A stretch of DNA of 64,000 nucleotides, taken from Gracilibacteraceae bacterium (lineage in GTDB: Bacteria; Bacillota; Desulfitobacteriia; Desulfitobacteriales; Syntrophobotulaceae). The stretch covers positions 1 through 64,000 of the forward strand of contig JAISAH010000111.1 in NCBI GenBank assembly GCA_031266805.1. The letters are read 5' to 3'. Position numbers and translations under genes: made by a program. Positions within the stretch are counted from its first letter, which is position 1. Every line of letters begins with the position of its first letter. This document shows positions 1 through 64,000 of this stretch, in pieces. The notes under the pieces were generated by a model. It was not told where the DNA came from. It searched no databases and saw only the letters and a list, made by a program, of their open reading frames with translations.

Positions 1-3
1 GTT

Positions 4-62
4 GGAACATCACCGCCATACATAAGTTGTCACTTTCAGGTGTTCTCATGGCGGTGTGTTCC
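4..62. repeat. Inverted repeat downstream of the giant surface protein gene
   Basis: Arms at 4-19 and 48-62 pair over about 15 bp with a single bulged T, around a 28-base loop. It lies about 46 bases beyond the stop codon of the minus-strand surface protein gene. There is no T-run after the stem on either strand, so a classical intrinsic terminator is not supported. It may be a transcript-end hairpin or a repeat boundary. The core ACCGCCAT recurs in the inverted repeat at the other end of the gene (5227-5322). Confidence 0.5.
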
Positions 63-107
63 TGCCGATAGCCGCGCTCCCTGTTTCGCTTTGGCGCGGT
101 CGCGCGT

Positions 108-3100
108 CTATCCGCCGAAAGCGTAGAGCTTGGTCTCCGGGGTGATGGCCCCGAAATCCGCGCCCGCGGGATCGTTCCCCGGCAGGAGGACGATGGCGGC
201 CTTAGTCTGGGCGGCGAGGGCGGAGCCGGTCAGGGCGTCCACCAGAGTATTCCCGTCCGCCGTGTAAATATTCGTGTACTCAAAGTTCAGGGCGTCGCGG
301 ACGGCCTTGTTCGTCTCATAGCGCGTCGCGCCGTAGAGCCTTGTGGCCCCGGCCACGTCACGCACCAGAGTTGGGCCGCCCAGAATATAGACCTCTCCCG
401 TCGGCGCGCCGCTGACGCTGCCATCAGGACTGGCTATTTGGATAGCGTAGCCGTTGGCGGCGGCGAATGAAGCCGCGCTGACGGCGTCGGCGATAGCGTT
501 ATAACCGACGATGAATGTGCCTTTCGGGGCGGTCAGTTTCGCGCCCACCAGTTCCGCCGTCTCAAAACGGCTGGCCCCGCGTAAAGTCTCAACCGTGAGA
601 CCGGGCAGCGCCGCCTGCAGCGCGCCGATCACATCTTGGCTGATGGCGCCGACGGCGTAAACTTTCTTAGCGCCCAGGCGCTGGATCTCCGCGACCACAG
701 CGGGGTCAAGGGTTCCGGTACTGAGGAGGATCGGGGCTTTTTCCTGACCGGCCAGCGGCGCGACGGCCAGCGCGTCGATCAGGTTATTCTGCCCGCCGGG
801 AGCGAGGATTACCGCCTCGGCGCTCGTCCAGCCCTGACGGGAGATGGCGACGGAAGTTTGCACCCGGTCCGCGCCGCTGATATAACTGAGGCTGGCTTTG
901 CTCACCGTGATCGGCGCGGCTGCTTCCGGAATGGCGGTTGTCGCCAAGCCGCCGCCCCCGTTCGGAGAAGGTTTCCCGACCGGCGGGTCTGGCGTGACCG
1001 CCTTTTCCACATAGCCGACCGCGTAATAGGAGAGATGATTGGTATAAAATGTCACTCTGCTAGTGTCCGAGTTGTAATCCACCGCCCCCGGCATGGGTTC
1101 GCTGTCATACCAGACTGTAATCGTGACCCGCGCCGGGTCTATGCTGTCCGGCAGCGCGTATGGCAAAGAGATTGTGAGATTGCCGCCGAAATTCCGTATC
1201 TGTTCTTTGGTGTCGCCCTCCACATAGTAAACGCTCAGGTCAAACACTTGGGCGCCCTTGGCGCTTTCCGGCAGCGCGTCCAGCTCTGCCTGTTCCTGCG
1301 CCTGCGCCGGCTTGCTGATAACGACGTTCACGTCTTTACCCGCACCCGCCTGCGCGCGTGCAGTGCCGAGCGTCTCCCGGTCAAAGCTGATGCTGCCCAC
1401 CGGCGATGTGATGGTAATGGTTTCCAAGGCGCTGTCTTCTTTCTCCAGTTCTTCGAGTAAAACATCGAGCGCCGCCGGCGGCAGGGCCACATAGACCGCG
1501 TCTACAGCCGTCACGCCCTCCGGCAGGGTATCAGGTAAATTCACGCTGATTTCTAGAGTTGTAGTGTTGTTCCCCACGGCCTCTTGCACCGCGTCTGTGA
1601 CAAAATCCTCGTCTACTGTGACCGCGGCGGCCGGAGCGCCGTTATCGCCCGTGATGATATCCTTCGGCGCGACTTCTATCGGGACGCTCGTCGGGGCTTC
1701 ATCGGGAGGCTGAGGCGGAGCGACCGCTGGCAGCAAAGCCTCGATAGCCGCCAGAATCGCCGCCGTCCGTGTGTCGATCATGGTCTGGGTCACGCCCTCC
1801 AGGGTTTTCAGGGTCTGGCCTGCCCGAACGCCGGCTAAGAGAGCGGCGTAAGACTCGGGGCTATAGGCGCTCGCGTTTGCGCTCACGTTCCCGGCCGCCG
1901 TTATCGCCGCGTCCAGAGCGGAGGCGTCAGGCGCCTCGCCGTCCAGGTCGATCCCGCTCCAGTCGATCCACAGCCGGGCCGGCTGGTTAGCCGACGCGCC
2001 CATGATCGGGACGTTCACGTAGACGTCCGTCCACTCCACGCCCGGCGTGACTTCTATCCCGAGTTCTTTCGGGTAAAGCCAATCCTCACCCGTGTTGAAA
2101 CTGTCTTTAGTATCGTAGTGGCTGTAAACCTCAGCCGGGACCAGCTTATAAGTTACAAGGATCCCGCCGTCATCTTTAACAACATTTTCCATTTTGGAAA
2201 ACTCTTTTAAGGAACCCTGCTGTCCCAAAAAGGTTAGGGGTTGGAAGATCAGGCGCAATTCGACTTTCCCATTTTCGACCACGAGCTTAGACTGAGCGTG
2301 GTCGATGGCGTTGTTGCCCATGGAATATTGATTCTGCGTATAGTGCCACAGTTCGGTCTTGTTCGCGAGGGAATATTCGCCGTCGATGAGGCCGACCAGC
2401 AGATCGTCCTCGGCGGCCAGCGCCGTCTGAGCGGCCTCGAGTGCGGCGATCTGCGCCGTGATTTGCTCCGCGCTCAGACCGCCGGCCAACAGCGCCGCCT
2501 TAGCCGCTTCGACGGCGGCGGTCAGCGCCGTGTAAGAACTGGCGATATAGCCTGTGCCCTCTATCGCCTCAGCCGCCGCGACAGCGGCTTCCAGCGCCGC
2601 CTCGTCCGCCGCCGGCCGCGCGGCCTCAGCCTCGGCCAGCGCGGCGGCCACGGCTTCTTTGATGCCGTTACTGGCCAACGTCGCGCCGGTTATGGCGTCC
2701 ACGTCCTCCAGACTCACGCCGCCAGCGGCCTGAGCCGTCATGATCTGAGCGGGCACGGAAGCCGCGGTCTGCCCGCTCACCACACCCGTGCCGCCGTTGG
2801 TAAAGGCCATGGCGAAATAGCCGGGGGTCTGAGCGTGCGTTCCGGCCGTGATGCCGAGGATACGCCTGTCGCTCACTTCTACATTGATTTCGATCGCGGC
2901 GCTGCCGTTGCCGGCATAGCCCCGGCCCACGCCCTTATAGACGCCGGGGCCGTAGATGACCGGCCAGTCGCTGTCGTCGATATCCGTTTCCGTCTCCCGC
3001 GCCAAGGCTATAGCTTCCCGCAGCGCGGTTTTTGCCGTCTGGATCCCGTCTGAATCCAAACCGGTCTTATTATATTGAGTCTGAGCCGCGCTGATCGCCG

Positions 3101-5201
3101 CCCGCAGATCCATGACTTTCTCCAGCGCGACTGTTTCCAGCGCCCGCCGCGCTTCCTTCAAGGCGGCGGCCAAAACGTTCTTGTCATAGCCGGCGAGAGG
3201 GTTCTCCCCATCAAACAGCGTGGCTGAGGTGACGACTAGCCGAGCATAGCGCGAGCCAAATTCCATAATAGGGATGTCCATTAATATACGGTATTCGTCT
3301 CTGGCGCTGGGTGACGCTAGTGGTAGAATTATACGTTTCGGAAATTCAATGTTGTAATTCTCATGGATATTCTGTGATACCCCATCCACATCGTTGGCGA
3401 TGATTTCCTCGTCTGTAAAGTAAGAGAGGTGTTCTGCGGGCACATTGTCATGATATATTTCGCTCAAATAACCCTGAAGCGTTTCTCCCACATAAACAGA
3501 TCTGTTCTGCAAATACAGTAGCGGTGTCTGGCCAGCGACCGTCTCAATGTAGCCCCATTCATTCTCAATGGCGGTGTTGCCCATAGAAGGTTGATCTTCG
3601 TGATCATTCATAATAGCGACGGAAACTCGGTACAGCCCGGAAGGAAGATTATCCGTCCTGATGCCGGGGACCATCTCGCCGATAAAGTATGAAGCGTTCA
3701 ATGCTTTTATATCCTTTGTCGAGACCTCAGCAAAGAGTCCGTCCTCACTAACGGTAAAAGGGACGTTATAGTTGATTTCTTTATCGGCGGTCAGCCATCT
3801 GTGAATTCGGATTTTATTTGTATCCCATTCCGCCGGTATGGGGAAACAGACTGTGACGTCATTCACAGGAGCAAAAGTATGCCCTGCTGTGTTGAGTAGC
3901 CCAAGTGCGTAAACACGGTATCGATCCGTGTCGCTACCGCTGAGGGCAGCCATTGCGGCAAAATCCCCTGGACGCATATTGGGAAGCGCCGGATCGTATT
4001 CGCTGTATTGCTCAGCAGAAAAATCCGCACTAGCTGGAATAGCGGTGCTGAGATAGCGGAGAGCTACGCCTGATTCGGTTTGCTTGACTTCCGCGCTGAT
4101 AGGTACATAACTTAAATGTAGCCAGGCATTAGCAGTTTGTGAGACATCTTTATTATTGTAGAGAGTTTTTGTATGGAGTTTTAAGTATACACCAAAAATC
4201 AGATCGGTGTAGTCCATATCCAATTCAAAAGTGCTCGCGTCTATTATTTCCACATTGGCCCACGCCGCCCCCATCTGCTCATTTAGGTAATATCGAGGGT
4301 TTGCCTCCGAAGCAAGCTTCCTGCCGCTCGCTTTTTGTAGAGTGAACTCATCATCAGACTCTTTGAGCTTGAAAACAGCCTTGAGCTTCCCTGCGTCGTC
4401 CACCGCCACCTCAGCGCCCGCGAGGAAATCCGGCACAGTGTAGGCTGAATTGACTCTAGTCGCTGTATTGTCAGTGCCAGTTCCGGTATATATATTAGGG
4501 TTAGTCCAAAAGCAACTCATTTCGTAAAAGCCTTCATCCAACGATCCATCAGGCAGGGAGATAGCCACGTCGGTATTGAAGACTATACTTTGGTCAACAA
4601 AGCTATAACCTGCTGCAGTAATAGCGTCTGAGTAAGCCCTAGTCCATACCTCGGTCGGTTTGCTACTCAGCGAAAATGTGAGAAGCCCTGTATCCATCGT
4701 TTCATCGTCGATTTCTCGCTGCACACCACTTAGGTAGTATTCATTATTTATCGCGTCTATCGTTCCTTTGTCCGTCAGTTCCACCAGCAAGTCCGCCGGG
4801 CAATCAAGGGTTCCCGGTTTGAGTTTCGCCAAATCAGTATAGGCGCTACCATAACTGTCTTTTATTGCGCTGTGACAGTCCGGGTCAACGATGGATATGA
4901 AGTCAATAACACTGTACGAATTGTATTGCAGTGTGATTGTGTATTCCCCCGCGCCGTCACTATATACAAGCGCGCGCTCATTGAACTGAATACGTTGGCT
5001 GGCTTGGAGCGCCTGTGGGGCGACTACTCTGTATAATTGAATCGGAACAGAATAATACCCCGCGGCCAAATGTTCAGCCACAGGATCGCCACTACCATCG
5101 GCCCAAACAGGTGCAAGGCTGTAACTAAACGGTTGGGCTAGAACTATTACCATCAAAAGCACAGCCATTTTGCGCAACAACGGCAAGTTGCTATTTTTCA
5201 T
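108..5201 (-). CDS. Giant secreted NEAT / FMN-binding / CWB2 cell-surface protein
   Basis: A 1697-residue exported protein. Residues 1-35 form a signal peptide (charged MKNSNLPLLRK, then a hydrophobic core). Beta-rich NEAT-like segments fill about 40-700; one near 520 carries the PSMGN motif. About 751-855 is an FMN-binding domain whose motif DAITGATLAS (about 833-842) fits the ApbE-type covalent flavinylation site. FIVAR-like helical repeats follow, then a clear NEAT domain at about 937-1090 (YSMGNNAI), more helical repeat, a beta domain at about 1160-1400, and three CWB2 repeats from about 1433 to the end, which attach proteins non-covalently to the wall. What is seen: heme-binding-type domains and a flavin domain in one wall-attached polypeptide. 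Inference: it binds heme and passes electrons to it at the surface. A ribosome site (GTGGAG) sits 13 bases before the ATG. No ApbE gene is visible in the window. The heme operon lies just upstream on the same strand. Confidence 0.9.
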   Translation of the reverse strand: MKNSNLPLLRKMAVLLMVIVLAQPFSYSLAPVWADGSGDPVAEHLAAGYYSVPIQLYRVVAPQALQASQRIQFNERALVYSDGAGEYTITLQYNSYSVIDFISIVDPDCHSAIKDSYGSAYTDLAKLKPGTLDCPADLLVELTDKGTIDAINNEYYLSGVQREIDDETMDTGLLTFSLSSKPTEVWTRAYSDAITAAGYSFVDQSIVFNTDVAISLPDGSLDEGFYEMSCFWTNPNIYTGTGTDNTATRVNSAYTVPDFLAGAEVAVDDAGKLKAVFKLKESDDEFTLQKASGRKLASEANPRYYLNEQMGAAWANVEIIDASTFELDMDYTDLIFGVYLKLHTKTLYNNKDVSQTANAWLHLSYVPISAEVKQTESGVALRYLSTAIPASADFSAEQYSEYDPALPNMRPGDFAAMAALSGSDTDRYRVYALGLLNTAGHTFAPVNDVTVCFPIPAEWDTNKIRIHRWLTADKEINYNVPFTVSEDGLFAEVSTKDIKALNASYFIGEMVPGIRTDNLPSGLYRVSVAIMNDHEDQPSMGNTAIENEWGYIETVAGQTPLLYLQNRSVYVGETLQGYLSEIYHDNVPAEHLSYFTDEEIIANDVDGVSQNIHENYNIEFPKRIILPLASPSARDEYRILMDIPIMEFGSRYARLVVTSATLFDGENPLAGYDKNVLAAALKEARRALETVALEKVMDLRAAISAAQTQYNKTGLDSDGIQTAKTALREAIALARETETDIDDSDWPVIYGPGVYKGVGRGYAGNGSAAIEINVEVSDRRILGITAGTHAQTPGYFAMAFTNGGTGVVSGQTAASVPAQIMTAQAAGGVSLEDVDAITGATLASNGIKEAVAAALAEAEAARPAADEAALEAAVAAAEAIEGTGYIASSYTALTAAVEAAKAALLAGGLSAEQITAQIAALEAAQTALAAEDDLLVGLIDGEYSLANKTELWHYTQNQYSMGNNAIDHAQSKLVVENGKVELRLIFQPLTFLGQQGSLKEFSKMENVVKDDGGILVTYKLVPAEVYSHYDTKDSFNTGEDWLYPKELGIEVTPGVEWTDVYVNVPIMGASANQPARLWIDWSGIDLDGEAPDASALDAAITAAGNVSANASAYSPESYAALLAGVRAGQTLKTLEGVTQTMIDTRTAAILAAIEALLPAVAPPQPPDEAPTSVPIEVAPKDIITGDNGAPAAAVTVDEDFVTDAVQEAVGNNTTTLEISVNLPDTLPEGVTAVDAVYVALPPAALDVLLEELEKEDSALETITITSPVGSISFDRETLGTARAQAGAGKDVNVVISKPAQAQEQAELDALPESAKGAQVFDLSVYYVEGDTKEQIRNFGGNLTISLPYALPDSIDPARVTITVWYDSEPMPGAVDYNSDTSRVTFYTNHLSYYAVGYVEKAVTPDPPVGKPSPNGGGGLATTAIPEAAAPITVSKASLSYISGADRVQTSVAISRQGWTSAEAVILAPGGQNNLIDALAVAPLAGQEKAPILLSTGTLDPAVVAEIQRLGAKKVYAVGAISQDVIGALQAALPGLTVETLRGASRFETAELVGAKLTAPKGTFIVGYNAIADAVSAASFAAANGYAIQIASPDGSVSGAPTGEVYILGGPTLVRDVAGATRLYGATRYETNKAVRDALNFEYTNIYTADGNTLVDALTGSALAAQTKAAIVLLPGNDPAGADFGAITPETKLYAFGG

Positions 5202-5244
5202 AAATATTTAATACTCCACAATATAGAGTTATGGCGGTATTCAT
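5191..5244 (-). CDS. Possible 17-codon leader ORF overlapping the surface protein start
   Basis: An ATG at 5244 preceded by TAGGAG opens an ORF encoding MNTAITLYCGVLNIYEK and ending in a TAG that overlaps the first codons of the 1697-residue gene in another frame. Its ribosome site is better than that of the large gene, so translational coupling is possible. The 3' arm of the inverted repeat 5227-5322 lies inside this ORF. No homology is recognised and it could be chance. Confidence 0.25.
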   Translation of the reverse strand: MNTAITLYCGVLNIYEK

Positions 5245-5322
5245 ACCATAATCTCCTACAAATTTGTAACCCATCCCTGCGAGGGTTCGCGGCAAAGCGA
5301 TATGGTAAAATACGCCATAACT
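5227..5322. repeat. Inverted repeat in the leader of the surface protein gene
   Basis: Arms at 5227-5241 and 5309-5322 (AGTTATGGCG / CGCCATAACT cores) pair over 14 bp with one bulge. On the minus strand this forms a long-range hairpin in the 5' region of the giant surface protein gene, with the leader ORF start codon and ribosome site just inside the stem. It may control translation. The motif ACCGCCAT also occurs in the repeat at 4-62. Confidence 0.45.
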
Positions 5323-5337
5323 ACTTAATTTTTACAC

Positions 5338-5367
5338 GGGAGCGCCGCCATCAAAAGCGGCGCTCCC
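5338..5367. terminator. Perfect 11-bp GC hairpin after the small secreted protein gene
   Basis: GGGAGCGCCGC at 5338-5348 pairs perfectly with 5357-5367 around an 8-base loop. It starts 38 bases past the stop of the minus-strand gene ending at 5405. A strong stem at a gene end suggests transcription termination or mRNA 3' protection, but no U-run follows on either strand. Confidence 0.45.
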
Positions 5368-5404
5368 AAATGTCAATTGCAACTGGTGCTATCAAAGCGA
5401 TGAG

Positions 5405-5893
5405 TTACTGCGGATATCTGGCCAAGTAGTAGGTTTGAGCGTTATCATGGTAGAAATTCAGGTAAAAATCAGCTTCGATTGCTGAAATTGAATCTTCGGC
5501 GTCGTCTATTACTACGTCAATAAGTTCAAAATCAGAGAGATTAAAGACAGCTTCTCCATTGCCAGCACCTTCATCTTCCGCATAAACAGACGTGCTATCC
5601 ACTTCAATATCTTCTACATAGGCGTCAGTGTAGTATACTAGCGTGTGCTTGAAATAGAAAGTAACTGTTCCATCTACAGGGTTGTCATAGCCCTTAACAA
5701 CTCCCTGACCATGGGGAACAGGGACAATATCGGTGCCGTTGTCATAGAACAGATAGTATACAGGAGCAGTGTCACTTCCGGCTGTGGGATTGTCGGGGGC
5801 GCCCCAAGTTCCCGCGAAGGCGGGGGCGGCGATCAGGCTGAAAGCCAAGACCGCGGCGACGAGCAAAGTGGTGATTTTGTGGTTTTTCAACAT
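5405..5893 (-). CDS. Small secreted acidic protein of unknown function
   Basis: A 162-residue protein. Residues 1-27 are a textbook signal peptide (MLKNHK, hydrophobic stretch, cleavage after APAFA). The mature part is rich in Asp, Glu and Tyr, lacks cysteine, and alternates beta-like strands (YYLFYDNG near 47; FYLNFYHDNAQTYYLARYPQ at the end). There is no LPXTG motif, membrane anchor or wall-binding repeat, so it should be released or held by partners. AGGAG lies 13 bases before the ATG. It sits between the heme operon and the giant NEAT/FMN protein on the same strand, so a diffusible heme-binding role is conceivable. I do not recognise the family and no NEAT signature is clear. Confidence 0.75.
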   Translation of the reverse strand: MLKNHKITTLLVAAVLAFSLIAAPAFAGTWGAPDNPTAGSDTAPVYYLFYDNGTDIVPVPHGQGVVKGYDNPVDGTVTFYFKHTLVYYTDAYVEDIEVDSTSVYAEDEGAGNGEAVFNLSDFELIDVVIDDAEDSISAIEADFYLNFYHDNAQTYYLARYPQ

Positions 5894-5940
5894 TATAAAC
5901 TTCTTTCTCCTAACACTGAGCAGTAGGCAGCTTTGTTCAT

Positions 5941-5954
5941 AATTGCAACTGATG
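5941..5954. repeat. Direct repeat flanking the small secreted protein gene
   Basis: AATTGCAACTGATG at 5941-5954 recurs as AATTGCAACTGGTG at 5375-5388 (13 of 14 identical). The pair brackets the small secreted protein gene within about 20-50 bases on each side. It could be a target duplication, a shared regulatory site or chance. Confidence 0.3.
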
Positions 5955-6116
5955 GGTTCTGGTTATTGTGCCGGGCCGCCTGAGTACAAGCGGCGCTTTG
6001 GCTGTTATGTTAACACCTCGACGCGTTACAAATGGCCAATCCGTAACTCCCGGAGCATACCGGTATTTGTGCTTGAACTTGCTCCAGGCTGCCGAATGTG
6101 TAAACACCCTTTCCTT

Positions 6117-6319
6117 GTTACCACGGGCGGGGACCCCTCCGTCCGCAGCAGTAGGGCGGCGCGCCCTCCTGCTGCGGACACCTCCCCTGGAAGGGGAGGC
6201 AAGGGACCGCCGGGTGGCGACTTGGGTCTCGTTGGATTCTGGGACGCGGTTCGGAAGAGAGGGGATGGAGGGGAGTCGCCCCTCCGTGGGAGGGCGGAGG
6301 GGTTCCCTCGATAGGTAAC
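6117..6319. repeat. MITE-like interspersed repeat with terminal inverted repeats
   Basis: A non-coding element of about 203 bp, much more GC-rich than the AT-rich DNA to its right. It begins GTTACC and ends GGTAAC. Inside these ends, GGGGACCCCTCCGTC on the left mirrors GGCGGAGGGGTTCCC on the right. It contains a long imperfect palindrome (GTCCGCAGCAG...CTGCTGCGGAC at about 6140-6180) and the arm pair CCTCCCCT/AGGGGAGG. Such CCTCCCC-palindromic repeats are common dispersed elements in Clostridia-type genomes (recalled, not searched). Open frames crossing it have no protein character. Confidence 0.6.
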
Positions 6320-6396
6320 ACTAACTTTCGCTCACTGATGATCCTGAAACTTCTCCTTGACTGCGCTCTGCCGTTAGTCGTTGATAACTTGATATT

Positions 6397-6425
6397 AATT
6401 TACCACAATAGAAAGAGCGTGTCAA
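6397..6425 (-). promoter_or_regulatory. Sigma-A type promoter reading toward the secreted-protein genes
   Basis: On the minus strand TTGACA (6420-6425), a 17-base spacer and TAAATT (6397-6402) give a near-consensus promoter. Transcription would start near 6390 and read through the MITE-like repeat into the gene starting at 5893, leaving a leader of about 500 bases. Confidence 0.6.
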
Positions 6426-6511
6426 TACCCTGGGAGAAAATTTTTGATAAAATTTCATTAACCAATATTATTGAGGTTATTCCATTTTTTCTTCACGTTA
6501 ATGTTAGCATC

Positions 6512-6543
6512 TTTGCGCAATGCGCAAAATTAACATATGTTAA
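6512..6543. promoter_or_regulatory. Tandem perfect palindromes, candidate operators
   Basis: TTTGCGCA-A-TGCGCAAA (6512-6528) is followed directly by TTAACATATGTTAA (6530-6543). Both are perfect palindromes. They lie about 90-150 bases upstream of the minus-strand promoter at 6397-6425 and beyond the end of the HTH regulator gene. Two adjacent dyads in an AT-rich gap suggest regulator binding sites; the HTH protein encoded next door is a natural candidate. The rest of 6320-6750 is AT-rich with no supportable gene. Confidence 0.45.
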
Positions 6544-6750
6544 CATTCAAATTTACTTGCTTGGATCCGTCAGGGTTTCAGCGCCGCCGCTCCGCGCGCC
6601 CCTGTCAAAAACGAAAGTTGGCGAAAAAAAGTTAATGTTTTTTCAGAGAGGAATTTTACATATTTCCGGCGTTTATTCATATTTTTTCGCTATTTACCCA
6701 TTTTTTTCCGCAGAAGTGACGAACGGGCCGGGGAACTGGCGTCAAAAAAG

Positions 6751-7173
6751 CTATTTCCCCGGATGTTGACGCTCGCTTCGGTAACGCTCAAGCTCCGCCC
6801 GCGGGATAAACCACTGCCCGCCTGTTTTGAGGGCGCTCAGTCCGCCCCCTTTGAGCAGATTGTAGATCGTTCCCCGGCTGAGGCGCAAATACAGGGCCGT
6901 CTCCGAGACGGTGCACAGATCCGCGAACGCGCCCGTGCTAGGCGAGCCGTCGTCCGCGCCCGCGCTCACGGCGATTTCCGCCGGGACCGCGATGCCTCGT
7001 GCCTGGCAATAATTGACAAACGATACGCGCGTCAGCGCGTTCGGCGTGGAATGTTCTCTTTCCCATCTGTTGACGGTCACATAACTGATCTGCAGATCCG
7101 CCGCCAATTGCCGCTGGGTGACGCCGAGTTCGGCGCGCGCTTTTTTTACAAAATCAGAGAAACTCATGCTCAT
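6751..7173 (-). CDS. Two-domain HTH regulator (XRE + excisionase-type)
   Basis: A 140-residue cytoplasmic protein with two DNA-binding modules. Residues 1-60 are an XRE/Cro-type HTH (VTQRQLAADLQISYVTVNRWERE). About 85-137 is a MerR/excisionase-like HTH_17 (SETALYLRLSRGTIYNLLKGG...WFIPRAELERY). The ATG at 7173 overlaps the stop of the upstream exporter gene as ATGA, so translation is probably coupled and an in-frame upstream extension is rejected. As the last gene of the heme operon it may be an autoregulator. Its ligand is unknown; heme or iron response is an inference from position only. Confidence 0.8.
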   Translation of the reverse strand: MSMSFSDFVKKARAELGVTQRQLAADLQISYVTVNRWEREHSTPNALTRVSFVNYCQARGIAVPAEIAVSAGADDGSPSTGAFADLCTVSETALYLRLSRGTIYNLLKGGGLSALKTGGQWFIPRAELERYRSERQHPGK

Positions 7174-8813
7174 CCGTTTCCCAGCAGATACACGGTGTCC
7201 GCGACGCCCATCGTCGAGGGGCGGTGAGAGACCAGCGCGACGGCGCGGCCGCTTTTTTCCTCTCGCAGCGCCTTCAGAATAACGCCCTCGTTCAGGCTGT
7301 CCAAATTGCTCGTGGGTTCGTCCAGGAGCAGGAGGGGCGCGTCGTGGAGAAAAGCGCGGGCCAGACCGACTCGCTGCCGCTCCCCGCTCGAAAGCGTGCA
7401 ACCCATCTCGCCCACCGGCGTGTCATAACCCTCCGGCAGCGAGAGGACAAAATCATGCAGCGCGGCTTTTTTCGCGGCGGCGATCATATCGGCCCGTGAC
7501 GCCCCCGGCCGGCCGATCAGGATGTTTTCGCCGATGGTGGAATGGAACAGATAGGTCTCCTGGGTCATAAAACTTTCCAGTTCCCGGAGCCGCCCGGTGT
7601 TGATATGATCGATCTCCGCCCCGGAGATGAACACCGTGTTTGCCGGGGGCTGCCAAAACCGCATCAGCAGCTTCAAAAACGTGGATTTGCCGGAGCCGCT
7701 CCGACCGGTGATGCCGGTGATCACACCTTTTTCCAGCGATATGGAGATATCGCGCAGCACTTCCTCGCCGCCATAGGAAAAACTGAGGTTCCGGCTCTCC
7801 GCTCCGCTGAAATCCGGGCTTTCACCGTTCGTGACCTCCGGGGTTTCCGGCTCTTCCTCCAAGATGGCCAGCACGCGGCGTCCGGCGGCAAGCACGCCGG
7901 GCAAAGAGCTGCCCAACGCGGTCAGAGCCAGCGCCGGCCCAAAAGAGGAAAAAATGAGGACCACCGGCAGGACGGCGGCGGCCGCGATCCTCCCCTGCCC
8001 GTACAGGAGACAGCCGGCGACCAGAGCCAGCAGAGTAAAGGCTGTGACCAAAAGCCCGGCCAAGGCCCCGGTCACGCTTTCCAGCCGGTTCAGCCGCCGG
8101 CGGGCCGCGTCCGCCATGTCCGTCCGCCGCCCCATTTCCCGTTTTCTTGCCTCGGCGCCGCCGTACTGCAGCAATTCGGGCAGCCCGCGCAGACTGTCCA
8201 GATAAAACGCGGCAAAGCGCCCGTTTTCTTCCCTGAGACGCCGCTGTCCCTCCCGGGCAAAACGAGAGGCGACCGCCGGCAGGGCGGCGCCCAGCGCGAT
8301 ATGGGCGGTCAGGGCGATCAGGGCGAACAGCGGGTGACAGATCCAGACCAGACCGGCGACGGCGGCCGCCATGATCAGGGCGATCGCCGCCGGCGAGAGC
8401 GTGTGGGCGTAGAACACTTCCAAGAGTTCGATGTCGCTCGTGAGGACGGCGATGAGATCGCCTTTTTCCTTGCCCTCCAGTTTGGCCGGACATAGGCGGC
8501 GCAGAGCGGCAAACAGTTTTTCCCGGATCAGGGCCAGCAGGCGAAAAGCGATATAATGGTTCGCGGTCTGCTCGCCGTAGCGGAAAACCCCGCGGGAGAG
8601 GCCGGCCAGAAAAGCCAGACCGACGAAAACGGTCGGGGTCCACTCCGGCGGCGCCGGAGTGGCGCCGATCCCCGCCGCTGTGAGCAGGGCCGCGGCCCCG
8701 AGAACGGGGATGGCCGCCGCCGCCAGAGCGCCCAGAGCGCCCAGCAGCACGGCCAGCGCCAGTATGCCTTTCAGGGGGCCGACCAGCAAGATGAGTTTTG
8801 CCATGATCTTCAA
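7170..8813 (-). CDS. CydC-like ABC exporter (permease-ATPase) of the heme locus
   Basis: A 547-residue ABC half-transporter: six-helix membrane domain in residues 1-310, then an ATPase with Walker A GRSGSGKST near 374, signature LSSGERQRVGLARAF near 479 and Walker B LLLLDEPTSNLD near 497. The signature has LSSGE instead of LSGGQ. The membrane region has the CydC-like pattern RYGEQTANHYIAFRLL. It overlaps the CydD-like gene by 4 bases and should form a heterodimer with it. The TTG at 8813 is preceded by GAGGTG at good spacing; an in-frame ATG lies 9 bases later. E. coli CydDC is linked to cytochrome bd assembly and has been reported to move heme or thiols. Here the operon context suggests heme or porphyrin, which is inference. 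Confidence 0.88.
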   Translation of the reverse strand: MKIMAKLILLVGPLKGILALAVLLGALGALAAAAIPVLGAAALLTAAGIGATPAPPEWTPTVFVGLAFLAGLSRGVFRYGEQTANHYIAFRLLALIREKLFAALRRLCPAKLEGKEKGDLIAVLTSDIELLEVFYAHTLSPAAIALIMAAAVAGLVWICHPLFALIALTAHIALGAALPAVASRFAREGQRRLREENGRFAAFYLDSLRGLPELLQYGGAEARKREMGRRTDMADAARRRLNRLESVTGALAGLLVTAFTLLALVAGCLLYGQGRIAAAAVLPVVLIFSSFGPALALTALGSSLPGVLAAGRRVLAILEEEPETPEVTNGESPDFSGAESRNLSFSYGGEEVLRDISISLEKGVITGITGRSGSGKSTFLKLLMRFWQPPANTVFISGAEIDHINTGRLRELESFMTQETYLFHSTIGENILIGRPGASRADMIAAAKKAALHDFVLSLPEGYDTPVGEMGCTLSSGERQRVGLARAFLHDAPLLLLDEPTSNLDSLNEGVILKALREEKSGRAVALVSHRPSTMGVADTVYLLGNG

Positions 8814-10552
8814 GGACGAACACCTCTTTTGCCATAATTTTCCAGTAACATCTGCTCGTTATATAGCTGGGCGTACACGCCCTCCCGGGCCAGCAGTTCC
8901 GCGTGCGTTCCCCGTTCGGCGACGCGGCCGTCCGCCAGAAGGTAGATCCGGGCGCACGCCGTCAGGTTGGCCAGCCGGTGGGAGATGAGCAGCACGGTCT
9001 TGGTTTCCGCCAGCCGCCGGGCCACGTTCATGATGGCTTCTTCGCTCTCCGTGTCGATATTGGACGTGGCTTCGTCAAAAATATAGACCGCGCTATCCCT
9101 CAGCAGGGCCCGGGCGATGCACAGCCGCTGCCGCTGCCCGCCGGAGAGATTGGCCCCCCGTTCGCTCAGAGCCGTGGTCAGGCCGCCGGCCTCCTGCAGA
9201 AAATCCCAGAGGCGGACGGCGCGGAGGGCCTCGGTCATCTCCGTTTCCGTCGCTTCCGGCCGGGCGAGACGCAGATTGTCCGCCACCGTGCCGGTAAAAA
9301 CATAAGCGTCGTGGCTGACCAAGGTGACGCGGCGGCGCAGATCGTCTCGCGCGATATGACTCAGCTCCCGGCCGCCGGCGGCGGCGCTGCCGGTATAATC
9401 CCGCCGCTGCCCGCTGAGGAGAGCGGCCAGCGTACTCTTGCCGCAGCCGGAAGGCCCGGCCAGAGCGGTGAGCGTGCCCGCGGGGACGGAAAGATCGGCG
9501 CCGGTCAGGGTATCCCGGTCGCCGCCCGGATAGCGGAAAGAAAGGTCGCGGATCTCGATATCCAGGGGGCCGTCCGGCGGGGCGGCCTCGCCGTCCGGCG
9601 GCGCTTCCCGGCTGAGGAACTGAAACATGCGCTCGCCGGCGGATACTCCGTTCATCGCCACATGGAAATACGAACCCAACTGCCGGAGCGGGATAAAATA
9701 TTCCGCCGCCAGCAGCACCAGCGCCAGAGCGGCGGCCATGGAAACGCGCCCTGCCTCATAAGCCATGGCGGCGGCCGCGACGCCGAGAGCCGCCCCGCCA
9801 AAGGCGACTATATCCATGAGGATGAGAGTGGAGAGCTGCATCCGCAAAAGCCGCATCGTCGAGCGGCGAAAAGATTCCGCCTCGCCGGCCATCTCCTCCT
9901 GCCGCCCGCCGTCCGCGCCGTACACTTTCAGCGTCGTCATGCCCTGAATGTTTTCCAGGAACCGGTCTCCCAGCGAGATATAGGAGTCCCACTGCCGGCC
10001 GGCCATCTTCCCGGCCAGACGGCCGATCAAGGTGAGGACGGCCGGGATCAGCGGGGCGCAGATCAGGAGGACGGCGGCGGCGCGCAGATCGATGGGGGCC
10101 ATGACGCCAAAAAGGGTGAGCGGCGCGGCGATGCTGTAAAAAAACTGCGGCAGATAGCGGCCGAAATAGATTTCGAGCTGGTCGACCCCTTCGGTGGCGA
10201 TCTGCAGGATCTCCGCCGTGCCGATGCTCTCGCCGTAATCGGGGCCGAGCCTGATGAGATGGGCGTAGAGCTTTTCCCGCAGTTGTTTCTTCACGCCGGT
10301 CTGGACGGCAAACGCGGCTTTCTCCGCCCGCAGACCGCAAAACGCCCGCAGGAGGGCGGCCAAGGCGCAGACGGCCAAAGTCAGCGCCAGCTCGTCCGGC
10401 GCGGCGCCGCCCGCGGTCAGGAGACCGAGTAGGCGCGTTACCGCGGCGATGATGATCACATCCGCGAGCAGAGCGCCCCATTTGGCCAGGACCGCGGCCG
10501 CCACCCGGCGTCCGGCCTCCGGGGCGAGAGCTAAGAGCCGCCGGTCAATCAC
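8810..10552 (-). CDS. CydD-like ABC exporter (permease-ATPase) of the heme locus
   Basis: A 580-residue ABC half-transporter. The membrane domain shows the CydD hallmark IYFGRYLPQFFYS near 130. The ATPase domain has Walker A GPSGCGKST near 371, signature LSGGQRQRLCIARAL near 474 and Walker B VYIFDEATSNID near 489. It starts with GTG inside the end of the DUF454 gene (8-base overlap) and ends 4 bases into its CydC-like partner, so the pair is translated together. It differs clearly from the second CydD at 20.5-22.2 kb. Predicted inner-membrane exporter; substrate unproven. Confidence 0.88.
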   Translation of the reverse strand: MIDRRLLALAPEAGRRVAAAVLAKWGALLADVIIIAAVTRLLGLLTAGGAAPDELALTLAVCALAALLRAFCGLRAEKAAFAVQTGVKKQLREKLYAHLIRLGPDYGESIGTAEILQIATEGVDQLEIYFGRYLPQFFYSIAAPLTLFGVMAPIDLRAAAVLLICAPLIPAVLTLIGRLAGKMAGRQWDSYISLGDRFLENIQGMTTLKVYGADGGRQEEMAGEAESFRRSTMRLLRMQLSTLILMDIVAFGGAALGVAAAAMAYEAGRVSMAAALALVLLAAEYFIPLRQLGSYFHVAMNGVSAGERMFQFLSREAPPDGEAAPPDGPLDIEIRDLSFRYPGGDRDTLTGADLSVPAGTLTALAGPSGCGKSTLAALLSGQRRDYTGSAAAGGRELSHIARDDLRRRVTLVSHDAYVFTGTVADNLRLARPEATETEMTEALRAVRLWDFLQEAGGLTTALSERGANLSGGQRQRLCIARALLRDSAVYIFDEATSNIDTESEEAIMNVARRLAETKTVLLISHRLANLTACARIYLLADGRVAERGTHAELLAREGVYAQLYNEQMLLENYGKRGVRP

Positions 10553-10961
10553 AGGAGGATCCGTCCGTGGTGACGCTGACCGGGCCGGCGGGCGGTTTGG
10601 TCTTCAGGACAAAGAGGAAATAATACCATTTGAAAAGCAGGGCGCCGGCGATCAAGACCCGCGCGGGCCAGACCGGGGTGAAACGGAACGCGGCCAGCAG
10701 CATGACGGTGACGGGAAGGCAGATGACGAGTTTGGTCTTCATGGGCATCGTTTTATCCCGCACCACGCTTTGCAGATATTTTTTGTACAGTTTCGTGCCG
10801 AGAAACCAGCGGTGAAATCGCTCCGAACCGCGGGCGAAGCAGAAAAGGGTCAAGAGGAGAAAAGGGGTCGTCGGCAAAATGGGCATGACGACGCCGACCG
10901 CCGCGACGGTCAGAAAAATGAAGCCGAGCAGGACAAAGAACGGCTTGGTTATTTTAGACAT
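10545..10961 (-). CDS. DUF454 (YbaN-type) small membrane protein
   Basis: A 138-residue integral membrane protein with two or three hydrophobic helices (about 8-45 and 83-120). It carries the DUF454 core VGVVMPILPTTPFLLL followed by FCFARGSERFHRW. The ATG at 10961 has GGAAGGAG about 9-13 bases upstream, so a longer in-frame start at 11084 is rejected. The family has no settled function. As I recall, DUF454 genes recur beside heme-uptake ABC genes in Firmicutes and Proteobacteria. It lies between the heme importer ATPase and the CydDC-like pair, which supports a role in membrane handling of heme. Confidence 0.85.
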   Translation of the reverse strand: MSKITKPFFVLLGFIFLTVAAVGVVMPILPTTPFLLLTLFCFARGSERFHRWFLGTKLYKKYLQSVVRDKTMPMKTKLVICLPVTVMLLAAFRFTPVWPARVLIAGALLFKWYYFLFVLKTKPPAGPVSVTTDGSSCD

Positions 10962-10989
10962 TTTTATCAACTCCTTCCATGAAGACCGA

Positions 10990-11769
10990 TCAGACCGGCA
11001 GCACCCATATCCGCTCACCGTCGGCGCGCACGGGCAGGCGGACGCCGTACATGGCGAAAACCGTCTCATCTGTGACGACCTCACGCGGCGGGCCCTGGGC
11101 CAGCACCACGCCGTCTTTCAGCGCGATCACTTCGTCCGAGTACACGGCGGCCTGATTGATGTCGTGCAGCACCATCAGGATCGTGATGCCATGCTCCGCG
11201 TTCAGCGCGCGGATCAGGCGCAAAGTTTCCACTTGGTAGCGAATATCCAGAAAAGTGGTGGGCTCGTCCAGAAACAGAAGCTTGGGGTCTTGGGCCAGAG
11301 CCATAGCGATAAACGCCCGCTGTCTCTGCCCCCCGGAGAGAGTGCCCATCGGCTGCCGGGCGATGTCCGCTATCCCCGTCGCCGCCATAGCCCAGGCCAC
11401 CCGCGCCCCGTCCTCCGCCGACCGGCTGTGAAACGGGGAAATATGCGGCGTTCGCCCGTAAGTGACCAGCTGTTCCACGCTCAGGTCGTCCGGCGCCGTG
11501 TTTTTCTGATGGACGATGGCGGCGCGTTTGGCAAAATCTCGCAGCCGGAGAGCGGCTATGTCGCGGCCGTCCAGCAAGATCCGCCCGGCGTCCGGTTTCA
11601 GGTTTTTGGTCATGAGCAGGAGCAGCGTGGTTTTGCCGCAGGCGTTCGCTCCCATGAGAGTGGTCACGGCGCCGGGCCGGACCGTGAAACTGACGCCGCG
11701 CAGCACGGCGGTCGCCCCGTAGGCGAAGGAGAGGTTTTCCACTTGCAGTCTATGGCTATGAGCGGCCAA
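10990..11769 (-). CDS. Heme/iron-chelate ABC importer ATPase (HtsC/FecE type)
   Basis: A 259-residue ATP-binding subunit. Walker A is GANACGKTTLL near 36-47, with Ala replacing the usual Gly; the signature is LSGGQRQRAFIAMAL near 142; Walker B is LLFLDEPTTFLD near 163; the switch His is in VLHDINQA near 196. The TTG start overlaps the permease gene by 14 bases. With that permease and the lipoprotein it forms a type II (BtuCD-like) importer bringing heme or an iron chelate into the cytoplasm. It corresponds in order to htsC/siaC. Confidence 0.92.
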   Translation of the reverse strand: MAAHSHRLQVENLSFAYGATAVLRGVSFTVRPGAVTTLMGANACGKTTLLLLMTKNLKPDAGRILLDGRDIAALRLRDFAKRAAIVHQKNTAPDDLSVEQLVTYGRTPHISPFHSRSAEDGARVAWAMAATGIADIARQPMGTLSGGQRQRAFIAMALAQDPKLLFLDEPTTFLDIRYQVETLRLIRALNAEHGITILMVLHDINQAAVYSDEVIALKDGVVLAQGPPREVVTDETVFAMYGVRLPVRADGERIWVLPV

Positions 11770-12751
11770 CGCGGCGCCCCCTTTGCAGCAGGATGATGAA
11801 AAACGGCCCGCCCAGCACGTTCATCAGCACCGCGGCCGATATCTCCGCCGGCGCGGCGAGGACGCGCCCCAAAGTGTCCGCCGCCAGCAGGATAAAGGCC
11901 CCGAGCAAGACGCAGCAGGGGGTGAGGATCCGGTGATCGGAACCCACGAGCCGGCGGGCCATATGCGGGGCGATCAGGGCCAGAAAACCCACCACGCCGA
12001 TGATGGCGGTCGCGGCCGAAACCAGCAGAACGGCGACGGCGGAGATGAGACCGCGCAGGAAATCGGCGTTTACACCCAAACCGCGCACAGTTCTGTCTTC
12101 CAGAGCCAGAAGATTGCAGGCCGGAGCGAGCAGCACGGCGGCCGGCAGACCGCCCGCGGCGTAAAGGGCCAGTTGGCGGACGTCACTCCAGGAGCGCTGA
12201 CTCAGACCGCTGACCGGAGGGGAGACGCCGCCCGAGGTACTCATGCCGAACAAAGCCTCGGACAGTCCCGCGCATACGGCGCTGACCGCCACGCCCACGA
12301 GGATGACGCGCACGGGGTCCAGCGATCCTTTCCACGCCAGCCGGTATATGAGCAGAAAAGCCATAATTCCGCCGATGAAAGCGAAGATGGGTTTGGAGAA
12401 ATAGAGCATGGGGAAAAAAGCGGCGACCACAGCGGCGGTAAAGGCCGCGCCGCCGGCGATGCCGATGATGCCGGGGTCGGCCAGCGGGTTTTTCAGAGCG
12501 GCCTGCAGAAAGAGTCCGGAGGCCGAAAGCATCCCGCCCGCCAAGAGAGCGATGATAACGCGGGGAAAGCGCAGATCGTGAATAGCCGCCACCCGCGGGT
12601 CATAGGCCGTGAACAGGCCGTGCCACAGCTGCGCCCAGGTAACGGAAATGCTGCCTATCTTCAGGGACGCGAAAAAAAGGAGCGCCGTGAGCCCGGCGAG
12701 GACGGCGCAGACCAGCATGCCTGTCAGCAATTGCTTGCCGGCGGCCTTCAC
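11756..12751 (-). CDS. FecCD-family heme ABC importer permease (HtsB type)
   Basis: A 331-residue integral membrane protein of the BtuC/FecCD family with about nine or ten helices. Family motifs include LRFPRVIIALLAGGMLSASG near 60-80, LADPGIIGIAGGAAF near 95 and IIGVVGFLALIAPHMARRLVG near 255-275, a likely ATPase-coupling region. It overlaps the binding-protein gene by 4 bases and the ATPase gene by 14, so the three are tightly coupled. Substrate specificity is inferred from the heme-binding partners. Confidence 0.92.
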   Translation of the reverse strand: MKAAGKQLLTGMLVCAVLAGLTALLFFASLKIGSISVTWAQLWHGLFTAYDPRVAAIHDLRFPRVIIALLAGGMLSASGLFLQAALKNPLADPGIIGIAGGAAFTAAVVAAFFPMLYFSKPIFAFIGGIMAFLLIYRLAWKGSLDPVRVILVGVAVSAVCAGLSEALFGMSTSGGVSPPVSGLSQRSWSDVRQLALYAAGGLPAAVLLAPACNLLALEDRTVRGLGVNADFLRGLISAVAVLLVSAATAIIGVVGFLALIAPHMARRLVGSDHRILTPCCVLLGAFILLAADTLGRVLAAPAEISAAVLMNVLGGPFFIILLQRGRRVGRS

Positions 12752-13650
12752 GCGGCGCTCTCCTCGTAGAAGAGGTCCTCCAGCTGATCCAGAGCCTCAG
12801 GCCAGAGAAAATTGGCGCTCATGCTAAAGATCTCATAGTCCAGGTCATAGACCCGCCCTTCCTGTACGGCGCGAAAATGTTTCCAGATGTCGTTTTCCAT
12901 AAATTCCCTGGCGAACATCTCTTTGACCAGATCCGGCAGGGCGTGGGCGGCGCACAGTATGATATCCGGGTCGAGCAGCAGCAATTCCTCCGTGTTCCAG
13001 TTTACGAAGCTTTCGGCCGGATCTGTGACCACGTTTACGCCGCCGCACAGTTCGACCAGATCGCCGATGTAGGAATTAGGCGTGCCCTCGATATAAGCGC
13101 CGGGCAGTCCCATGAGGATCAGGACGCGGGGGGCGGGGCGCCCGTCTTGTTTTAGCCGCAGCTGGGCGAGGCGGTCTTCGTATTCCTGCCGCAAGGCCCG
13201 CGCTTCCTCAGCCGCGCCGTATTTGCCGCCCAGGTAGTCGGCGCTTTCGTATAAACCCCGCACGCTGCGCAGATTCAGGAAGGTGGCCGGCAGGCCGGCG
13301 TTTTCGTAGCCGGGGGAGAGGCTTTCCGCCAAGGTGTCCGGCCCGGCTATTTCCGTGGGGGCCAGCAGTTTGATTTGTTCCATGTCGGGGGACATGGAAG
13401 CGCCGATGCGGGGGACGTCCGCGTAACGCGCGGGTAGTCCCGCGAGCGAGGGCACTCCCGCCAGTTCCAGTCCCAGGCGGTCGCAGATCTCCACCGTGGC
13501 GCGCGACGTGGCCATCAGGCGGTAGGCGGCCGCGCCGTCTTCCGCCAGCAGCGGCCCGGCCGGGTTTTGGTCCACGCAGCCGCCGCCCCCCAGCGCGATG
13601 AGCAGGAGCAGGAGCGGGAGCGCGGCCCGCGGCGCGCGCGGGATATTCAT
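12748..13650 (-). CDS. Heme-binding lipoprotein of ABC importer (IsdE/HtsA type)
   Basis: A 300-residue periplasmic-binding-type lipoprotein with signal peptide and lipobox ending at Cys25 (LGGGGC). It shows the IsdE/HtsA features SMSPDMEQIKLLAPTEI (Met86 in the SMSPDME motif) and His236 in LCAAHALPD. In S. aureus IsdE, heme iron is held by one Met and one His in corresponding regions. The C-terminal FSMSANFLWPEALDQL is also typical of the family. It should accept heme from the Shp-like and NEAT proteins encoded upstream and deliver it to the permease. It overlaps both neighbours by 4 bases. Confidence 0.9.
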   Translation of the reverse strand: MNIPRAPRAALPLLLLLIALGGGGCVDQNPAGPLLAEDGAAAYRLMATSRATVEICDRLGLELAGVPSLAGLPARYADVPRIGASMSPDMEQIKLLAPTEIAGPDTLAESLSPGYENAGLPATFLNLRSVRGLYESADYLGGKYGAAEEARALRQEYEDRLAQLRLKQDGRPAPRVLILMGLPGAYIEGTPNSYIGDLVELCGGVNVVTDPAESFVNWNTEELLLLDPDIILCAAHALPDLVKEMFAREFMENDIWKHFRAVQEGRVYDLDYEIFSMSANFLWPEALDQLEDLFYEESAA

Positions 13651-14585
13651 GGTTTGCTCCTCCCGGCCCGCCGGGCGATCAGGACGCCGGCCAGCACCGC
13701 CGCGGCGGCGCCCGCCGCCAGAATCGCCCCTCCCGGCGGGTCGGCCGGGGCCGCGGGTTCCTCCGGTCCCTCCGGTTCGGTCAAATCGCCGGTCACATCG
13801 CTCGCTTCCGGCAGCGCGGCGGGGTCGTTCGTACTCGTTTCCGGCGGCGCGGCGACCGAATCATTCGCACTCGGTTCCGCCGGCGTTTCCGTTTCGACCG
13901 CCGACTCGCTTGCTGCCGGCGCCGATCCCGCCGGGGATCCCGTTTCCGCGGCCGGTCCCGCCGGCGCGGTCGTTTCCGCCGGCGGTTCCGGCGATTCCGC
14001 CGGCGGCGCTGCCGTTTCCGCCGGCGGGGCGGGCGGTTCGCTCGCTTCCGCCGGCGCCGCGGCCGGTTTGACGCTGACGATAAAATCCCCGCTCCCTTCC
14101 CGCAGGGCGTCGCTGACATTCATATAAAATTTCACGTCCCGTCCCATCGGCTCCACATACATCGCCCAAGAGATATAGCCGGTGAGCGCGGGGACGGCGA
14201 AGCGGTAATCCGCGGAATCCGCCGCCGCGTCCTCCATCATGATCCGGGGAGTGACGCTCTGGTAAGCGCCGCCCGATCCCTGCTGGACCCAAAGACGCAC
14301 ATCCCGCATGTTGCTCATGAGCAGGAGACGCACGGTCAGGTAGATCTGGCCGTTTTCGATCTCCGCCAGCGCGTCCTTATAGACGACGCTGCGGCACATG
14401 CCTTCGCCGATGGCGGTGTTCTGGCTGCCGCCGTCGTCGGTCAGCCCCGTGTCGGGGTTCAGGTAATAGGTGTTGGTCGCGGCCAGATAGGCCCCGTCCG
14501 CCGCGGCCCAGACAGGCGGGGCGAAGCAGGTCTGCGCCAGGAGCGCCGCCACCGCCAGATTCAAGATGATACGCTTTAACCGCAC
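13647..14585 (-). CDS. Shp-like heme-binding surface protein
   Basis: A 312-residue exported protein: signal peptide 1-28, heme-binding domain about 30-175, a Pro/Ala/Glu/Thr-rich stalk about 176-275, and a transmembrane helix near 282-302 followed by ARRAGRSKP. The domain fits streptococcal Shp: NPDTGLTDDGG, NTAIGEGMCRSVVY, YLTVRLLLMSNMRDVR and YVEPMGRDVKFYMN. Met63 and Met147 are the probable axial heme ligands by analogy with the bis-Met Shp site. In Streptococcus, Shp passes heme to HtsA, and the HtsA-like gene follows here with a 4-base overlap. No sortase motif precedes the tail, so anchoring is by the helix. The start is GTG. Confidence 0.85.
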   Translation of the reverse strand: MRLKRIILNLAVAALLAQTCFAPPVWAAADGAYLAATNTYYLNPDTGLTDDGGSQNTAIGEGMCRSVVYKDALAEIENGQIYLTVRLLLMSNMRDVRLWVQQGSGGAYQSVTPRIMMEDAAADSADYRFAVPALTGYISWAMYVEPMGRDVKFYMNVSDALREGSGDFIVSVKPAAAPAEASEPPAPPAETAAPPAESPEPPAETTAPAGPAAETGSPAGSAPAASESAVETETPAEPSANDSVAAPPETSTNDPAALPEASDVTGDLTEPEGPEEPAAPADPPGGAILAAGAAAAVLAGVLIARRAGRSKP

Positions 14586-14625
14586 AGATGAAATCCCCTT
14601 TCTTTTTAGGACATTAGTGCCCGGT

Positions 14626-17070
14626 TCAGGCTCCCGGTTTAGCCCGCCGCCGCCTGATGATAAACCCAGCGGCCACGGCGGCCAGCGCCAAGGCTCCTAT
14701 CGCCGCGGCCTGAAGGCCGGCGCTCTGTTTCGGCGCCTGCTCGTTGACAACCGGCGCAGTCGCCGCGGCTGCGGGTTCCGCCGCTCGCGCCACCACCGGC
14801 GCCGCTTCCGGGACGGTCTCTTCTGCCGCGGCTTCCGTTTCCGTCTGGACCCTGACCGGCTCGGCGGCGGCGGGCGCGTCAGCGCGGACCACAGCCGGCT
14901 CGGGCGCCGCCGCGGCCGCCGGCGCCGTCACAGTCGCCGCCGCGGGCGGCGGTACAGGCGGCGGCGGAACTTTTGCCGCTCCCGCTACGAGAGCGTACAG
15001 GCTCAGATGATTGAGATCCACCTCATAGAAATCTTCGGATATCCGCCCCCTGATCAGCGTGGCCGTGCCGTCCGCGTTGACGCGGTAGCAAAGGACGCTT
15101 TCCGGGTCGTAGCCCGCCGGAATGGGTATGCGCAGCGTGATCAGCCCGTCCGGCTGAATGGCCTCGCCCTCCAGTTCCAAGCTGATGTCAAAGAGGGTGA
15201 ATTTGTCCCCGATCTCCGTAAGCGCTCTTTGCGCCAACTGATAGCCGGTACTCGCGCTTTCCGCGCCGATCTGGGCGACGACAAAGACCGCGCCTTCCGG
15301 CACCACGCCGGCGGGGGCCGTCAGGCGGATATTCGTCGTCTCATCCCTGAGCGCCGCGGTCGGGGCTTTGCTCGGACTCAAAGACGAATTGCCGTAAGCC
15401 ACGTTCTCGGTGGGATTCAGTTCCGCGTCGGCCGGGGCGGTTTTCACACTGGCCCAGTTGATACGGAACCGTGCTTCCAGCCATCCGTCCGTAGCCGCGC
15501 CCACCGCGTCCATCGGCGTGTAGGGGACTTTGATCCGCGTAGGCAGATACTCCGCAGAGACGTCGGGCAGGCTGATTTCAAACACTTTCAGGTAGATTAT
15601 CTCATGCTCCTCGCCGTCAAACTTTGTGTTGGTCGTAAAAGGGGCGCTCACCAATTCACTGGCCCCCTCCACCTCGGTGATGCCCGTGGTGTAGCCGCTC
15701 ACCTCCACGGGGTGGGTGGCGATATGCATAACGGAACTGCCGCCTTCCGTGATCACAAGCGCGGTTTTGTCAAAAGCGACGCTGCCCATGGAGGATTTAT
15801 TAAGTTCCGCGTGCCACAGATCGACATTCACATAATACCGGCCGTCCTGCGCCGGATCGACGGCGCCCGCGCCGCCGCCTGTGCCCGGCGTACCGGGGTT
15901 TACGGGTGTTGCCGCGGCCGGCAGCAGCGCGCTGAGCGCCGCCCGGACCGCCGCCGCCCGCTTGTCCGCCATATCCTGGGTGACGGTCAAAGCCGCGTTA
16001 CGGCTCACCAGCCATTCTCCCGCCGCCGTCGCGGCGCTGAGCGCGGCGCGGGACGCCGCCGTCCAGCCCGCGGCCCCGCTGCCGCCGGCTTCCGCCAGAG
16101 CGGCCTCCAGATCGGCGACGTCGGCGCGCTGGGCGCCGCCGCTCAGGTCAACCCCGCTCCAGTCCAGGCGCAGCCGAGCCAGCTGCGTGCCGGAGCCGGA
16201 GTTGATCTTCTCCATTACCGGCACGAATACTTCCACGATCACTTCTTCCTCGCCCGGGGAAACGGGAATGCCCAGCTCCCGCGGATACCAGAGTCCCTGA
16301 TGTATCGGGCCGTGGGCGTCGGTAAAACCTTCATACGTTTCGTAAACGGCGGCCGGCGTTTTATCGTAATGGCTGATATAGCCGCCGTCGTCATAATATA
16401 TGCGATCCACGCGGGCAAAGGTTTCCAGATACCCGGTCAGCCCGGCGGTGCTCAAAGGCTGGAAAAACAGGCGCAGTTCCGCCTTCCCGTCCGGGCCGGA
16501 AATCACCCGGCTCAGTTCGTGGGCGACGGCGGCGTGCCCCATGGAGGGGTTCGCGGGAACGCTGTAATTCCAGAGGGCGGTCCGCTGGGCAAACGGATGA
16601 TCGCCTGCGGGCAAAGCCTGCCGGTTTTGCAGGTCTTCGCTCAAAACCAGCGCGGCCTGCGCCGCCTTGAGCAGGGCGACCTGAGCGTCCGCCTCTTTCT
16701 GGGTCAGTCCCTCGCTTTGGATCGCCGCCTCGGCGGCGGCGACAGCCGTGCCCAGGGCCGCGAGCGACGTCGCTTCCGCGGAAGCCTCGGCGTCGCCATA
16801 CCGGGCCTGGGCCTCGGTTATAGCCTCCGCCAGCGCGGCCGTGTCCGCTCCGGGCACGTACACACCCGCGGCGGCGGCGCGCATTTCCGCCCGGAATGTG
16901 TCGTCCTCGGTTTCATAAACACCCTCCGGCTGTTCCGGCGCCGCGCCGTCTTCGCCCGGCGTCTGTCCGGCCCAGACGACCGGCAGCGGCATGATCGCCA
17001 GCAGGGCGAGCGCAAGCAGCAAACTCAGGCAGCAGCGCGCGCGGATCCCTTTTCTTGTAAACATACTCAT
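14626..17070 (-). CDS. Two-NEAT-domain heme-capture surface protein
   Basis: An 814-residue exported protein and first gene of the heme operon. The signal peptide is 1-34. A FIVAR-like helical repeat (about 70-130) precedes NEAT 1 (about 150-310, motif NPSMGHAAV) and a second helical repeat (about 320-390). NEAT 2 follows (about 405-550, LWHAELNKSSMGSVAF), then a ZU5-like beta domain (about 555-690), an Ala/Pro/Glu stalk, a transmembrane helix near 782-803 and the tail RRRRAKPGA. No LPXTG-type motif is seen, so it is probably membrane-tethered. NEAT domains bind heme at the Gram-positive surface. The module order FIVAR-NEAT matches that in the 1697-residue protein. AAGGAG precedes tandem ATGs. 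Confidence 0.9.
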   Translation of the reverse strand: MSMFTRKGIRARCCLSLLLALALLAIMPLPVVWAGQTPGEDGAAPEQPEGVYETEDDTFRAEMRAAAAGVYVPGADTAALAEAITEAQARYGDAEASAEATSLAALGTAVAAAEAAIQSEGLTQKEADAQVALLKAAQAALVLSEDLQNRQALPAGDHPFAQRTALWNYSVPANPSMGHAAVAHELSRVISGPDGKAELRLFFQPLSTAGLTGYLETFARVDRIYYDDGGYISHYDKTPAAVYETYEGFTDAHGPIHQGLWYPRELGIPVSPGEEEVIVEVFVPVMEKINSGSGTQLARLRLDWSGVDLSGGAQRADVADLEAALAEAGGSGAAGWTAASRAALSAATAAGEWLVSRNAALTVTQDMADKRAAAVRAALSALLPAAATPVNPGTPGTGGGAGAVDPAQDGRYYVNVDLWHAELNKSSMGSVAFDKTALVITEGGSSVMHIATHPVEVSGYTTGITEVEGASELVSAPFTTNTKFDGEEHEIIYLKVFEISLPDVSAEYLPTRIKVPYTPMDAVGAATDGWLEARFRINWASVKTAPADAELNPTENVAYGNSSLSPSKAPTAALRDETTNIRLTAPAGVVPEGAVFVVAQIGAESASTGYQLAQRALTEIGDKFTLFDISLELEGEAIQPDGLITLRIPIPAGYDPESVLCYRVNADGTATLIRGRISEDFYEVDLNHLSLYALVAGAAKVPPPPVPPPAAATVTAPAAAAAPEPAVVRADAPAAAEPVRVQTETEAAAEETVPEAAPVVARAAEPAAAATAPVVNEQAPKQSAGLQAAAIGALALAAVAAGFIIRRRRAKPGA

Positions 17071-17180
17071 GTCATCCTTAACTCCTTTGCCTTATAATAA
17101 AATCAATCCGTCGCGGGGAAGCGGAGGGAGGGGGAGGTATGTGACAAATTTCCCGCACACCCGCGGGGGAGTCGCAGTTT

Positions 17181-17270
17181 CGTTAGCATAAGCTAACGAT
17201 AGAGCTTACCACCGCCGTTTTTATGTTCGCTCCGTATCAGCGGAAACAAGCAAGAAGTTTGCCGCTGATA
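17181..17270 (-). promoter_or_regulatory. Two hairpins in the 5' leader of the heme operon
   Basis: Within the roughly 210-base leader, TATCAGCGG (17235-17243) pairs with CCGCTGATA (17262-17270), and CGTTAGC (17181-17187) pairs with GCTAACG (17192-17198) around a four-base loop. They may be RNA structure or operator dyads. I recognise no known riboswitch. The rest of 17071-17180 has no feature beyond the ribosome site. Confidence 0.4.
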
Positions 17271-17287
17271 ACCCACGGATTTAGTCC

Positions 17288-17316
17288 AGTCTAATGGATT
17301 CCGCAGAATAAGTCAA
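17288..17316 (-). promoter_or_regulatory. Sigma-A promoter of the heme operon
   Basis: On the minus strand TTGACT (17311-17316), 17-base spacer, TAGACT (17288-17293). This places the transcript start near 17281, about 210 bases before the NEAT gene. It is the only good promoter seen before the run of overlapping genes down to 6751. Confidence 0.65.
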
Positions 17317-17351
17317 CACAGGCAAATTTCAAATTATCTCCCCGAAAAATG

Positions 17352-17372
17352 ACAATATATGTATGATATTGT
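17352..17372. promoter_or_regulatory. Inverted repeat upstream of the heme promoter, candidate operator
   Basis: ACAATAT (17352-17358) and ATATTGT (17366-17372) form a perfect 7+7 dyad with a 7-base spacer. It lies 36 bases upstream of the -35 box of the heme operon promoter. Position and AT-rich dyad form fit a metal- or heme-responsive regulator, but it is not a clear Fur box. Confidence 0.4.
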
Positions 17373-17435
17373 AATATTTTTACAACAACTTTGCCGTCTT
17401 TTCAAGGAGTTTCGGCTTTGCGCCCGAAGAAAAAC

Positions 17436-17457
17436 GGTGACAACCTTGGTTGTCACC
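17436..17457. terminator. Intrinsic terminator, probably bidirectional
   Basis: GGTGACAACC pairs with GGTTGTCACC in a perfect 10-bp hairpin. On the minus strand the stem is followed by GTTTTTCTTC, fitting termination after the rRNA methyltransferase gene ending at 17499. On the plus strand a T-run follows about 9 bases after the stem. It insulates the heme operon from the genes upstream. Confidence 0.75.
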
Positions 17458-17498
17458 AAAGCTGTTTTTTTCCAAAAAAAAATTTTTTGAAACGCCCT

Positions 17499-18680
17499 TC
17501 ATTTTAGCTCGAACAAGCTCACCGTTTCCACGTCGACGCACCAGCAAAACATGTCCACGGGCCGCACGGCGGTCAGCCGGTACTTCCGGCTGAGCAAAGC
17601 GGCGTCGCGCGCCAGAGTCGCCGGGTTGCAGGAGACGTAGACGAGACGATGGGGGAGGGCGGTCAACAACGCTTCCGTCACCTCCGGCGCCAGACCGGCG
17701 CGGGGCGGATCCGCCACGACCGCGTCCGGGCGCTCCGCGGCGAAAGATTTCCGCGAGAGGACGGTTTCCGTTTTACCCGTGAAAAAACGCGCGTTATCTA
17801 TGCCGTTGCGCCTGGCGTTAGCCCAGGCTTCTTGTACCGCGCGGGGATTTTCTTCCACGGCGCTGACCTGAGCGGCGCGCGCGGCCAAAAGCAAAGATAT
17901 CACGCCGGCGCCGCTGTAGAGATCCCAGACTGTTTCCCGGCCGGAGAGCTTTGCCCATTCCAGGACAGTGTTATAGAGAACTTCCGTTTGCGCCGGGTTT
18001 ACCTGTAAAAACGTGGCCAGGCCCACTTGAAAGACGAGGCCGCAGACGCCGGCCGTCAGAGTGTCCGCCCAGCCCGGCAGCGAACAGGCCAGTTCGCCGC
18101 CCGCGCCGCACCGGATAGCGACCGCTCCCGGCGCTTGTCCGGCCAGTTCCTTTTTTACGGTGTCCAGCGCGGCGTTCATAGCCTGCGGCAGGAGGGCGCA
18201 GCTCTCGCAGGGGACGACGGTACGGCTGCGCGGCGCAAAAAAACCCAGATCGCCCCCGTCCCAATGCAGCACCGCCTTATTGCGATAACCCCAGGGCCGC
18301 TCCGCCGCGTATACCGGCAGCACTTCCGCCGTCACGCCGCCGATCCGGCGCAGGGCGTCTTCCACCCAGCGCCGCTTCCAATCAAGGGTGGCGGCATAGG
18401 ATAAATGCTGGAGATGACAACCGCCGCAGCGGCCAAAAAGCGGACAGACCGGGGCCTGCCTTTCCGGGGCCGCGCTGAGCAGCCGCTGTATTTTTCCGCG
18501 GCGATAATTTTTCTTATATTCTGTCAATTCCACCAGAGCCGTTTCGCCCGGCAAAAGCCCCGGAACGAACACAGCCGCGCCGTCAGGGGCCGCGGCCACG
18601 GCGCTGCCGTCCGATGCTAAACGCTCGGGGCTGAGGCGCAGGAGATGATCGTCATGTCCCGCTCTTTTCTCCTCTCTCAC
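17499..18680 (-). CDS. rlmD: 23S rRNA (uracil-C5)-methyltransferase, RlmD/RumA family
   Basis: A 393-residue SAM-dependent methyltransferase making m5U in 23S rRNA. It has an N-terminal TRAM domain (about 8-68), an Fe-S-type cysteine cluster CPLFGRCGGC near 79-88 with a further CESC near 165, the SAM-binding motif VWDLYSGAGVISLLLA near 248, ADPPRAGL near 320 and the catalytic-Cys motif YVSCNPATLARD near 348. In Bacillus one enzyme of this family modifies two sites, so the exact target uracil is uncertain. It starts with GTG overlapping the stop of the upstream ABC gene by 4 bases. Confidence 0.92.
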   Translation of the reverse strand: MREEKRAGHDDHLLRLSPERLASDGSAVAAAPDGAAVFVPGLLPGETALVELTEYKKNYRRGKIQRLLSAAPERQAPVCPLFGRCGGCHLQHLSYAATLDWKRRWVEDALRRIGGVTAEVLPVYAAERPWGYRNKAVLHWDGGDLGFFAPRSRTVVPCESCALLPQAMNAALDTVKKELAGQAPGAVAIRCGAGGELACSLPGWADTLTAGVCGLVFQVGLATFLQVNPAQTEVLYNTVLEWAKLSGRETVWDLYSGAGVISLLLAARAAQVSAVEENPRAVQEAWANARRNGIDNARFFTGKTETVLSRKSFAAERPDAVVADPPRAGLAPEVTEALLTALPHRLVYVSCNPATLARDAALLSRKYRLTAVRPVDMFCWCVDVETVSLFELK

Positions 18681-20461
18681 AGTTCTCGCAGTCCTTTCCT
18701 CCGAAGCAGGGCATAACGGCCCGCCTGAGACAGCAGCGCGGCATGGGTCCCGCGTTCCGCCACCCGGCCCTCGTCCATCACGATGATCTCATCCATATCT
18801 TCCAGCCCGCTCAAATTATGCGTGACCGTCAGGACCGTCCTCTGCCCGGCCCAGTCGCGGAGCGAGGCGCGGATCTCCTCGCCGGTCAGCGTATCCAGCC
18901 CTTGTTCCGCTTCGTCCAGAATGATAACGGGGGAGTTCTTGAGAAAAACCCTGGCCAGCGCCACTCGCTGCCGCTGACCGCCGGAAAGCTTCAGGCCGTT
19001 TTCGCCCACTTCCGTCTCATACCCGTCCGGCAAAGTCCGGATGAATTCGTCCAGCCGGGCCAGCCGGCACGCCTCCCGCAAGTCGGCCGCCGTGGCTTCC
19101 GGACGCGCCAGCAGGATGTTTTCCCGGATGGTGGCGTGAAATATCCACGGATCCTGACTCAAAACCCCCAGCGCGGCGCGCGCTTCTTCCGCCGCCATGT
19201 CCGTGATCTCCCGGCCGTCCATGGTTATGCTGCCGGCCGTATACGGCCAAAACCGGAGCAGCAAGGAGACGACGGTGCTCTTGCCCGCGCCGGTCGAGCC
19301 GACCAGCGCTTTTTTCGCGCCCGGCGGCAAATGCAAAGAGAAATCCCGAAGCGCGAAAGTTTCTTCTTTCCCGTAACGAAAACACACCTGCCGCCACACG
19401 ATGTCCGGCGGCGCGCTTGTTTTCACCGCCGCCGGTGCCGCTTCATAGCCGGGCGACGGCGGCGGCTCCGGTTCCGCCCGCCGCGGCGCGTCGTCCGGGA
19501 CCAGGGAAAAAAGCCGCTCCGCCGCCGTCAGTCCCTCGTCCAATTGTTCCAGCGCCAAAGGCATCGGCTGCAGCGACTCAAACGCCGCTTGCGCGACCAG
19601 ACCGGTCATGGCGAGAAATATCCCCTCCATACGGCCCTCCGCCACCAGACCGACTCCGGAAAACACTCCGGCGATCAGGGCCAGATGGCTGAAAAACTGA
19701 ATGAGGACAGCGGTCAGGCTGTCCAGAGCGTGGAGCTTATTTCGGCGCCGCCCGATTTCCCGCAAAGCGGCGGCGACGGCCTCCCGTTTAGCCCCGGCCG
19801 CGCCGCAGGCCGTAAGTTCCGCCAAACCGCGAGCGAAATCCGTGACGCCGCCGTAAACTTCGTCCCACAGGCGGGCTGTCATCGCCGCCGCGCCGCGCGT
19901 GACCCGCCGGGCCAGCAGCGGCACGCCCACTCCGCCCGTCAGCGCCAGTATGATCAAAAAAGCGGCGGCCGGCGGGCTGAAAAAACTGAGAAAAACCGCG
20001 CAGGCGGCGACGGAGACAAAGGCGATAAAAGGAGCGGCTAGGACGCGGATGTAAAAAAATTGTAGCGTCTCGATATCAGCGGTGATCCGGCGAAAAAGGG
20101 CGCTTTCCGCCCGGGACTGCAGATTGGCCGGGGCCAGCGGTTCTATCGCCTGGTAAAACCAGACGCGGATCTTTTTCAAGATGCGGAAAGTCACATCGTG
20201 AGTGAAGTATCTTTCCGCGTAGCGCAAAGCGGCCCTGCCGACGCCAAAAAAGCGCACGCCCACGATGAGGAGCGTCAACTCAAACAAAGGCGGCATCAGC
20301 GCCGCCGAGGAGATCAAAACCGCCGAGACGGCTAAGAGTCCGGCGTTAGCCAGCACGGTCAAAGCGCCGCAAGCGGCGGCGCCGATCATCATCAGCCGGT
20401 AAGGCCGCAAGAGAGTTAGCAGCCGCCGCAAAACCGTCATGGAATCAAGCTGTTTTTCCAC
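18677..20461 (-). CDS. cydC: CydC-type ABC exporter subunit
   Basis: A 594-residue permease-ATPase with the CydC hallmark RYAERYFTHDVTFRILKKIR near 80-100 and the PLAPANLQSR segment near 113. Walker A is GSTGAGKST near 392 and the signature LSGGQRQRVALARVFL near 498. It sits 13 bases after its CydD partner and overlaps rlmD by 4 bases. In bacteria CydDC is required for cytochrome bd assembly and has been linked to thiol and heme transport. No cydAB genes are in the window, so the link to a bd oxidase cannot be checked here. Confidence 0.9.
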   Translation of the reverse strand: MEKQLDSMTVLRRLLTLLRPYRLMMIGAAACGALTVLANAGLLAVSAVLISSAALMPPLFELTLLIVGVRFFGVGRAALRYAERYFTHDVTFRILKKIRVWFYQAIEPLAPANLQSRAESALFRRITADIETLQFFYIRVLAAPFIAFVSVAACAVFLSFFSPPAAAFLIILALTGGVGVPLLARRVTRGAAAMTARLWDEVYGGVTDFARGLAELTACGAAGAKREAVAAALREIGRRRNKLHALDSLTAVLIQFFSHLALIAGVFSGVGLVAEGRMEGIFLAMTGLVAQAAFESLQPMPLALEQLDEGLTAAERLFSLVPDDAPRRAEPEPPPSPGYEAAPAAVKTSAPPDIVWRQVCFRYGKEETFALRDFSLHLPPGAKKALVGSTGAGKSTVVSLLLRFWPYTAGSITMDGREITDMAAEEARAALGVLSQDPWIFHATIRENILLARPEATAADLREACRLARLDEFIRTLPDGYETEVGENGLKLSGGQRQRVALARVFLKNSPVIILDEAEQGLDTLTGEEIRASLRDWAGQRTVLTVTHNLSGLEDMDEIIVMDEGRVAERGTHAALLSQAGRYALLRRKGLREL

Positions 20462-20474
20462 AAGGCCCGCCCGC

Positions 20475-22247
20475 CTATAGCCCGGCGCCGCCGAGTCCGG
20501 CTTGCCGCAGAGCCCGAAACGCTCCGTCCCGGCGCATGAGTTCCGCCGGCGCGCCGCTTTCGCTCACCCGGCCGCGCTGCAGGACGAGGATCCGATCCAT
20601 GCGCATAGTCGTCTGCAGACGATGAGCGGCCGCGACGACGGTTTTATCCCGCATGAGCCGCCACAGAGCGTTTTGGACGGTTTCTTCCCGCGCGAGATCC
20701 AAATTGGCCGTCGCTTCATCCAAAAGGAGCAGCGGCGCTCGGCGCAGAGCCGCCCGACCTATTGCCAATAATTGGATCTGGCCGCCGGAAAGTCCGCGCC
20801 CGCCCTGACCGACGCGGGTCGCATAACCGTCGGGCAGATCGGCCACAAATTCCGCCAGGCCTAGCTCCGAGCAGGTTTGGCGCATGAGTTCTTCTGTCGC
20901 CTCGGTGTTCCCCAGCAGCAAGTTGTCCCGGATGCTCCCGGCAAAAACCCACGGTTTCTGCGGCACCCAGGCGACCAGCCGCCGCCAGGCCTCTATATCC
21001 AGGTCCCGCATATCCGCGCCGTTGATGAGGATCCGCCCGCTGTCCGGCAGGACAAATCCGAGCAGAAGATTGAGCACGCTTGATTTGCCGCCGCCGCTCG
21101 GCCCGACCAGGCCGATTTTTTCGCCGGCCCGCAATTCAAAACTCAGGCCTTCCAGCGCTCTTTCCCGCTCTTCGCCATAGGTCAGCGTCACGTCACAGAA
21201 GGAAACGCTTATTCCCGCCGCCGCGTCTACGCCGAGGCGCGGTTTTAGCCGTCCGGGGTCCGGCGCCGCGCTGCCCTTGTCATCCGTGCTCCCCCCGGCG
21301 GGCGTCCGCAAAAAAGCGTAAACGCGCTCGGCGGCGGCGGCCCCGTTCAAACTGGCGTGGTACTGAGCGCCGAGGGAACGGATGGGCAAATAAAATTCCG
21401 GCGCCAGCAGCAGCAGAAAAAACGCCGTCTGAAAATCAATGCCGCCGCCCACCAGGCGCAATCCCAGCGCCACCGCCACGATCGCGATGCTCAGCGTGCT
21501 GAAAAGCTCCAGCGTCAAAGCGGATAAAAAAGCGATCCGCAAAACGCCCAGACTGACGCGGCGGAAATCCTCGCTGATCTCCTCGACTTTTTCAGCTTGT
21601 TTCGCGCTTTGCCCCAAGATTTTCAGCGTGGTCATCCCTTGCAGCACATCCTGCAGATATCCCGTCATCCGCGCCAAAACGCGCCACCGTTTTTTCGTTT
21701 CGCTGCCGGCCCATTTTCCGATCATCATCATGAACATGGGGAGCAGGGGAGCGGTGACCAGCAAAATCAGCCCCGTCGTCCAGTCCCGGGGGAATATCAC
21801 CCCCAGAAAGAGGATGGGCAATATGCCGGTCTTAAAAAGCTGCGGCAGATATTTGCCGAAATAAGCGTGCAGGACTTCGAGGCCTTCCGTGACCAAATGC
21901 AACAATTCCCCGGTCTGTTCTTCCCGCAGCCGGAGAGGGCCTATTTTCTCCATATGGGCCAGCACGGCTTCCCGCAAGCGAAACTGCACGCCCCGCGCCA
22001 GACGCAGCGCGAACCATTCTTCCAGCCAGCCGGTCAAAGCGCGCAGAGTGACTAAAGCGAGAAGGGCGGCAAAGAAAGATCGCGTGCCGAGGGGCGCCGC
22101 GCCGTCCAGAAAAACCGCCCGCACGACGCAGGCCAAGACCCAGGCCTGGGCCAGCACGGCGACGCCGCTGAGCAGACCGCAAAGCACTATGCCCGCGAGA
22201 TACAGTTTGTCACGGCCGGCTTCCCGCCACAGGTTTTTGTCGATCAT
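20475..22247 (-). CDS. cydD: CydD-type ABC exporter subunit
   Basis: A 590-residue permease-ATPase. The membrane domain has the CydD segment HAYFGKYLPQLFKTGI near 131 and TAPLLPMFMMMIGKWAG near 165. Walker A is GPSGGGKSS near 384, the signature LSGGQIQLLAIGRAAL near 492 and Walker B LLLLDEATANLD near 512. It starts with ATG just beyond the bactofilin gene and precedes cydC. This pair is closer to canonical CydDC than the pair at 7.2-10.6 kb. Confidence 0.9.
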   Translation of the reverse strand: MIDKNLWREAGRDKLYLAGIVLCGLLSGVAVLAQAWVLACVVRAVFLDGAAPLGTRSFFAALLALVTLRALTGWLEEWFALRLARGVQFRLREAVLAHMEKIGPLRLREEQTGELLHLVTEGLEVLHAYFGKYLPQLFKTGILPILFLGVIFPRDWTTGLILLVTAPLLPMFMMMIGKWAGSETKKRWRVLARMTGYLQDVLQGMTTLKILGQSAKQAEKVEEISEDFRRVSLGVLRIAFLSALTLELFSTLSIAIVAVALGLRLVGGGIDFQTAFFLLLLAPEFYLPIRSLGAQYHASLNGAAAAERVYAFLRTPAGGSTDDKGSAAPDPGRLKPRLGVDAAAGISVSFCDVTLTYGEERERALEGLSFELRAGEKIGLVGPSGGGKSSVLNLLLGFVLPDSGRILINGADMRDLDIEAWRRLVAWVPQKPWVFAGSIRDNLLLGNTEATEELMRQTCSELGLAEFVADLPDGYATRVGQGGRGLSGGQIQLLAIGRAALRRAPLLLLDEATANLDLAREETVQNALWRLMRDKTVVAAAHRLQTTMRMDRILVLQRGRVSESGAPAELMRRDGAFRALRQAGLGGAGL

Positions 22248-22263
22248 TCAGCTGACCGCCTTT

Positions 22264-22578
22264 TCACCAATGTTTGCTGGAGCCGACGAAAAAACCCCCG
22301 GTCTCGATGAGCAATTCCCTCGTGATTATATCCCCGCGCAAAGAGCCGCTGGCAGTGATTTCCAGCAGGTTGCCCGCTGTGACGCCGCCTTTCACCTTAC
22401 CGCCGACACTGACGTTGCGGGCTTTTATGCTCCCCTCCACTTCGGCGGAAACGCCCAAAGTCAGATCTCCTTTTACTTCAATGTCCCCGTCGAATTTGCC
22501 CTCGATCCGCGCGTCGCTTTTCGAAACGATTTTGCCCGTCACATGCGCGTCCGCCGGAAGAATAAAAAGACTGTGCAA
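22264..22578 (-). CDS. Bactofilin
   Basis: A 104-residue protein that is almost entirely the bactofilin beta-helix: IVSKSDARIEGKFDGDIEVK, then VEGSIKARNVSVGGKVKGGV and SGSLRGDIITRELLIETGG. Bactofilins polymerise without nucleotide on the inner membrane face and organise wall-modifying enzymes. It lies 22 bases after an N-acetylmuramoyl-L-alanine amidase gene on the same strand, which fits a wall-synthesis role. Confidence 0.92.
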   Translation of the reverse strand: MHSLFILPADAHVTGKIVSKSDARIEGKFDGDIEVKGDLTLGVSAEVEGSIKARNVSVGGKVKGGVTAGNLLEITASGSLRGDIITRELLIETGGFFVGSSKHW

Positions 22579-22600
22579 TTTCTATTACCCCGCAAGAACC

Positions 22601-24094
22601 TTAATTCAACAACAGACGCTGTTCGATCACCCGGCCGATTTCCGCTCCCAGCAGGTTCTGACTGTCCTCCCGCAGCAGCCATTCGTATTCGTCCGGATTG
22701 GACATAAAAGCGTTTTCGATCAGCACGGCCGGGCAGTTGGTCAGCCTGGTCAGCGCCAAATTGCTGTCATATAACCCCGAACCGCTCTGCGGCCGGCCGG
22801 TCGCCGCGCTCAGAGCGTCGGCGAAAAACCGGGCGTCCGCCATCTGGGCCGGCAGCGAATAGCAGATCAGCAGTCCTTTGGTCGTCGTCTGGTCCGTGGT
22901 GCTGGCCACGGAATTGTTGTGGATCGAAACCGCTATATCCGGATTGTTTTTCTTTATCATGGCCACGCGGTCGTCGAGGGAAACGAAGACGTCTTCAGTG
23001 CGGGTCATAATAACGGTGGCGCCGCGGCCGCGCAGATAGTCCGCCGCGCGGAGCGTGATGGCGAGGTTGATGTCCTTTTCCGCCGGGGAGGCCGTGAGCG
23101 CCGCGCCCAGCGCTCCGTTTTCACTGCCGCCGTGACCGGCGTCAAGCAGCACCTTCATGCCGGCCAAACTGCCGTCCGCCGCCGGAGAGGGCGGATGCCG
23201 GAAACCTATGACCAGCCCGCCGTCCGCAAAAGTTACATAATAAGCGGCCGGTTTCACCCCGGCTTGGAAACGGAAAGCGTAGCGCGTATGGGTCGCCCCC
23301 GGCTCACTCAAAAGGACGGCGTCGCGGATCATGGCGTTTTCCTTCAATTCCGGCGGCCAGGCAAACGCCGTATTATATAAAGTCAACACCGCATGTTCGT
23401 TTTGCATTTCCACGTTATAATACGCCTGCACCGGCATTTTCAGCCTGATCTCCGTGGAACGGCTCTCCGTTAAAGGCGTCGTCTTAAAGGCCTGGACCTG
23501 ATTGCGCGCCAAAGCGGCGCCGCTGTAATTCACGGCGCTTTGGAAAATATAACTGCCGTCCGCCAGCCGGTAATACGAACCGCTCTGCCCCGTGATCACA
23601 CAGGCCGTGCCGCGGACGACCGGCTCCAGCAGAGGATAGGAGGCGCCCGGTCCCTGCCGGTGCGTGATATTATCCAAGCGCACGACGCCGTGACCGCCTA
23701 ACGGGGAATAGCCGGTCGGATCAGGGGTCGCCGGTTTTTTCGCCTCGCGGGTGATGACCACGGTTTTTATCACGCCGTTGTTTTCCAAAGTATAACGGTT
23801 TTCACCCATTTGCAAAGATAAATATTGGGCAAAAAACCCGTGTTCCGTATAGGGAATGACCGTGCCGTTCAAATAAAGAGGGTAATCGTAGTCACAGGCC
23901 CCATACAGGCTGATATGCTCGCCGGTGGTCGTCGCTTTTTCCCCCGGCGCGGCGATAATGATCGTGCGGGGGTTTTCATAAGCGGCGGTCTGAAAAGAGG
24001 CCGCCGCGACCGGCGCCGATTGCCCGGCGAGCGGCGCGGCGCAGCCAAGCAAGACCCCCAGACCCAATAATATCCATATTTTTCCACGCGTCAC
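22601..24094 (-). CDS. Secreted N-acetylmuramoyl-L-alanine amidase (Amidase_3)
   Basis: A 497-residue secreted wall hydrolase. The signal peptide is 1-25 (LLGLGVLLGCAAPLAG; the Cys could also act as a lipobox, though the context is imperfect). Further parts are a beta domain about 40-115, an SH3-like segment about 130-190, an AMIN-like domain about 200-295, and a zinc amidase from about 310. The zinc and catalytic motifs are LLDAGHGGSENGALG, MTRTEDVFVSLDDR, SIHNNSV and ALIENAFMSN-like LIENAFMSN near 465. It cuts the bond between MurNAc and the stem peptide. The bactofilin gene follows. Confidence 0.9.
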   Translation of the reverse strand: MTRGKIWILLGLGVLLGCAAPLAGQSAPVAAASFQTAAYENPRTIIIAAPGEKATTTGEHISLYGACDYDYPLYLNGTVIPYTEHGFFAQYLSLQMGENRYTLENNGVIKTVVITREAKKPATPDPTGYSPLGGHGVVRLDNITHRQGPGASYPLLEPVVRGTACVITGQSGSYYRLADGSYIFQSAVNYSGAALARNQVQAFKTTPLTESRSTEIRLKMPVQAYYNVEMQNEHAVLTLYNTAFAWPPELKENAMIRDAVLLSEPGATHTRYAFRFQAGVKPAAYYVTFADGGLVIGFRHPPSPAADGSLAGMKVLLDAGHGGSENGALGAALTASPAEKDINLAITLRAADYLRGRGATVIMTRTEDVFVSLDDRVAMIKKNNPDIAVSIHNNSVASTTDQTTTKGLLICYSLPAQMADARFFADALSAATGRPQSGSGLYDSNLALTRLTNCPAVLIENAFMSNPDEYEWLLREDSQNLLGAEIGRVIEQRLLLN

Positions 24095-24152
24095 TGTCTG
24101 TGCCCGCCTTTCTCATCAGTTTTCGGCGCCGAGAAGCCGCCTCAGAATTAAA

Positions 24153-25169
24153 TCAGTACTTCCTTAGCACCCCCGGCAGTTCCTCCCGTTCATGTTTGCG
24201 CCCGCGCCGCATGAGCGTCTTCAGGGCGTCTTCCGTCGCCAGCCTTTCAAACAGCACCCGGTAAGCCTGTTCGGTTATCGGCATTTCCACGCCTTGTATA
24301 CGGCTCAGTTCATAAGCCACTTTCGTATTGCGCACGCCCTCGACCACCATGCCGACCTCGGCCAGGGCCTGCTCCAGCGGGATGCCCGCTCCCAGCAGAC
24401 GTCCGGCGCGCAAATTGCGGCTGTGTTTGCTCATACAGGTGACGATCAGATCGCCGATGCCGGCCAAACCGAAAAAAGTAGCCTGCTCCGCGCCCAGCGC
24501 CGTGCCGAGACGGGCCATCTCCGCCGCGCCGCGGGTGATGAGGGCGGCTTTGGTATTGTCACGCGAGGCCATGCCCTCTATCATGCCGCTGCAAAGCGCG
24601 ATGATGTTTTTCAGCGCTCCGCCCAATTCTACCCCAATTATATCCATATTTGTGTATACACGGAAACTATCGGTCATGAGCATATCCTGCACAAACTCGG
24701 CCACTTCCGCTGTCGCCGCCGCCGACACCACAGTCGTCGGCACTTCCCGCCCCACTTCCTCCGCGTGGCTGGGGCCGGAGAGCACGGCTGCCGGATGACC
24801 GGGCAATTCGGATTTGATCACTTCGCTCAAACGCAAATGAGTGTTTTCTTCCATTCCTTTGGCCGTATTGACGACGACGCAGCCGGGGGGCAGCAGTCCG
24901 CGCAAAGATCTGCTGGCTTCGCGCACCGCGTGGGAAGGGACGGAAAGGATGACCGCTTCGCAGCGAAAAAGGAATTCCTCATCCGCCACCGGAGTGATCG
25001 CCGCCGGCAGGATGACGCCCGGCAAATAGCGCCGGTTTTCCCGCGAGCGCGCCATTTCCGCCATATCCTCCCCCCGGCGTCCGTGAAGGAACACTTCATG
25101 GCCGCCGCGCGCCAGTACAAAAGCCAGCGCCGTTCCCCAACTGCCGGCCCCATAGACCATAACCCGCAT
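24153..25169 (-). CDS. gpsA: NAD(P)-dependent glycerol-3-phosphate dehydrogenase
   Basis: A 338-residue cytoplasmic enzyme reducing dihydroxyacetone phosphate to sn-glycerol 3-phosphate for phospholipid synthesis. It has an N-terminal Rossmann motif VYGAGSWGTALA (4-15), the VNTAKGMEE segment near 105, the GALKNIIALCSGM motif carrying the catalytic Lys near 187, and ITRGAAEMARLG near 212. The length is typical. It lies 22 bases after the HisZ-like gene. Confidence 0.96.
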   Translation of the reverse strand: MRVMVYGAGSWGTALAFVLARGGHEVFLHGRRGEDMAEMARSRENRRYLPGVILPAAITPVADEEFLFRCEAVILSVPSHAVREASRSLRGLLPPGCVVVNTAKGMEENTHLRLSEVIKSELPGHPAAVLSGPSHAEEVGREVPTTVVSAAATAEVAEFVQDMLMTDSFRVYTNMDIIGVELGGALKNIIALCSGMIEGMASRDNTKAALITRGAAEMARLGTALGAEQATFFGLAGIGDLIVTCMSKHSRNLRAGRLLGAGIPLEQALAEVGMVVEGVRNTKVAYELSRIQGVEMPITEQAYRVLFERLATEDALKTLMRRGRKHEREELPGVLRKY

Positions 25170-25190
25170 AGCGTCTCCTTCCGACTGCCG

Positions 25191-26339
25191 TCAAACTCGC
25201 TCCAACATGCCGATGCCCCGGCCGGCCGCCAATTCTTTCGCCTTGTCTTCCGCCAGAAACGAGAGAGCCATCTCCACTTTCTTGCCGGCTCGGCGCAGTT
25301 CGCGGCACCGCTTGATCACCTTGAGCGGCGACTGGCCGTAGACGAGAAAATCCGCGCCCGCTATCTCGATTTCCTCCAGCTGTTCCGTGATCAAGCCCAG
25401 ATGCAGGGCAAAGCCGGTGGCCGGCTGCGGAAAATCAAAGTCGCCGTACAAACCGTCATAACGGCCGCCGTCCAGGACCGGCGCGCCTACGCCCGGCAAA
25501 TAGCCCTCAAAGACCGCGCCCGTATAATAGGAAAAACCCTGCAAGATCCCCAGATCAAGCGTCACGTCTTTTTGCGCCCCGAATTCACCCAAGTAGCTGT
25601 AGATAGTGCGCAGAGCTTCCGCCGCCCGCCGGACAGACGGCATCCAGCCCCATTCATCCAGAGCGTCAAGCACTTCTTCCCGTCCGGTCAAAGTCGGCAG
25701 CGCCGTCAGCAGTTTCGCCGCTTCCGGCGGCAGACCGCGCGCCTGGATCAATTCTTCCAGTTTCACGATGTCCTTGCGGGCGATCCCGTCTTCCAGCTCC
25801 CGCCGCAGCTCGCCCTGCAGGCCGAATTCCTGCATGAACCCGCTTAAAATCCCGTTATGTCCCAGACTAAGGTGAAAACCGCGCGCTTCCAGCGCTTTCA
25901 TCACTTCGACCGCCAGGGCCAGCACCTCCGCGTCCGCCAGATGGGATTCCGCCCCGACGAGTTCCGCCCCGGCCTGATAAAACTCCCGCTGACGCTCCGC
26001 GCCATAGCGGTACACCGGACCGGCGTAGCAAAACCGCAGCGGCGGCGTTTCCTCCCGGCAGCAAGACGCCGCCATGCGGGCGATCGGGGTGGTGAATTCC
26101 GGTCGGAGCGCCAGGATATTGCCGTCCCGGTCAAAAAACTTGTATAATTTATCGTCCTGATCCGCTCCCGGCTCGACGCAATCGCGGAATTCCAAGCCGG
26201 GAGTCCGCACCCGGCGGTAGGTCCACGCCTGCATGACCTCGAGCGCTTTTCGCTGAACGGCTTCCAGCGCGGCCAGCTGTCCCGGCAGAAGATCCATCAT
26301 GCCGTCCGGCTGTTTCAGGCCAAGAGAGCCCCGCTTCAT
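25191..26339 (-). CDS. hisZ: ATP phosphoribosyltransferase regulatory subunit (HisZ type)
   Basis: A 382-residue class II aaRS-like protein. Motif 2 appears as LRPEFTTPIARM near 79 with RFCYAGPVYRYG near 101. The C-terminal motif 3-like ATGFALHLGLITEQL is near 305. It lacks the C-terminal anticodon-binding domain expected of a true histidyl-tRNA synthetase (about 420+ residues), favouring HisZ. HisZ normally activates the short form of HisG. No hisG or other his gene is in the window; neighbours are gpsA and a membrane protein. It overlaps the upstream gene by 4 bases. Confidence 0.82.
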   Translation of the reverse strand: MKRGSLGLKQPDGMMDLLPGQLAALEAVQRKALEVMQAWTYRRVRTPGLEFRDCVEPGADQDDKLYKFFDRDGNILALRPEFTTPIARMAASCCREETPPLRFCYAGPVYRYGAERQREFYQAGAELVGAESHLADAEVLALAVEVMKALEARGFHLSLGHNGILSGFMQEFGLQGELRRELEDGIARKDIVKLEELIQARGLPPEAAKLLTALPTLTGREEVLDALDEWGWMPSVRRAAEALRTIYSYLGEFGAQKDVTLDLGILQGFSYYTGAVFEGYLPGVGAPVLDGGRYDGLYGDFDFPQPATGFALHLGLITEQLEEIEIAGADFLVYGQSPLKVIKRCRELRRAGKKVEMALSFLAEDKAKELAAGRGIGMLERV

Positions 26340-26962
26340 CGTCTCCGCCGGCCGGGCAGCCCAAGACGGCGGTGACCCGGCGGTTCCGCCAGCACGATCC
26401 CCCAGACTACGCCGCGCATGACTTCAGGCGGGCTGATTTCCAGTCTGACAGAGGACGGGGGCGGGGATTCCTCTTTCGCGGTTTCCGCCAGCCAATTGCT
26501 GCGGTAATGTTCGCTGTGCCCCTCGTCGCCCCAGACGCCTTCCTGCCCCCGCACGCTCTCGTTGACCCGGTCGGGGAGGGCGTCGCCCAGCGGATTGCGG
26601 ATCTGCTGGGTATAGTGATGCTGGTGCGGCGGCGGGTAAGCGGCTTCCCGGCCGTCGGGCTCCGCCGCCTCGGGCAGCCAAAGGCCGTCCTCCCGCGGCG
26701 GCGCCGGGGGGTGATTTTGAGGTTGAGGGTGAGTTCGGGTATAGGTTCGGGGAGGAGCGGGACGCGGCGACGCGCGCCCGGCCGGAGTTTGCGCGGCCCG
26801 GCCCGGGGTCCCCACATACTCCCGCAGCCGCTGCTCCGCTTCCGCCGCTTTTTCCGGGTCCGCCATATTTTGCGCGATTTGTTTGCGGGCTTTGCGGTTA
26901 GCCGAAATAAAGAAGACGGCGAGGACCGCTATCATGATCACTTGAACAATTAATTTGTCCAT
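26336..26962 (-). CDS. Membrane-anchored protein of unknown function next to floA
   Basis: A 208-residue protein. One N-terminal transmembrane helix (about 4-20, VQVIMIAVLAVFFISA) is followed by basic residues, then a Pro/His-rich probably disordered stretch (about 52-125). A short conserved-looking C-terminal segment, SPPEVMRGVVWGIVLAEPPG (about 177-196), resembles a recruitment motif. The family is not recognised. It lies 28 bases after the flotillin gene and overlaps hisZ by 4 bases, so it may be a flotillin partner. Confidence 0.7.
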   Translation of the reverse strand: MDKLIVQVIMIAVLAVFFISANRKARKQIAQNMADPEKAAEAEQRLREYVGTPGRAAQTPAGRASPRPAPPRTYTRTHPQPQNHPPAPPREDGLWLPEAAEPDGREAAYPPPHQHHYTQQIRNPLGDALPDRVNESVRGQEGVWGDEGHSEHYRSNWLAETAKEESPPPSSVRLEISPPEVMRGVVWGIVLAEPPGHRRLGLPGRRRR

Positions 26963-26990
26963 GCTTTAGCCTCCGTCCGGCAGCGCCCGG

Positions 26991-28004
26991 TTATTTTTTC
27001 GGCTCGCTATCAGGAATGTGGGCTTTGGGCGGCTGCGTAGACGTGCTGATCGTGTCCCGCATTTTTGTGTCGGCGACGATGTTCTGTAAATTATAATAAT
27101 CCATGACGCCCATATTGCCTTCCCTTAAAGCGGCGGCCATCGCCTTCGGCACTTCGGCTTCCGCCTCCACTACCTTGGCTTTCATCTCCTCCACAGCCGC
27201 CTTCATCTCCTGCTCGCGCGCCACAGCCATCGCCCGTCTTTCCTCCGCCTTGGCCTGCGCGATCCGTTTATCCGCCTCGGCCTGATCGGTTTGCAGCGTC
27301 GCGCCGATGTTTTTGCCGACGTCGACGTCGGCGATGTCGATGGACAGTATCTCGAAAGCCGTGCCGGAATCCAGTCCTTTGTTCAGGACCGCCTTGGAGA
27401 TCACATCCGGGTTTTCCAGCACGTCCTTATGCGATTCGGAGCCGCCGATACTGGTGACGATACCCTCGCCGACGCGGGCTAGGATCGTTTCTTCCCCGGC
27501 GCCGCCGACCAGCCGGTCGATATTGGCCCGCACCGTGACGCGCGCCTTGACCCTGAGTTCAATACCGTTGGCCGCCACGGCGGAAACAGTAGGCGTCTCA
27601 ATGACCTTGGGATTGACGGACATCTGCACGGCCTGCAGCACGTCGCGCCCGGCCAGATCGATAGCCGCCGCCCGCTCAAACGGCAACGGGATCGCCGCTC
27701 GCTCCGCGGCGATAAGGGCGTTGACCACGCGGTCCACATTGCCGCCGGCCAGATAATGAGCTTCCAATTGGGAGGAATTGAGACCCAGCCCGGCTTTATG
27801 CGCTTTGATCAGCGGGTTGACGATACGGCTCGGCACGACGCGCCGCAGACGCATCCCGACAAGGTTGAAAATCCCCACGTTCACCCCGGCGGCCATGGCC
27901 GAGATCCAGAGCCCCACCGGGATGAAGCTGAACAGGACCATTAAAAAAATAAGGACGACGATGCCAATGATCACAACAGAAACCACCGGAGCGGTAAGCG
28001 GCAT
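26991..28004 (-). CDS. floA: Flotillin-like protein FloA
   Basis: A 337-residue flotillin-type scaffold of functional membrane microdomains. It has an N-terminal membrane segment (about 8-45), an SPFH-like domain ([26 protein letters not shown] near 115-140), and an Ala/Glu-rich coiled coil (about 215-290, [20 protein letters not shown]). AAAGGAGG precedes the ATG. It follows the NfeD-like gene, matching the Bacillus yqeZ-floA pairing. Confidence 0.95.
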
Positions 28005-28037
28005 ATTATTGACCTCCTTTAATTTTGAGCGTACAGC

Positions 28038-28523
28038 TCAGTCGTTGTTGGCGCGCACGATAATGCGCGTCCCTTCCACAGCGATCACTTTAACCGGCGC
28101 GCCCTGCGGGATATAGTCTCCCTGTGAGACGACGTCCACACGCTCTCCCTCGATCTCGGCTGTTCCGGACGGGCGGAGCAAAGTCAGCGCCGTGCCCGTG
28201 CGGTGCAAATAGCGGGCATAGTCCTGCTTGGGGGCCACATACCCGTCCCGGTTATCCTGTTTGGCCCCAAGGGAGATCCGGTTCCATAACCGTTCCAAAT
28301 TGCCTGTTTTCCACGCCAGAAGCAACACGATCACGATGAACAGCAGCAGGATACACATATACAGGATGCCCTGCGCGACGGTATCGGCCATGAAAAACAA
28401 GCCGGCCATCATCATGACGACGCCGATCAGACCGGCGATACCGCCCGGCAGGATGAATATCTCCAGAGCCACAAGAATCAGGCCCAGCACGATCAACGCC
28501 GGCGTCGTCGCCTCAATAAACAT
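28038..28523 (-). CDS. NfeD-like membrane protein
   Basis: A 161-residue protein with three or four transmembrane helices (about 5-80) and a C-terminal OB-fold (about 105-160: GTALTLLRPSGTAEIEGERV, then PVKVIAVEGTRIIVR). I place the start at the ATG 28523 because GGAGGTGAG lies 7 bases upstream; the GTG 12 bases earlier overlaps that ribosome site. This is the short NfeD form without the ClpP-like protease domain. It works with the flotillin encoded 33 bases downstream. A TAATAT -10 box precedes it but no good -35. Confidence 0.9.
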   Translation of the reverse strand: MFIEATTPALIVLGLILVALEIFILPGGIAGLIGVVMMMAGLFFMADTVAQGILYMCILLLFIVIVLLLAWKTGNLERLWNRISLGAKQDNRDGYVAPKQDYARYLHRTGTALTLLRPSGTAEIEGERVDVVSQGDYIPQGAPVKVIAVEGTRIIVRANND

Positions 28524-28622
28524 ATTCTTTCTCACCTCCCCTTGCTAATATTACCACAGTAAAAGGCAAAATAAAAGAGCGTTTCGCAATATTCAAGGCA
28601 AGGGCTCGTTGAACGTTGAATC

Positions 28623-29774
28623 CTAGACCCGCCGCATTATGACCTTAAAATTGTTGCCCTCGCGGTCGTCAATAAATTCAATATTAGGATACGCTTCTAT
28701 CGCCCTGAGGATGCCGGAACCGTAGCCTCGGTAGGGGATGATGTGATAAGCAAACGAAGCAAGCGCCGGATTTCTTGTACAGGAATTCCCCAACTTGATA
28801 TTTTCGACCTGTAAATTGTTTGGGAGACGACCCGGGCTGATGATCTCTACTCTGTCACGGAAAACAAATACGCGTACAGGCGCGGAAATAAAATAGTCTC
28901 TATGCACCAAGGCATTGGAAATTATTTCCTCTATCGCGCCGCGGGGTATTTCGGGTATTCCTGCGCTGTTAAATCCTTGATCGCCTTGAACATGGCGGAG
29001 GTTGGCGATGATGAAATCGACGGTCCTCGCGAATATTTCTTCAAGTTTTCCGCTAAATTCTCTTTCATCCGCATAGGTGTTTGTGCTGATTTTCGTATCA
29101 TTGAACGCTCCCGCTTTGACAATAAAAGCGGGCAGGAACGAACCTGTATTCTTGCCAAAAACAATCGCGCACGTCAAGTTCAGGCAGCCGCCGTTCAGCA
29201 AATTCAAGTTGCGCAACAACTGCGGCAGAGGAAGGTTCTGGCTTTCCAGTGTTTTCCCGTAGCGGCGGCGGAAAAACGACTGAAAATAATCTAAATCCAG
29301 ATCTGCGGCCGTCATGCTGGAAACACGCGCCTCATCAGCGTGAATGAAATCGGATTCCTGAAACATGCGCTGCAATTCTTCTCTGGAAGTCGCCTTGCGT
29401 TTGTCGGCGCCGCTTTTGACCCAGAATACGCCGTCTTTATCCTGATACGGACGGTTGGATCCGGCGGAGACCGTCACAATCAGCACAACGCCATTCCCGG
29501 TGACGATGTTTTCGGTGATTGGATTGATCGCCGGGCGCACATTTTGACTGGCGACGTTTGAAATCATCGTGTTCAGCCGCCGCACTCCGGCGTCGTCCAG
29601 ACCGGAAATCAAGCCGGTCTTGTCGTCGACGCCGATGAATATGCGACCGCCGCCGCCGTTAGCAAAAGCGACCATCTCCGCGGCGAGCTGATCTGAATTG
29701 TAAAAATCCGATTTAAACTGGTGCTTGCTGTCCTCTCCGGCGGCGAGAATTTGAGCCAGTTCTAAGAGTTCCAT
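28623..29774 (-). CDS. AlbA_2 (Schlafen-type) ATP-binding protein
   Basis: A 383-residue protein. The N-terminal AlbA_2 domain (about 10-125) shows HQFKSDFYNSDQLAAEMVAF, GGGGRIFIGVDDK and FWVKSGADKRKAT. The C-terminal half resembles a GHKL-type ATPase: RGAIEEIISNALVHRDYF near 284 and GYGSGILRAIEAYP near 352. Such proteins are annotated as putative DNA-binding regulators or Schlafen-like nucleic-acid enzymes. The start overlaps the end of the large PHP-ATPase gene by 13 bases, so the two form one unit. Sequence is less GC-rich than its neighbours. Function unproven; an immune or regulatory role is inferred. Confidence 0.85.
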   Translation of the reverse strand: MELLELAQILAAGEDSKHQFKSDFYNSDQLAAEMVAFANGGGGRIFIGVDDKTGLISGLDDAGVRRLNTMISNVASQNVRPAINPITENIVTGNGVVLIVTVSAGSNRPYQDKDGVFWVKSGADKRKATSREELQRMFQESDFIHADEARVSSMTAADLDLDYFQSFFRRRYGKTLESQNLPLPQLLRNLNLLNGGCLNLTCAIVFGKNTGSFLPAFIVKAGAFNDTKISTNTYADEREFSGKLEEIFARTVDFIIANLRHVQGDQGFNSAGIPEIPRGAIEEIISNALVHRDYFISAPVRVFVFRDRVEIISPGRLPNNLQVENIKLGNSCTRNPALASFAYHIIPYRGYGSGILRAIEAYPNIEFIDDREGNNFKVIMRRV

Positions 29775-32368
29775 GACTGATAGATCTCCTTGCGCTTATT
29801 GAATGCCTCTCTGCCGCCTTCCATGACGTTCACGACGGTCTGTTGCTGCTGCGGATCGTCTAAGCCGCCGGACTGAATAGTAACGGCGTTTTCCGCGAAT
29901 GAGCAGGCAATGATTTGTTCGGCGTCGCCCAGAACAGGGATGTTGGGATTATGGGTCGCCAAAATAAATTGGGTTTTAGGTTTCAGCGCGCGGATCAGTT
30001 TGATCACGTCCTCGTAGATGGTTTGATTGTCCAAATCGTCTTCGGGCTGGTCGATGAGGATAAGGTCGTTGTCGTTCTGACTGAGGATAAACAGGATCAG
30101 GGCGGAGGCGCGTTGTCCCAGGGAATGCCGCTGGAGTTCCTTGCCATGGTATTGGATAACGAAACGGTTGGGGACTTGAAAAATCAAAAATTCCGCCAGA
30201 TCGCGGTTGAAGCAATTCGTGAAAAGTTCGGGGTTGCTGCCGAGGAGGCCCTTTTTTCTGGCTTCCGCGTAATTTTGGAAGAGTTCGGCGAAGTCGGCGT
30301 AATAGTCAACGATTCCCTTCAACGTGGATTCACGAATACCGGATCCCCGGAACATGTTCTTCGCAAAGTCAAGAAACGCCGCTTTGTCGCCCTTGTATTC
30401 GCAAGAAAGCTTCAGCGCGCCGCTCCGCGCTCCAATAGCGTCAAATTCGCGCTGGATCAAAGCAAACTCCTCATGGCGCAGATTTCCAAGTTCGGCAAGC
30501 CGCGAAAGAAGGAGTTGACTCGCGTTGGCGTTTCGTTCTCTTGATCGGAAAAGTAAAGACAGCTCTTGCTCCACTTGGGCCTGCCGTTGTTTCAGTTGCA
30601 GAAAATCATCCGAACTCACGCGCAAATTCTCGGCCGCCAGCTCTCGCGCCAGATTGCGCTCAATTTCCGCAAACTCTTCGGCAAGAGCAAGTTTATTTTG
30701 AAAGAGTTCCTGCAGCAATGTCTCCATCGCGGCGATTGCTCTGTTGATATGGGGTAATTGCTCACCGGCTTTCTCAAACCCGGATTTCACTTTCTCGTAT
30801 TCGGCCATGAATTTGTTCAGAAACTCCGCGTTATGCTTGGATACATATCCGCCGAGATCAGGCAAAGCGGAATTCGCCAGAAAAGCCGCCAATCCCTGCA
30901 CCACGTTTCTCACACCGGCGACAGCGTCTCGCGTAAACCGAATATCGGCGTCATAATCCAGGCGCTTCTGCAGCCTTGCCTCAATGCCGTGCTGCGCGTA
31001 AACCGTCAAACGATGCAAGACGTCCTGTTTCTCTTTGCCAAGTTCCTCGATCCGCGCGACTGCGGCGCCGGCGTCACGCAATTGAGCGACGCTCTGGCGG
31101 ACGCTTTCCTGCTGCGCCGCTATGCGGCGGCGAACATCCGCCAACTTTGCCGCGACCAATTTCTCGACCAGACCCCGCTCGAATCCTTCGCCGGAGTTTG
31201 ACAAATCTTTCTGCCCAAAATATAAGGGTTTATTGATGACCGTCCCAACGACCGAAATGCCCGGAACGATTTTATCATCAATATATACAACAGGGGATTC
31301 GTTCAGAATGCGTTCAACGCGATACGGCTGCCCGAAACGGTTGACCGCTTGCAGCACGACCTTCCCGCCGCTGTTGAGCGCGTATCTGACAAGTTCGCTT
31401 TTGTATTTTTGCTCGCCGGCGTTCTCGCCAACAGGGATATTCAGCGCGTAGCGAAGCATTTCGATAACGGCGGATTTCCCGCTTCCGCGAATGCCGATCA
31501 GCGTATTGAGTTCCGGCGAAAACGAGATACTCTTCCCGTCCAGAATACCGCCGACGAATTGGGCGCCGCGGACATGAGAATGGGAAGTTTTAGGCGGTTC
31601 CGCGTTTACTCTGTTTTCATGATCAAGCAGCGCAAACTTGACGGCTTCAAAGGTAGGCGCGCCGAGCTTGATAAAGCAAGTCTTACCCCGGCCTATCTCC
31701 TCTATCGATTTAGGGTCGCTGCCTTCAACTTCGGCGGGATACCAGCCCCCAAGCCATTGTTTGACTTTCCCTCTGTCGTCGCGGGTGCGAACTTTTTGAA
31801 ATCCAAGCGCGCGGCGTTTGAAAAACTCATTTTGCCCAATCTCCTGCAAGCGCCCGCCATTCAATTCCTTCCATAGCCCGCCGGACTGTTCTACATGGGC
31901 AAACAAGATAAAGAAGTCCTTTTGGTATCCTTCGAGTTTTTTGATAGTATCAATCAAACCAAGGGAATTCCTGCCATTTTCGCTTTCATATTGCGCCGGT
32001 GTCCGGCCCTCAAACGCTACATTCAGAAATTGATTAATATAATCATGAGAGTATTGCAGCCATTCATCTGAAAAGACGACAAGCGTATGAACGCCGCCGG
32101 CGCCGTCATTTACCGAAAGCTCCACGCCGGGAAGCAGAAAAATCCCCTGATTCTTCGCGGCTGTTCGCAAGGCTTTGAACTCGCCAAAGTCGAATTTATT
32201 ATGGTTGGTAATAATTCCGACAGCGATACCGGCGACCTTTAAGGCATCAACGTAAGAAGACAGATAATAGTCATCGTCTCCGGAATATTCAAAACATTTG
32301 TCAACCCTGGTGTGCAGGTGGAAGTCTGCCCTAAGCCAAGTTGCTCCATGAATAAACAAATTTTCCAT
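29762..32368 (-). CDS. PHP-domain + SMC-like ATPase (TrlF family)
   Basis: An 868-residue protein. Residues 1-250 form a PHP hydrolase domain: metal-site motif DFHLHTRVD near 15, ITNHNKF near 53, and ELSV near 82. About 275 onward is an SMC/RecF-like ATPase with Walker A GIRGSGKSAVIEML near 290. A long coiled coil follows (about 400-720, many Arg/Glu/Gln), then signature HSLGQRASALILFIL near 750 and Walker B LILIDQPEDDLDNQ near 770 with ATHNPN. PHP domains hydrolyse phosphoesters; SMC-like ATPases act on DNA or sense its ends. It matches the TrlF-type architecture I know from accessory regions. It is first of a two-gene unit and transcribed away from the palindrome at 32449-32481. Confidence 0.85.
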   Translation of the reverse strand: MENLFIHGATWLRADFHLHTRVDKCFEYSGDDDYYLSSYVDALKVAGIAVGIITNHNKFDFGEFKALRTAAKNQGIFLLPGVELSVNDGAGGVHTLVVFSDEWLQYSHDYINQFLNVAFEGRTPAQYESENGRNSLGLIDTIKKLEGYQKDFFILFAHVEQSGGLWKELNGGRLQEIGQNEFFKRRALGFQKVRTRDDRGKVKQWLGGWYPAEVEGSDPKSIEEIGRGKTCFIKLGAPTFEAVKFALLDHENRVNAEPPKTSHSHVRGAQFVGGILDGKSISFSPELNTLIGIRGSGKSAVIEMLRYALNIPVGENAGEQKYKSELVRYALNSGGKVVLQAVNRFGQPYRVERILNESPVVYIDDKIVPGISVVGTVINKPLYFGQKDLSNSGEGFERGLVEKLVAAKLADVRRRIAAQQESVRQSVAQLRDAGAAVARIEELGKEKQDVLHRLTVYAQHGIEARLQKRLDYDADIRFTRDAVAGVRNVVQGLAAFLANSALPDLGGYVSKHNAEFLNKFMAEYEKVKSGFEKAGEQLPHINRAIAAMETLLQELFQNKLALAEEFAEIERNLARELAAENLRVSSDDFLQLKQRQAQVEQELSLLFRSRERNANASQLLLSRLAELGNLRHEEFALIQREFDAIGARSGALKLSCEYKGDKAAFLDFAKNMFRGSGIRESTLKGIVDYYADFAELFQNYAEARKKGLLGSNPELFTNCFNRDLAEFLIFQVPNRFVIQYHGKELQRHSLGQRASALILFILSQNDNDLILIDQPEDDLDNQTIYEDVIKLIRALKPKTQFILATHNPNIPVLGDAEQIIACSFAENAVTIQSGGLDDPQQQQTVVNVMEGGREAFNKRKEIYQSWNS

Positions 32369-32448
32369 TTTATGCCTTCATTCTGTACCGCTGTTCAGAC
32401 GTCCCTAAAATCACCGGCATGCTTCGTCACTTCGTTCCTCATCAATTT

Positions 32449-32481
32449 AGTATATCATATTTGACTGTAATATGATATACT
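32449..32481. promoter_or_regulatory. Perfect 13-bp inverted repeat between divergent genes
   Basis: AGTATATCATATT (32449-32461) and AATATGATATACT (32469-32481) are perfect complements around a 7-base loop. It lies in the 191-base gap between the minus-strand PHP-ATPase gene and the plus-strand aldo/keto reductase gene. No T-run and no gene end is present, so an operator or control element is more likely than a terminator. Confidence 0.5.
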
Positions 32482-32559
32482 CCAAGAAAATCCACTCTAT
32501 TTTCAAGCAGTCAGTGTTTCACGCTATCGATGTGTGAACAGTCAGTGAAAGGTTGGCGG

Positions 32560-33720
32560 ATGATGCAATACCGTGCTTATGGAAAACTCGGTTATGAGGT
32601 GTCGGCCCTGGGACTGGGCTGTATGCGGCTGCCGCGGCTCTACGACGGGAGCGCTCAGGCTCGGGTGGACAGGGAAAAAGCTTATGAACTAATCCGCTGC
32701 GCGGCGGATCACGGCGTCAATTATTTTGACACGGCCTTCAGCTACCATAACGGAGACAGCGAGAGCGTTCTGGGCGAAGCGCTGGCGGCGGACGGACGGC
32801 GCGCGCGGGTCAAAATAGCGACGAAACAGCCTCTCCGGGCCATGCATACTCAATCTGACATCCGGCGCAACCTGGAGGCGACTTTGCGCAAACTGCGCAC
32901 CGATTATCTGGACGTTTACCTGATCCATTTCATCTCGGCCGGGAATTGGGGAGAGATAAAGGAAAGAAAGATCATCGCCGAATTCGAGCGGTTCCGCGCC
33001 GAAGGACTTATTCGCGCTATCGGCTTTTCTTATCACGGGAGCCTGCCCGCTTTTCGCGATATTCTCGCCTATTATCCCTGGGACATGTGTCAGGTGCAGC
33101 AAAACCTGCTGGACGTCGACAAAGAAGTGACGGCGGAAGCCATTCGGCTGGCCGGCGACAAAGGCTGCGCCCTTGTGATCATGGAGCCTCTGCGCGGGGG
33201 AGGGCTGGCGGTCGCGCCGCCGCCCGTGCTGGAAATATATGAGAAGGCGGCGGCGGGGCGCGGCGCGGTCGAGTGGGCATTCCGCCACGTCCTCGACTAT
33301 CCGGCGGTCAGCACGGTTCTGAGCGGCATGACCACGCCGGAGCAGCTGCGGGAAAACATCGCCGTCTTTTCGCGGCCGGATATCGGACCGAATTGCCTCA
33401 GCGCCGCGGAAAAAGACGCCCTGCGCCGCGTGAAAGAGGTATATGAATCGCTGACGGCCGTGCCCTGCACGAACTGTGAATATTGTCTTCCCTGTCCGCA
33501 AAACGTGAATATCCCCGACGTTTTTGACATGTATAACGAAGGGGTGATGTTCGGCGCCTTTGACCAACCCAAACGGAAGTATATGTTTACGGTGGCGGCC
33601 GGGCAGGACGCTTCGCGCTGCGCCGCCTGCGGCGAATGCGCCCCGAAATGTCCGCAGTCGATCCCGATCAGTCAAACTCTGGCCACCGCGCATGAGGCGC
33701 TGCGCGGCTGGATCGAATAG
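32560..33720 (+). CDS. Aldo/keto reductase with C-terminal 2[4Fe-4S]-type domain
   Basis: A 386-residue predicted NAD(P)H oxidoreductase. An aldo/keto reductase barrel (about 1-290) contains LGLGCMRLPR, NYFDTAFSYHNGDSE with the catalytic Asp/Tyr, and DVYLIHF. A C-terminal iron-sulfur region follows: CTNCEYCLPCPQNVNIP near 303 and CAACGECAPKCPQSIPI near 349. I use the first of two adjacent ATGs (32560); a longer upstream frame lacks family sequence. This family is common in anaerobes but substrates are unknown. An aminotransferase gene follows after 35 bases. Confidence 0.9.
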   Translation: MMQYRAYGKLGYEVSALGLGCMRLPRLYDGSAQARVDREKAYELIRCAADHGVNYFDTAFSYHNGDSESVLGEALAADGRRARVKIATKQPLRAMHTQSDIRRNLEATLRKLRTDYLDVYLIHFISAGNWGEIKERKIIAEFERFRAEGLIRAIGFSYHGSLPAFRDILAYYPWDMCQVQQNLLDVDKEVTAEAIRLAGDKGCALVIMEPLRGGGLAVAPPPVLEIYEKAAAGRGAVEWAFRHVLDYPAVSTVLSGMTTPEQLRENIAVFSRPDIGPNCLSAAEKDALRRVKEVYESLTAVPCTNCEYCLPCPQNVNIPDVFDMYNEGVMFGAFDQPKRKYMFTVAAGQDASRCAACGECAPKCPQSIPISQTLATAHEALRGWIE

Positions 33721-33755
33721 GAAACAGCCGAGACAGGCGGAGAGGACAGACATAA

Positions 33756-34934
33756 ATGGATTATTTTTTCAGTGACAAAATTTCCGCGCTACAGCCTTCG
33801 GCTATCCGCGAGATCCTGAAAGCGGCCTCCGATCCGGGCGTCATATCGCTGGCGGCCGGGAATCCGGCCCCGGAAGCTTTTCCCCGGGCGGCCATCGCCG
33901 CCATAACGGCGGAGATTCTGGAACGCGACCCGGTCAGCGCCCTCCAGTACGGGATCAGCGAGGGTCATGAACCCTTGCGTCTCGCCGTGGAAGCGATGTT
34001 AAAACAAAGATACGGCATCGGGCGCGGATTTGATCAGGTGCTCATAACCTCCGGCGCCCAGCAGGGGATCGATCTGGCGACAAAAGTGCTGTGCAACGAG
34101 GGCGATGTGGTATTGTGCGAAAACCCCAGCTTCATCGGCGCTCTGAACACTTTCCGCTCGCATGGCGTCCGGCTGCGCGGCATCGATCTGGAGGACGACG
34201 GCCTGGATCTTGGGCAGCTGGAGGAAGCCCTGCGCACGGAAAAAAACGCGCGTTTTCTCTATCTGATCGCCAATTTTAACAATCCGACCGGCCTGTGCAC
34301 GAGCCTGGAAAAACGCCGGGCGATTTACGCGCTGGCCCGGCGGCGCGATGTACTGATTTTGGAAGACAACCCTTACGGCGATTTGCGTTTTGCCGGAGAA
34401 GACATCCCCAGCCTCAAATCGTTTGATGAAGACGGTTTGGTCATTTACGCCGGCAGTTTTTCCAAGATCATCGCCCCGGGCCTGCGTGTCGGTTTCGTCT
34501 GCCTGCCGGCGGCGATAGCCTCTAAAATGACCGTGGCCAAACAAGGGGCGGACGTTCACACCAGCGCTTTGGCTCAGATGATTTGCGAGCGTTTTCTGGC
34601 CTCCGCCGATCTGGATGAGCATTTTCGCCGCCTGCGGGATATTTACCGCCGGAAAAGCTCCCTGATGCTGGAGGCCATGAGCGCTTCCTTCCCGCCCTCC
34701 GTCACTTGGACCCGGCCGGAAGGCGGCCTTTTCCTCTGGTGCAGCTTGCCGCCGGGCGCGGACATGCCGGAGTTCTGCCGCTTAGCCGCCGCGGCTGGGG
34801 TGGCGGTCGTTCCGGGCGGCGCTTTTTTGACCCGGCCGGAAGATCATTGCCGCTCGTTTCGCCTGAACTTTTCCACGCCGCCGGACGAGAGCATCATACG
34901 GGGTATCGCGCTCTTGGCCGGGCTTTTGCGTTAA
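33756..34934 (+). CDS. PLP-dependent aminotransferase (class I/II, MocR/LysN-like)
   Basis: A 392-residue fold type I aminotransferase. Motifs are VISLAAGNPAPEAFP near 29, ITSGAQQGIDLATK near 95, NFNNPTGLC near 172, EDNPYGDLRF near 202 and AGSFSKIIAPGLRVGF near 232 with the PLP-binding Lys. The C-terminal SFRLNFSTP contains the substrate-carboxylate Arg. It resembles 2-aminoadipate/multifunctional aminotransferases; the substrate cannot be fixed from sequence. The patatin gene starts 2 bases after its stop. Confidence 0.93.
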   Translation: MDYFFSDKISALQPSAIREILKAASDPGVISLAAGNPAPEAFPRAAIAAITAEILERDPVSALQYGISEGHEPLRLAVEAMLKQRYGIGRGFDQVLITSGAQQGIDLATKVLCNEGDVVLCENPSFIGALNTFRSHGVRLRGIDLEDDGLDLGQLEEALRTEKNARFLYLIANFNNPTGLCTSLEKRRAIYALARRRDVLILEDNPYGDLRFAGEDIPSLKSFDEDGLVIYAGSFSKIIAPGLRVGFVCLPAAIASKMTVAKQGADVHTSALAQMICERFLASADLDEHFRRLRDIYRRKSSLMLEAMSASFPPSVTWTRPEGGLFLWCSLPPGADMPEFCRLAAAAGVAVVPGGAFLTRPEDHCRSFRLNFSTPPDESIIRGIALLAGLLR

Positions 34935-34935
34935 A

Positions 34936-36132
34936 ATGCCGCCCCTGGCTCTGGCCCTAGAAGGGGGCGGCGCGCGCGGCGCTTACCATTTGGGCGCTTA
35001 TAAAGCTCTGCGCGAACTCGGCCTGGAGTTCGAGTGCGTGGCCGGCACTTCCATCGGCGCCATCAACGGAGCGGCCATAGCCCAAGGCGATTGGGAGCCC
35101 CTTTACGATCTGTGGTGGAATATCACCCCGTCCCAAATATTGGATATTGAGGACGACCGTTTCAGCGAACTGAGACAATTGCGTTTTTCGCCGGAGAATA
35201 CCGCTTATTTTGCGCAAAAGGCCTGGGATATCCTGACAAAGGCGGGGATTGACACCGGCGCCTTGCGGAAGATCATCCGCCAGTTCGTCGATGAGGAAAA
35301 ACTGCGGCGCTCGCCGACGGGATTCGGTCTGGTCACTTTTTCCCTTTCGGATATGAAAGCTTTGGAACTGTTTATCGAGGACATCCCCGCCGGTCAGCTG
35401 GTGGATTATCTGCTGGCCAGCGCGCGTCTGCCCGGTTTTCGTCAGGAAAAACTGGACGGCAAATATTTTGTAGACGGCGGTTTTTATGACAATCTGCCGC
35501 TCCGCCTGCTGGAGAGCAAGGGCTACCGCGATATCGTCGCCATCCGCACAAAAGCGGTCGGACGCGTGCGCGGCGCCAGCAGGGGAACCCGGGTGACGAC
35601 GATATTCTCGCCGGAAAACACGGGCATGGTGCTGGATTTTGACCGGGATGCGGCGCGCAACTGTATGCGGCTGGGTTATTTTGACGCCTGGCGGGCTTTT
35701 CGGCCGACAGGCGGCAGCCGCTATTATATAAATTTGCCGCCCGATGCGGACGCCTGGGCGCTGGATTTTTTTCTCCAGCTGCCGGAAGCCGCCGTTATCG
35801 CGACGGGAAAACAGCTGGGCCTTCCCGATATGCCCTGGCGCCGTTTGCTGCTGGAAAAACTGCTGCCTCGCGCCGCCGCCCTGCTGGAGCTGAAAAAAAC
35901 GGCGGATCATTGCGCCCTGCTGTTGGCGATGCTGGAAGTCATGGCCTCCGACCTCGGACTGGAACGCTTCCGTTTCTACACGGCGGAGGAATTCACGGCC
36001 GCGCTGCGGGAAGCCGGGGCGAGGGGATCCGGGCCGCCGCCGGTCGGGCAGGGCGATATCCCGCGCCGGCCGGTGAAGGGCAAAGCGGCGCGAGAACTCA
36101 TTTACACTCTGTTCGGGGATTTTTTCGCCTGA
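34936..36132 (+). CDS. Patatin-like phospholipase
   Basis: A 398-residue serine acyl hydrolase. The patatin signatures are all present: oxyanion-type EGGGARGAYHLGAY near 8, nucleophile motif AGTSIGAINGA near 36, and catalytic Asp in VDGGFYDNLPLRLL near 179. There is no signal peptide, so it acts inside the cell or at the inner membrane, probably on lipid acyl esters. The C-terminal third (about 275-398) is alpha-rich with no known domain. The following 235-base gap to fliD holds only AT-rich and GC-hairpin sequence and a weak promoter-like stretch near 36310. Confidence 0.92.
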   Translation: MPPLALALEGGGARGAYHLGAYKALRELGLEFECVAGTSIGAINGAAIAQGDWEPLYDLWWNITPSQILDIEDDRFSELRQLRFSPENTAYFAQKAWDILTKAGIDTGALRKIIRQFVDEEKLRRSPTGFGLVTFSLSDMKALELFIEDIPAGQLVDYLLASARLPGFRQEKLDGKYFVDGGFYDNLPLRLLESKGYRDIVAIRTKAVGRVRGASRGTRVTTIFSPENTGMVLDFDRDAARNCMRLGYFDAWRAFRPTGGSRYYINLPPDADAWALDFFLQLPEAAVIATGKQLGLPDMPWRRLLLEKLLPRAAALLELKKTADHCALLLAMLEVMASDLGLERFRFYTAEEFTAALREAGARGSGPPPVGQGDIPRRPVKGKAARELIYTLFGDFFA

Positions 36133-36367
36133 CTCCCGTCATTTATGGAAAATTTTGTCACGACTTATCGCCTCAATGCTGAAATCCGGCGCGATCATGA
36201 AAGTCGGCGCGGCTTGCGGCACGAAGTATATCAGACGATAGAACTTATCCAAAAGTTTTCCCGGGCTTTTCCCCTTAGGTCCCTTCACTTTTTCCGCAAT
36301 TGGCCCGATATAAAAATTAGGTGATAATATATGAGAATGTCAGGGGAAACCCCCGGGAGGCGATATT

Positions 36368-38389
36368 ATGTTTTCAAGCGTATCCGGCACGAGCAACTCC
36401 ACCGTCAGTAAAGGGATCAGCGGTCTGGCCAGCGGCATGGACACGGACGAACTGGTAACTCAGCTGACCAGCGGCACTACCAGCCGTATCGACAAGCAGT
36501 TGCAGGAAAAGCAAAAGGTGGTCTGGAAACAAGAGATCTACCGCAACATCACGACGGCGCTGCAGGAATTCAACAGCAAGTATTTTTCCAGTTCCTCGGC
36601 GCTGGATATCACGAGCGCGAAATTTTTTGAGCAGTACGCCCTGCAATCCTCCTCAAATAAGGTAGCGCTGTCCGGCGATCTGTCCGTGGCGAACAACGTC
36701 CAAATCGAGTCCATCAGTCAGCTGGCCGCGAAAGCGCAAGCTTCCTTCTCGGTGTCGAAAGAGATCACTTCTGCTATTGATGATAGTAAGCTAACTAACA
36801 TTGCATCTGCTGATGCCCTTAACGGGGCAAAAATCACTCTTTATCTTGACGGAACGTATAAGACTTTAGAGCTTGATACATCAAGTTATAATACTGACAC
36901 GATTTTAGCTGATTTTAGAGATAAGCTGAAAGACGCTTTCGGCGAGGTCGCGGTGAAAGACTCTTCAGGCGTCGTCTCGATGGAGCAAGCTGTTGACGTT
37001 AAGGTTACTGGTTCGACCGGGAACTGGAAACTCGAGGTTGTTGTAGCTGACAAGTCTTCAAATTTCGCCGTCTATGAAGCAGACAGAGATGGCGTGTTGG
37101 GGACAAACGGAGTGTTTAAAGATATCTTTCCCCGCATGTTGAACAAGCACACCCTTGACAGCACTCTCGGTGAGTTAGGCGTTTCTCAAGGAACTCACAC
37201 GATGAAAATCAACGGGGTAGATATCACCGCTAAAGACACTGATACACTCGGCGATTTAATCAGAAATGTGAACGCGAACGTCACCGACGTGACTATGAGT
37301 TATTCCACGACGACAGGGCTTATCACCCTCACTTCCAACAACAGCGGCGCCACGGAGTCCATAAAGATAGAAGGTTCCGCTACGACAGCGGCTCTATTCG
37401 GCAAGAAGGCTGACGGCTCCTCTGGCGTGACAATTACACCAACTGCACAAGAAATGGCGCGCGGGCAGAACGCCCGAGCCACGGTCACTGTAAACGGGGC
37501 GACAATGCAAGTAGAGCGCGCGACGAACTCCATCAGCATTGACGGCTTAAACATCGAACTCAAAGACACAACCGCCTCCTCCGGCGAAAGGATCACCTTC
37601 AGCGCCACCTTGGACACGGAAAAAGTCACCTCCCAGATGAAGGAATTCATAGATCAGTACAACGCGATCGTCAAACAGATCAACGACCAGATCCTGACGC
37701 GCCCGGACCGCGACTTCCAGCCCCTGACCTCCACCCAAAAAAAGGATATGAGCGACAGGGAGATCGAGCAGTGGGAGACGAACGCCAGAGCGGGCCTGCT
37801 CTACGGCGACTCCACTCTGAGCGGCATCCTCAGCTCCATGCGCACGGCGCTCTACTCCGTGACAGAGGGCGTCAGCGGCGTGATGGGGGATATCGGCATC
37901 CAGACCGGCGATTACATCCTGAGCGGCACCGGCAGTTTGAGCAAAAACAACAATTCGCCGGGGCAGCTCTCTTTTGACGAAACCAAATTCCGCACGGCGC
38001 TGGCCGCCAACCCGGAAAAGGTGAAAAGCCTTTTTACCGCGCAGTCTGACAAGAATTATAACCCGGAAGCCTCCGCCGCCGACGTGGCGGAACGTTTTCG
38101 CGAATCCGGCTTCGCGGCGCGCCTGTCGGATATCCTGCGGCGGGCGGTCACCACGAGCAACCCCAAGGGTTCTCTTCTGGAAATCGCCGGACTCAAGGAT
38201 GACCGCACGGACACGAGCAATAAACTGACGACGCAGATCCAGTCGATCGACGCGCGTATCCTTGAGTTGCAGAAAAAACTGGCGACCGAGCGCAAGCGCT
38301 ATTTGAATCAGTTCACGGCTCTGGAAAAATATATCCAGCAAATGAATATGCAGAGTTCCATGCTGTTCAGCGACTCCGGCCAATCCTAA
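36368..38389 (+). CDS. fliD: Flagellar hook-associated protein 2 (filament cap)
   Basis: A 673-residue FliD that forms the filament cap and folds flagellin at the tip. The N-terminal domain starts GISGLASGMDTDELVTQLTS near 17-36. The C-terminal domain shows VTSQMKEFIDQYNAIVKQIN near 420 and ends in a coiled coil (QKKLATERKRYLNQFTALEK near 635). It is longer than many FliD because of the central variable domains (about 135-400); that DNA (roughly 36770-37560) is visibly lower in GC than the ends. GGGAGG lies about 8 bases before the ATG. First gene of the late flagellar operon. Confidence 0.95.
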   Translation: MFSSVSGTSNSTVSKGISGLASGMDTDELVTQLTSGTTSRIDKQLQEKQKVVWKQEIYRNITTALQEFNSKYFSSSSALDITSAKFFEQYALQSSSNKVALSGDLSVANNVQIESISQLAAKAQASFSVSKEITSAIDDSKLTNIASADALNGAKITLYLDGTYKTLELDTSSYNTDTILADFRDKLKDAFGEVAVKDSSGVVSMEQAVDVKVTGSTGNWKLEVVVADKSSNFAVYEADRDGVLGTNGVFKDIFPRMLNKHTLDSTLGELGVSQGTHTMKINGVDITAKDTDTLGDLIRNVNANVTDVTMSYSTTTGLITLTSNNSGATESIKIEGSATTAALFGKKADGSSGVTITPTAQEMARGQNARATVTVNGATMQVERATNSISIDGLNIELKDTTASSGERITFSATLDTEKVTSQMKEFIDQYNAIVKQINDQILTRPDRDFQPLTSTQKKDMSDREIEQWETNARAGLLYGDSTLSGILSSMRTALYSVTEGVSGVMGDIGIQTGDYILSGTGSLSKNNNSPGQLSFDETKFRTALAANPEKVKSLFTAQSDKNYNPEASAADVAERFRESGFAARLSDILRRAVTTSNPKGSLLEIAGLKDDRTDTSNKLTTQIQSIDARILELQKKLATERKRYLNQFTALEKYIQQMNMQSSMLFSDSGQS

Positions 38390-38422
38390 GCAAAAATATA
38401 CGCGACGAGGTGAAAAAAATCT

Positions 38423-38797
38423 ATGGCCATGCCCAATCCTTACCAAAATTACAAACAACAGGCGATATATAATATGACGCCGCCGGAACTGCTGATTTTG
38501 GTCTATGACGAACTGGTGAAACGCGTGCATCTCAGCGTGACCGCCTTGGAAACCGGCGGGATCGACGCGGCGCACAAACATCTTCTGCGCGCGCAGGATA
38601 TCGTCCGTTATTTGTCCGTGACGCTGAAAGACGGGTATGAAATCTCCGAAACGCTGGACAATCTTTATGATTTTTTCCTGCAGCAACTCGTTCAGGCCAA
38701 CGTGCATAAGGACCCGGCCATATTGGCGGAAATTTTGCCGATGATCGAAGAATTGCGCGACGCCTGGCGGCAGGCGGAAAAAACCTACCGGGAATGA
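38423..38797 (+). CDS. fliS: Flagellar export chaperone FliS
   Basis: A 124-residue all-helical chaperone that keeps flagellin unfolded before export. FliS motifs are PNPYQNYKQQAIYNMTPPEL (3-22), LILVYDELVKRVHLSV and IVRYLSVTLKDGYEISETLDNLYDFF. It sits 33 bases after fliD with AGGTG before the ATG. It overlaps the next gene as ATGA. Confidence 0.95.
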   Translation: MAMPNPYQNYKQQAIYNMTPPELLILVYDELVKRVHLSVTALETGGIDAAHKHLLRAQDIVRYLSVTLKDGYEISETLDNLYDFFLQQLVQANVHKDPAILAEILPMIEELRDAWRQAEKTYRE

Positions 38798-39237
38798 GCG
38801 GTATGAGCATCAAAGAAAAACTGGCCTTGCGCCGTGAACAATACGGGAAACTCTACAGCGCCGGCGAGGAGTTTCTGACCATGAAGGAACCGTCGATGGA
38901 CGACGTGGAAAACCTGATCCTGACGAGGGAGCGTTGCGTACTCGTCTTAGCGGAAGAACCGCTCCTGCGGACGGAACACAGCCACTGGCGGGATATCCTC
39001 AGCGGCGGCGCGGACCCGGCCGACCCGGAGGAAGAGGAAACAGCCCGTTCCTACGCCGAGTTCAAAGCGATGAACCGGAAAGTGTACCGGCAGGACCAAG
39101 CCGTACTCATGCGCCTGCGCTGGCTGGAGCGGGAATACGCCGGGACCCCGGATCCGCCGCCGCCGCGCCGCAGGGCCGAGGGGTACGCGGAGACACCGGA
39201 AGATCAGAAGGGGCGGATCTACGACCGGCTGCGCTGA
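38794..39237 (+). CDS. Hypothetical protein in the FliT position
   Basis: A 147-residue cytoplasmic protein, helical and rich in Glu/Arg. A Pro/Arg-rich linker (about 118-128, PDPPPPRRR) precedes a short charged tail. No motif is recognised. It starts by ATGA overlap with fliS and precedes flgM. In many genomes fliS is followed by a small FliT-like chaperone, so a flagellar chaperone role is plausible from position, but sequence does not establish it. Confidence 0.65.
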   Translation: MSGMSIKEKLALRREQYGKLYSAGEEFLTMKEPSMDDVENLILTRERCVLVLAEEPLLRTEHSHWRDILSGGADPADPEEEETARSYAEFKAMNRKVYRQDQAVLMRLRWLEREYAGTPDPPPPRRRAEGYAETPEDQKGRIYDRLR

Positions 39238-39285
39238 CGGCCGGCGCGGAATGCGAGTTGAATATAAAGATAGGGTGAGGATGAT

Positions 39286-39564
39286 ATGAAGGTCGAAGGT
39301 TTGGGGAGCCTGTATTATCAGCGAAAACTGGCGGAGCCGAAGAGCGCGCCGCCGGACGGCCGGAGCGCCGGGCGCCAGGATCAGCTGACGCTTTCATTAA
39401 GCGCCCAGAAAGCCGCCGAAGACACGAGGCTGGAAACCGTGAAAAAACAGGAACGCCTGGACGGCATCAAAGCGCGGGTGGAAAACGGCACTTACGCCGT
39501 ACCCGGCGAATACGTGGTGGACGCTATCCTGCGCCGCGCCGGCATCGGTTCCGGCAGGATATGA
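39286..39564 (+). CDS. flgM: Anti-sigma-28 factor FlgM
   Basis: A 92-residue protein with a disordered polar N-terminus. The conserved FlgM C-terminus is ERLDGIKARVENGTYAVPG then EYVVDAIL. FlgM holds the flagellar sigma factor until hook completion, when it is exported. GGTGAGGATGAT precedes the ATG. It overlaps flgN by 4 bases, the standard flgM-flgN arrangement. Confidence 0.88.
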   Translation: MKVEGLGSLYYQRKLAEPKSAPPDGRSAGRQDQLTLSLSAQKAAEDTRLETVKKQERLDGIKARVENGTYAVPGEYVVDAILRRAGIGSGRI

Positions 39565-39992
39565 TCATGCCGAAGGATTATCTGAATTTTTTAGAAGAAT
39601 ATTGTGATTTTTACGATGGACTGGTGCTTCTCGAAGAAGAGAAAATGAAGGTCATCGCGGAAAATAAACCTTTTTTACTGGAAAAGATCATCAAAAAGGA
39701 AGAAGCCGCCGTCATGAAAGCGCAGGGTCTGGAGAACAAACGCCAGGAGATGCAGGAGACGTGGGCGCCGGGGAAAACCTTGCGGGAGATCGTCGATTCG
39801 CTGCCGGGAGAGGACGCGCCCCGGGCACGGCAGCTGCGCGACCGTTTAGGCGGAGCGGTGGAAACCTTGCGGGTCATGAACCAGACGAGCGCGGATGTGG
39901 TGGTGCGGCGGCTGAAGCAGATCGAGGGCGTTATCAGGGAACTGGGCGAACAATCCGGGCAGGGGCGTTCTCTCGTGAACCGTTCCGTATAA
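39561..39992 (+). CDS. flgN: FlgN-type flagellar chaperone
   Basis: A 143-residue helical coiled-coil protein, the export chaperone for FlgK and FlgL, encoded directly upstream of both. FlgN family features are the N-terminal helix FLEEYCDFYDGLVLLEEEKM, the segment KIIKKEEAAVMKAQGLENKR and the C-terminal LKQIEGVIRELG. The ATG overlaps the flgM stop. Confidence 0.88.
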   Translation: MIMPKDYLNFLEEYCDFYDGLVLLEEEKMKVIAENKPFLLEKIIKKEEAAVMKAQGLENKRQEMQETWAPGKTLREIVDSLPGEDAPRARQLRDRLGGAVETLRVMNQTSADVVVRRLKQIEGVIRELGEQSGQGRSLVNRSV

Positions 39993-40014
39993 ATAAAAAC
40001 CGGAGGATAGGATC

Positions 40015-41727
40015 ATGGTCAGGGCGACATTTCAGGGTATGTACACTTCACTTAGCGGCATCATTGCCAGCCAGGCCAATCTCGACGTTACGGCGCAAAA
40101 CTTAACGAATATTCTGACAAAAGGCTACACGCGTCAGCGCGCCGATCTTTTAGCCATCGGCGACGCCGGCCTTTATTCCCATATCGCGAACCCGCAGGCT
40201 ATTCATATCGGGCAGGGCGTGAACGTTTTCAACACCAGCCAGCTGCGCAACGCCGGTTATGATATCCGCTACCGCGAAGAAAACAGCAAATACGGCTATT
40301 ATGAGACCAAATTATCCGGGCTGGACGATCTGGAGCGGATACTGGACGAGATAAAACGCTCGGAATCGGGCGGCGGCGTCCAGGATCAGCTGCTCCTTTT
40401 TCTCGACAGCCTGCAGGGCATCACCGACAAGGCCAGCGACAAGGATTACAGCCTTATCGCCCGCAACGAGGCCGCGAAGATAACGCAGCTCCTCAACGAG
40501 CAAAGCCGCGAACTGCAGAAAATTTATGACCAGCAGTCTGAGGATCTCAGCGTCACGGTCGGCAAGATCAACACTTTGATCAAGAGCATTTCCGAATTGG
40601 ACAAAATGATCCACAAGGATGAAACATACGGCAATCCTTCGCATGAGCTAAAGGATACCCGCAACTTCCTTCTGGACGAACTGGCGGGTTATCTGCCCAT
40701 AGAATACACGCCGACCTCCTATTCGGATGATATGGTAAAACTCATGCGCGACTCGCTGCCGCATGAGAACGACCCTTACCCGAACGCCGCGGATAATATC
40801 GAGTATTCCGTCACCATCGTGAGCTATGACGCGACCGGCAATAAAGTGCTCATACCGATGGTGCAGAACAACGGACATTATGTGACGCTGGATCTGAATT
40901 CATTCACGCCTTACGGAGACTCCGTGCCGATGCTGACTGTCACTTATCCGAGCGGCAGTGGCATGTACGAGCCGGGTTCCAGTCCACCTGTTTCTCTGGA
41001 TGGTATGACATACAATCTGACAGCGGATCAACTCTCATCGACTCCTACAAACGGCGTGGGCCTAAAGAGCGGTTCGGTGGGCGCTTACCTTGACATGCTT
41101 TCCGGAGACGGGATTTTCGGCACGGCGGAATCCGATAACTACGGGATCCGCTACTACCAGAAAATGCTTGATGTTTTCGCCGCCACATTCGCCGAACAGT
41201 TGAACACCATCAACAATCCTCTTGGTACAGGTGATGATTTATTTGAAACCAATGATGGTACGACGATAATCACCGCCGGCAATATCGCGGTGTCCGCCGC
41301 CTGGTACGCCGACGCCGGCACACTTAAGACCTCGTCAACGGGGTCGCTTGGCGAGGAAAATGACAATATCCTCGCCATGATTCAACTGTTTAACGACAAA
41401 AATATTACGTTTAACGGCAGGGATGTCTTAGGTAATTATCCAATGACTCCTCCGCCTTATACGGGGAGTATCCTCTCTTTTCACACCAGCCTCGGCGTCA
41501 CGCTGGGCATAGACAAGAGCACCGTTTCCAATCTGTCCGCCACTTACAAACTCAATGTGGAAAACCTCGATTCTTACCGGCAGTCGGTCTCCGGCGTCGA
41601 TGAGAATGAAGAAGCCGCCAATATGCTGATGTATCAGAAGGCTTATTCCGCCGCCGCCCGTATTCTGACGGCCATGGATGAGATGCTGGATCTCCTGGTC
41701 AACAGGTTGGGCATCGTCGGCAGGTAA
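40015..41727 (+). CDS. flgK: Flagellar hook-associated protein 1
   Basis: A 570-residue FlgK, the first hook-filament junction protein. The N-terminal rod/hook signature is FQGMYTSLSGIIASQANLDV then TAQNLTNILTKGYTRQ (about 5-40). The C-terminal NEEAANMLMYQKAYSAAARI then LTAMDEMLDLLVNRLG pairs with it as a coiled coil. CGGAGG precedes the ATG. The middle is a long variable domain exposed on the junction. Confidence 0.96.
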   Translation: MVRATFQGMYTSLSGIIASQANLDVTAQNLTNILTKGYTRQRADLLAIGDAGLYSHIANPQAIHIGQGVNVFNTSQLRNAGYDIRYREENSKYGYYETKLSGLDDLERILDEIKRSESGGGVQDQLLLFLDSLQGITDKASDKDYSLIARNEAAKITQLLNEQSRELQKIYDQQSEDLSVTVGKINTLIKSISELDKMIHKDETYGNPSHELKDTRNFLLDELAGYLPIEYTPTSYSDDMVKLMRDSLPHENDPYPNAADNIEYSVTIVSYDATGNKVLIPMVQNNGHYVTLDLNSFTPYGDSVPMLTVTYPSGSGMYEPGSSPPVSLDGMTYNLTADQLSSTPTNGVGLKSGSVGAYLDMLSGDGIFGTAESDNYGIRYYQKMLDVFAATFAEQLNTINNPLGTGDDLFETNDGTTIITAGNIAVSAAWYADAGTLKTSSTGSLGEENDNILAMIQLFNDKNITFNGRDVLGNYPMTPPPYTGSILSFHTSLGVTLGIDKSTVSNLSATYKLNVENLDSYRQSVSGVDENEEAANMLMYQKAYSAAARILTAMDEMLDLLVNRLGIVGR

Positions 41728-41766
41728 ATACAGGTATTATTACTATTTTTAAGGAGGTATAACCTG

Positions 41767-42777
41767 ATGCGGGTAACATCGGTCATGATGGGGCAAGCTT
41801 ATAAAATCAATTTGAATAAGGCCCAGTCGGCCCTGAATGACACGGCTCAGTCCATTTATACCGAAAGAAAATTCCAGAAGATCTCCGACGACCCGGCCGC
41901 CGCTTCACGAGCTTTTCAGTTGCGGCAGGAATACAGCAAGCTGGAGAGTTACGAGAAAAACGCGAAAAACGCTCAGGGGCGTCTGGACACGGCGGACAGC
42001 GCTTTGCAGGATATCCTGAGCATGCTGAATACGGTGAAGGACCGGATCGTCACCGCGGCAAACGGGACCTGGGGGTCGGACGAGCGGGCCATCATGGCCG
42101 AGGAGATCAAGGCCACCCAGAGGGCGATCGTGCAGAACATGAACCTCTCGTTCACCGGGCAGTATGTCTTCGGAGGCACTCAGGCCGGAACGCCACCTTT
42201 GACCATCGACTCCAATGGCAAAATCTTATTTCAAGGATGGCCGCTGGAAGACGATCCGGCATACTACATCAATCCACCCACTTTTGCTGGCACCATGAGT
42301 GATTTGATGGATCAGGAAATACTGGTGGATTTTGGCTATGGCATTGTCCCGGGTGTTTCATCTTCCGGGTTTGACGTCAGTCTGTCGGCGGCCCGTTTCC
42401 TCGGCTACGGCGATGACGGCGGCACGCCTCCCAAGTCAAATAATTTGTACAACGCACTGACAGAGATGACGGTTCTGCTGGAGACTGTGCCTTTTGACCA
42501 GTCCACATTTGGGTCTTATCTGGATAAATTCAATGAGGTGCATCAGAATTTTTTGACCAATGTGACGAATATGGCCGCCAAGTCGCAGACTGTGGAATAT
42601 ACCCTCAACCGGATAGGCGACAGCATGCTCGCGACGGTGGAAAAACAGAACTATGTGGAATTCTTGGATCCGGCGGAGGCGATCACGGACTGGAAATGGC
42701 AGGAATTTGCCTACCGTTCCGCGCTGGCTATTGGCCAGCAGATCCTGCAGCCTTCTTTGCTTGATTATCTGAGTTAA
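41767..42777 (+). CDS. flgL: Flagellar hook-associated protein 3
   Basis: A 336-residue flagellin-like junction protein. The N-terminal helix starts MRVTSVMMGQAYKINLNKAQ and includes KFQKISDDPAAASRAFQLRQ. The inner helices are LDTADSALQDILSMLNTVKD then RIVTAANGT. The C-terminus is EFAYRSALAIGQQILQPSLL. AAGGAGG precedes the ATG. It follows flgK directly, as usual. Confidence 0.95.
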   Translation: MRVTSVMMGQAYKINLNKAQSALNDTAQSIYTERKFQKISDDPAAASRAFQLRQEYSKLESYEKNAKNAQGRLDTADSALQDILSMLNTVKDRIVTAANGTWGSDERAIMAEEIKATQRAIVQNMNLSFTGQYVFGGTQAGTPPLTIDSNGKILFQGWPLEDDPAYYINPPTFAGTMSDLMDQEILVDFGYGIVPGVSSSGFDVSLSAARFLGYGDDGGTPPKSNNLYNALTEMTVLLETVPFDQSTFGSYLDKFNEVHQNFLTNVTNMAAKSQTVEYTLNRIGDSMLATVEKQNYVEFLDPAEAITDWKWQEFAYRSALAIGQQILQPSLLDYLS

Positions 42778-42802
42778 TTAAAGTAAACAGGGGGGGATTG
42801 GT

Positions 42803-43411
42803 ATGCAACCGCTGCTGAAAATACAGACCATACCGGTGACATTGGCAGTCAATGTCCAGCGAGCGAAATTGGAGGTTTCACAGGCGGAAGCCAGCGTAGA
42901 TATCACGCGCGACAGAGGCGGCTTTACCGTCACGAGTGAACCGATCCAATTGCATATTGACAGTTCCGAATCCAGAGCCAGCACCGGTTTAAAAACAGTA
43001 TACCGGGCGCTTTCCGAGGCGGCGCGGCGCGGAGTCCGTCTCGGCTATGAAGGGGTCGCCCGCATCGCGGACGACGGTAATTTTTTGATGGACATCCAGA
43101 TAAAAGAAAACACTATTCCAGCTTTGGCCGCGCGCAGCATTGACAACAGTTTGCCGAACATGCAAATGGCTTTTATTCCGGCTACCGGGCCTGACATTTC
43201 CTGGGATCCGCCTGAACTGTCAATGTCTTACGAAATGGACAAACTGAATTTCGACTGGCGCACGCAAAACCGGCCGGAATTGCAATTTATTCCGGGAGAT
43301 ATCGAAATTGAAGTGGAGCAATACAGCAAAGTGGTGATCGAATATTTGGGCGAGCCGCTGTACGTGCCGCCCAGCGCGGCGCCGGGCGGCACCGTGGAGA
43401 CTTGGGCGTGA
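42803..43411 (+). CDS. DUF6470 family protein (YviE-like)
   Basis: A 202-residue protein of the family found between flgL and fliW in Firmicutes (YviE in Bacillus). It starts with beta-like IQTIPVTLAVNVQRAKLEVS then QAEASVDI. Later come FDWRTQNRPELQFIPGDIEI then EVEQYSKVVIEYLG. No signal peptide or membrane helix. Function is unknown; conserved position implies a flagellar role. It overlaps the fliW start by a few bases. Confidence 0.85.
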   Translation: MQPLLKIQTIPVTLAVNVQRAKLEVSQAEASVDITRDRGGFTVTSEPIQLHIDSSESRASTGLKTVYRALSEAARRGVRLGYEGVARIADDGNFLMDIQIKENTIPALAARSIDNSLPNMQMAFIPATGPDISWDPPELSMSYEMDKLNFDWRTQNRPELQFIPGDIEIEVEQYSKVVIEYLGEPLYVPPSAAPGGTVETWA

Positions 43412-43884
43412 GTGCAGCGGAAACAGGGGAGGACGCGGCTTTACGGATCAAAACGGCGGATCACGGTGAAATTGAAGTACGGCGGGACAGCATCCTCCGT
43501 TTTGTGAACGGTTTGTTTGCCTTTGAACATGAACGCGAGTTCGTGATCATCAACTATGATTTTGCCGCTCCGGACAGCCCGGTCAAATGTCTGCAAAGCG
43601 TGTCGGGCGCCGTGAGTTTTACGATAATGGACCCGTTTTATTTTTTGCCCGGCTATGACCCCGTTTTGCCGGAGCAGGAGAAAAAAGAGCTGGAATGCGC
43701 GGACGAGACCGATTTGCGATATTTTGTCGTCGCGGTGGTGTCGCGCCCCATCCAGGATACGGTCGCCAATCTGCTTTGTCCGATAGTGGTCAATATCAAA
43801 AACCGGCGCGCCGCGCAGGTCATTCTGGATAACACGCAATATCCGATGCAATATCGGATATTTGCTTCCGGGGAAGTGACATAG
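43408..43884 (+). CDS. fliW: Flagellar assembly factor FliW
   Basis: About 158 residues. FliW binds flagellin and antagonises CsrA, tying flagellin translation to filament assembly. Family motifs are ILRFVNGLFAFEHEREFVII near 27, SFTIMDPFYFLPGYDP near 70 and ANLLCPIVVNIKNRRAAQVI near 122. I choose the GTG at 43408, whose TGA overlap couples it to the DUF6470 stop; a TTG 6 bases earlier is possible. csrA begins directly after the stop. Confidence 0.93.
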   Translation: MSAAETGEDAALRIKTADHGEIEVRRDSILRFVNGLFAFEHEREFVIINYDFAAPDSPVKCLQSVSGAVSFTIMDPFYFLPGYDPVLPEQEKKELECADETDLRYFVVAVVSRPIQDTVANLLCPIVVNIKNRRAAQVILDNTQYPMQYRIFASGEVT

Positions 43885-44121
43885 ATGCTGGTTATCGGCA
43901 GGAAGAAAAACGAGGCTCTGATAATCAACGGCGATATCGAGATCATCGTGGCGGAAATATCAGGCGAACGGGTCCGTCTGGTAATCAACGCGCCAAAAGA
44001 CGTGGTGGTTTTGCGCCGGGAACTTCATGAAGCCGGAGAATTGAACCTGCTGGCCAGCAAACAGGCGGAAACGGCGACTCTACAGGATTTAGCCGCGGCT
44101 ATCACCCGGAAGATCTTATAA
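43885..44121 (+). CDS. csrA: Carbon storage regulator CsrA
   Basis: A 78-residue RNA-binding translational repressor. The signature MLVIGRKKNEALIINGDIEI is intact, with Arg6, followed by VRLVINAPKDVVVLRREL carrying the RNA-contact Arg residues near 44-45. It is slightly longer than E. coli CsrA (61) because of a C-terminal extension, which in FliW-containing bacteria forms the FliW-binding surface. It is encoded zero bases after fliW. No flagellin gene follows in this window. Confidence 0.96.
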   Translation: MLVIGRKKNEALIINGDIEIIVAEISGERVRLVINAPKDVVVLRRELHEAGELNLLASKQAETATLQDLAAAITRKIL

Positions 44122-44129
44122 TTGAGGAT

Positions 44130-45119
44130 ATGATGATACAGGAAATAGTACCGGGTATCTTTATGATACACATACCGCTGCCGCGCACACCTTTGCGGGA
44201 GCTGAACGCGTATCTCTTGCGCGGGCGGGCGGGGGAAAAAGACATACTGGTCGACCTGGGTTTTGATCTGGATGTTTGCGAAGACGCCTTGCGTTCGGCG
44301 ATAGAGACGGTCGGCGCCGAGGCCGGTTTTGATATTCTGCTCACGCATTTTCATCCCGATCACGCCGGCTTATTGCCGCGGGTGGCGGCAGAGGAGACAA
44401 AAATCTACTGCGGCAAGATCCCCCAAGGCATGATACGCCAATGGGAACAGATGCGCGATCCGCTCATCGGGCAGAAATTTCTGCGGCAAAACGGCTTTGA
44501 CATGGATCTATCCCAATTTAAGTACGTCCCGCGCGAGTTCCGGATCGACCGGCAAAAATTGCTTTCCTCGCCCCGGTTTCAGGAACTGCGGGAGGGGGAT
44601 GTTCTGACAGTCGGGGATTATCAGTGGCGCTGTCTGGAAACGGACGGGCATTGCGACGGCCATATTTGCCTGTATGAACCAAGCGCCAAATTGCTGATCG
44701 CCGGCGATCATATATTAGGTCATATTTCTCCTAATATCACCTGCTATAATATGGGATCCGCGAGTTCGCTCAACAAATATCTGCGCAGTCTGGACAAGGT
44801 CGCGGCGCTGGACGTCAAGCTGGTTTTGCCCGCCCATCGCGAACCTTTGACCGATTGCCTGACCCGGATAAAAGAACTCCAGGCGCATCACGCGAAACGC
44901 CTGGAGGAAATAAAAACGATCCTGGCCGCCGGTTGGCAGAACGGCATGGAAATTACTGGAAAAATGCATTGGGCCATGCATCCCACCAACGCGGATGAGC
45001 AGATGCGGCTGTATGTTTTCGCTTTAGGGGAAACGCTGGCCCACATCAATTATCTGCTGGAACTCGGCTGTGTGGAAATGTCCGATTCAGACGGCTGCCG
45101 GTTCTACAGACTGAAATAA
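44130..45119 (+). CDS. MBL-fold metallo-hydrolase
   Basis: A 329-residue beta-lactamase-fold hydrolase with the metal motif LTHFHPDHAGL near 71, ETDGHCDGHICLYE near 171 and AGDHILGHISPNI near 190. A further metal His is in LVLPAHREPL near 232. A C-terminal helical extension (about 250-329) may be a winged-helix lid as in LACTB2-like enzymes. Substrate unknown, possibly thioester or phosphoester. It starts 8 bases after csrA but its role need not be flagellar. It converges on the hydrolase gene at 45132. Confidence 0.9.
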   Translation: MMIQEIVPGIFMIHIPLPRTPLRELNAYLLRGRAGEKDILVDLGFDLDVCEDALRSAIETVGAEAGFDILLTHFHPDHAGLLPRVAAEETKIYCGKIPQGMIRQWEQMRDPLIGQKFLRQNGFDMDLSQFKYVPREFRIDRQKLLSSPRFQELREGDVLTVGDYQWRCLETDGHCDGHICLYEPSAKLLIAGDHILGHISPNITCYNMGSASSLNKYLRSLDKVAALDVKLVLPAHREPLTDCLTRIKELQAHHAKRLEEIKTILAAGWQNGMEITGKMHWAMHPTNADEQMRLYVFALGETLAHINYLLELGCVEMSDSDGCRFYRLK

Positions 45120-45131
45120 ACGCCGCGCCGC

Positions 45132-46103
45132 TTATTTATGCAGCGCTCGCCGGAGGGCTGTGGTAGAGGTTTCAACGGCTTGCCGGCTGATGACCGCGTC
45201 CGGGTTTTCCAGATCGAAGCCGTGCAAACCGCCGGCAAAGAGGGAAAAGCCCGCTGAGACGCCGGCTTGGACGAGATTGCTGATATAGGCGATCGTCTCG
45301 TCGCGATGGGGGTCCAGACCGCCGACAAAAGCGTAACAGGGGGGCAGGCCGCTGTAATCCTTGCAGCGGGCCGGAGCGGCATAGATAGATATATCGTCCC
45401 GTTTTTCGTGACCGGCGCCGAGGTATTGGTTCCAGATGTTGCGGCAGGACTCATAGTTCAGGCCGTGTTTATCCGTGAAGTCCACCGTGGATTTTGTTTG
45501 CAGGCGGTCGTCCATGGTCGGGGCGAGCGGCATTTGAAAAGCGATGGCCGGCCCGCCGCGGTCCCGCGCCAAAAGAACGGTGGCTACGGTGAGACCGCCG
45601 CCGGCGCTGAATCCCGTGACCGCGATCCGGGCCGTGTCCACGCCGAGTTCCTGCGCGTGAGCGGCGAACCAGACCAAGGCGGCGTAGCAGTCCTCATAAG
45701 CGGCCGGAGCCGGGTTTTCCGGCGCGAGACGGTAATCGACCGATACGACCACGCATTTGACTTCTTTGACATAACGAATGCAGTTCAGATCCTCATGTTC
45801 CGGAGTCCCGATGGAATAACCGCCATAATGCAGATAGAGTACGCCGGGCAGCGTCCCGGATTTGGCTTTGGGCTCATAGACGCGCACGCGCACTTCCGGC
45901 GCGCCGGCCGGGCCGGGGATCATCCGGTTGTAAAAATTGACGTCCGGATCGGGGGGCGTGGGGGGCGCCGGCGGGAAAGTGATGTCGCGCGGCGTTTTCT
46001 TCGAAACGTTTTCATCGGTCCAAGCAGCCAGATAAGAAGGCGGGGTCGTCAATACGCCGGAGAGCTCGGGATCCAAAGCCAGTTCGAAATAGTTTTTCGC
46101 CAT
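45132..46103 (-). CDS. Alpha/beta hydrolase, HSL-type esterase
   Basis: A 323-residue esterase of the hormone-sensitive-lipase family. The oxyanion motif reads HYGGYSIG near 92 rather than the usual HGGG. The nucleophile elbow is TGFSAGGGL near 158, the acid motif GGLDPHRDE near 255 and the His motif GGLHGFDL near 284. Start chosen at ATG 46103 because GGAGG lies 7 bases upstream; a frame 45 bases longer adds no family sequence. A good promoter precedes it. Substrates are probably short-chain esters. Confidence 0.9.
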   Translation of the reverse strand: MAKNYFELALDPELSGVLTTPPSYLAAWTDENVSKKTPRDITFPPAPPTPPDPDVNFYNRMIPGPAGAPEVRVRVYEPKAKSGTLPGVLYLHYGGYSIGTPEHEDLNCIRYVKEVKCVVVSVDYRLAPENPAPAAYEDCYAALVWFAAHAQELGVDTARIAVTGFSAGGGLTVATVLLARDRGGPAIAFQMPLAPTMDDRLQTKSTVDFTDKHGLNYESCRNIWNQYLGAGHEKRDDISIYAAPARCKDYSGLPPCYAFVGGLDPHRDETIAYISNLVQAGVSAGFSLFAGGLHGFDLENPDAVISRQAVETSTTALRRALHK

Positions 46104-46166
46104 GAGAATCCTCCTTACATACTGAATTACAGTCAGACGCCTCGGCACATGGAACTGTCTGAAAAT

Positions 46167-46195
46167 ATTGTAACTGATTTGAAGTGATACGTCAA
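46167..46195 (-). promoter_or_regulatory. Sigma-A promoter of the esterase gene
   Basis: On the minus strand TTGACG (46190-46195), 17-base spacer, TACAAT (46167-46172). It gives a leader of about 55 bases before the ATG at 46103. TCAGAC/GTCTGA arms inside the leader could form a weak hairpin. Confidence 0.7.
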
Positions 46196-46197
46196 TA

Positions 46198-46230
46198 AGG
46201 GACTGTTTGGAAAACCAGCCAACAGTCCCT
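46198..46230 (-). terminator. Hairpin downstream of the MazG gene
   Basis: AGGGACTGTT (46198-46207) pairs with AACAGTCCCT (46221-46230) in a 10-bp stem. It lies about 100 bases past the minus-strand MazG gene end and immediately upstream of the esterase promoter. Only TTATTG follows, so termination strength is uncertain. The remaining 46231-46329 stretch is AT-rich without a gene. Confidence 0.5.
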
Positions 46231-46329
46231 AATTCCTAATTAATGTTGGTTAACATAATATTTATTATCGGCCATTGATGAAAACCGAGCTAAATACATA
46301 AAATCCCATTTCAATAAATATAATAGCCT

Positions 46330-47073
46330 TCAATTTAAACCGTCAACTTTTTCCCGCTGCTTGACCGCCGCCCATATCTCCTTGACCTCCGCGCTGGTCG
46401 CGGCGTATCCTTCGCCGAAAACATGCGGATGACGGCGGATCATCTTGGCTTCAAGCCCCTGCAGCACGTCCTGCCAGGAAAAACTGTTATTCTCGGCGGC
46501 TATTTGCGCATGAAACACTATTTGAAACAGCACGTCGCCCAATTCCTCGGTTAAATGCCTTAAATCCTTCTCCTCAATTGCCTCCGCCGCTTCCCGCGCT
46601 TCCTCGAGCAAATATTTCCCCAGCGTCTCGTGGGTCTGCTCTTTGTCCCAGGGACAGCCCCAGGGCGAGCGCAGTTCCGCCATCAGCGCCTTGAGCGCGG
46701 CCAGAGACGGGCCGGGCACATAAGGCCAAAGCCCGCCAGAGTCATGGCCGCCGCTCGTCAGGGCGGCCGCCAACGCCCGCGTGATACGGCCCTGCGGCAA
46801 AACCGTCTCCGGCAAAAGCAGGAGCCCCTCCCCTGTTTCCGCAGCGGCGCTCAGGCACACGGCCCGCGTCAGCGCTTCGATATCCGCCTCGCGCGCGGGC
46901 GGCGCGTTCAGATATCCTTCGTGGCGGACGCGGACTCCGGCCGGCAATTCCGCCAGCCACAGAGGCGTCTTTTCTCCGAGCAGGATAAAATCCAGCCCGC
47001 GCATACGGCGCAGCGCTTCATAAGGGATATATTCCCATTCGCCGGCGGGCCAGCCCCATAAATACAGCCGCAT
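46330..47073 (-). CDS. mazG: MazG family nucleoside triphosphate pyrophosphohydrolase
   Basis: A 247-residue protein that hydrolyses NTPs to NMP and pyrophosphate, cleaning the nucleotide pool. The MazG domain (about 130-240) has LRSPWGCPWDKEQTHETLGK near 132, LLEEAREAAEAIEEKD near 154 and LTEELGDVLFQIVFHAQIA near 174 with the metal-binding Glu/Asp residues. Two-domain MazG proteins (about 260-490 residues) carry a tetrapyrrole methylase-like or second MazG domain. Here the N-terminal 120 residues are short and degenerate and lack clear motifs. GGAGAGG precedes the ATG. Confidence 0.9.
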   Translation of the reverse strand: MRLYLWGWPAGEWEYIPYEALRRMRGLDFILLGEKTPLWLAELPAGVRVRHEGYLNAPPAREADIEALTRAVCLSAAAETGEGLLLLPETVLPQGRITRALAAALTSGGHDSGGLWPYVPGPSLAALKALMAELRSPWGCPWDKEQTHETLGKYLLEEAREAAEAIEEKDLRHLTEELGDVLFQIVFHAQIAAENNSFSWQDVLQGLEAKMIRRHPHVFGEGYAATSAEVKEIWAAVKQREKVDGLN

Positions 47074-47093
47074 AAACCTCTCCTGTTTTCAAA

Positions 47094-47558
47094 TCAAAAC
47101 ACGGCGGCGATGACCATGCCGAGAATAGCGCCGCCAAACACCTCAAAAGGCGTATGCCCCATTATTTCTTTCAGTTTCTCATTGGGGATCTCCTGCCCGA
47201 ACCATTGCGTACTCGCGTTCGATTCAAGCAGCATATCAAGCAAATGGTTGATGGCGCGCGCCTGTTCTCCGGCCGCCCAGCGCACATTGGCCGCGTCATA
47301 CATGACGATGACCGCGAGAACGACGGCGACGGCAAAAATCGGGCTGGACCAGCCAGAGGCTTTGCCGATCTCACCGGCCAAAGCGCAAACTATGGCCGTA
47401 TGCGAACTGGGAAAACCGCCCGACGATTTAAGACAGCTGAAATCCAGGCGCCGTTCCACAAGAAAATGAAAAATCAGCTTGCAAAATTGAGCCACCAGCC
47501 ATGCCAGCAACGCGATCCACATGATCCGATTAGCCATAATACCGTTGAAAAAATCCAT
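47094..47558 (-). CDS. Divergent PAP2 family (DUF212, YuiD-like) membrane protein
   Basis: A 154-residue membrane protein with about four helices. DUF212 features are WLVAQFCKLIFHFLVERR near 20, SSGGFPSSHTAIVCALAGEI near 46 and VIVMYDAANVRWAAGEQA near 84, ending in LKEIMGHTPFEVFGGAILG. The GHTPFEV and SSHT segments resemble acid phosphatase/PAP2 motifs. It is encoded beside IspA, so a prenyl-phosphate substrate is imaginable but unproven. Confidence 0.88.
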   Translation of the reverse strand: MDFFNGIMANRIMWIALLAWLVAQFCKLIFHFLVERRLDFSCLKSSGGFPSSHTAIVCALAGEIGKASGWSSPIFAVAVVLAVIVMYDAANVRWAAGEQARAINHLLDMLLESNASTQWFGQEIPNEKLKEIMGHTPFEVFGGAILGMVIAAVF

Positions 47559-47570
47559 TTGTCGCGCCGT

Positions 47571-48446
47571 TTATTTTTCCCGGTCGGCGGCCTTTAACGC
47601 CAACTCGCGTAAAAACGCGGCTTCCTCCCCCCAGACATTCAAAGCGCTCACGGCTTCTTCCGTTTTTTGCCGCAGGACGGCCGTCGCCTTCTCCGGCCCC
47701 AATATGGCGGGGTAAGTCAATTTAGAGTGTTTGAGGTCGCTGCCCGCCGGTTTGCCAAGGGTTGCACTCTCCCCTTCCAGGTCAAGCATATCATCCTTGA
47801 TCTGAAACGCGGCCCCCAGCGCTCCGGCATAAACACGCAGGCCCATAAGTTCGCCCTCCGCCGCGCCTGTGAGTATGCCGCCCAACTCGGCCGCGGCGAC
47901 AAAAAGCGCCCCCGTTTTCATCTGTTGCATATGTTCCAGCCAGACGAGATCCGGCTTTTCCGGCGGACCGTCCATATCCAGCATCTGACCGCCGGCCATT
48001 CCGCGCCAGCCGGCGGCGGCGGCCACGGCGGCCACGGCCCGCAAACTGCGCTCAGGCGGTATTCCCGGCAAGGGGCTGGCGACGAGTTCCAGCCCCAGCG
48101 TCAGCAGCGCGTCTCCGGCCAGAACCGCCGCCGCTTCCCCGAAAGCGATATGGCTGGCGGGCAGGCCGCGGCGCGTGTCGTCGTCGTCCATACAGGGCAA
48201 ATCGTCGTGGATAAGGGAATAAGTGTGGATCAGCTCCAGTCCGCAGGCCGGCGAAATGATCTCCGCCGGGTCGCCGCCCATCAGCGCGGCGGCGGCCAGA
48301 ACGATCACGGGACGCAGGCGCTTACCCCCGCCTAAGAGAGAATAGGCCATGCAACGGCTTAGGCGGCCTTTTTCCCAGGGCAGCGCGGCGAGCGCCCTAT
48401 CAACCGATTGTTTGTAATTTTCGTATTGCTCCTGAAAACTTATCAT
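47571..48446 (-). CDS. ispA: Short-chain polyprenyl diphosphate synthase (farnesyl/geranyl type)
   Basis: A 291-residue prenyltransferase building C15/C20 prenyl diphosphates from IPP and DMAPP. The first Asp-rich motif is LIHDDLPCMDDDDTRRG near 80, with GGKRLRPVI near 42. The second is QIKDDMLDLEG near 215. Start set at ATG 48446 because GGGGGAGAG lies just upstream; a longer frame lacks family sequence. The xse operon ends 26 bases earlier, a common xseA-xseB-ispA arrangement. Confidence 0.95.
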   Translation of the reverse strand: MISFQEQYENYKQSVDRALAALPWEKGRLSRCMAYSLLGGGKRLRPVIVLAAAALMGGDPAEIISPACGLELIHTYSLIHDDLPCMDDDDTRRGLPASHIAFGEAAAVLAGDALLTLGLELVASPLPGIPPERSLRAVAAVAAAAGWRGMAGGQMLDMDGPPEKPDLVWLEHMQQMKTGALFVAAAELGGILTGAAEGELMGLRVYAGALGAAFQIKDDMLDLEGESATLGKPAGSDLKHSKLTYPAILGPEKATAVLRQKTEEAVSALNVWGEEAAFLRELALKAADREK

Positions 48447-48472
48447 TGCTCTCCCCCGGATCCGGCCGCGAA

Positions 48473-48715
48473 TCACAGATCAGTCAAATGAAAAACGCCG
48501 TCTGTCTCCGTCAGGATTTTGACCTGTTCTTCCGCTCGCTCCAATTCCGCGCGGCAAGAGCGCAAAAGGCCCACTCCTTCTTCAAAGAGACTCAGCGCCT
48601 GTGCCAGCGGGATCTGGTTATCCTCTAAAAGCGCTACGACCGCTTGCAGGCGCTCCAGCCCGGCTTCAAAGGACTCCGCTCTTTTATTGTCTTCCACTCG
48701 CTTGTCTCCCGTCAT
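48473..48715 (-). CDS. xseB: Exodeoxyribonuclease VII small subunit
   Basis: An 80-residue helical protein, the small subunit of exonuclease VII. The family core is SFEAGLERLQAVVALLED then LFEEGVGLLRSCRAELERAE. Start ATG at 48715 gives a 32-base overlap with the end of xseA. A TTG 6 bases earlier is also in frame. Confidence 0.93.
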   Translation of the reverse strand: MTGDKRVEDNKRAESFEAGLERLQAVVALLEDNQIPLAQALSLFEEGVGLLRSCRAELERAEEQVKILTETDGVFHLTDL

Positions 48716-49985
48716 ACTCAAGTTTTCGCGCCGCTTCCACCCGGCAGTCGAGCCGCCCGTCTTTCAGCCGCACCTGTATGGCCTGCCCGGCTCTGGCCGC
48801 CTTCGTTTCGGTGATAAGAGCGCCGGATTCGCCATACACAAGACCGTAACCCCGCCCGAGAACGGCCAAAGGACTGAGAGCCTGCAGCCGGGCGCCCAAA
48901 AGAGCCGTCTCCCGTTCGCGGACGGCCAGAATCTCGCCGCTTACCGCCTTTATCCGCGCGGCGCCGGCGGCCAGCGCCTGAAACCCCGCTTTTATCCGCC
49001 GGCGGCCGGCGGCCGGCAATCGCTCCGCCAGAAAATCCAGTTCCTGTCGCCGGGCGCCGTATATTTCCCGCGGGTGACGCAGGACGCGCGCCGCCTGATA
49101 TACCGCCAGCGCCTGCCGTTTGCCCGCGATCTGGCGCTCCAGGCGGGCGACAAGCAGTTTTTCCCAATCCGCGCAGCGCTTGCGCAACGTTTCCCGGGCC
49201 GGGATAACGAGTTCCGCCGCGGCGGAAGGCGTGGGGGCGCGCAGATCGGCGACAAAATCCATGATCGTCACATCCGTCTCATGCCCGACGGCGGCGATTA
49301 TGGGGATAGGCGAAGCGGCGGCGGCGCGGGCTACGATCTCCGTGTTGAAAGGCTGCAGATCTTCCAGCGAACCGCCACCGCGGCCGACGATGAGGACGTC
49401 CGGCCCTCCCCAGCGAGCGGCCTGAGAGATCGCCGCGGCAATCGCCGCTGGCGCCGCCGCCCCCTGCACGGCGACCGGCAGCAACACCAGCTGTACCGCC
49501 GGATCACGGCGGCGGGCGACGCGGATAATGTCGTGCAGGGCCGCCCCCGCGGGACTGGTGATAACGCCGACCAGACGGGGGCGGAGGGGCAGTTTTTGCT
49601 TGCGTTCCGGCCGAAAAAGCCCTTCCGCCCCCAGTTTTTGCCGCAACTGTTCAAAAGCCAGCCAATGAGCGCCCTCCCCCGCCAGGCTCAGTTCGCTCAC
49701 ATAGACCTGGATATATCCCTCCCGCTCGTAAAAGCGCGTATTGCCGCGCGCCAGAACGCGCAGCCCGTCCTGCGGCAAAAAAGGAACGCCGGCGGCGTCC
49801 TCCCGGAACATGACGACGCGAATCAAGGCCCCGGCGTCTTTCAGCGTAAAATACCAATGACCGGAAGCGCGGTGATTTTTGAAATTGGAGATCTCACCCT
49901 CAAAGCGGATATCCCGCAAATGGGCGTCCTGCCGCAGGACCCGGGCGATTTCCCGGTTCAGGCGCGTGATGCTCCAAATCTCCAT
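48684..49985 (-). CDS. xseA: Exodeoxyribonuclease VII large subunit
   Basis: A 433-residue nuclease subunit degrading single-stranded DNA. An N-terminal OB-fold (about 1-100) has GEISNFKNHRASGHWYFTLK near 31. The catalytic domain follows with VGVITSPAGAALHDIIRVAR near 138, VLIVGRGGGSLEDLQPFN near 197 and PIIAAVGHETDVTIMDFVAD then LRAPTPSAAAEL. GGAGG lies 9 bases before the ATG; a TTG 3 bases upstream is possible. Normal length. Confidence 0.95.
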   Translation of the reverse strand: MEIWSITRLNREIARVLRQDAHLRDIRFEGEISNFKNHRASGHWYFTLKDAGALIRVVMFREDAAGVPFLPQDGLRVLARGNTRFYEREGYIQVYVSELSLAGEGAHWLAFEQLRQKLGAEGLFRPERKQKLPLRPRLVGVITSPAGAALHDIIRVARRRDPAVQLVLLPVAVQGAAAPAAIAAAISQAARWGGPDVLIVGRGGGSLEDLQPFNTEIVARAAAASPIPIIAAVGHETDVTIMDFVADLRAPTPSAAAELVIPARETLRKRCADWEKLLVARLERQIAGKRQALAVYQAARVLRHPREIYGARRQELDFLAERLPAAGRRRIKAGFQALAAGAARIKAVSGEILAVRERETALLGARLQALSPLAVLGRGYGLVYGESGALITETKAARAGQAIQVRLKDGRLDCRVEAARKLEYDGRQASGRQ

Positions 49986-49998
49986 CAAGGCCGTCCTC

Positions 49999-50961
49999 CT
50001 ACAAGATTTTGCGGCGTATGAGATAAAACGCGGTTATCCCCGTCAGGAAGACGCAAATGCCGATGACGATCAAAAACCCGTAAGGAGTGCGTTCGCCAAA
50101 AGGCACGATGACGTTCATGCCCCAAAAACTGGCAATCATCGTCGGGATGGCCAGGATAATGGTCATGGCGGTGAGAAATTTCATCACCATGTTCAAATTG
50201 TTCGAGATAATGGAAGCGAAGGTTTCCATCATCGCGGCGAGGATGCGGCTGTACATTTCCACCATCTGAGTCGCCTGACTGTTTTCGATGATGACGTCCT
50301 CCAGCAAATCCTCGTCCTCCTCATAAACGGGCAGAATATGCGCCGTATGGGCGCTGCTGCGGAGACGGAGCAGCCGGTCGAGCACGACGCCGTTGGAGCG
50401 CACGGAAGCGGAAAAATAAGTCAAGGATTGCTGCAGATCCATGAGCTCAAAAATGCCCTTGTTGTGCATAAAACGGCGCAGATCTTTTTCAATGCGCTCA
50501 TTGGCCCGGCTGATCTGACGGATATAACGCAAGTAAAAAGTCGCCGCTTTAAGCAAAATTTGGAATAAAAAACGGGTCCGCTTCGCCGTATTAAAACTGC
50601 GTCGCGTATAATCGTTAAACTCCGTGAACACGGGGTTTTCTTCCAGGCAGACGGTTATGATCAGATCCGGGGTTATGACGATGCCGAGCGGCAGCGTGTC
50701 ATAATTGGTCTCGTTGGTCATGAGCGGAATGTTGACGAGAACCAGAGCGAAATCGTCTTCGACTTCGATGCGCGAACGTTCTTCCTCGTCGAGCGCAGCG
50801 CGGAAAAAATCCATGGGCGCGCCGGTCAAATCAGCCACTCGCGCCAATTCCTGCTCCGTGGGCCTGACCAGACTGATCCAGCAGTTGCGGTCCAGGTCTT
50901 CGATTTCCAGCGTCTGAAATACGGATCTGTCGTTCTTGAATACATTGAGCAGCGCTCTCAC
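49999..50961 (-). CDS. corA: CorA-type magnesium transporter
   Basis: A 320-residue divalent-cation channel of the CorA family. A long cytoplasmic N-terminal domain (about 1-255) is followed by two C-terminal transmembrane helices (about 260-282 and 292-314). The family loop motif is present as SFWGMNVIVPF, carrying the GMN signature. I take the GTG at 50961 with GGAGAAGAG just upstream; another GTG lies 30 bases earlier. It lies between the folate genes and xseA on the same strand. Confidence 0.92.
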   Translation of the reverse strand: MRALLNVFKNDRSVFQTLEIEDLDRNCWISLVRPTEQELARVADLTGAPMDFFRAALDEEERSRIEVEDDFALVLVNIPLMTNETNYDTLPLGIVITPDLIITVCLEENPVFTEFNDYTRRSFNTAKRTRFLFQILLKAATFYLRYIRQISRANERIEKDLRRFMHNKGIFELMDLQQSLTYFSASVRSNGVVLDRLLRLRSSAHTAHILPVYEEDEDLLEDVIIENSQATQMVEMYSRILAAMMETFASIISNNLNMVMKFLTAMTIILAIPTMIASFWGMNVIVPFGERTPYGFLIVIGICVFLTGITAFYLIRRKIL

Positions 50962-51012
50962 CTCTTCTCCGCGTGGCCGGCAAAACGTCACGCTTTTATT
51001 GTACGCCGGATG

Positions 51013-51642
51013 TCATTGGGAAATTACGGCCAGCACCCCGGCGCGCAAAGCCGCGCTTTCGCGCCGGAGTTCCTCTCGCTCCAAGCGGACGGGCTCCGTA
51101 AACTCCGGGGCGTCGATCTGAGACAGATTAATATCCACGCTGAGGAGAGCGGATTCCAGCGCCCCGTCCAGGAGACAGGCGGCGACGCCGACGTCGCTTA
51201 TAGCGCCCTTGTTGCCAATGGGCGCTAAAGCGACGGCGAGACGCAGGCCGGCCGCGCAGACCCGCGCCAAAGCCAGCGGCGTCAGCGCGGCCGCCCGCGT
51301 GGCGGCGGCAAGAGACAGCCGCCGCCGCGTCGCCGCCGCCGGGGTGTCTTGCGCCGCCTTATACGCGCGCATATAATCCTCAAAAACGCGTATATCCGCG
51401 CCTACGCCTTCCCGCGCTTTTTCCGTCCCGGCGGCGGCTTCCCGCAAAATCCGGCGAGCCTCGTCCTCCACGGCGCGATATTTTTCCTTGCCGATCGTCA
51501 AATTGGCGACCATACTCAGCATGGCAAAGCCCATCGCCGCCGTATAGGCCGCGATACTGCCGCCGCCGGGCGTCGGGGCGCCGGCGGCGGCCCGGGTCAA
51601 AAATTCATCCAAGGTCCAATCCAAAGAAAAATCTCCGGTCAT
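51013..51642 (-). CDS. fchA: Methenyltetrahydrofolate cyclohydrolase (cyclodeaminase family)
   Basis: A 209-residue all-helical protein of the formiminotransferase-cyclodeaminase family. Core motifs are LDEFLTRAAAGAPTPGGGSI then AAYTAAMGFAMLSMVANLTI (8-50), and APIGNKGAISDVGVAACLL near 152. In acetogenic and amino-acid-fermenting anaerobes it converts methenyl- to formyl-tetrahydrofolate. Start ATG at 51642 has GGGGAG upstream; a longer frame overlapping folD is rejected. It follows folD, whose product can catalyse the same step, so the two may be partly redundant. Confidence 0.9.
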   Translation of the reverse strand: MTGDFSLDWTLDEFLTRAAAGAPTPGGGSIAAYTAAMGFAMLSMVANLTIGKEKYRAVEDEARRILREAAAGTEKAREGVGADIRVFEDYMRAYKAAQDTPAAATRRRLSLAAATRAAALTPLALARVCAAGLRLAVALAPIGNKGAISDVGVAACLLDGALESALLSVDINLSQIDAPEFTEPVRLEREELRRESAALRAGVLAVISQ

Positions 51643-51667
51643 AAACGCGCTCCCCGCTCTTTCTATT

Positions 51668-52516
51668 TCAAAGGAGAGTCTTTTTCGCCGCTTGCAGCAC
51701 ATTGGCCAAGAGCAGCGCCGTGGTCAGAGCGCCTACTCCCCCCGGCGTCGGGGAGATCCAGCCCGCGGTTTCGCCGACCCCGGCAAAGTCCACATCGCCG
51801 CGCATACCTTTTTCCGTCTGGCTGAGACCGGCGTCGACCACCGCGGCGCCGGGGCGCACCATCTCCCGCGTCACCAGACCGGCCCGTCCCGCCGCCGCGA
51901 CTAAAATATCCGCTTGCCGCGTCAGGCGCGGAAGGTCGGGAGTTTGCGAATGACAAACCGTCACGGTCGCGTTTTCGCGTAGCAGGAGAAATATCAGCGG
52001 TTTGCCCACCGTGTCGCCGCGGCCGATAATAACGGCGTGGCGGCCGGCCAGCGGCACGCCGCTCCGTTTGAGCAAAGTGACGCAGCTGCGCGGCGTCGCC
52101 GGATACAGTCCGTCCTCGCCGCTCATCAGACGCCCGCGGTTCACCGGGTGGACGCCGTCCGCGTCTTTATCCGGATCAATGGCCGCGGCGACAGCCCGGG
52201 CGCCGATCTGCGGCGGCAAAGGCAGTTCCGCCATTATACCGTGCGTCCGCACATCGGCGTTCAGGCGCTGGATCAGGGCCAGCACTTCCCTCTCCGGCGC
52301 CGCGGCGGCAAAATGAAACAACTCGAACTCAATGCCGATATTTTCCGCTTGCTTTTTTTTCGCTTGCGCGTAAGTCAAAGAAGCCGGGTCGTCGCCGGCC
52401 ATTATAACCGCCAGTTTAGGCCTGACGCCGCGCGCCGCCGCGCGGTCCGTCTCCGACCGCAGTTCTTTTTTTATCTCGGCGGCAATGGTTTTGCCGTCTA
52501 ATATGTCCGCTTTCAC
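51668..52516 (-). CDS. folD: Methylene-THF dehydrogenase / methenyl-THF cyclohydrolase
   Basis: A 282-residue bifunctional one-carbon enzyme. Motifs are LTYAQAKKKQAENIGIEFEL near 54 with the catalytic Lys, GIMAELPLPPQ near 98, DKDADGVHPVNRGRL near 119, PATPRSCVTLL near 141 and GRGDTVGKPLIFLLL near 167. The C-terminal end is SPTPGGVGALTTALLLANVL. It starts with GTG preceded by GGGAGG and has its own strong promoter. Confidence 0.96.
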   Translation of the reverse strand: MKADILDGKTIAAEIKKELRSETDRAAARGVRPKLAVIMAGDDPASLTYAQAKKKQAENIGIEFELFHFAAAAPEREVLALIQRLNADVRTHGIMAELPLPPQIGARAVAAAIDPDKDADGVHPVNRGRLMSGEDGLYPATPRSCVTLLKRSGVPLAGRHAVIIGRGDTVGKPLIFLLLRENATVTVCHSQTPDLPRLTRQADILVAAAGRAGLVTREMVRPGAAVVDAGLSQTEKGMRGDVDFAGVGETAGWISPTPGGVGALTTALLLANVLQAAKKTLL

Positions 52517-52545
52517 CCGCCGTACCTCCCGCGATCGATCGTGTC

Positions 52546-52574
52546 ATTATATCACGGATCCATTCAATGTGCAA
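52546..52574 (-). promoter_or_regulatory. Sigma-A promoter of folD-fchA
   Basis: On the minus strand TTGCAC (52569-52574), a 17-base spacer ending in GTGA, and perfect TATAAT (52546-52551). The start site would be near 52539, about 20 bases before the folD GTG. This may also drive corA and the xse genes. Confidence 0.8.
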
Positions 52575-52587
52575 GCCTCCCAAAGCC

Positions 52588-53670
52588 TTAAAATTCAATG
52601 GTTCCGGCACTTCGCGCCCTGCTAAAACTCAGCGGGACGACCGCGGCGGCGGTTAGCCCCGCCAGCAGGCAGAGCCACGCCCAGCCTCCGCCTTGGACAG
52701 CCTGGATCGCGCCGAGAGGCAGCAGCGGCAGAAGCAGCGGCGACGGGAGCGGCAGATTCCATAAACCGCCGCCTAATGTCATGTTGAGCAGAAACCAGGG
52801 AATAAAAATCCATACGGCCCAAGCTCTTTTTCCGGTCAGCGCGAGCAAGGATCCGAGCGCGGCGGCGTAAAAAGCCAGAAGGAGCAGCGCCGCCGTTACC
52901 GGAAGCGGGACGGCGATCCGGTAAAACAAGCGCAATCCGCATATATACAAAATAGTCAGCAGTCCCCATCCCGTCCACACCGCCAGTGCAAAAGCCGCCC
53001 GGGCGCGCGCCGCCGCCCGGCGGTCACGCAGCAGCAGCCGGCGGTTATCCGGGCCGGGCGCCGCCACGGCCGCCTGTAAAAAAGCGAGCAATAAGAACAG
53101 CGCCGGCAGACCAAAAGCCGGCGGAGAGGAAAAAGCCTGCGGCGCGGCGGCCGGGCCTTCGTAGGCTATGGTCAGGATGGGTTCGGCCGTCGCGGTCGGC
53201 GGCATTTCCGCGACGGGGGCCCGGACCGCCTGCAATTGATTCCGCCGGATGACGTCAGCCCGCAGCATCACCGCCTCCACCGCCAGGAATTCTTTTATCA
53301 TGGAGACGTCGCTGACGCCGGGAGCGGGATACAGCAAAACCGCGCCGCCCTGCCCGCCCGCGATCAAGGCGTCAAATTGCGGTGATATAACGGCCAGCCC
53401 TTGCACGGCGTGGGCGGCAAAAATTTTTTCCCGCTCGACCGGCGGTTCAGCCCGGATTATCCGCAGTTCCGGCGTTTGCTCCAGCGCCCGGATATAACGC
53501 CGGGCCAGAGGACCGTCGCTTTCCACGGCAAGGGCTATGCTCAGTTCCGGTTTTTTTTCGCTCAAAGCCGCGGAACTCATCTCTCCCAGCACAAGCTGAC
53601 AGGTTATCAGCAAAATAAACAGCGGCCATTGCCGGCCGACGACGCGCAGATATATCGCAAACAGGCTCAT
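52588..53670 (-). CDS. ABC-2 type permease subunit, second of a pair
   Basis: A 360-residue membrane protein. One N-terminal helix (about 10-30) is followed by a large extracytoplasmic domain (about 35-165) and five or six C-terminal helices (about 185-355), the ABC-2 exporter layout. Start ATG at 53670 has GGAGGAAAGC upstream and overlaps the previous permease as ATGA; a longer frame is rejected. With the other permease and the ATPase it forms a heteromeric exporter of unknown substrate. Confidence 0.82.
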   Translation of the reverse strand: MSLFAIYLRVVGRQWPLFILLITCQLVLGEMSSAALSEKKPELSIALAVESDGPLARRYIRALEQTPELRIIRAEPPVEREKIFAAHAVQGLAVISPQFDALIAGGQGGAVLLYPAPGVSDVSMIKEFLAVEAVMLRADVIRRNQLQAVRAPVAEMPPTATAEPILTIAYEGPAAAPQAFSSPPAFGLPALFLLLAFLQAAVAAPGPDNRRLLLRDRRAAARARAAFALAVWTGWGLLTILYICGLRLFYRIAVPLPVTAALLLLAFYAAALGSLLALTGKRAWAVWIFIPWFLLNMTLGGGLWNLPLPSPLLLPLLPLGAIQAVQGGGWAWLCLLAGLTAAAVVPLSFSRARSAGTIEF

Positions 53671-54833
53671 GCTTTCCTCCAGCCGATCCCGGCGACGAAA
53701 CCGCCGGCGGCGGCCGGGGCGGCGAAATACAAGAGCGACGGCAGGAATGGCGCCTGCCCGCCCAAGGTCCATTCGGCCAGCAAATGAGCGAGCCAAGCCG
53801 GGTTAAAGACGCGGAAACTGGCGTCCATCAAGTACACGGGATAAAAGCCGCCTCCGGCAAAGAGCATGAACAGAAGCAGGGTAAAGGCGCCAAGGGCCGT
53901 GCGGGCCGCGGCGGCGTCAGCGGACGTTTCCGCCCGCCGGAAAGCGGCAAAGGCCATGCAGATAAACAGCATGATCAAAGTCAGCAAAGAAGCGGAGAGG
54001 AACAACCGCGGCGCCGAACAGGGAATATCCCAGGCGGCTAACAGCGGCGTCAGCGCCAGAGAAAAAACCAGCGCCATGCTCAGAGCCAGCAAAGCCTTCG
54101 CGGCGCAGATATGGACGGCGCGGACCCGGCGCGCGGCCAAACGGCGAAAATACCCGGAAGCGAACTGGCGCGCGCTCAGAGCCGCCGCGGTGATCGCCGC
54201 GAGCGCGGCGGTCAGGAACAGCAGCAGCGCCAGCAGCTGGAGATGATAAGGCGCGACAGCCGGGATCACGCTGACATTGCGGGCGCGGCCGATGGCTTCC
54301 TGCAGCAGCGATAGGTTAAAAACCCGTTCCGCCCGGTAAAGCGATTGCCGGTCGCCGTAAAACGGCCGGATGTCGTCATAAAAAGAGAGCGCCGTTTGCT
54401 GCACCCGGTTCATGGTTTTTACATAGGCGGAGGCCACATCCAAGCTGATAGGACCCGTGAAAGGATCGCGCGCCTCCAGCGTGATTTCCGCCCGTCCGCT
54501 GAAAATCAGGGCGTCGATCATCCCGGCCGGCATGGTCACGCACACGTCGACGTCGCCGGCGTCCAGCAGCGTCTCCGCTTCCTGTTCGTCGACGACGAGC
54601 AATTTGTCCACCATTTCCAGCCCGGACACCATACCGGCCAGCATTTGGGCCATATCAGCACTGTCGTGATTGACCAAGGCGATGGATATTTTTGGCATAT
54701 CGCCGCTGCGCGCGAGTTCCGGCGGCAAGGAAAAGAAAAAAGCGGCGGCGCAAACGAGCAGCCCTCCCGCCAGCAAAGGCAGCCCACGAGCGAGCAGCCG
54801 CGCGTCCGTAAGAAAAACCAGCAGGATCTTCAA
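53667..54833 (-). CDS. ABC-2 type permease subunit, first of a pair
   Basis: A 388-residue membrane protein with the same layout as its partner: N-terminal helix (about 14-33), extracytoplasmic domain (about 38-195, including ISIALVNHDSADMAQMLAGM near 50) and about six C-terminal helices to 385. This is the YhgE/ABC-2 permease fold. It overlaps the ATPase gene by 4 bases and the second permease gene by 4. Predicted to export a lipid, peptide or drug; nothing nearby fixes the substrate. Confidence 0.82.
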   Translation of the reverse strand: MKILLVFLTDARLLARGLPLLAGGLLVCAAAFFFSLPPELARSGDMPKISIALVNHDSADMAQMLAGMVSGLEMVDKLLVVDEQEAETLLDAGDVDVCVTMPAGMIDALIFSGRAEITLEARDPFTGPISLDVASAYVKTMNRVQQTALSFYDDIRPFYGDRQSLYRAERVFNLSLLQEAIGRARNVSVIPAVAPYHLQLLALLLFLTAALAAITAAALSARQFASGYFRRLAARRVRAVHICAAKALLALSMALVFSLALTPLLAAWDIPCSAPRLFLSASLLTLIMLFICMAFAAFRRAETSADAAAARTALGAFTLLLFMLFAGGGFYPVYLMDASFRVFNPAWLAHLLAEWTLGGQAPFLPSLLYFAAPAAAGGFVAGIGWRKA

Positions 54834-55441
54834 ATTGGCCTCCGGTCCGCGTCAGGCAAAGTGAGGATGTTTTCACATAATTCCGCAAAATCATCCCGAT
54901 TATGAGACACCAGGATCATGGCCGTGCCGGCCTGTTTTTTCTCTAGGAGCAGCTTCCTGACCGAATCGTAGGATTCCCGGTCCAAGCCGCTGAAAGCCTC
55001 ATCCAATAGCAGTAATTCCGGCGCGGGCAGCAAAGCCGCCGCAATGGACAAACGGGCGCGCATACCGACGCTGCAGCGCGAGAGAGGCTTATGCCAGAAA
55101 GCCAGAAGATCGCACCGCTCGGCGCATTCCTGCACGCGCTCCCGCGCCGTTTTTCCTGTCAAAGCGCACAAAGCGGCTTCCAGCCGCAAATTATCGCGGC
55201 AGGAAAGCGCCTCCTGGAATCCGTCTTGCTGCATGACATAGCCCAGCGACCCGGCGCGGCTGAATTCACCCGCGTCAGCCTTGACGACGCCGGCGATGAT
55301 ATCCAGTAAAGTAGTTTTACCGCAGCCGTTGCGGCCGTAAACCCCCAGACCTTCGCCCGGGGCCAGTGCAAAAGAAACCGGTTCAAACAGAGGTGTCCGG
55401 CGTATTTTCTGGAGACGGCTGACCGTTAAAATCTCATTCAT
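54830..55441 (-). CDS. ABC transporter ATPase subunit
   Basis: A 203-residue ATP-binding subunit. Walker A is GRNGCGKTTLLDII near 38, the signature is degenerate (RCSVGMRARLSIAAAL near 124, SVGMR in place of LSGGQ), Walker B is LLLLDEAFSGLD near 146 and the switch is LVSHNRDDF near 178. Start ATG at 55441 chosen because a longer frame runs into the preceding gene. Energises the two ABC-2 permeases encoded next. Confidence 0.88.
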   Translation of the reverse strand: MNEILTVSRLQKIRRTPLFEPVSFALAPGEGLGVYGRNGCGKTTLLDIIAGVVKADAGEFSRAGSLGYVMQQDGFQEALSCRDNLRLEAALCALTGKTARERVQECAERCDLLAFWHKPLSRCSVGMRARLSIAAALLPAPELLLLDEAFSGLDRESYDSVRKLLLEKKQAGTAMILVSHNRDDFAELCENILTLPDADRRPI

Positions 55442-55449
55442 GTACTCGC

Positions 55450-56169
55450 CTAATAAATAAAATACCACCAGACGCCAAACGTAGCCGCCGCCAAGGCGAG
55501 CATCAGCCCCACCAGCTTTGCCCCCCGCCAAATCGAAGAAGGAAGATCGGTTGTTTCTTCCGTCAGTATTTGTTTCATCTCGTTAGCCTGAAAATAAACG
55601 GATTGCGGTTCGGCCTTTTCGGCTTTCATCCAGTCCGGAAAACCGGATTCCGGCAGCGGCCAGAGGATCTCCCGTTCTTCCGGCGTACATTCCCAGGGGT
55701 TTTTCCCCATTTCGGCTCTGTCCGCCGCCGGCGCATCCGCCGTCCCTATCGCTTCCGCCGTGTCAGCCGCCGTCCCCGTCGCCGCGTCAGCCGCCGCTGT
55801 TTCCGCTGTATCATCCGCCGCCATCGTCGCGTCGTCCACCATCGCGGCAGTGCCGTCCGCCGCCCCGGCCACGCCCCGCTCCGCCGGCGCCAGCGCGTCG
55901 TCAACAGGATCATACTCCGCTGTCCCAACCGCCATCCCCGCCGTCCCATAGACGGCAGCGGCGGGCGGGGTCTCCGGCCCGGCTTGTTCCACTGTTGTTT
56001 CCCTGGCTGAGTACTCCGCTGCCAAAGCTTCCGCCCTGACCCGCGCTTCGGCTCGCGCCCGGTCCGCTTCAACTTCGTGCCAGAGTATGTCGCCCCGCAG
56101 AAGCTTATTTACTTCTTCCCCGGTCAGCCATATCTCGCCTACCGAACCGAACTCTTGTTCTTCCGCCAT
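55450..56169 (-). CDS. Tail-anchored membrane protein with low-complexity region
   Basis: A 239-residue protein. A charged N-terminal segment (EIWLTGEEVNKLLRGDILWH near 12-31) is followed by an Ala/Thr/Asp/Glu-rich low-complexity stretch (about 50-150). A second conserved-looking part (NPWECTPEEREILWPLPESG near 156-175) follows, then one C-terminal helix (about 217-237, LVGLMLALAAATFGVWWYFI). It should sit in the inner membrane with its bulk in the cytoplasm. The family is not recognised. It lies between pilT and the ABC exporter genes. Confidence 0.7.
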   Translation of the reverse strand: MAEEQEFGSVGEIWLTGEEVNKLLRGDILWHEVEADRARAEARVRAEALAAEYSARETTVEQAGPETPPAAAVYGTAGMAVGTAEYDPVDDALAPAERGVAGAADGTAAMVDDATMAADDTAETAAADAATGTAADTAEAIGTADAPAADRAEMGKNPWECTPEEREILWPLPESGFPDWMKAEKAEPQSVYFQANEMKQILTEETTDLPSSIWRGAKLVGLMLALAAATFGVWWYFIY

Positions 56170-56206
56170 AGTAACCTCTTTGTCCGGCGCTTGACGCCCG
56201 AGCAGC

Positions 56207-57277
56207 TTACTGCTTCATCTTTTTCTGCAATGTATCCGCGTTAGAGGCGAAGGCCAGCGCGTCGCGCTCACTGACGACTCCCGCCTTGAACAGTTTCAGG
56301 ATACTCGCGTCCATGGCCAGCATCCCTTCTCCCGCCGAAGAATAAATCACCGTGTCCAGCTGGTGGACTTTAGACTCGCGGATCATATTGCGCACGGCGC
56401 TGTTGACCAGCATGATCTCGAAAACAACGGCCATTTTGTCGTCAACCGTCGGGATCAGCTGCTGGGAAATGACCGCCTGCAGCACCATCGAAAGCTGGAT
56501 GCGTATTTGCTGCTGCTGACTCGGCGGGAAAGCGTCGATCACCCGGTCGATCGTATTCGCCGCCCCGATGGTATGAAGGGTGGAAATGATCAGATGGCCT
56601 GTTTCCGCCGCCGTCATCGCTACGGTGATGGTTTCGTGATCACGCATTTCCCCGAGCAGGATCACGTCCGGCGCCTGACGCAGCGCCGCCCGCAGAGCGT
56701 GGACATAACTGTTGGTGTCGGTAAAGACCTCTCGCTGGCTCACAATGCTCTGCTTGTGACTGTGCAGATATTCCAGCGGATCCTCCAGGGTGATCACATG
56801 TTTATGGCTGGTCTTATTGATTTCATCGATCATACAGGCCAGCGTCGTAGACTTGCCGCTGCCGGCCGGCCCGGTGACCAGCACCAGCCCTTTGGGCCGG
56901 TGAGCCAGCTGCAGCACCGTCGGCGGAATCCCCAGCTCTCCCGGATCGGGCAGATCAAAAGTCACAACGCGAATGACCGCCGCCAGCGATCCTCTCTGTT
57001 TGTAAGTACTGACGCGAAAACGGGACACTCCGGCCAGAGCGAAGGAAAAATCATCGTCGCCCGCCTTCAAAAACTGCCCGATCTCGCGCCCTCCCGCCAT
57101 ATCGTAAATCTCGCGCAGAAGAACTTCGGTGTCGCTCGGAGACAGCCGGCCCCCCTCCTGAGTTTCGATGACGCCGCTGAGTTTATAGGCGATCGGCATG
57201 CCGGATATGAGAAAAATATCCGAAGCGTTCAGATCCACCGCGTTTTGCAGCAATTGGCGGGCGCTCATCCCGTTCAT
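56207..57277 (-). CDS. pilT: PilT-type twitching motility ATPase
   Basis: A 356-residue hexameric ATPase of the PilT/GspE family, normally the pilus retraction motor. N-terminal PAS-like domain (about 1-115; LNASDIFLISGMPIAYKLSG near 14). Then Walker A TGPAGSGKSTTLACMIDEIN near 138, Asp-box region ITLEDPLEYLHSHKQSIVSQ near 162, Walker B-type VILLGEMRDHETITVAMTAA near 200, and His-box-type AETGHLIISTLHTIGAANTI near 219. The Walker B Glu-Met-Arg reads GEMRD as in PilT. No other type IV pilus gene is in the window. Confidence 0.9.
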   Translation of the reverse strand: MNGMSARQLLQNAVDLNASDIFLISGMPIAYKLSGVIETQEGGRLSPSDTEVLLREIYDMAGGREIGQFLKAGDDDFSFALAGVSRFRVSTYKQRGSLAAVIRVVTFDLPDPGELGIPPTVLQLAHRPKGLVLVTGPAGSGKSTTLACMIDEINKTSHKHVITLEDPLEYLHSHKQSIVSQREVFTDTNSYVHALRAALRQAPDVILLGEMRDHETITVAMTAAETGHLIISTLHTIGAANTIDRVIDAFPPSQQQQIRIQLSMVLQAVISQQLIPTVDDKMAVVFEIMLVNSAVRNMIRESKVHQLDTVIYSSAGEGMLAMDASILKLFKAGVVSERDALAFASNADTLQKKMKQ

Positions 57278-57702
57278 TCCGCTCCCTCACCGGCTGGGGC
57301 TTGTCCGGAAGCGCCGGCTCCCGCGTTACTCTGATCCGGGCCGCAAAGCGTGTCTTCAGCGACGTCCATACCGAAATTAAAGGCGGCCGACAGGACCCCG
57401 TCCACATTGGACAACAGTTCGCTGAACGCTTTATGGGCGTCAATATACTCCAGCATCAGCGGATGATTTTCCACCTTGGCCTCGATGAACTCCACCGCCC
57501 TAGCGTCCGCTTCCGGCAAATCATCGCCGGCGGCCAAGATCTCGCTGACCCGGTTATAGACCTTATGCCATCTTTGGGCCAGATTGCGCGCCACCCCGTC
57601 ACTTTTTACCGCGGCTTCCGCTTCGCGAAACCGCAGCCCTTCCTTGCTTTCCGCGATGGCGCTCGCCAGTTCGCTCGCTTTCAGATAAATACCAGCGTCC
57701 AT
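57274..57702 (-). CDS. YlbF/YmcA family helical protein
   Basis: A 142-residue helical protein of the YlbF family. Features are LKASELASAIAESKEGLRFR near 7-26, VKSDGVARNLAQRWHKVYNR and a C-terminal FSELLSNVDGVLSAAFNFGMD. In Bacillus, YlbF, YmcA and YaaT form a complex affecting RNase Y activity, biofilm and sporulation. The gene overlaps pilT by 4 bases and follows miaB by 10, and YlbF-type genes often lie near miaB/ymcB. Confidence 0.82.
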   Translation of the reverse strand: MDAGIYLKASELASAIAESKEGLRFREAEAAVKSDGVARNLAQRWHKVYNRVSEILAAGDDLPEADARAVEFIEAKVENHPLMLEYIDAHKAFSELLSNVDGVLSAAFNFGMDVAEDTLCGPDQSNAGAGASGQAPAGEGAE

Positions 57703-57712
57703 GTTAAGCCTC

Positions 57713-59047
57713 CTAATTTCTGGTAATTTCGCCGAACATCGTCCAGGAGTTGACTTCTTTGATCAGCACCGGGGCCAATGTGCCCACATCCGCCGGCCCG
57801 CCCGGAAAAACCGTGATTTCCCGTCCGGCGGTCTGCCCGCTTAACAAAGCGGCGTCGCTTTTGCTGGGTCCGGTCACAAGCACTTCCTGACGGGAGCCCA
57901 CCAGAGAGCGCCGCCAGGCCAGACTCATTTCCGCCTGCAAGGCCATCAGGCGCCGCAGACGTTCCCGCTTCACTTCCCGCGGCACCTGTCCCGGCAGCGC
58001 CGCCGCCGCCGTGCCGGACCGCCGCGAATACATGAAGGTAAAAGCCTGAGAAAAGCAAATTTCCCGCGTGAGATCCATCGTCGCGGCAAAGTCTTCCTCC
58101 GTCTCGCCCGGGAAACCGACGATGATGTCAGTGGAGATCCGCGCTTCCGGCAAAGCCCGCCGTATCGCCCGCGCCTGCTCCAGATAATAAGCCGCCGTAT
58201 ATCCCCGGTTCATAGCCCGCAGTATCCGGTCGGAACCGGCTTGCAGCGGCAGATGAAAATGCGGGCAAACCGCCGGCTCCTCCGCTGCCGCCGCGATGAG
58301 AGCGTCCGTCATATCCCGCGGATGAGAGGTGGTGAAACGCACCCTCCATAAACCGGGCGTCCGCGCCACTTCCCTGAGCAACCAGGCAAAATCTTCCCGC
58401 CACCCTTCCGCTTTCCCGTAAGAATTGACGTTCTGGCCCAGCAGCACCACTTCCCTGACGCCGGAGTCCGCCAAACGCCGCGTTTCCTCCAGCACGTCCC
58501 GCGGCGGCCGGCTGCGCTCCGGCCCGCGCACCAGCGGTACGACGCAGTAAGCGCAATGATTATCACAGCCGTAGATGATATTCACGTTGGCGCTGAGTTT
58601 CCCCCGTTCGGCCAGCGGCGCCGGCTCGACCGGCGGGCCGGCGGGCGGCGCCGCGGCGACGGCGGCGCCCGGTTTTCCCTCCCGCAGCAAATCGGTAAAC
58701 CGTTCCTGTTCAAAGGCGCCCAGCCAAATATCCACATGGGGCGCCCGGCGGCGAAGCCGCTCCAGCGCGCCCTCCTGCTGTACCAAACATCCCGCCACCG
58801 CTAATATCCGCCCCGGTTTTTGCCTTTTCCAGCGACTGAGATGGCCGATATTGCCCATGATGCGATTTTCCGCGCTTTCCCGCACACAGCAGGTGGTGAC
58901 CACCACCAAATCCGCGTCTTCGCGTTCCGTGGTCGTCACATAACCGCAACCTTCCGCCATGGCGCGAAATGTTGCGCCGTCCCGCTCCGACATCTGACAG
59001 CCGTATATCTGAATGTAGACTTTTTTGTTCATCTTCCGTATGGGCAC
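57713..59047 (-). CDS. miaB: tRNA-2-methylthio-N6-dimethylallyladenosine synthase
   Basis: A 444-residue radical-SAM methylthiotransferase modifying A37 of tRNAs. The N-terminal domain has IYGCQMSERDGATFR near 13 and VVTTCCVRESAENR near 48, whose Cys residues plus one near 86 bind the auxiliary Fe-S cluster. The radical SAM motif is IIYGCDNHCAYCVVPLVRG near 154. The C-terminal TRAM domain is about 378-440 (EVLVTGPSKSDAALLSGQTA). Normal length. Confidence 0.95.
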   Translation of the reverse strand: MPIRKMNKKVYIQIYGCQMSERDGATFRAMAEGCGYVTTTEREDADLVVVTTCCVRESAENRIMGNIGHLSRWKRQKPGRILAVAGCLVQQEGALERLRRRAPHVDIWLGAFEQERFTDLLREGKPGAAVAAAPPAGPPVEPAPLAERGKLSANVNIIYGCDNHCAYCVVPLVRGPERSRPPRDVLEETRRLADSGVREVVLLGQNVNSYGKAEGWREDFAWLLREVARTPGLWRVRFTTSHPRDMTDALIAAAAEEPAVCPHFHLPLQAGSDRILRAMNRGYTAAYYLEQARAIRRALPEARISTDIIVGFPGETEEDFAATMDLTREICFSQAFTFMYSRRSGTAAAALPGQVPREVKRERLRRLMALQAEMSLAWRRSLVGSRQEVLVTGPSKSDAALLSGQTAGREITVFPGGPADVGTLAPVLIKEVNSWTMFGEITRN

Positions 59048-59054
59048 GGGTATA

Positions 59055-60461
59055 TTACAGATAATTCAGCGGGTTGACCGCGTTACCGTTGATGATGATT
59101 TCAAAATGCAGATGCGAGCCGGTCGAGCGGCCGGTGGAACCCACCAGACCGATATTCTGTCCCTTCGTCACCTTGTCGCCGGCTTTTACCAGCAACTGGG
59201 AAGCGTGGGCGTAACGGGTCGTCACCCCGTCGCCGTGATCGACCAAAATGCAGTAGCCGTATGAACCCATCCAACCGGCGGAGGAAACCGTTCCCGTTCC
59301 CGCGGCGTAGAAGGGCTGTCCCGTGACGCCGTCGATATCAATGCCCGTATGCCGGCGGCCTCCGCCGAAATAAGACGTTATATTACCGGAAAGCGGCCAG
59401 CCGATGCCGGTGACATTGCCGCTGCCTCTGGAGGCCGCGACTGATACGGCTATGGCCGCCGGCCCTCTGGCTACGATCTGGTCCACCGGTTCGGAAACGA
59501 TGTTTTCCTCGATCACTTCTTTTTCCACGGTGCGGCCGTTCTTTTCCACGAACGAATACGTCACATTCTTCACGCCGGTAACTCCGGCCTGCCGGATAAC
59601 GCTGGAACCGGGCGTCACGGTGTTGTCCTCTTTAGTCACCACCGTGTAAGGAATGACTTCTTCCTGGACGCTCACGCCCGTGGCCACCACTGTCAGGAAC
59701 GGGCGCTCCTCGTTCAGATACAGCTCCTGACCCGGGTGGATCATGGAATCTTCCGTTAAACCGTCGTTCGACTTCAGAATATCCTCGACGGTCATATCAT
59801 TTTTCCGCGCTATGATCCACAGCGATTCCCCAGCTTGCACCGTATGCCGGCTCACTTCGCCGCCGCCCAGCAAAAGGCGGTTCAGCGCCTCGTCTTTCGG
59901 CGCCACTTCCTGAGGATGAAGTTCCATCGCCAGCTTGGCGAAACTGTCCTGTATCTCCGCCGACTCGACTACTTTGCTCGCGCCGGGCTGAACATAATGA
60001 TCCACATAAGTTTGCAGCACATCATCCAGGATTTCTTCTGACGCGACTTTGAAAAGCACCTGCTCGCCTATCGCCAGCGCGTAGCCGTTAACATACGGCG
60101 TTATCGCCGCCGTCACGTTTTCCTGCGTGAGCGGCGTGCGGTCCTCGATGCGTATGCGCAAGGACTCGTAAGAAACCTCGTCTTTACTCAGGACCGGAAA
60201 GCCGTACTCCGCGCTGTAATGGCGCAAAGCGACCCTCACCATGGCCTCCGCTTCCGTCTGCTCCGCTACGACGCCCATCACCTGACCGTTAATGCTCACG
60301 CGCACGGTCTGCTCGGTCGTCCCGTAATAAACCGCGGTATAGCATAAAATGAAAAAAGCGACAGCCGTAACAATAAGCGGCAAAAACCCTCGCCGCGACG
60401 CCCCTCTTTTTTTCAGCAACGACCTCTGGCTTGCGGCAAAAGCCTCAAAAGCGGATATCAC
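59055..60461 (-). CDS. Membrane-anchored M23 peptidase with LysM and G5 domains
   Basis: A 468-residue wall endopeptidase. N-terminal cytoplasmic tail (1-26), transmembrane helix (about 27-46), and an extracytoplasmic region (about 50-195). Then LysM (about 203-248, HTVQAGESLWIIARKNDMTV), G5 (about 255-330) and a C-terminal M23 metallopeptidase (about 350-468) with zinc motifs RRHTGIDIDG near 368 and HLHFEI near 451. It cuts peptidoglycan cross-bridges. The frame begins with a GTG that overlaps the TGA of a five-codon mini-ORF. It has its own promoter and a structured leader. Confidence 0.92.
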   Translation of the reverse strand: MISAFEAFAASQRSLLKKRGASRRGFLPLIVTAVAFFILCYTAVYYGTTEQTVRVSINGQVMGVVAEQTEAEAMVRVALRHYSAEYGFPVLSKDEVSYESLRIRIEDRTPLTQENVTAAITPYVNGYALAIGEQVLFKVASEEILDDVLQTYVDHYVQPGASKVVESAEIQDSFAKLAMELHPQEVAPKDEALNRLLLGGGEVSRHTVQAGESLWIIARKNDMTVEDILKSNDGLTEDSMIHPGQELYLNEERPFLTVVATGVSVQEEVIPYTVVTKEDNTVTPGSSVIRQAGVTGVKNVTYSFVEKNGRTVEKEVIEENIVSEPVDQIVARGPAAIAVSVAASRGSGNVTGIGWPLSGNITSYFGGGRRHTGIDIDGVTGQPFYAAGTGTVSSAGWMGSYGYCILVDHGDGVTTRYAHASQLLVKAGDKVTKGQNIGLVGSTGRSTGSHLHFEIIINGNAVNPLNYL

Positions 60462-60475
60462 CTTAAAGTTTTCAT
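60458..60475 (-). CDS. Five-codon mini-ORF overlapping the M23 peptidase start
   Basis: ATG AAA ACT TTA AGG TGA (60475-60458) ends inside the GTG start codon of the peptidase gene. GGAGG lies 12 bases before its ATG, while the GTG has no ribosome site of its own. Either this is a coupling leader ORF, or the annotated start is wrong because of a sequence error. Confidence is low that it is a functional gene. Confidence 0.25.
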   Translation of the reverse strand: MKTLR

Positions 60476-60489
60476 TGTTTTTATGTTCC

Positions 60490-60584
60490 TCCAGAAAGCG
60501 TCATTCCTCCCTCCGCGTCACCCTTCAGAGTGCCTGAGACCGGCAGCCCCGCATCGGTAATATACGTTTCCGCAAAAGACCATC
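60490..60584 (-). ncRNA. Candidate structured 5' leader of the M23 peptidase gene
   Basis: From the predicted start site (about 60584) the leader runs about 100 bases. It begins GAGA, which can pair with TCTC after GCCGG. It holds the stem CACTC-TGAA-GGGTG and purine-rich GGAGGGAGGAATGACG. M23/LysM genes in Gram-positives are often under c-di-AMP riboswitches, but the ydaO consensus is not visible. Fragments ACCGA, TCTCAGGCA and TTCTGGAGG recall glycine riboswitch signatures but in an unconvincing layout. Treated as an unassigned leader. Confidence 0.35.
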
Positions 60585-60590
60585 TCTCAG

Positions 60591-60619
60591 ATTGTAGCAC
60601 ATTTCATCATTGAATTCCA
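60591..60619 (-). promoter_or_regulatory. Promoter of the M23 peptidase gene
   Basis: On the minus strand a strong -10 TACAAT (60591-60596) preceded by TGTGC (extended -10-like), 17-base spacer and a weak -35 TGGAAT (60614-60619). A T-run just upstream (about 60632-60639), after the FlhG-like gene end, lacks a clear hairpin. Confidence 0.55.
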
Positions 60620-60647
60620 GTGATTTTGAAAAAAAATTGTCCGGATA

Positions 60648-61784
60648 TCAGCGCAAACCCCTCTTTATGCGCTGCAAAAAGGCGACGATGCCTGACGGTT
60701 TCGCGGCGGCGGCCGCTGTCGCAGCCGGCGGCGCCGTTATCGACTGACCCGTGAGACGGCCGGCTATTTCCAGCACCCGGCGCGCGTATTCCCCGTCCGG
60801 TTCGCACAGGAGCAGCGGATTCTGGTTTTTCAGCGATTGGGTCACTTTTTTATCTTCATATATCCAGCCCAGCATTTCCGGATTGATCCGGCCCTGCATT
60901 TCCGGGTTGGCCTGGAAGAACTGTCCCGTGGCCCGATGGATCTTTTCCAGGCATCGCCGGGCTTCGTCTTCGGAATCACAGCGATTGAAGACCATGAGCG
61001 GATTGAGCGGGCTGCCGCGCAAAGCGAGGGCTTTGGCCGCGGAATAAGTATCCATCAGGGCGTGCGGTTCCGGCGTGGTGGTGAGGATGAGCGAGTCCGC
61101 CGCTTCCAGGAATTTGAGCACGAGTTCGGAAATACCGGCGCCTGTGTCGACCACAAAGATATCAAAATCATCCTCCACGTCGGCGAACCCGGAAATAATA
61201 CGGTTAAACCGCAGCAGATCCCAGGAAGTCAAAGAGGATATCCCGCTGGATCCCGGGATTATCTTCAGACCGCCGGGCGCTTCCGTAATCACGTCCCGCA
61301 GACTGCATTCCCCATTCAGCACATCGGTCAGGTTGCGCGGCGCGTTAAGCTTCAACAGCACTTCCACGTTGGCCATGCCGATATCGGCGTCCAGCAGCAG
61401 CACTCTTTTGCCCAGACGGCAGAGCGCCAGACTCAGATTGATGCTGAGAGTGGTTTTGCCGACGCCGCCTTTGCCGCTGCCGATAGCTATGACCTGAGTC
61501 CGGTGTTCCCGCCGCTCCAAGCGCGGCACACTGACGCTCCAAATCTTTTCCGCCGTCCGCCGGGCGACGACTTGAGCGGTCAGCGTATGCGCGCCGCTGG
61601 GGTGGAGGATGCGCAGCGCGGCGCCGACGGGGATTAGCAGTAAATAACCCTTGTGCAAAGGGATTTTTAAGTCGAGACGATCTGGAAAAACGCCGGCGAT
61701 CCGCGTTCTGTAGATATCGCGATATTGCTCGCAGTCTGTTGTAAAAACCAGCTTCCGTCCGGCTTGCAACCAATCTTCCCGCAT
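60648..61784 (-). CDS. PilZN-like domain fused to FlhG/MinD-family ATPase
   Basis: A 378-residue protein. Residues 1-95 look like the PilZN/YcgR-N beta domain (GRKLVFTTDCEQYRDIYRTR, IPLHKGYLLLIPVGAALRI). About 98-350 is a ParA/MinD ATPase: deviant Walker A IGSGKGGVGKTTLSINLS near 103, LLDADIGMANVEVLL near 132 and FVVDTGAGIS near 205. The ANVEVLL and NLTDVLNGE segments favour FlhG (YlxH), which sets flagellar number and position, over septum-site MinD. A basic C-terminal helix (AFLQRIKRGLR) resembles a membrane-targeting sequence. FlhG with an N-terminal PilZN domain is unusual; PilZN usually precedes a c-di-GMP-binding PilZ domain, absent here. Flagellar context is about 17 kb away. Confidence 0.85.
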   Translation of the reverse strand: MREDWLQAGRKLVFTTDCEQYRDIYRTRIAGVFPDRLDLKIPLHKGYLLLIPVGAALRILHPSGAHTLTAQVVARRTAEKIWSVSVPRLERREHRTQVIAIGSGKGGVGKTTLSINLSLALCRLGKRVLLLDADIGMANVEVLLKLNAPRNLTDVLNGECSLRDVITEAPGGLKIIPGSSGISSLTSWDLLRFNRIISGFADVEDDFDIFVVDTGAGISELVLKFLEAADSLILTTTPEPHALMDTYSAAKALALRGSPLNPLMVFNRCDSEDEARRCLEKIHRATGQFFQANPEMQGRINPEMLGWIYEDKKVTQSLKNQNPLLLCEPDGEYARRVLEIAGRLTGQSITAPPAATAAAAAKPSGIVAFLQRIKRGLR

Positions 61785-61794
61785 GGCTCCTCGC

Positions 61795-63525
61795 TTAAAT
61801 CATCATGACCGCGCCCTCGTATACCACGCCGGTCAAAGCGTCAACCGTGAGCGTAGCGCCGTTTTTCATATTGAGTACCGCGTCCTGGACGCCGACGATC
61901 GTCGGGATCCCGAATTGCAGAGCGGCGATGGCGGCGTGCGACGTCAGCCCGCCTGTTTCCACCACGACCGCGCCGGCTTTGGACATGACGGAAATATGCT
62001 CCATATCCGTGTAAGGGACGACGAGGATATCGCCGGCCTGAAATTCATCCGGGTCCAGCGAAGTGTTGACGGCGCCGGTATAACGCTCGCGGCCGATGCC
62101 AAGCCCCCGACCCAGAACATTGCCGACCACCTGCACCTTGATCAGATTGGTGGCGCCCACTCTGCCTACGGGCACCCCCGCCGTCAAAACCACGACGTCG
62201 CCCGTTTTGACATATTTCTTCGCCAGGGCCTCGTTGACGGACACGGAAAGCAGTTCGTCCGTTTCGTGGATCTCCGGGATCAATACGGTAAAAACACCCC
62301 AATTGATGCTGAGACTGCGAGCCGTAGCCGCCAGCGGCGTCGCCGCCACCACCGGCGCTTTGCTGCGGAATTTGGAGATCATGCGGGCCGTGATGCCGCT
62401 CTGGGTCGGGGTGATGATGGCGGAAGCGTTGAGATCCCGCGCTATGGTATTGCTGGCGTGACCGATGGCTTCGGCGACATTCGGATGATAAGACACCCGC
62501 GGCGTCTCTTTCTGAAACATGATCTCCTCTGTCCGGCAGGCTATCTTGGCCATGGTTTCCAGCGACTTGAGCGGATACATGCCGGCCGCCGTTTCCCCCG
62601 AAAGCATGATCGCGTCGGTCCCGTCGATGATGGCGTTCGCGACGTCGCTGGTTTCCGCTCTGGTCGGCCGCGGATTGCGCATCATGGAATCAAGCATCTG
62701 CGTGGCGACGACGACCGGTTTTCCGGCGTCATTGCATTTGCGGATGATTTCTTTTTGAAAAATCGGCACTTCCTCGACGGGTATCTCCACGCCGAGATCT
62801 CCGCGCGCCACCATGACGCCGTCGGACACCTCTATGATCTGGTCGATATTGGCGATCCCCTCGCGGTTTTCTATCTTAGCGATTATCTTGATGTTGGCGC
62901 CGCGCTGTTCCACCACCGTGCGCACTTCCAGTATATCGGCCGCCTTGCGGGTAAAAGAGGCGGCGATGAAGTCCACCTGCTGCTCGATACCGAAGATTAT
63001 ATCCGCCCGGTCTTTTTCTGTCAGCGCCGGCAGCTGAATGGCTACATTTGGCACGTTCACGCCTTTACGCGATTTTAGTCTCCCGCCGTTCAGCACTTCG
63101 GTCAGTATTTCCCCGTCCCGGGCGGAGAGGACCACGAGTTCGATCAGACCGTCGTCCAGCAGGATACTGTCGCCTTCTTTCACATCCCGCCACAGATCGA
63201 CATAAGTGACGGATACCCTGGAGACGGAGCCGATCTCATCCGTCAGATCCAAGGTGAACTCCTGTCCGGCCGCGAGATCGACTCCGTCGTCTGTCATCAG
63301 GCCGGTGCGGATCTCCGGCCCTTTCGTGTCCAGCAGGATACCGAGGTCGCAGTCGGCCTTCAGCGCTTCCATGCGGAGCGTGTGTATCCGCTTCGCGTGC
63401 TCCTCATGGCTGCCGTGGGAAAAATTCAGCCGGGCGATATTCATGCCTGCTTCTATCATTTTGCCAACAATTTCCGGCGAGTCGGAAGCGGGTCCCATCG
63501 TGCAGATGATTTTTGTCCGGCGCAT
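61795..63525 (-). CDS. pyk: Pyruvate kinase with C-terminal PEP-utiliser domain
   Basis: A 576-residue glycolytic enzyme making pyruvate and ATP from PEP. The start is RRTKIICTMGPASDSPEIVG. Other motifs are MNIARLNFSHGSHEEHAKRI near 30, the active-site MVARGDLGVEIPVEEVPIFQ near 236 and the family pattern MLSGETAAGMYP near 311. The extra C-terminal domain (about 480-576; GGLTSHAAIAALQFGIPTIV) is the PPDK-like phosphohistidine fold seen in Bacillus-type pyruvate kinases. It follows the GAPDH gene, a glycolytic pair. Confidence 0.97.
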   Translation of the reverse strand: MRRTKIICTMGPASDSPEIVGKMIEAGMNIARLNFSHGSHEEHAKRIHTLRMEALKADCDLGILLDTKGPEIRTGLMTDDGVDLAAGQEFTLDLTDEIGSVSRVSVTYVDLWRDVKEGDSILLDDGLIELVVLSARDGEILTEVLNGGRLKSRKGVNVPNVAIQLPALTEKDRADIIFGIEQQVDFIAASFTRKAADILEVRTVVEQRGANIKIIAKIENREGIANIDQIIEVSDGVMVARGDLGVEIPVEEVPIFQKEIIRKCNDAGKPVVVATQMLDSMMRNPRPTRAETSDVANAIIDGTDAIMLSGETAAGMYPLKSLETMAKIACRTEEIMFQKETPRVSYHPNVAEAIGHASNTIARDLNASAIITPTQSGITARMISKFRSKAPVVAATPLAATARSLSINWGVFTVLIPEIHETDELLSVSVNEALAKKYVKTGDVVVLTAGVPVGRVGATNLIKVQVVGNVLGRGLGIGRERYTGAVNTSLDPDEFQAGDILVVPYTDMEHISVMSKAGAVVVETGGLTSHAAIAALQFGIPTIVGVQDAVLNMKNGATLTVDALTGVVYEGAVMMI

Positions 63526-63565
63526 TTTTTCCTCCTTAAAAACCAGAGAATGGCCGTTTTCTCTG

Positions 63566-64000
63566 TTAATAGCCTTTGGCGGCGCAGTACTTCACGAGAT
63601 CGATCACCCGGTTGGAATATCCCCACTCGTTATCGTACCAGGCAAATACTTTCAGCATGTCGCCGCCGAGCACCATCGTGGAAAGACCGTCCACAATGGA
63701 ACTGTGCGCGTCGCCGTTAAAATCACGGGAAACCAGCGGCAGTTCCGTATAGGCTAAAATACCCCGGAGCGGTCCGGCGGCCGCGGCTTGTAATTTGGCG
63801 TTTACTTCTTCTTTCGTCACTTTGCCGCTCGTGACGACGACCAGATCCACCAGCGAAACATTCGGGGTCGGCACTCGCACCGACAGCCCGTTCATTTTGC
63901 CTTGCAGCTCCGGCAGGACAAGAGACACGGCCTTGGCCGCGCCCGTCGTCGTCGGCACCATCGACTGAAAAGCTCCGCGCGCCCGCCGCCAGTCCTTGTG
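63566..64000 (-). CDS. gap: Glyceraldehyde-3-phosphate dehydrogenase, C-terminal part
   Basis: 145 codons including the stop; the gene continues past the right edge. Visible residues begin [20 protein letters not shown], then [20 protein letters not shown] and [15 protein letters not shown], ending with [17 protein letters not shown]. These are the catalytic-domain motifs of type I GAPDH, with the phosphate-site Arg in the VRVPTP motif. The active-site Cys and NAD-binding domain lie outside the window. It precedes pyk by 40 bases. Confidence 0.96.

Follow-up and report, generated by a model that had tools for sequence, protein, structure and literature searches.

Shr-like NEAT domains and a predicted flavinylation domain in one wall-binding protein beside a heme-import locus of a Gracilibacteraceae bacterium

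Related heme receptors and flavinylated proteins

NEAT-type heme uptake is usually pictured as a passive hand-over of heme from protein to protein. In Shr, the receptor of the streptococcal system, we know of no FMN_bind domain, no CWB2 anchoring and no flavin step. The window analysed here, a stretch of 64,000 nucleotides from a Gracilibacteraceae bacterium of an uncultured Clostridia-type lineage, encodes a 1697-aa surface protein (108..5201, minus strand) that is like Shr of the Shr-Shp-HtsABC pathway (structures 9w5y and 9w5z) in the sub-kind of its NEAT domains, with both heme-ligand methionines conserved, and also in its surroundings, where Shp and an IsdE/FecCE importer adjoin the gene. 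The Isd-type NEAT receptors (IsdB/IsdH, IsdX, and Hbp2) share the NEAT fold with the window protein, as found with Foldseek, but the window NEAT domains are without the YxxxY heme tyrosines and an FMN_bind domain has been added.

The multi-flavinylated wall proteins of Meheust et al. 2021 (PMC8238504) resemble the window protein in their extracytosolic FMN_bind motif, genomic ApbE, wall-binding domains, and FIVAR-type linkers. NEAT is unmentioned in the text of that paper, whereas in the window the flavin domain sits on a heme receptor. Flavinylated iron reductases (P19-FTR1-FMN_bind and PepSY-like; PMC8238504) likewise tie an extracytosolic flavin to iron assimilation, but they act on ferric iron or siderophores and not on receptor-held heme. 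Each of the parts (Shr-type NEAT, FMN_bind, and CWB2) is already known, and the initial annotation took their combination to be undescribed. This holds in so far as literature searches on NEAT with FMN_bind, flavinylation, or ApbE found no relevant paper discussing the pairing; it is weakened by Table S1 in Honsa et al. 2014 (PMC4143258), whose legend defines "FMN" among the additional features of NEAT proteins. Going by this legend, the FMN-NEAT pairing was probably tabulated in that 2014 survey, whose text leaves it undiscussed.

Domains of the 1697-aa surface protein

The domain architecture of the 1697-aa protein, as read from its sequence, is solid. The open reading frame, with Pfam matches to CWB2 and FMN_bind and a weak one to NEAT, ends 107 bases before the contig end, and all of its features lie on the minus strand. 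The order is signal peptide, an N-terminal part of about 470 aa, NEAT, helices, FMN_bind, helices, NEAT, spacer, and three CWB2 repeats. A Sec signal peptide was predicted by eye from the sequence at aa 1-35 (...LAPVWA-DG; 5097..5201), and the N-terminal part (aa 36-504; 3690..5096) has no Pfam match and aligns with the G018 ortholog at 25-33% identity. The proposed tether was recovered as three CWB2 wall-binding repeats at aa ~1441-1697 (111..881; Pfam CW_binding_2, 82.9 bits, three stretches). A motif scan of the protein found no CxxCH, so covalent c-type heme is not expected.

An FMN_bind domain had been placed at about residues 751-855 (window 2640-2960, minus strand, corresponding to aa ~748-854 of the frame), and Pfam bears this out with a match at aa 769-855 (2637-2897) of 42.3 bits and E 1.2e-10 against a gathering score of 22. 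The same domain scored 49.1 bits in the whole-genome search (C38:2637-2897), and its full extent was taken as aa 752-860 (2622..2948). The flavinylation motif that had been claimed is intact as D835-A-I-T-G-A-T841 (2679..2699), with Thr841 as the predicted site of FMN attachment, and it fits the published pattern D-x-x-[ST]-G-A-[ST] (PMC12052999).

The FMN_bind domain could in principle be a structural relic that is not flavinylated. Decay does occur in the family, as a G018 relative (L052; G018:C46, 2-4549) has lost the motif (AQRINSAIGTS) and still has its NEAT domains, which shows that retention of the motif is not automatic. The motif is nevertheless intact in the window protein, in both orthologs (as DTVSGAT in G018, and also kept in G017) and in nearly all paralogs. 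Comparison with the G017 ortholog (86% identity over 998 aa) showed 96% identity and a dN/dS of 0.19 for FMN_bind, 82% and 0.28 for the downstream NEAT, 78% and 0.67 for the spacer, and 97% and 0.08 for CWB2; among the parts compared, only CWB2 has a lower dN/dS than FMN_bind. With this purifying selection, and with ApbE present in the genome, a relic is improbable in the extreme. At the G017 locus (L047, G017:C99, 1-1489), genes that by sequence reading resemble cytochrome c biogenesis genes (ResB/CcsA type) run towards the window gene's ortholog and stop opposite it.

The FMN_bind domain is sandwiched between NEAT domains, as had been suggested, since profiles place these at aa 517-668 (3198..3653; custom profile, hhalign, and motifs) and aa 937-1091 (1929..2393). 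AlphaFold secondary structure gives a helical linker at aa 673-745 (2967..3185) before FMN_bind, and a FIVAR-like helical linker follows it at aa 861-934 (2400..2621; AlphaFold helices), where the corresponding part of the G018 ortholog has a Pfam FIVAR match (20.6 bits, under its cut-off). The profile searches that the initial annotation had proposed gave FMN_bind over its cut-off and CWB2 at 82.9 bits but NEAT under its cut-off (22.3 bits at aa 939-987, cut-off 32.8), and the NEAT assignment comes instead from the match of the profiles to 9w5y, from hhalign for the upstream domain, and from Foldseek. NEAT passes the Pfam gathering score in a paralog (C93) and in two relatives (L051 and L189). 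The family profile covers both aa 937-1091 and aa 517-668; it contains the window's own sequences and is not independent support for the window NEATs.

An alignment of 16 NEAT rows was built from the 1697-aa protein, an 814-aa neighbour, and genus relatives. SM near the start and PxM near the end were invariant in all of them (16/16). The profile of all 16 rows (A1) matched 9w5y at 1e-21, and a profile of nine aligned NEATs (A3) matched a single solved structure, again 9w5y, at 6e-14. This structure was judged to be streptococcal Shr NEAT2 from its sequence range and its describing paper. The upstream NEAT is more diverged, and its family matched A3 by hhalign with E 8.7e-10. Met961 and Met1067 of the downstream NEAT, and Met540 and Met646 of the upstream one, fall at the ligand positions Met997 and Met1107 of Shr NEAT2. 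The YxxxY heme signature on strand 8 is absent from the window NEATs, which have VPIMGAS and IPIMEFG instead. By these sequence features the window NEATs are of the bis-methionine, Shr-like kind and not of the Isd type. The methionine pair of Shr coordinates heme; as a neutral ligand, methionine may accommodate the iron of heme in either state, Fe(II) or Fe(III), whereas tyrosinate stabilises Fe(III) (PMC12796733). In Shr the alpha/beta bands of ferrous heme lie at 528 and 560 nm (PMC3359286). A bis-methionine NEAT is therefore the kind that could be redox-cycled.

Structure prediction, also proposed earlier, agreed with these assignments. The AlphaFold model of aa 500-1092 had a mean pLDDT of 70.9 and a pTM of 0.37 (shallow alignments), with mostly 75-92 over the downstream NEAT and mostly 50 to 90 over FMN_bind. 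All 24 Foldseek matches of this model in the PDB at E<=1e-3 were NEAT structures, and 3sz6 reached a TM of 0.80 on the target. With a pTM of 0.37, the distance between FMN and heme is not judgeable from the model. A model of the NEAT-FMN-NEAT unit of C93 had poor confidence over FMN_bind.

Adjoining heme-import genes and flavin machinery of the genome

The whole heme locus lies upstream of the 1697-aa gene on the same (minus) strand. Between the receptor gene and the importer genes there are a 162-aa gene and a longer gap. The 162-aa secreted protein (5405..5893), next to the receptor gene, has no Pfam family and is possibly a small hemophore. Farther upstream are an HTH regulator-like protein (HTH_3 and HTH_17; 6751..7401), a CydC-like ABC transporter (7170..8813; NCBIfam TIGR02868 over cut-off), a CydD-like ABC transporter (8810..10552; NCBIfam TIGR02857, 413 bits, narrowly missing the cut-off of 435), and a DUF454 membrane protein (10545..11084; match under cut-off). 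These are followed by the FecE-type ATPase (10990..11769) and FecC/FhuB-type permease (11756..12751) of the heme importer, an IsdE heme-binding lipoprotein (12748..13650; NCBIfam TIGR03659, 299.9 bits, over cut-off), the Shp heme-relay protein (13647..14585; Pfam HemeBinding_Shp, 154.8 bits; 2q7a at 1.7e-20), and the 814-aa two-NEAT protein, which is without FMN_bind (14626..17070). The last has a weak Pfam NEAT match and scored 271 bits with the class A NEAT profile, which includes the 814-aa protein itself. Shp, a heme-binding lipoprotein, and a FecCD-type importer thus stand in one gene run, which marks the locus as Shr/Shp/Hts-like. No Fur box was found near the heme locus. By gene reading, the same locus core occurs without the FMN gene in G062, and partly elsewhere. 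An 843-aa open frame with no Pfam family (14566-17097, plus strand) runs antisense to the 814-aa NEAT gene and is probably a high-GC mirror frame.

The own genome (G000), a MAG estimated to be 95% complete, was searched family by family. It contained ten FMN_bind matches and two ApbE flavin transferases; the lack of any apbE gene had been named at the outset as refuting the observation. One ApbE gene (C97) carries NusG_II and adjoins a gene of PF07456, to which the FAD-exporter subunit EetB of Listeria belongs (PMC9973259), and by reading its neighbours are an ECF T component and two ATPases. On these sequence matches, this ApbE sits beside EetB/FmnA-type FAD exporter genes. Close to the second ApbE gene is one for a fumarate-reductase-like protein that has two FMN_bind domains. 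The predicted signal peptide of the 1697-aa protein, the two ApbE copies, and the FAD-export genes together are what is expected for an extracytosolic flavinylation substrate. Two membrane proteins combine Fer4_5 with FMN_bind (C81 and C113) and are, by their domains, possible electron donors. Cytochrome bd is encoded, from which it follows that the organism uses heme, and a search for cytochrome b (PF01292) in the same genome gave no match. Elsewhere in G000, a cluster read from sequence as P19, FTR1, permease, and ABC genes is followed by an FMN_bind gene (L021, G000:C108), the FMN_bind alone being assigned by profile; in this reading it resembles the flavinylated cluster for iron assimilation in PMC8238504.

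An oxygen or heme-stress device was also weighed, in which the FMN domain would keep surface heme reduced or remove O2 and so spare the surface of an anaerobe. In its reduced state, the multi-flavin protein SaFMN3 reacts with O2 (PMC10339131), and the cytochrome bd of this genome makes exposure to O2 likely. Oxidative-stress genes were however not recognised in the locus, and such a device gives no reason for fusion to a receptor over a free form, so that we regard it as very improbable.

Recurrence of the pairing and proposed flavin-driven heme uptake

FMN_bind and NEAT occur in one open reading frame in several genus paralogs and relatives (C93, C102, G017, and G018), among them a G018 protein (L051) that combines 2 FMN_bind domains with 4 profiled NEAT domains. 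Outside the genus, no flavinylation motif was found in the NEAT loci retrieved for the phylum sample and for the window's class, and from the family, class, and phylum samples the combination had appeared confined to the genus. This was overturned by fusions in G554 and G784, two distant Clostridia, in a further sample from another class in which 24 of 391 genomes had NEAT. Two proteins of G554 are fusions, with FMN_bind at 81 and 65 bits and NEAT at 41 and 34 bits. A 2074-aa protein of this genome (L190, G554:C66) has two FMN_bind-NEAT units and a marginal dockerin-like end (Pfam Dockerin_1, 22.8 against 22.9 bits). The G784 fusion (L171; G784:C49, 6936-8717) is a protein of 594 aa with FMN_bind at 36 bits and NEAT at 28 bits (under cut-off, E 2.8e-6), and it shares 45% identity with a segment of L051 over 315 aa. 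Its gene is flanked by CydDC-like genes on one side and by a NEAT-Shp-IsdE-FecC-FecE-DUF454 run on the other, with every gene on the same strand, and by sequence it is the cleanest small model of the fusion.

In G789 (L169 and L202; C28), a third clostridium, a NEAT-NEAT-IsdE-like-FecC-FecE series is followed on the same strand by separate FMN_bind (65 bits) and ApbE genes. The ApbE of G789 has no obvious signal peptide. Two candidates were set aside: an FMN_bind gene near NEAT in G613 (L179), whose neighbours resemble an Rnf operon by sequence reading, and a double-motif gene (L201), which is several kb away from NEAT and oriented oppositely to it. Going by the sequences, flavin and NEAT are joined in several lineages, both fused and unfused, and horizontal transfer may explain part of this recurrence.

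The genus freely recombines FMN_bind, NEAT, FIVAR, beta-helix-like, and CWB2 modules, and domain shuffling could have put FMN_bind and NEAT independently on one scaffold, as a redox patch and a heme receptor that exchange no electrons. A 1817-aa paralog (C140; L017, G000:C140, 7070-12520) combines FMN_bind with CWB2 but has no NEAT, so in this genome the flavin domain also occurs apart from NEAT, and most NEAT loci of other genomes are without FMN_bind, so NEAT uptake in general does not need it. The helical linkers that separate FMN_bind from the NEATs in the 1697-aa protein fit independent domains as well and count against heme reduction. Shuffling is nonetheless unlikely, as FMN_bind immediately precedes NEAT with almost no linker in the C93, C102, G018, and G554 proteins, and in two additional lineages FMN_bind is part of a NEAT operon or attached to one. 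The 1817-aa gene of C140 comes after another very large frame (2244 aa), which is cut at the locus start.

In another reading, NEAT-held heme and covalent FMN would form an electron path across the wall, serving extracellular respiration on borrowed heme and not uptake, in the manner of a multiheme cytochrome whose heme is scavenged. Such a role has been proposed for multi-flavinylated wall proteins (PMC8238504), giant wall-type proteins of the genus repeat FMN_bind and NEAT (C93, C102, and L051), and the Fer4_5-FMN_bind membrane proteins and the fumarate-reductase-like protein could take part in it. We consider it unlikely for the window protein, which has a single FMN_bind and whose gene adjoins a heme importer, with the G784 relative inside one, which speaks for assimilation; exchangeable heme would also be a poor permanent wire.

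The best explanation, to which we give a probability of about one half on sequence grounds, is that the protein is a heme receptor of the Shr kind, anchored in the wall and fitted with its own covalent flavin, which would reduce bound heme as part of uptake. Of the roles suggested by the initial annotation, reduction of heme at the surface needs the fewest assumptions, given that the gene sits next to a heme-import locus and that the G784 fusion is inside such a locus; heme release from host proteins and extracellular respiration are more conjectural. Sequence establishes the domains and the two motifs, the heme locus, the genes for ApbE and FAD export, and the recurrence; flavinylation, heme binding, electron transfer, and the driving of heme transfer by reduction we infer. 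The bis-methionine NEAT domains would capture heme and hold it between their methionines, and ApbE would attach FMN to Thr841 outside the membrane. Membrane flavin/Fe-S proteins would pass electrons to that FMN, which in reduced form would convert heme in the NEAT domains from the Fe(III) to the Fe(II) state. Ligation or affinity would change with the reduction, and the heme would then travel by way of the two-NEAT protein, Shp, and IsdE to the FecCE importer, or be stripped from its source. The FMN of SaFMN3 has a potential of about -184 mV (PMC10339131), which, by analogy, would be low enough to reduce many hemes, and the flavinylated assimilatory iron reductases are a precedent (PMC8238504). 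Counting against this reading are the linkers, the paralog without NEAT, the many NEAT loci without FMN_bind, the lack of a Fur box near the locus, and the 162-aa gene and gap that lie between the receptor gene and the importer genes. More tentatively, the FMN on the NEAT receptor may gate a relay, its reduction of heme setting when and where heme leaves; in the multi-domain paralogs, alternating FMN and NEAT-held heme could also act as a surface electron path on scavenged heme.

If true, Gram-positive heme uptake would include a redox step of which no description was found, and the receptor flavin would add an electron-transfer step able to drive heme release or to gate it, above all in anaerobes. 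It would link ApbE flavinylation with NEAT heme capture, two separately studied fields, with the G789 operon and the G784 protein as small, testable versions, and it would give a class of wall-bound flavinylated proteins lacking clear function a concrete substrate in heme.
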